Origin: an archaeon
GTDB lineage: Archaea; Aenigmatarchaeota; Aenigmatarchaeia; GW2011-AR5; GCA-2688965
Length of the DNA: 8,659 bases
Reading direction: 5' to 3'
Assembly: GCA_002688965.1 (NCBI GenBank)
Contig: NZEE01000070.1
Coordinates: 1-8,659 of the forward strand
Shown in pieces: positions 1-8,659 of this stretch (position 1 is the stretch's first letter; each line of letters opens with the position of its first letter). The position numbers and the translations under genes were made by a program. Under the pieces are notes generated by a model, which was not told the DNA's origin, did no database searches, and worked only from the letters and a program-made list of their open reading frames with translations.

Positions 1-558
1 AGCTCTGCATCGGTTATTACAATCCGCAATCATATCGAGAAGTTGATGTTACGTGGGTTTGTTCCTAGCATTATTGTGATTGATTATGCTGACATTATGC
101 GTTCGACTAGAAGTTATGATTCTTTGCGACATGAGCTTAAATTAATTTATGAGGAATTGCGAAATTTGGCAATGGATATGGGGGTCCCTGTTTGGACTGC
201 ATCTCAAGCGAATCGGGATTCTGCAAATTCTGAAATTGTTGGTTTAGAGAATATGTCAGAGGCATATGGGAAAGCAATGGTTGCAGATCTTGTTTTATCA
301 CTTTCACGAAAGCCGATGGAAAAATCGACAAATGTGGGACGACTTTTTGTTGCAAAAAATCGTGCTGGAAGGGACGGATTGCTTTTTCCAATTCACATTG
401 ACACATCTCGATCTATAATCAAGATAGTGGATGAATCGACATTGACCCTGGAAGAGGCTGTTAAAAGTGATGAGAATGATATGAAAAGTCTTTTGAAGCA
501 AAAGTGGAATGAGGTCAGTAAATTGCAAATAGCTGCAGCTGGAGAAAATAATGGTTGA
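1..558 (+). CDS. DnaB/gp41-type replicative DNA helicase, C-terminal part (5' end outside window)
   Basis: The frame is open from base 1, so the 185 residues here are only the C-terminal part of a RecA-fold hexameric helicase that would unwind the replication fork. Visible motifs (numbered from base 1): a Walker B strand IIVIDYAD at residues 24-31; ASQANR at 67-72, equivalent to the SQLNR-type motif of DnaB; and KNRAGRDG at 119-126, the basic loop corresponding to the KNRNGPTG-type segment of DnaB. The Walker A region and any N-terminal or primase-interacting domain are upstream and unseen. The divergence from cellular DnaB within these motifs suggests a phage replicative helicase (inference). 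The apparent TTG/ATG starts near base 43 are internal. The stop codon overlaps the nrdJ start by 8 bases, so the two genes are co-transcribed and probably translationally coupled. The family call is fairly secure; the phage assignment less so. Confidence 0.85.
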   Translation, partial: SSASVITIRNHIEKLMLRGFVPSIIVIDYADIMRSTRSYDSLRHELKLIYEELRNLAMDMGVPVWTASQANRDSANSEIVGLENMSEAYGKAMVADLVLSLSRKPMEKSTNVGRLFVAKNRAGRDGLLFPIHIDTSRSIIKIVDESTLTLEEAVKSDENDMKSLLKQKWNEVSKLQIAAAGENNG

Positions 559-3031
559 ATATAAAGATGCTATTGCGGCTTCAACAGCATATTTCAATGG
601 TGATGATCTTGCTGCTAATGTATTTATCACAAAATATGCTCTTACGGATAAGGATGGAAATATATATGAGAGCACTCCGGATGATATGCACCATCGAATG
701 GCGAAGGAATTTGCAAGAATTGAAGACAAATATCCTAATCCGATATCGGAAGAAGAAATTTATGAGTTATTTAAAAATTTTAAATATATTGTGCCCCAAG
801 GTTCTCCAATGTCAGGAATTGGCAATCCATATCAGGTTCAATCAATTTCAAATTGTTTTGTAATAGAATCTCCTTTTGATTCTTACGGTGGTATTCTTAA
901 AACAGATCAGGAGTTGGTGCAGATTGCGAAGCGCCGCGGAGGGGTTGGATTTGATATATCAACCATTCGCCCCAACGGTCAGACAACTGCGAATTGTGCA
1001 AGGACAACCGACGGCATTGAAGTATTTATGGATCGATTTTCAAATTCATGTCGTGAAGTTGCTCAAAATGGTCGACGGGGTGCGCTAATGCTGACAATGT
1101 CGGTTCATCACCCACAGATTCAAGATTTCATAAAAATTAAACGTAATTTAACAAGAGTGACTGGCGCGAATATATCGATCAGGCTTTCGAATGAATTTTT
1201 ATATGCCGTTGAAAAAGGCAAGAAATTTCAATTACGTTTTCCGGTTGATAGTAGCGATCCTCAGGTTACTAAAATGATTGATGCCAATAAATTATGGGAT
1301 GAAATTATAGAATCGGCACATGCTTGTGCAGAACCAGGATTACTTTTCTGGGATAATGCAAAAAATTTAACACCTTCAGACGTATATGAGGAAGAGGGTT
1401 TTGGTTCCCAATCAACAAATCCCTGTGGCGAAATTGTGTTGAGTCCCCATGATAGCTGTCGTTTAATGGTTGTCAATCTTTTGTCTTTTGTTCGTGATCC
1501 ATTTACTTCACATGCAGAATTTGATTATGGGAAGTTGGGTGAGATAGTTCACAAAGCGCAACGATTGATGGATGACATGGTTGATCTTGAGGTTGAGCAA
1601 GTTCAAAAGATTCTTGCAAAAATTGATCATGATCCTGAACCGGATGAAGTTAAACAAATAGAAAAAGATCTTTGGTCTAATATAGAGACCATGGCAATGC
1701 TGGGTCGTCGAACCGGCTTGGGTGTGACCGCTGTGGGGGATGCCTTGGCAGCAATTGGGATTAGATATGGGTCTGATGAATCTATTGAAATTGTTGAGAA
1801 ATTTTATAAAACATTGGTCTTAAATGCGTATCGGTCATCATGCATCATGGCAAAGGAACGGGGAGCATTCGAGGTTCATAACCATGATAAAGAGCGCGGT
1901 CATGAATTTCTAGAACGAATCTGGGAAGCTGCTCCGGATGTATATGAGATGAGCAAAAAGTATGGTCGCCGCAATATTGCTTTGACAACAACAGCTCCAG
2001 CAGGTTCTGTTTCCACTTTGACCCAAACTACATCAGGGATTGAACCGGCATATTTGTTAAAATATACACGTCGAAAAAAATTAACGGAAAATGATGTGGA
2101 CGGTCGAGTCGATTTTATGGATGATATGGGGGATCGATGGCAGGAATATGATGTATATCACCATGGATTCCAACAATGGTTAGAACAATCAGGCATTGGT
2201 GAAGAGAAATCAGGGTCATATGAAAAACTTGAAGAAATGAGTCCCTATATGAATGCTACTTCCAATGACATTAATTGGATTGCAAAAGTAAAAATGCAGG
2301 CTGCAGCCCAAAGATGGATTTGTCATGCGATATCAAATACAACGAATGTTCCAGCTGATACTGATGTTGACACCATTAAGAAAATATATTTGGAAGGTTG
2401 GAAATCAGGTTGCAAAGGTGTGACGGTTTATAGGGATGGTTGTCGTACAGGGGTTTTGGTATCAAAAAAAGATGATATTAAGTTTAAGATGCACGATGCC
2501 CCGGAAAGACCCCCGGAGCTCCCTTGTTTTGTTCATCATGTGAAGATTAAAGGAGAGGCCTGGACAATATTGGTCGGATTAATGGATAATAGGCCATATG
2601 AGGTTCTGGGAGGTCTTCAAAAATATATAGAGATTCCGAAAAAATACAATGAAGGGATTATTGTAAAACATCCTCGCAAGAGCCGCAATTCTATTTATGA
2701 TATGCGAATTGGTAAGAATGGAGATGAGTTTTTAATAAAGGATATTGTGTCTGTGTTTGATAATCCTAACTATGCCGGATATACCAGAACAATTTCTTTG
2801 GCTTTGCGTCATGGAGCCCCGATTCATTATGTTGTGGAACAATTACAAAAAGATATCGATGCTGATCTATTTTCCTTTTCCAAAGTTATCGCTAGGGTTC
2901 TTAAAAGCTATATTAGCAATGGCACAAAGCCAGGAAAAACCATGTGCCCAAATTGCAGTGCAGAAGATACTCTGAGATATCAGGAAGGATGTGTTAGTTG
3001 CACAGCATGTGGTCATAGTAAATGCAGTTAA
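551..3031 (+). CDS. nrdJ: Class II (adenosylcobalamin-dependent) ribonucleotide reductase
   Basis: Reduces ribonucleotides to deoxyribonucleotides using an adenosylcobalamin-derived thiyl radical, so no NrdB radical subunit is needed. The 826-residue length is typical of the long NrdJ type. Catalytic NPCGE gives N290, C292 and E294. The redox thiol pair is probably C102 (in SISNCF) and C303 (DSCRL), 11 residues after the radical cysteine as in Thermotoga NrdJ. The family-specific GCKGVTVYRDGCR lies at 620-632. A TSCPD-type C-terminal domain follows (about 655-755), then a cysteine-rich tail (C799, C802, C814, C817, C820, C825) that may bind zinc or carry electrons from thioredoxin. I see no ATP-cone at the N terminus. 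The ATG at 551 has GGAG at 541-544 and overlaps the helicase stop. All key residues are present, so the enzyme should be active where the host makes or imports B12. Very secure call. Confidence 0.97.
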   Translation: MVEYKDAIAASTAYFNGDDLAANVFITKYALTDKDGNIYESTPDDMHHRMAKEFARIEDKYPNPISEEEIYELFKNFKYIVPQGSPMSGIGNPYQVQSISNCFVIESPFDSYGGILKTDQELVQIAKRRGGVGFDISTIRPNGQTTANCARTTDGIEVFMDRFSNSCREVAQNGRRGALMLTMSVHHPQIQDFIKIKRNLTRVTGANISIRLSNEFLYAVEKGKKFQLRFPVDSSDPQVTKMIDANKLWDEIIESAHACAEPGLLFWDNAKNLTPSDVYEEEGFGSQSTNPCGEIVLSPHDSCRLMVVNLLSFVRDPFTSHAEFDYGKLGEIVHKAQRLMDDMVDLEVEQVQKILAKIDHDPEPDEVKQIEKDLWSNIETMAMLGRRTGLGVTAVGDALAAIGIRYGSDESIEIVEKFYKTLVLNAYRSSCIMAKERGAFEVHNHDKERGHEFLERIWEAAPDVYEMSKKYGRRNIALTTTAPAGSVSTLTQTTSGIEPAYLLKYTRRKKLTENDVDGRVDFMDDMGDRWQEYDVYHHGFQQWLEQSGIGEEKSGSYEKLEEMSPYMNATSNDINWIAKVKMQAAAQRWICHAISNTTNVPADTDVDTIKKIYLEGWKSGCKGVTVYRDGCRTGVLVSKKDDIKFKMHDAPERPPELPCFVHHVKIKGEAWTILVGLMDNRPYEVLGGLQKYIEIPKKYNEGIIVKHPRKSRNSIYDMRIGKNGDEFLIKDIVSVFDNPNYAGYTRTISLALRHGAPIHYVVEQLQKDIDADLFSFSKVIARVLKSYISNGTKPGKTMCPNCSAEDTLRYQEGCVSCTACGHSKCS

Positions 3032-3051
3032 TTAATGGAGATATATAAAAT

Positions 3052-3654
3052 ATGAAATGGATCTCTAAGATTTCTCCTCTTTTGAAGGAATATGAATTAC
3101 GTCGAAATCCCATTATTGCAAGAGTAAATAAATTTGATGAAGATTCTGCAAAGCAATTTCAAGATGAAATTGCTGCGGCTCACAATACAGGACAGAAAGT
3201 AATTCCGATAGTGATTGATTCATATGGCGGACAGCTGTATAGTTTAATGGCTATGATTAGTGCGATTAGGCATGCAGAATTACCTGTTGCAACAATCGTT
3301 GAAGGAAAGGCAATGTCATGTGGTGCTATTTTATTTTCTTTTGGCGAAGATGGGCTTCGATTTATGGATCCTGATGCCACATTAATGATTCATGATGTTT
3401 CATCTATGGAACACGGAAAGGTTGAGGAAATTAAGGCATCAGCTGAGGAAGCTGAGAGGTTGAATCAAAAGGTGTACACCATGATGGCTCGTAATTGTGG
3501 TAAAAAAGATGATTATTTTCTTAAGCTTGTTCACAAGAAAGGGCATGCGGATTGGTATTTGGATGTTGACGATGCAAAGAAGCACGGATTGGTTAATCAA
3601 CTAAGAGTGCCCAAACTGAGTATTGATATATCAGTAGATATTGAACTAGATTAA
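3052..3654 (+). CDS. clpP: ClpP-like ATP-dependent serine protease subunit
   Basis: A 200-residue protein with the ClpP/crotonase fold, a peptidase that normally forms two stacked heptamer rings and is fed by a Clp ATPase. Landmarks are the oxyanion-loop strand IDSYGG (55-60), the nucleophile S89 in GKAMSCGA, H114 in LMIHDVSS and probable catalytic D167 in ADWYL. The S-to-H spacing of 25 residues equals that of E. coli ClpP (S111, H136). It diverges from cellular ClpP, for example SCGA instead of SMGA after the serine, which fits a phage ClpP-like protein. No ClpX, ClpA or scaffold/capsid gene is adjacent, so it may use a host ATPase or act alone; a prohead-maturation role is less favoured because the neighbours are metabolic genes. 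GGAG (3037-3040) serves the start, 20 bases after nrdJ. An SppA-like or head protease is the alternative. Confidence 0.85.
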   Translation: MKWISKISPLLKEYELRRNPIIARVNKFDEDSAKQFQDEIAAAHNTGQKVIPIVIDSYGGQLYSLMAMISAIRHAELPVATIVEGKAMSCGAILFSFGEDGLRFMDPDATLMIHDVSSMEHGKVEEIKASAEEAERLNQKVYTMMARNCGKKDDYFLKLVHKKGHADWYLDVDDAKKHGLVNQLRVPKLSIDISVDIELD

Positions 3655-3657
3655 TTT

Positions 3658-3664
3658 GAGAGGA
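3658..3664 (+). promoter_or_regulatory. Ribosome binding site of aceB
   Basis: GAGAGGA lies five bases before the aceB ATG at 3670, inside the 15-base gap after clpP. It gives the gene strong translation initiation without any room for a promoter, so aceB must be read from an upstream transcript. Confidence 0.8.
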
Positions 3665-3669
3665 TTATA

Positions 3670-5205
3670 ATGCTAGAAGTAAAACAACGTGAAAAATTTA
3701 AAAATATCTTGACAGATGAAGCATTGTCATTTGTAGAAGACTTGTGTCATCTTTTTACAGGAAGAATTGATGGGGCTTTGGAATCCCGGGAATATCTTCA
3801 ATTTTATTTTAATTCAGGAGAAAAACCTGATTTTTCTCCTGATACTCAGGAAATTAGAGATGGAGATTGGACAATTGCTGATGTTCCTCCGGAAATTGCT
3901 GATCGTCGTGTAGAGATTACGGGTCCGCCTGATCGTAAGATGATTATTAATGCTCTTAATTCTGGTGCCCGAGTTTTTATGGCAGATTTTGAGGATTCAA
4001 ATTCGCCTACATGGACTAATTGCGTGCAAGGCCAGGTTAACCTTTATGATGCAGTGAGAAAAACTATTGATTATACCAATCCAATAAATGGAAAATATTA
4101 TGAATTAAAAGAAGAACCTGCGGTCTTATTTGTTCGCCCCCGCGGATTTCATCTTCAAGAAAAAAATGTATTTTGGAATGGTAAATCAATTCCAGCCAGT
4201 TTATTTGATTTTGGAATGTACTTTTTTCATAATGCCAAAAGATTAATTCAGGATGGTTCAAGACCTTATTTTTATTTGCCCAAGCTTCAGCATCATTTGG
4301 AAGCAAAAATCTGGAATGACATTTTTGAATATAGCGAAAATTATTTAGATTTAAAACATGGCACTGTTAAGGCGACTGTGCTTATTGAAACTTTACCGGC
4401 AGTTTTTCAAATGGATGAGATTCTTTATGCTCTTAAAGATCACTCTGCAGGATTGAATTGTGGACGGTGGGATTATATTTTTAGTTTTATAAAAACAACA
4501 CAAAATGATCCGAAATGTGTAATGCCTGATCGTGATCAAGTCGCAATGACCCAACATTTTATGCGATCTTATACACAATTATTGATTGCTACTTGTCATC
4601 GTCGTGGAGCTCACGCCATGGGAGGAATGGCAGCACAAATTCCTATTAAAAATGATGAGGCGGCAAATAAGACTGCTTTAGCTAAGGTTTGTGATGATAA
4701 ACTGCGGGAAGTTCTTGATGGGCACGACGGGACATGGGTGGCACACCCAGGCTTGATTCCTTTGGCAATGGAGATTTTTGACGCTCATATGAAAACGCCC
4801 AACCAAATTCATCACCAAATAGAAAATTTTAATGTTTCTATTGGACAAGCAGATCTTTTGTGCGTTCCAAAAGGCACGTGCACAGAAGCAGGATTACGTA
4901 AAAATATTCGAATTGGTTTTCAATATGTGGAAGCGTGGCTTGGGGGAAATGGGTGTGTGCCATTAAATAATTTGATGGAAGATGCTGCAACTGCAGAAAT
5001 TTCTCGTGCTCAAATTTGGCAATGGAAAAAGCATGCAGTTCGTTTGGATAATGGAAAGAGAGTAACTCCTTCTTATTTACGATGGGTATTAAATGATGAA
5101 TTAGGAGAGAGCCTAAGCCTTGCACGAACAATATTTGAAAATCTTTGTTTGGCAAATACATTAAGAGATTTTTTAACCCTAGATGCCTATGAGGAAATCG
5201 CATGA
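3670..5205 (+). CDS. aceB: Malate synthase A, full length
   Basis: Condenses glyoxylate with acetyl-CoA to give malate, the second step of the glyoxylate shunt, in the cytoplasm with Mg2+. The 511 residues match the malate synthase A class (E. coli AceB is about 530), not the larger GlcB/G form. Family blocks in order: [13 protein letters not shown] (103-115), [10 protein letters not shown] (156-165), [14 protein letters not shown] (238-251), [11 protein letters not shown] (265-275), [14 protein letters not shown] (312-325), [12 protein letters not shown] (353-364) and [17 protein letters not shown] (436-452). Expected catalytic and metal residues are all present: R158, E240, D268, D438 (E. 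coli R166, E250, D278, D447). The C-terminal DFLTL block is intact. It starts 15 bases after clpP and its stop overlaps the aceA start. By my sampling, base composition does not differ from the flanking genes, so acquisition is not recent. Very secure call. Confidence 0.97.
5191..5196 (+). promoter_or_regulatory. Ribosome binding site of aceA, inside the end of aceB
   Basis: GAGGAA sits five bases upstream of the aceA ATG at 5202 and within the last codons of aceB. With the ATGA stop/start overlap at 5202-5205, this is a standard arrangement for translational coupling, keeping the two shunt enzymes at linked levels. Confidence 0.75.
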
Positions 5206-6437
5206 TTGATAACGATGGAATGTTAAGATCTTATACATTAAAAGATGTGGAAAATCTGCGCGGTTCTTTGATTGAAGAACATACACTGGCAAGAAAAACG
5301 GCACAAGCATTACGGCGTTTATTAGAAGAAAAGGATTATGTGCATGCCATGGGAGCCGTTACCGGTAATCAGGCAATGCAAATGGTAAAAGCAGGATCAA
5401 ATGCAATATATTGTTCTGGGTGGCAAGTGGCTGCTGATGCTAATGATTCTCATGAAATGTATCCGGATCAGAGCCTCTATGCTGTACATAGTGTTCCTAT
5501 GTTGGTTCAAAAAATTAATAATTCTCTTCGCCGTGCCGATCAAATTGAATGGAATGAAAATGATGGAAAAGCTATTAGGGATTGGTTTGCTCCAATTATC
5601 GCGGATGCTGAGGCAGGATTTGGTGGACCGCTTAATGCTTTTGAATTAATGAAATCCATGATTCGTGCAGGGGCAGCTGGTGTTCATTTTGAAGATCAGC
5701 TATCTTCTGCTAAAAAATGTGGTCATTTGGGAGGAAAAGTTTTAGTACCCGCATCAGAATTTATTAAGAAATTAATTGCGGCTCGATTGGCTGCGGATGT
5801 GATGGGAACGGAAACTGTTATTATTGCTAGAACTGATGCAAATAGCGCTAAATTATTGACATCGAGTGTGGATGAAGCAGACCATCCATTTATTATTGAT
5901 GATATGACCACCGGTGAAGGTTTTTATAGAATTACCGGTGGAATTGATATGGCTATTGCTCGGGGATTGCAATATGCTCCCTATGCCGATCTTTTGTGGT
6001 GTGAAACCAGTACTCCTGATTTAGAAGAGGCACAAAAATTTGCTGATGCAATTCATGCTAAATTTCCCGATAAATTATTGGCCTATAATTGTTCTCCAAG
6101 TTTTAATTGGCGTAAAAATCTAGATGATGAGACAATTGCTAAGTTTCAAAGAGAGCTTGGGATGATGGGTTATAAATTCCAGTTTATTACGTTGGCAGGG
6201 TTTCATAATCTTAATCATTACATGTTTCAATTGGCATTAGACTATAATAAAAGAGATATGCCAGCATATGCAGATTTGCAAGATGCCGAATTTGCTGCAG
6301 AAAAATCAGGCTATACAGCTCATCGTCACCAAAGAGAAGTCGGTACAGGATATTTCGATGCGGTTGCTCAAGTCATTTCATCGGGCGAAAGTTCGATTTT
6401 GGCATTAGAAGAATCAACTGAACGTGATCAGTTTTAA
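5202..6437 (+). CDS. aceA: Isocitrate lyase
   Basis: Cleaves isocitrate to glyoxylate and succinate, the first committed step of the glyoxylate shunt. The catalytic signature KKCGH is at 171-175 with nucleophile C173 (E. coli C195). Other strong blocks are [10 protein letters not shown] (72-81), MYPDQSLY (86-93), ADAEAGFGG (134-142, Mg2+-binding region), VHFEDQL (161-167), IARTDA (208-213), [10 protein letters not shown] (266-275), YNCSPSFNW (295-303) and [11 protein letters not shown] (323-333). The C terminus ESTERDQF keeps the active-site-closing tail seen in E. coli AceA (STEESQF). At 411 residues it is about 20 shorter than E. coli AceA, all at the extreme N terminus, with no internal deletion. 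The downstream aceK kinase/phosphatase of the enteric aceBAK operon is missing; an unrelated peptidase follows. Overlap with aceB is 4 bases. Very secure call. Confidence 0.97.
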
Positions 6438-6447
6438 TAGGCACATT

Positions 6448-6942
6448 ATGAAAAGAATATTGGCAATTTGCATTCCTTTTTTTGTTGTGATGTTTCTCAA
6501 TCCTCAGGTTTTAGCAAAAGATAATGCAGCAATACAATTTACTAAAGATTTTTCATTAATGGATTTTCAGCGAGGATGTCATGATGAGCTCCCGGAAAAG
6601 TATTTGGATAATTTGTGTCGATTGGCTTATAATTTGCAGATTATTCAAGATCATCTTCCTGAAGGTAAAAAAATCAAAATTATTTCAGGTTATCGATCAC
6701 CTAGGTGCAATAAACGGGTTAGCGGTGCTAAGAAATCGCAGCACATGAGGGGTAAGGCTGCTGATATTCGTGTGAAAGGAATGTCGACTAAGAGATTAAA
6801 GCGACTCATTGAACGATTGATCAAGGAAGATAAGATTGCCGATGGTGGGGTGGGATTATATCGAAGACATGTTCATTATGATGTTCGGGATTGGCATGCC
6901 AGGTGGAAGAAAATACGGTATCAAGGGGGAGTATGTGATTAA
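6448..6942 (+). CDS. Secreted M15-type peptidoglycan peptidase (possible endolysin)
   Basis: A 164-residue protein with a clear signal peptide: basic start MKR, a hydrophobic run to about residue 18, and probable cleavage after NPQVLA (residue 23). The mature part has the zinc peptidase M15 pattern (VanY/DD-carboxypeptidase fold): SGYRSPRCN (80-88), SQHMRGKAADI (97-107) supplying H99 and D106, and HVHYDVR (141-147) supplying H143. It should cut peptide crosslinks or termini in the periplasmic cell wall. Four cysteines in the mature part (C44, C57, C87, C163) could form disulfides. The ATG at 6448 is chosen because it begins the signal peptide; an in-frame GTG at 6424 would overlap aceA and bury it. 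The ribosome site is weak (TAGG, 6438-6441). No holin or spanin is adjacent. It could be an export-dependent lysis enzyme or a wall-remodelling protein. Confidence 0.85.
   Translation: MKRILAICIPFFVVMFLNPQVLAKDNAAIQFTKDFSLMDFQRGCHDELPEKYLDNLCRLAYNLQIIQDHLPEGKKIKIISGYRSPRCNKRVSGAKKSQHMRGKAADIRVKGMSTKRLKRLIERLIKEDKIADGGVGLYRRHVHYDVRDWHARWKKIRYQGGVCD
6923..6931 (+). promoter_or_regulatory. Ribosome binding site that fixes the thyX start
   Basis: AAGGGGGAG precedes the GTG at 6935 and lies within the coding end of the M15 peptidase gene. No comparable site precedes the earlier in-frame start codons near 6836, which supports the GTG as the true start of thyX. Confidence 0.7.
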
Positions 6943-7630
6943 AAGAATTGAGCTTTATGAAGACGGCATTGGCTCAGTTGAATATGTTTCACATATGGGA
7001 AGTGATTTAACAGTTGTCAATTCTGCTCGAGTGTCGTTTGGAAATGAAAAACAGGAACTTGATAAAAAAGATGTCAAGCTTATTCATTATTTAATTAAAC
7101 ATCGCCACACTTCCACTTTAGAACACTGCACAATCACATTTCGGTTTAAGGTACCTCTTTTCATAGCTCGTCAACACATGAGACATAGAACATGGTCATA
7201 TAATGAAATCTCTAGAAGATATACTGAGTTTAATATTGAATTTTATGAACCAACACAGTTTCGCACCCAGCATCATTCCAATAGGCAAGCAAGTAATGAG
7301 ACATTGATCAATCCTGAGGTGATGAAAGGAAAAGCTTCTGATGTATTAAGGTTGCATCACAAAATGTCTTTAACACTTTATAACCAGTTTTTAGAAATGG
7401 GAATATGTCGGGAACAAGCACGGGGTCTTTTACCGCAAAACATGTATACTGAATATTATGGCACTGTGAACCTGAATAATCTTATTAAATTTATAGAACT
7501 CCGTACACATCCCGGAGCGCAATGGGAAATTCACAAGGTTGCCATGGCATGTCTTAATATTGCTGAGCAGTTATGGCCAGAGAGTGTGAAAGCCTATAAA
7601 GAGATTCGGAACGAATCATTTCATCCTTGA
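6935..7630 (+). CDS. thyX: Flavin-dependent thymidylate synthase
   Basis: Converts dUMP to dTMP using FAD/NADPH and methylene-tetrahydrofolate, releasing tetrahydrofolate rather than dihydrofolate. The 231-residue product has the ThyX signature RHRxxSxNExSxRY as RHRTWSYNEISRRY at 83-96, plus the conserved C-terminal block ELRTHPGAQWEI (188-199) with R190 in the dUMP-binding region. The QARGLLP segment (161-167) is also typical. The start is set at GTG 6935, giving MIKRIELYEDG and a normal family length; it follows a strong ribosome site. A frame extending back to 6836 only reads through the M15 gene out of phase. The gene overlaps the M15 gene by 8 bases. ThyX is common in phages and frequently found with NrdJ; the two together cover reduction and methylation steps of dTTP supply. 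Very secure call. Confidence 0.96.
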   Translation: MIKRIELYEDGIGSVEYVSHMGSDLTVVNSARVSFGNEKQELDKKDVKLIHYLIKHRHTSTLEHCTITFRFKVPLFIARQHMRHRTWSYNEISRRYTEFNIEFYEPTQFRTQHHSNRQASNETLINPEVMKGKASDVLRLHHKMSLTLYNQFLEMGICREQARGLLPQNMYTEYYGTVNLNNLIKFIELRTHPGAQWEIHKVAMACLNIAEQLWPESVKAYKEIRNESFHP

Positions 7631-7645
7631 TATTTATTTCTAATT

Positions 7646-7651
7646 AGAGGA
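7646..7651 (+). promoter_or_regulatory. Ribosome binding site of the 269-residue unknown gene
   Basis: AGAGGA lies eight bases before the ATG at 7660, in a 29-base AT-rich gap following thyX, and supports this start. Confidence 0.65.
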
Positions 7652-7659
7652 TAAATAAA

Positions 7660-8469
7660 ATGGCAACCCCTGAAATGAATGTAAGAGGATATCTAAAACC
7701 TGCAGCTGCTTTTCATACTTTAAAAGAGTGGGAAGAAATGGCTACATATTTGCTTGATCTACAAGGGCGGGGGATTGACACTCGCGGCGGTGAGTTGGGA
7801 TGTAAGATGCCAACTGGTTGTGATCATGATGATTTGGATCGTTTTTTGTTGTTGATTGCCGAGTATTTCGGATATCAGTTATCAGAAGAAGTGGATCGTT
7901 GGGATCTATTAACACAGAAAAATGTTTTGGATTTTATTGAAGATTTTGTTAATCATAGGCTTTGGGCGTTTAATACTGAATATGGTCATTATTTTCAAGA
8001 TATTCAGAAATTGAAGTTTACCTTTTTTTATTCCCGTGGCGATATGGAACCTTACGTGATGTTAGATGATGAGTATACAATTCAACTCTATGGATCAATT
8101 TATAATCCCAAGTTATTATGTCACTATACTACTGCTGAAGGTGTTGAGAGAATGATAGATGCTATTAAATCTGGAAATGAATTTGATATATCTTCATTTA
8201 CCGTGATGGATCGTCCATTTTTTCGACCAGAATCTAATATTTTGATAAAATTTATTGGAAATGTTCGGGCTGGATTTCGAAGCGATATTAAATCAATGGC
8301 ATTGGATAATGGGCGACGTGCATGCAATATGCATCGTTTGGAGTATCCTGGTAAGGATGTTAATAATATTTGTTATGAGTTGGATTCTTGTGATGGAGAT
8401 ACTCGAACTAGCCTGTGGAATGAATATATTGCTACTCCTATTGAGATAGTAGAAATTCAAGAACGATAA
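7660..8469 (+). CDS. Conserved-looking phage protein of unknown function; weak ADP-ribosyltransferase-like hints
   Basis: I do not recognise this 269-residue protein. It has no signal peptide or membrane segment and looks soluble and acidic. The N-terminal part (1-125) is rich in aromatic and acidic residues and probably helical. The C-terminal part (about 140-269) looks like a separate compact domain: CHYTTAEGVERMI (149-161), FDISSFT (174-180), GFRSDIKSMALDNGRRA (209-225), RLEYPG (230-235) and SLWNEYIATPIEIVEI (251-266). A start of the form HYT plus helix, a mid-domain SSFT strand and a late WNE before a hydrophobic strand recall the layout of ADP-ribosyltransferase-like folds; this is a guess from pattern only. 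The gene sits between thyX and a DNA glycosylase gene with a good ribosome site, so it belongs to the same early/metabolic cluster. That it is a real gene is well supported; its function is not. Confidence 0.8.
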   Translation: MATPEMNVRGYLKPAAAFHTLKEWEEMATYLLDLQGRGIDTRGGELGCKMPTGCDHDDLDRFLLLIAEYFGYQLSEEVDRWDLLTQKNVLDFIEDFVNHRLWAFNTEYGHYFQDIQKLKFTFFYSRGDMEPYVMLDDEYTIQLYGSIYNPKLLCHYTTAEGVERMIDAIKSGNEFDISSFTVMDRPFFRPESNILIKFIGNVRAGFRSDIKSMALDNGRRACNMHRLEYPGKDVNNICYELDSCDGDTRTSLWNEYIATPIEIVEIQER

Positions 8470-8501
8470 TTTATACACATTAATTTCATTTATTATTATT
8501 C

Positions 8502-8510
8502 AGAGGAGGT
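8502..8510 (+). promoter_or_regulatory. Strong ribosome binding site of the glycosylase gene
   Basis: AGAGGAGGT is close to a perfect anti-Shine-Dalgarno complement and ends four bases before the ATG at 8515. It is the strongest such site in the window and confirms that a gene begins here although the window cuts it. Confidence 0.85.
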
Positions 8511-8514
8511 AACA

Positions 8515-8659
8515 ATGACTTGGAAACCACCCAGATCACCATACAGTTTGTTACAGGAAGGTTACTGGCCAGACCAATGCAAGATTCTTGTGTGTTGTTT
8601 GTTATTGAATCAAACATCACGAAAACAAGTTGATCCTATGATTGATGAATTTTTTGAGA
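8515..8659 (+). CDS. MBD4-like HhH-GPD DNA glycosylase, N-terminal 48 residues (3' end outside window)
   Basis: The first 48 residues read as the beginning of the helix-hairpin-helix DNA glycosylase domain of the MBD4 type, which removes thymine or uracil from mispairs. The opening WKPPRSPYSLLQE (3-15), then KILVCCLLLNQTSRK (23-37), follows the start of the human MBD4 catalytic domain (PPRSPFNLVQE, then KLLIATIFLNRTSGK) almost position for position, judged from memory. The hairpin and catalytic aspartate lie beyond the window, so activity cannot be assessed. As a stand-alone protein it has no methyl-CpG-binding domain ahead of it: the start codon lies immediately before the match and is preceded by a strong ribosome site. 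In this context it would act on uracil, thymine mismatches or modified bases in DNA (inference). Endonuclease III or MutY relatives are the alternative. Confidence 0.8.
   Translation, partial: MTWKPPRSPYSLLQEGYWPDQCKILVCCLLLNQTSRKQVDPMIDEFFE

Follow-up and report, generated by a model that had tools for sequence, protein, structure and literature searches.

Genes for the two enzymes of the glyoxylate shunt, malate synthase (aceB) and isocitrate lyase (aceA), have been described in viruses before. The closest described system is the aceBA operon of the environmental virus TARA_ERS478052_N000008, a 179 kb genome with T4-like structural genes, reported by Nishimura et al. (2017, PMC5332604) as the first that those authors knew of in any complete viral genome; the part of that paper drawn on here proposes a lysogenic role, argued from LPS genes and a zeta-toxin homologue. 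Judged by this published description, the virus resembles relatives of the locus reported here in joining an aceB-aceA pair with T4-like structural genes, and sugar-nucleotide genes such as it carries are also found in one of those relatives (contig G010, below). It is, however, a single genome explained through lysogeny, whereas we describe many contigs with a recurrent slot in a replication block, some with a glutamine synthetase gene nearby.

Other accounts give parts of the picture, each cited here from a portion of its text. Hurwitz et al. (2013, PMC4053976) identified aceA and aceB from the Pacific Ocean Virome as viral auxiliary metabolic genes, the same two genes as here but, in the portion cited, not placed in an operon or a phage genome. 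Isocitrate lyase and glutamine synthetase are each known from Antarctic marine viruses (PMC10721903), the lyase in viruses assigned to Pelagibacter and to Woeseiales (spelt 'Woesiales' there) and the synthetase in viruses of which one is assigned to SAR86, but the terms 'malate synthase' and 'glyoxylate' are absent from the text as consulted. The lyase also occurs in lake-sediment viruses (PMC12783922). Both shunt enzymes are expressed in marine Mimiviridae, according to a review (PMC9270025) citing Ha et al. 2021, but these are giant viruses of eukaryotes rather than phages. Another review (PMC10452541) reports that, in Pseudoalteromonas infected by phage HP1, no genes were more highly expressed than aceA and aceB, at about 3-fold; a further paper (PMC10227523) deals, in the part consulted, with other enzymes. 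In the open-access literature, supplements excluded, we found no later account of the phage aceBA pair as a lineage trait, and the open-access literature likewise yielded no prior account of the recurrence of the slot, of discordant aceA and aceB histories, or of nearby GlnII-type glutamine synthetase and Fe-S genes.

The original prediction for this DNA knew of no well-described phage with the complete pair. The 2017 virus corrects this in part, and the pair reported here is not a first; of the 50,697 phage records searched below, none was accepted as a phage with the pair. The viral aceBA pair itself is therefore not new, and what its recurrence across many related viral contigs adds is useful detail.

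Results

Gene content and layout

The window, meaning the whole stretch of 8,659 nucleotides analysed, carries on its plus strand eight full or partial genes in an unbroken run, followed by the start of a ninth (Table 1). Gene calls agree with the predicted arrangement, in which a complete aceB and aceA pair lies between a ClpP-like protease and a cell-wall peptidase with helicase, nrdJ and thyX around it on one strand. The span proposed for the pair matches the two open reading frames exactly, and both products score above curated cut-offs.

Table 1. Features of the window, with the evidence for each assignment.
Feature	Coordinates	Strand	Evidence
DnaB-like replicative helicase, C-terminal part (gene cut by left window edge)	1..558	+	PHROG 19 DnaB-like 2.9e-32; PF03796 2.1e-10
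nrdJ, B12-dependent (class II) ribonucleotide reductase, 826 aa	551..3031	+	TIGR02504 477 bits, cut-off 400
ClpP-like protease, 200 aa	3052..3654	+	PF00574 94 bits; PHROG head-maturation / ATP-dependent protease matches
aceB, malate synthase A, 511 aa	3670..5205	+	TIGR01344 762 bits, cut-off 594.5; PF01274 373 bits
aceA, isocitrate lyase, 411 aa	5202..6437	+	NF011645 711 bits, cut-off 562; PF00463 329 bits
M15-family peptidase, endolysin-like	6448..6942	+	PF08291 67.5 bits; PHROG 894 endolysin 1.2e-28
thyX, FAD-dependent thymidylate synthase	6935..7630	+	TIGR02170 175 bits, cut-off 87.9
Protein of no known family, 269 aa, in same gene run	7660..8469	+	75% relative in L001
Gene start (gene cut by right window edge)	8515..8659	+	85% relative in L001

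Several of these assignments carry qualifications. The ClpP-like protease scores under the NCBIfam clpP cut-offs. The ATG at 6448 is our chosen start for the M15 peptidase, for which the longest open reading frame begins at 6424 and both scans were run from 6424; similarly, the GTG at 6935 is our chosen start for thyX, scanned with TIGR02170 from 6920. The 269 aa protein has no match in Pfam, PHROG or NCBIfam. The last gene, presumably 'endonuclease III-like' as labelled, has its relative in L001 placed after thyX and the relative of the 269 aa protein; this L001 homologue has no PHROG match.

Gaps of 10 to 15 bases had been predicted, and this holds at the two ends of the pair, with 15 bases between the clpP stop and the aceB start and 10 between the end of aceA and the peptidase ATG, but not inside it, where the aceB stop and aceA start overlap by four bases (ATGA). 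GAGAGG precedes the aceB ATG and GAGGAAA the aceA start. Base composition is similar throughout, as predicted, with GC of 0.36-0.39 across the eight genes. Promoter-like sites are at chance level in the window (32 found, 33.0 expected), and seven terminator-like sites were found where 4.8 were expected. The tight spacing, the overlap and the two purine-rich motifs are the layout of a single transcript with translational coupling, and we infer that aceB and aceA would be expressed in this way.

Identity and integrity of the two enzymes

The TIGR01344 match to the aceB product spans profile positions 1-510 of 511. By comparison with known structures, the malate synthase matches PDB 3cux (4.4e-185) and 3cuz (6.8e-166), aligned over 10-480 and 8-508 of 511, and the isocitrate lyase matches PDB 6lrp (1.5e-180), aligned over 6-411 of 411. 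PHROG v4 contains no family matching either enzyme at E 0.001. Malate synthase residues R156, R158, E240, D268 and D438, which we take to be the catalytic base, Mg ligands and arginine, are unchanged in the window and in all 43 distinct IMG/VR rows. In the lyase, the sequence KKCGH at 171-175, presumably the isocitrate lyase catalytic signature, and eight further residues that we chose as catalytic are unchanged in the window and in 77 of 77 distinct lyases, a set made up of the IMG/VR matches listed plus phage C48C1. For that lyase profile search the best 80 of 539 matches were used, not every one of them checked as viral.

Selection on both enzymes is purifying in the relatives: by the NG86 method, dN/dS was 0.038-0.113 in the seven of 20 pair-gene comparisons, relatives only, with dS between 0.2 and 2, the other 13 being set aside because of saturation, near-identity or a value that could not be computed. 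Among these, the comparison of the L036 and L037 lyases gave 0.21 on very few changes. Every pair that includes the window is saturated (dS >2.6) or not computable, so the window's own dN/dS is uninformative. Taken together, the malate synthase and isocitrate lyase look like maintained enzymes that are predicted to work.

Viral contigs carrying the pair

A scan of IMG/VR with the window's lyase gave 19 loci; a scan with the single malate synthase protein gave nothing, and a malate synthase profile used in its place gave 51. The locus set used below comprises 46 aceB loci plus the window, 47 in all, near-copies included (e.g., L036/L037, L043/L044/L046 and L056/L057). The predicted neighbourhood recurs in this viral collection. 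aceA directly follows aceB in 41 of the 47 loci; the order is aceA-aceB in two others, a gene intervenes in two, and no aceA follows aceB in the remaining two. Within eight genes upstream of aceB, dnaB and nrdJ both occur in 25 of the 47 loci and clpP in 24, the window being among both groups.

Five contigs join an adjacent aceB-aceA pair to T4-like structural genes, with a gp23-type capsid and a terminase on the same contig: G001 (267 kb), G004 (202 kb), G010 (178 kb), G661 (88 kb) and G674 (118 kb). The window itself shows the adjacency, and its structural genes are known by synteny only. The run dnaB-nrdJ-clpP-aceB-aceA is found on just two of the five: on G010, with genes for IscU, an amidase and glutamine synthetase interspersed, and on G674, with Fe-S genes between nrdJ and clpP. 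G661 has dnaB-nrdJ and lacks clpP. On G001 the pair lies at the end of the contig, and after it come thyX and the two genes next in line in the window; G004 has the pair alone, without the rest of the gene order. Besides capsid and terminase, G010 encodes a portal, a prohead protease and a tail sheath, together with SSB, UvsX, SbcC/D-like proteins, a DNA polymerase, a sigma factor, GroEL, and nucleotide-sugar genes including a GDP-mannose dehydratase and epimerases. Its capsid protein is most like that of an uncultured 484 kb phage record (47%), and among isolates it comes closest to Flavobacterium immuto phages (44%) and then to Microcystis phage Mel-JY01 (43%). Capsid, terminase and integrase genes were sought in chosen records. 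gp23 was found in 4 of 19 and 4 of 30 records, many of them short, and terminase in 6 of 19 and 12 of 36, with three records in both sets and some of the matches weak (1e-10 to 1e-12).

Pfam and PHROG scans found no virion gene within the 8,659-nucleotide window, and an identical malate synthase is listed on three contigs, each of at most 10,824 bases; phage origin therefore rests on synteny. On that footing viral carriage of the pair, as originally proposed, is supported, and the window appears to be a fragment of a large environmental phage of the T4-like kind. Loci L009 and L010, from two IMG/VR data sets judging by their identifiers, differ at one position over 15,703 bases; this agreement, together with the adjacency in 41 loci, makes a mis-join unlikely.

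Discordant histories of aceB and aceA

The proposal that viral malate synthases might form a clade was borne out for a chosen set. In a carefully built tree of 64 malate synthases, whose bootstrap ended without full convergence, all 31 chosen viral rows, consisting of the window and 30 of the 43 distinct IMG/VR rows, fall on one side of a single branch (98/92). Nine IMG/VR rows were unused, and L032, L038, L047 and L059 are in the tree but outside the viral clade; the 29 rows termed 'bacterial' include six database proteins, three of them unnamed. In larger trees built quickly, virus labels do not form single clades and outliers fall among bacteria, and in the malate synthase tree of this kind a Myxococcota row (L246) joins the viral rows at an open fork (84).

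The lyases fall into types. Type A, that of the window, comprises 13 rows in a clade (98/91), and groups, at 100/99, with lyases that stand alone on IMG/VR contigs. Type B, 66-69% identical to type A, occupies the same slot on many contigs. Several IMG/VR lyases are placed among bacterial ones. A separate origin for types A and B was considered and is unsupported, as A and B together are not rejected (p 0.194); type B alone as a clade is not rejected either (p 0.387).

Rows labelled type A on the lyase tree do not group on the malate synthase tree (AU p=3.8e-5), and by parsimony aceA type changes five times on the aceB tree, with no fewer than four of these changes forced by starred branches. 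This disagreement is firm, although the type A label itself was taken from the lyase tree, so that adjacent aceB and aceA genes differ in history. Pairwise identities give a similar impression: the window's dnaB is 86% like that of L002, yet its aceB only 57%, and its aceB is 73% like that of L021, yet its dnaB 45%. The reading that best suits these patterns is that phages have swapped alleles within one genomic slot.

Bacterial loci and phage records

Bacterial aceBA operons, in Bacillaceae, Myxococcota and others, encode the same enzymes, mostly in the same order where both are present. The bacterial malate synthases sampled in the tree of 64, however, lie outside the viral clade, and in 61 bacterial aceB loci, of which 44 span 15 kb or more, no relative of dnaB, nrdJ or clpP was found nearby.

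Among 50,697 phage records, nine had a lyase match and four a malate synthase match. Only two 501 kb Salmonella contigs had the pair, and these were judged by size and annotation to be host DNA, as were four Salmonella or Escherichia fragments of 1.5-4.5 kb. Four Acinetobacter phage MD-2021a records (57-128 kb) have matches of 30-34% annotated aceA or prpB. Phage C48C1 (OQ984149, Kyanoviridae, 156 kb) encodes a lyase, annotated 'hypothetical protein', that is 57% identical to the window's, but unlike the window this record has the lyase alone, with no malate synthase match. Of the 50,697 records we accept C48C1 alone as a phage encoding a close lyase, and none as a phage encoding a malate synthase. 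A megablast search of the window against phage records returned no match.

Metabolic neighbours and phage lifestyle

A glutamine synthetase of GlnII type, about 340 aa in length, is encoded in 11 of the 47 loci, directly before aceB in L010, L011 and L030. Two examples scanned with NF041605 scored 285 and 382 bits, under the cut-off of 500, and the best PDB match is the glutamine synthetase 4bax (3.5e-94), so that type II is the assignment that best fits. Genes for Fe-S carriers of IscU, IscA or Nfu type occur in 15 of the 47 loci; of one example of each that was scanned, IscU scored above its cut-off, the IscA type above a subfamily cut-off, and the Nfu type well below the cut-offs. No respiratory gene was named among the neighbour families examined.

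Tyrosine integrase (PF00589) and isocitrate dehydrogenase were each found in none of 16 records, fifteen of which have both genes of the pair and one (G686) just aceA, and each in all 14 control genomes. The lack of a tyrosine integrase is a weak pointer to lytic use of the pair, since the records may be incomplete and the search covered integrases of the tyrosine type.

Discussion

Our preferred reading, which we consider likely, is that the window belongs to the replication and nucleotide block of a bacterial myovirus, T4-like, large and probably lytic, and that its aceBA cassette conserves acetyl-CoA carbon for nucleotides. aceB and aceA would act as a metabolic cassette of two genes, co-translated and in line with the replication genes next to them. 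In infected cells the phage's isocitrate lyase would split host isocitrate into glyoxylate and succinate, and its malate synthase would condense the glyoxylate with acetyl-CoA to give malate, bypassing the two CO2-releasing steps of the TCA cycle. Acetyl-CoA carbon would thus be retained as C4 acids (malate, oxaloacetate, aspartate), and these could feed nucleotide synthesis to supply the phage's own NrdJ and ThyX. It is the presence of the shunt with NrdJ and ThyX within the replication block that suggests carbon for nucleotides, and the glutamine synthetase and Fe-S carrier genes of some loci agree with this. A shared transcript, the time of expression, flux, nucleotide supply and lytic use are all what we infer, and the redirection of host carbon, put forward in the original prediction, is likewise only what the pair would bring about if so used. 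A wider version, to which we give somewhat less than an even chance, is a lytic supply line for DNA building blocks made up of AceBA, the GlnII-type synthetase, Fe-S carriers, NrdJ and ThyX, with aceA and aceB alleles swapped in place. AceBA would turn acetyl-CoA into C4 acids and aspartate, the synthetase would provide amide nitrogen, and the Fe-S carriers would keep aconitase and other enzymes active, all encoded in or beside the replication block.

For each acetyl-CoA the glyoxylate shunt yields less reductant than does the complete cycle, and this point of textbook biochemistry argues against the view that the enzymes serve mainly for energy or stress relief, with succinate passed to the respiratory chain, rather than for nucleotide carbon. 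The neighbours, NrdJ and ThyX with no respiratory gene named among the families examined, argue the same way. Even so, the Fe-S assembly genes could serve aconitase and succinate dehydrogenase, and Hurwitz et al. (2013, PMC4053976) argued, in the portion of text cited, for energy in nutrient-poor water; we regard an energy role as unlikely, while allowing it some weight. The use proposed for the 2017 virus (PMC5332604), again as far as its cited text goes, is aid to host growth while the phage is carried in lysogeny or pseudolysogeny. The LPS genes and zeta-toxin homologue on which that proposal drew have a partial counterpart in the nucleotide-sugar genes, GDP-mannose dehydratase and epimerases of G010, but the 16 records, possibly fragments, lack a tyrosine integrase, and the pair sits inside the replication and nucleotide block, just downstream of clpP, with promoter-like sites no more frequent than chance, all of which makes this use quite improbable in our estimate.

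The remaining alternatives concern where the genes come from. Four IMG/VR malate synthases outside the viral clade, and several lyases among bacterial ones, are what would be expected if operons had been captured repeatedly and independently from different hosts, with no phage lineage of these genes; the single branch uniting the 31 chosen malate synthases and the well-supported clade of the window's lyase, with or without its stand-alone sisters, render this very unlikely as a general account. That the window has no virion gene of its own would suit a bacterial chromosome or a chimeric contig. Against this, G010 and G674 share the gene order and carry capsid and terminase genes, the window's dnaB is of phage type, aceB and aceA are adjacent in most loci, and the bacterial loci have none of dnaB, nrdJ and clpP. 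Recurrence and the virion genes on relatives' contigs rule out both of these readings for practical purposes, and we give them hardly any credence.

On our preferred account of carbon conserved for nucleotides, the locus bears on how phages of this kind may use host metabolism. The routing of central carbon is usually taken to be the host's affair. The keeping of both shunt enzymes under purifying selection beside a helicase and a ribonucleotide reductase suggests that acetyl-CoA carbon may limit phage DNA synthesis, and the recurrent block in which they are found provides some evidence against the published explanation through lysogeny.

Metabolic genes neighboring aceB

Among the 47 loci compared (46 carrying aceB, near-copies included, plus the window), a gene for a GlnII-type glutamine synthetase lies near the malate synthase gene in eleven, namely L010, L011, L030 and eight more; in those three it is found immediately 5' of aceB. 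Genes for Fe-S assembly proteins of the IscU, IscA or Nfu type occur at 15 of the 47, frequently in the order nrdJ, Fe-S gene, clpP. The 269-residue protein of the window had no family match in Pfam, PHROG or NCBIfam, and a relative with 75% identity adjoins thyX in L001.

Coordinates of features in the window and in viral loci and contigs
Feature	Coordinates
GlnII-type glutamine synthetase gene, examples	L200:6088-7098; L030:8933-9952
Fe-S assembly genes, examples	L030:7943-8266; L200:3511-3906; L043:7658-7936
269 aa protein	window 7660-8469
Isocitrate lyase, phage C48C1	L020:19992-21233
Thymidylate synthase matches, G010	L200:9890-10597; L200:17385-18413
tRNA-Ala gene, G010	L202:10290-10365
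Predicted tmRNA gene, G010	L202:10542-10884
Terminase-like match, contig of L052	G673:8428-10182

Shunt genes in phage-collection records

The isocitrate lyase of phage C48C1 (OQ984149) is labeled a hypothetical protein in its record. Matches to aceA/aceB, or distant ones to aceA/prpB, also occur in the "phage" records AGRM01000005, AFYI01000007, OR850939, OR845679, OR845746 and OR851757, and in four further records of Acinetobacter phage MD-2021a; these records may represent host chromosome DNA.

Other features of the phage contigs

The terminase-like match on the L052 contig spans two in-frame TAA codons. The 178 kb relative G010 carries a tRNA-Ala gene, a predicted tmRNA gene and two thymidylate synthase matches, ThyX and one from a different family. 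At about 167-178 kb of G010 (L202), an N-terminal pattern near MKI(S/T)(K/R)RQLRRII is seen in 4 of 171 ORFs, with a few more similar, a pattern that we take to resemble T4 capsid-targeting peptides.
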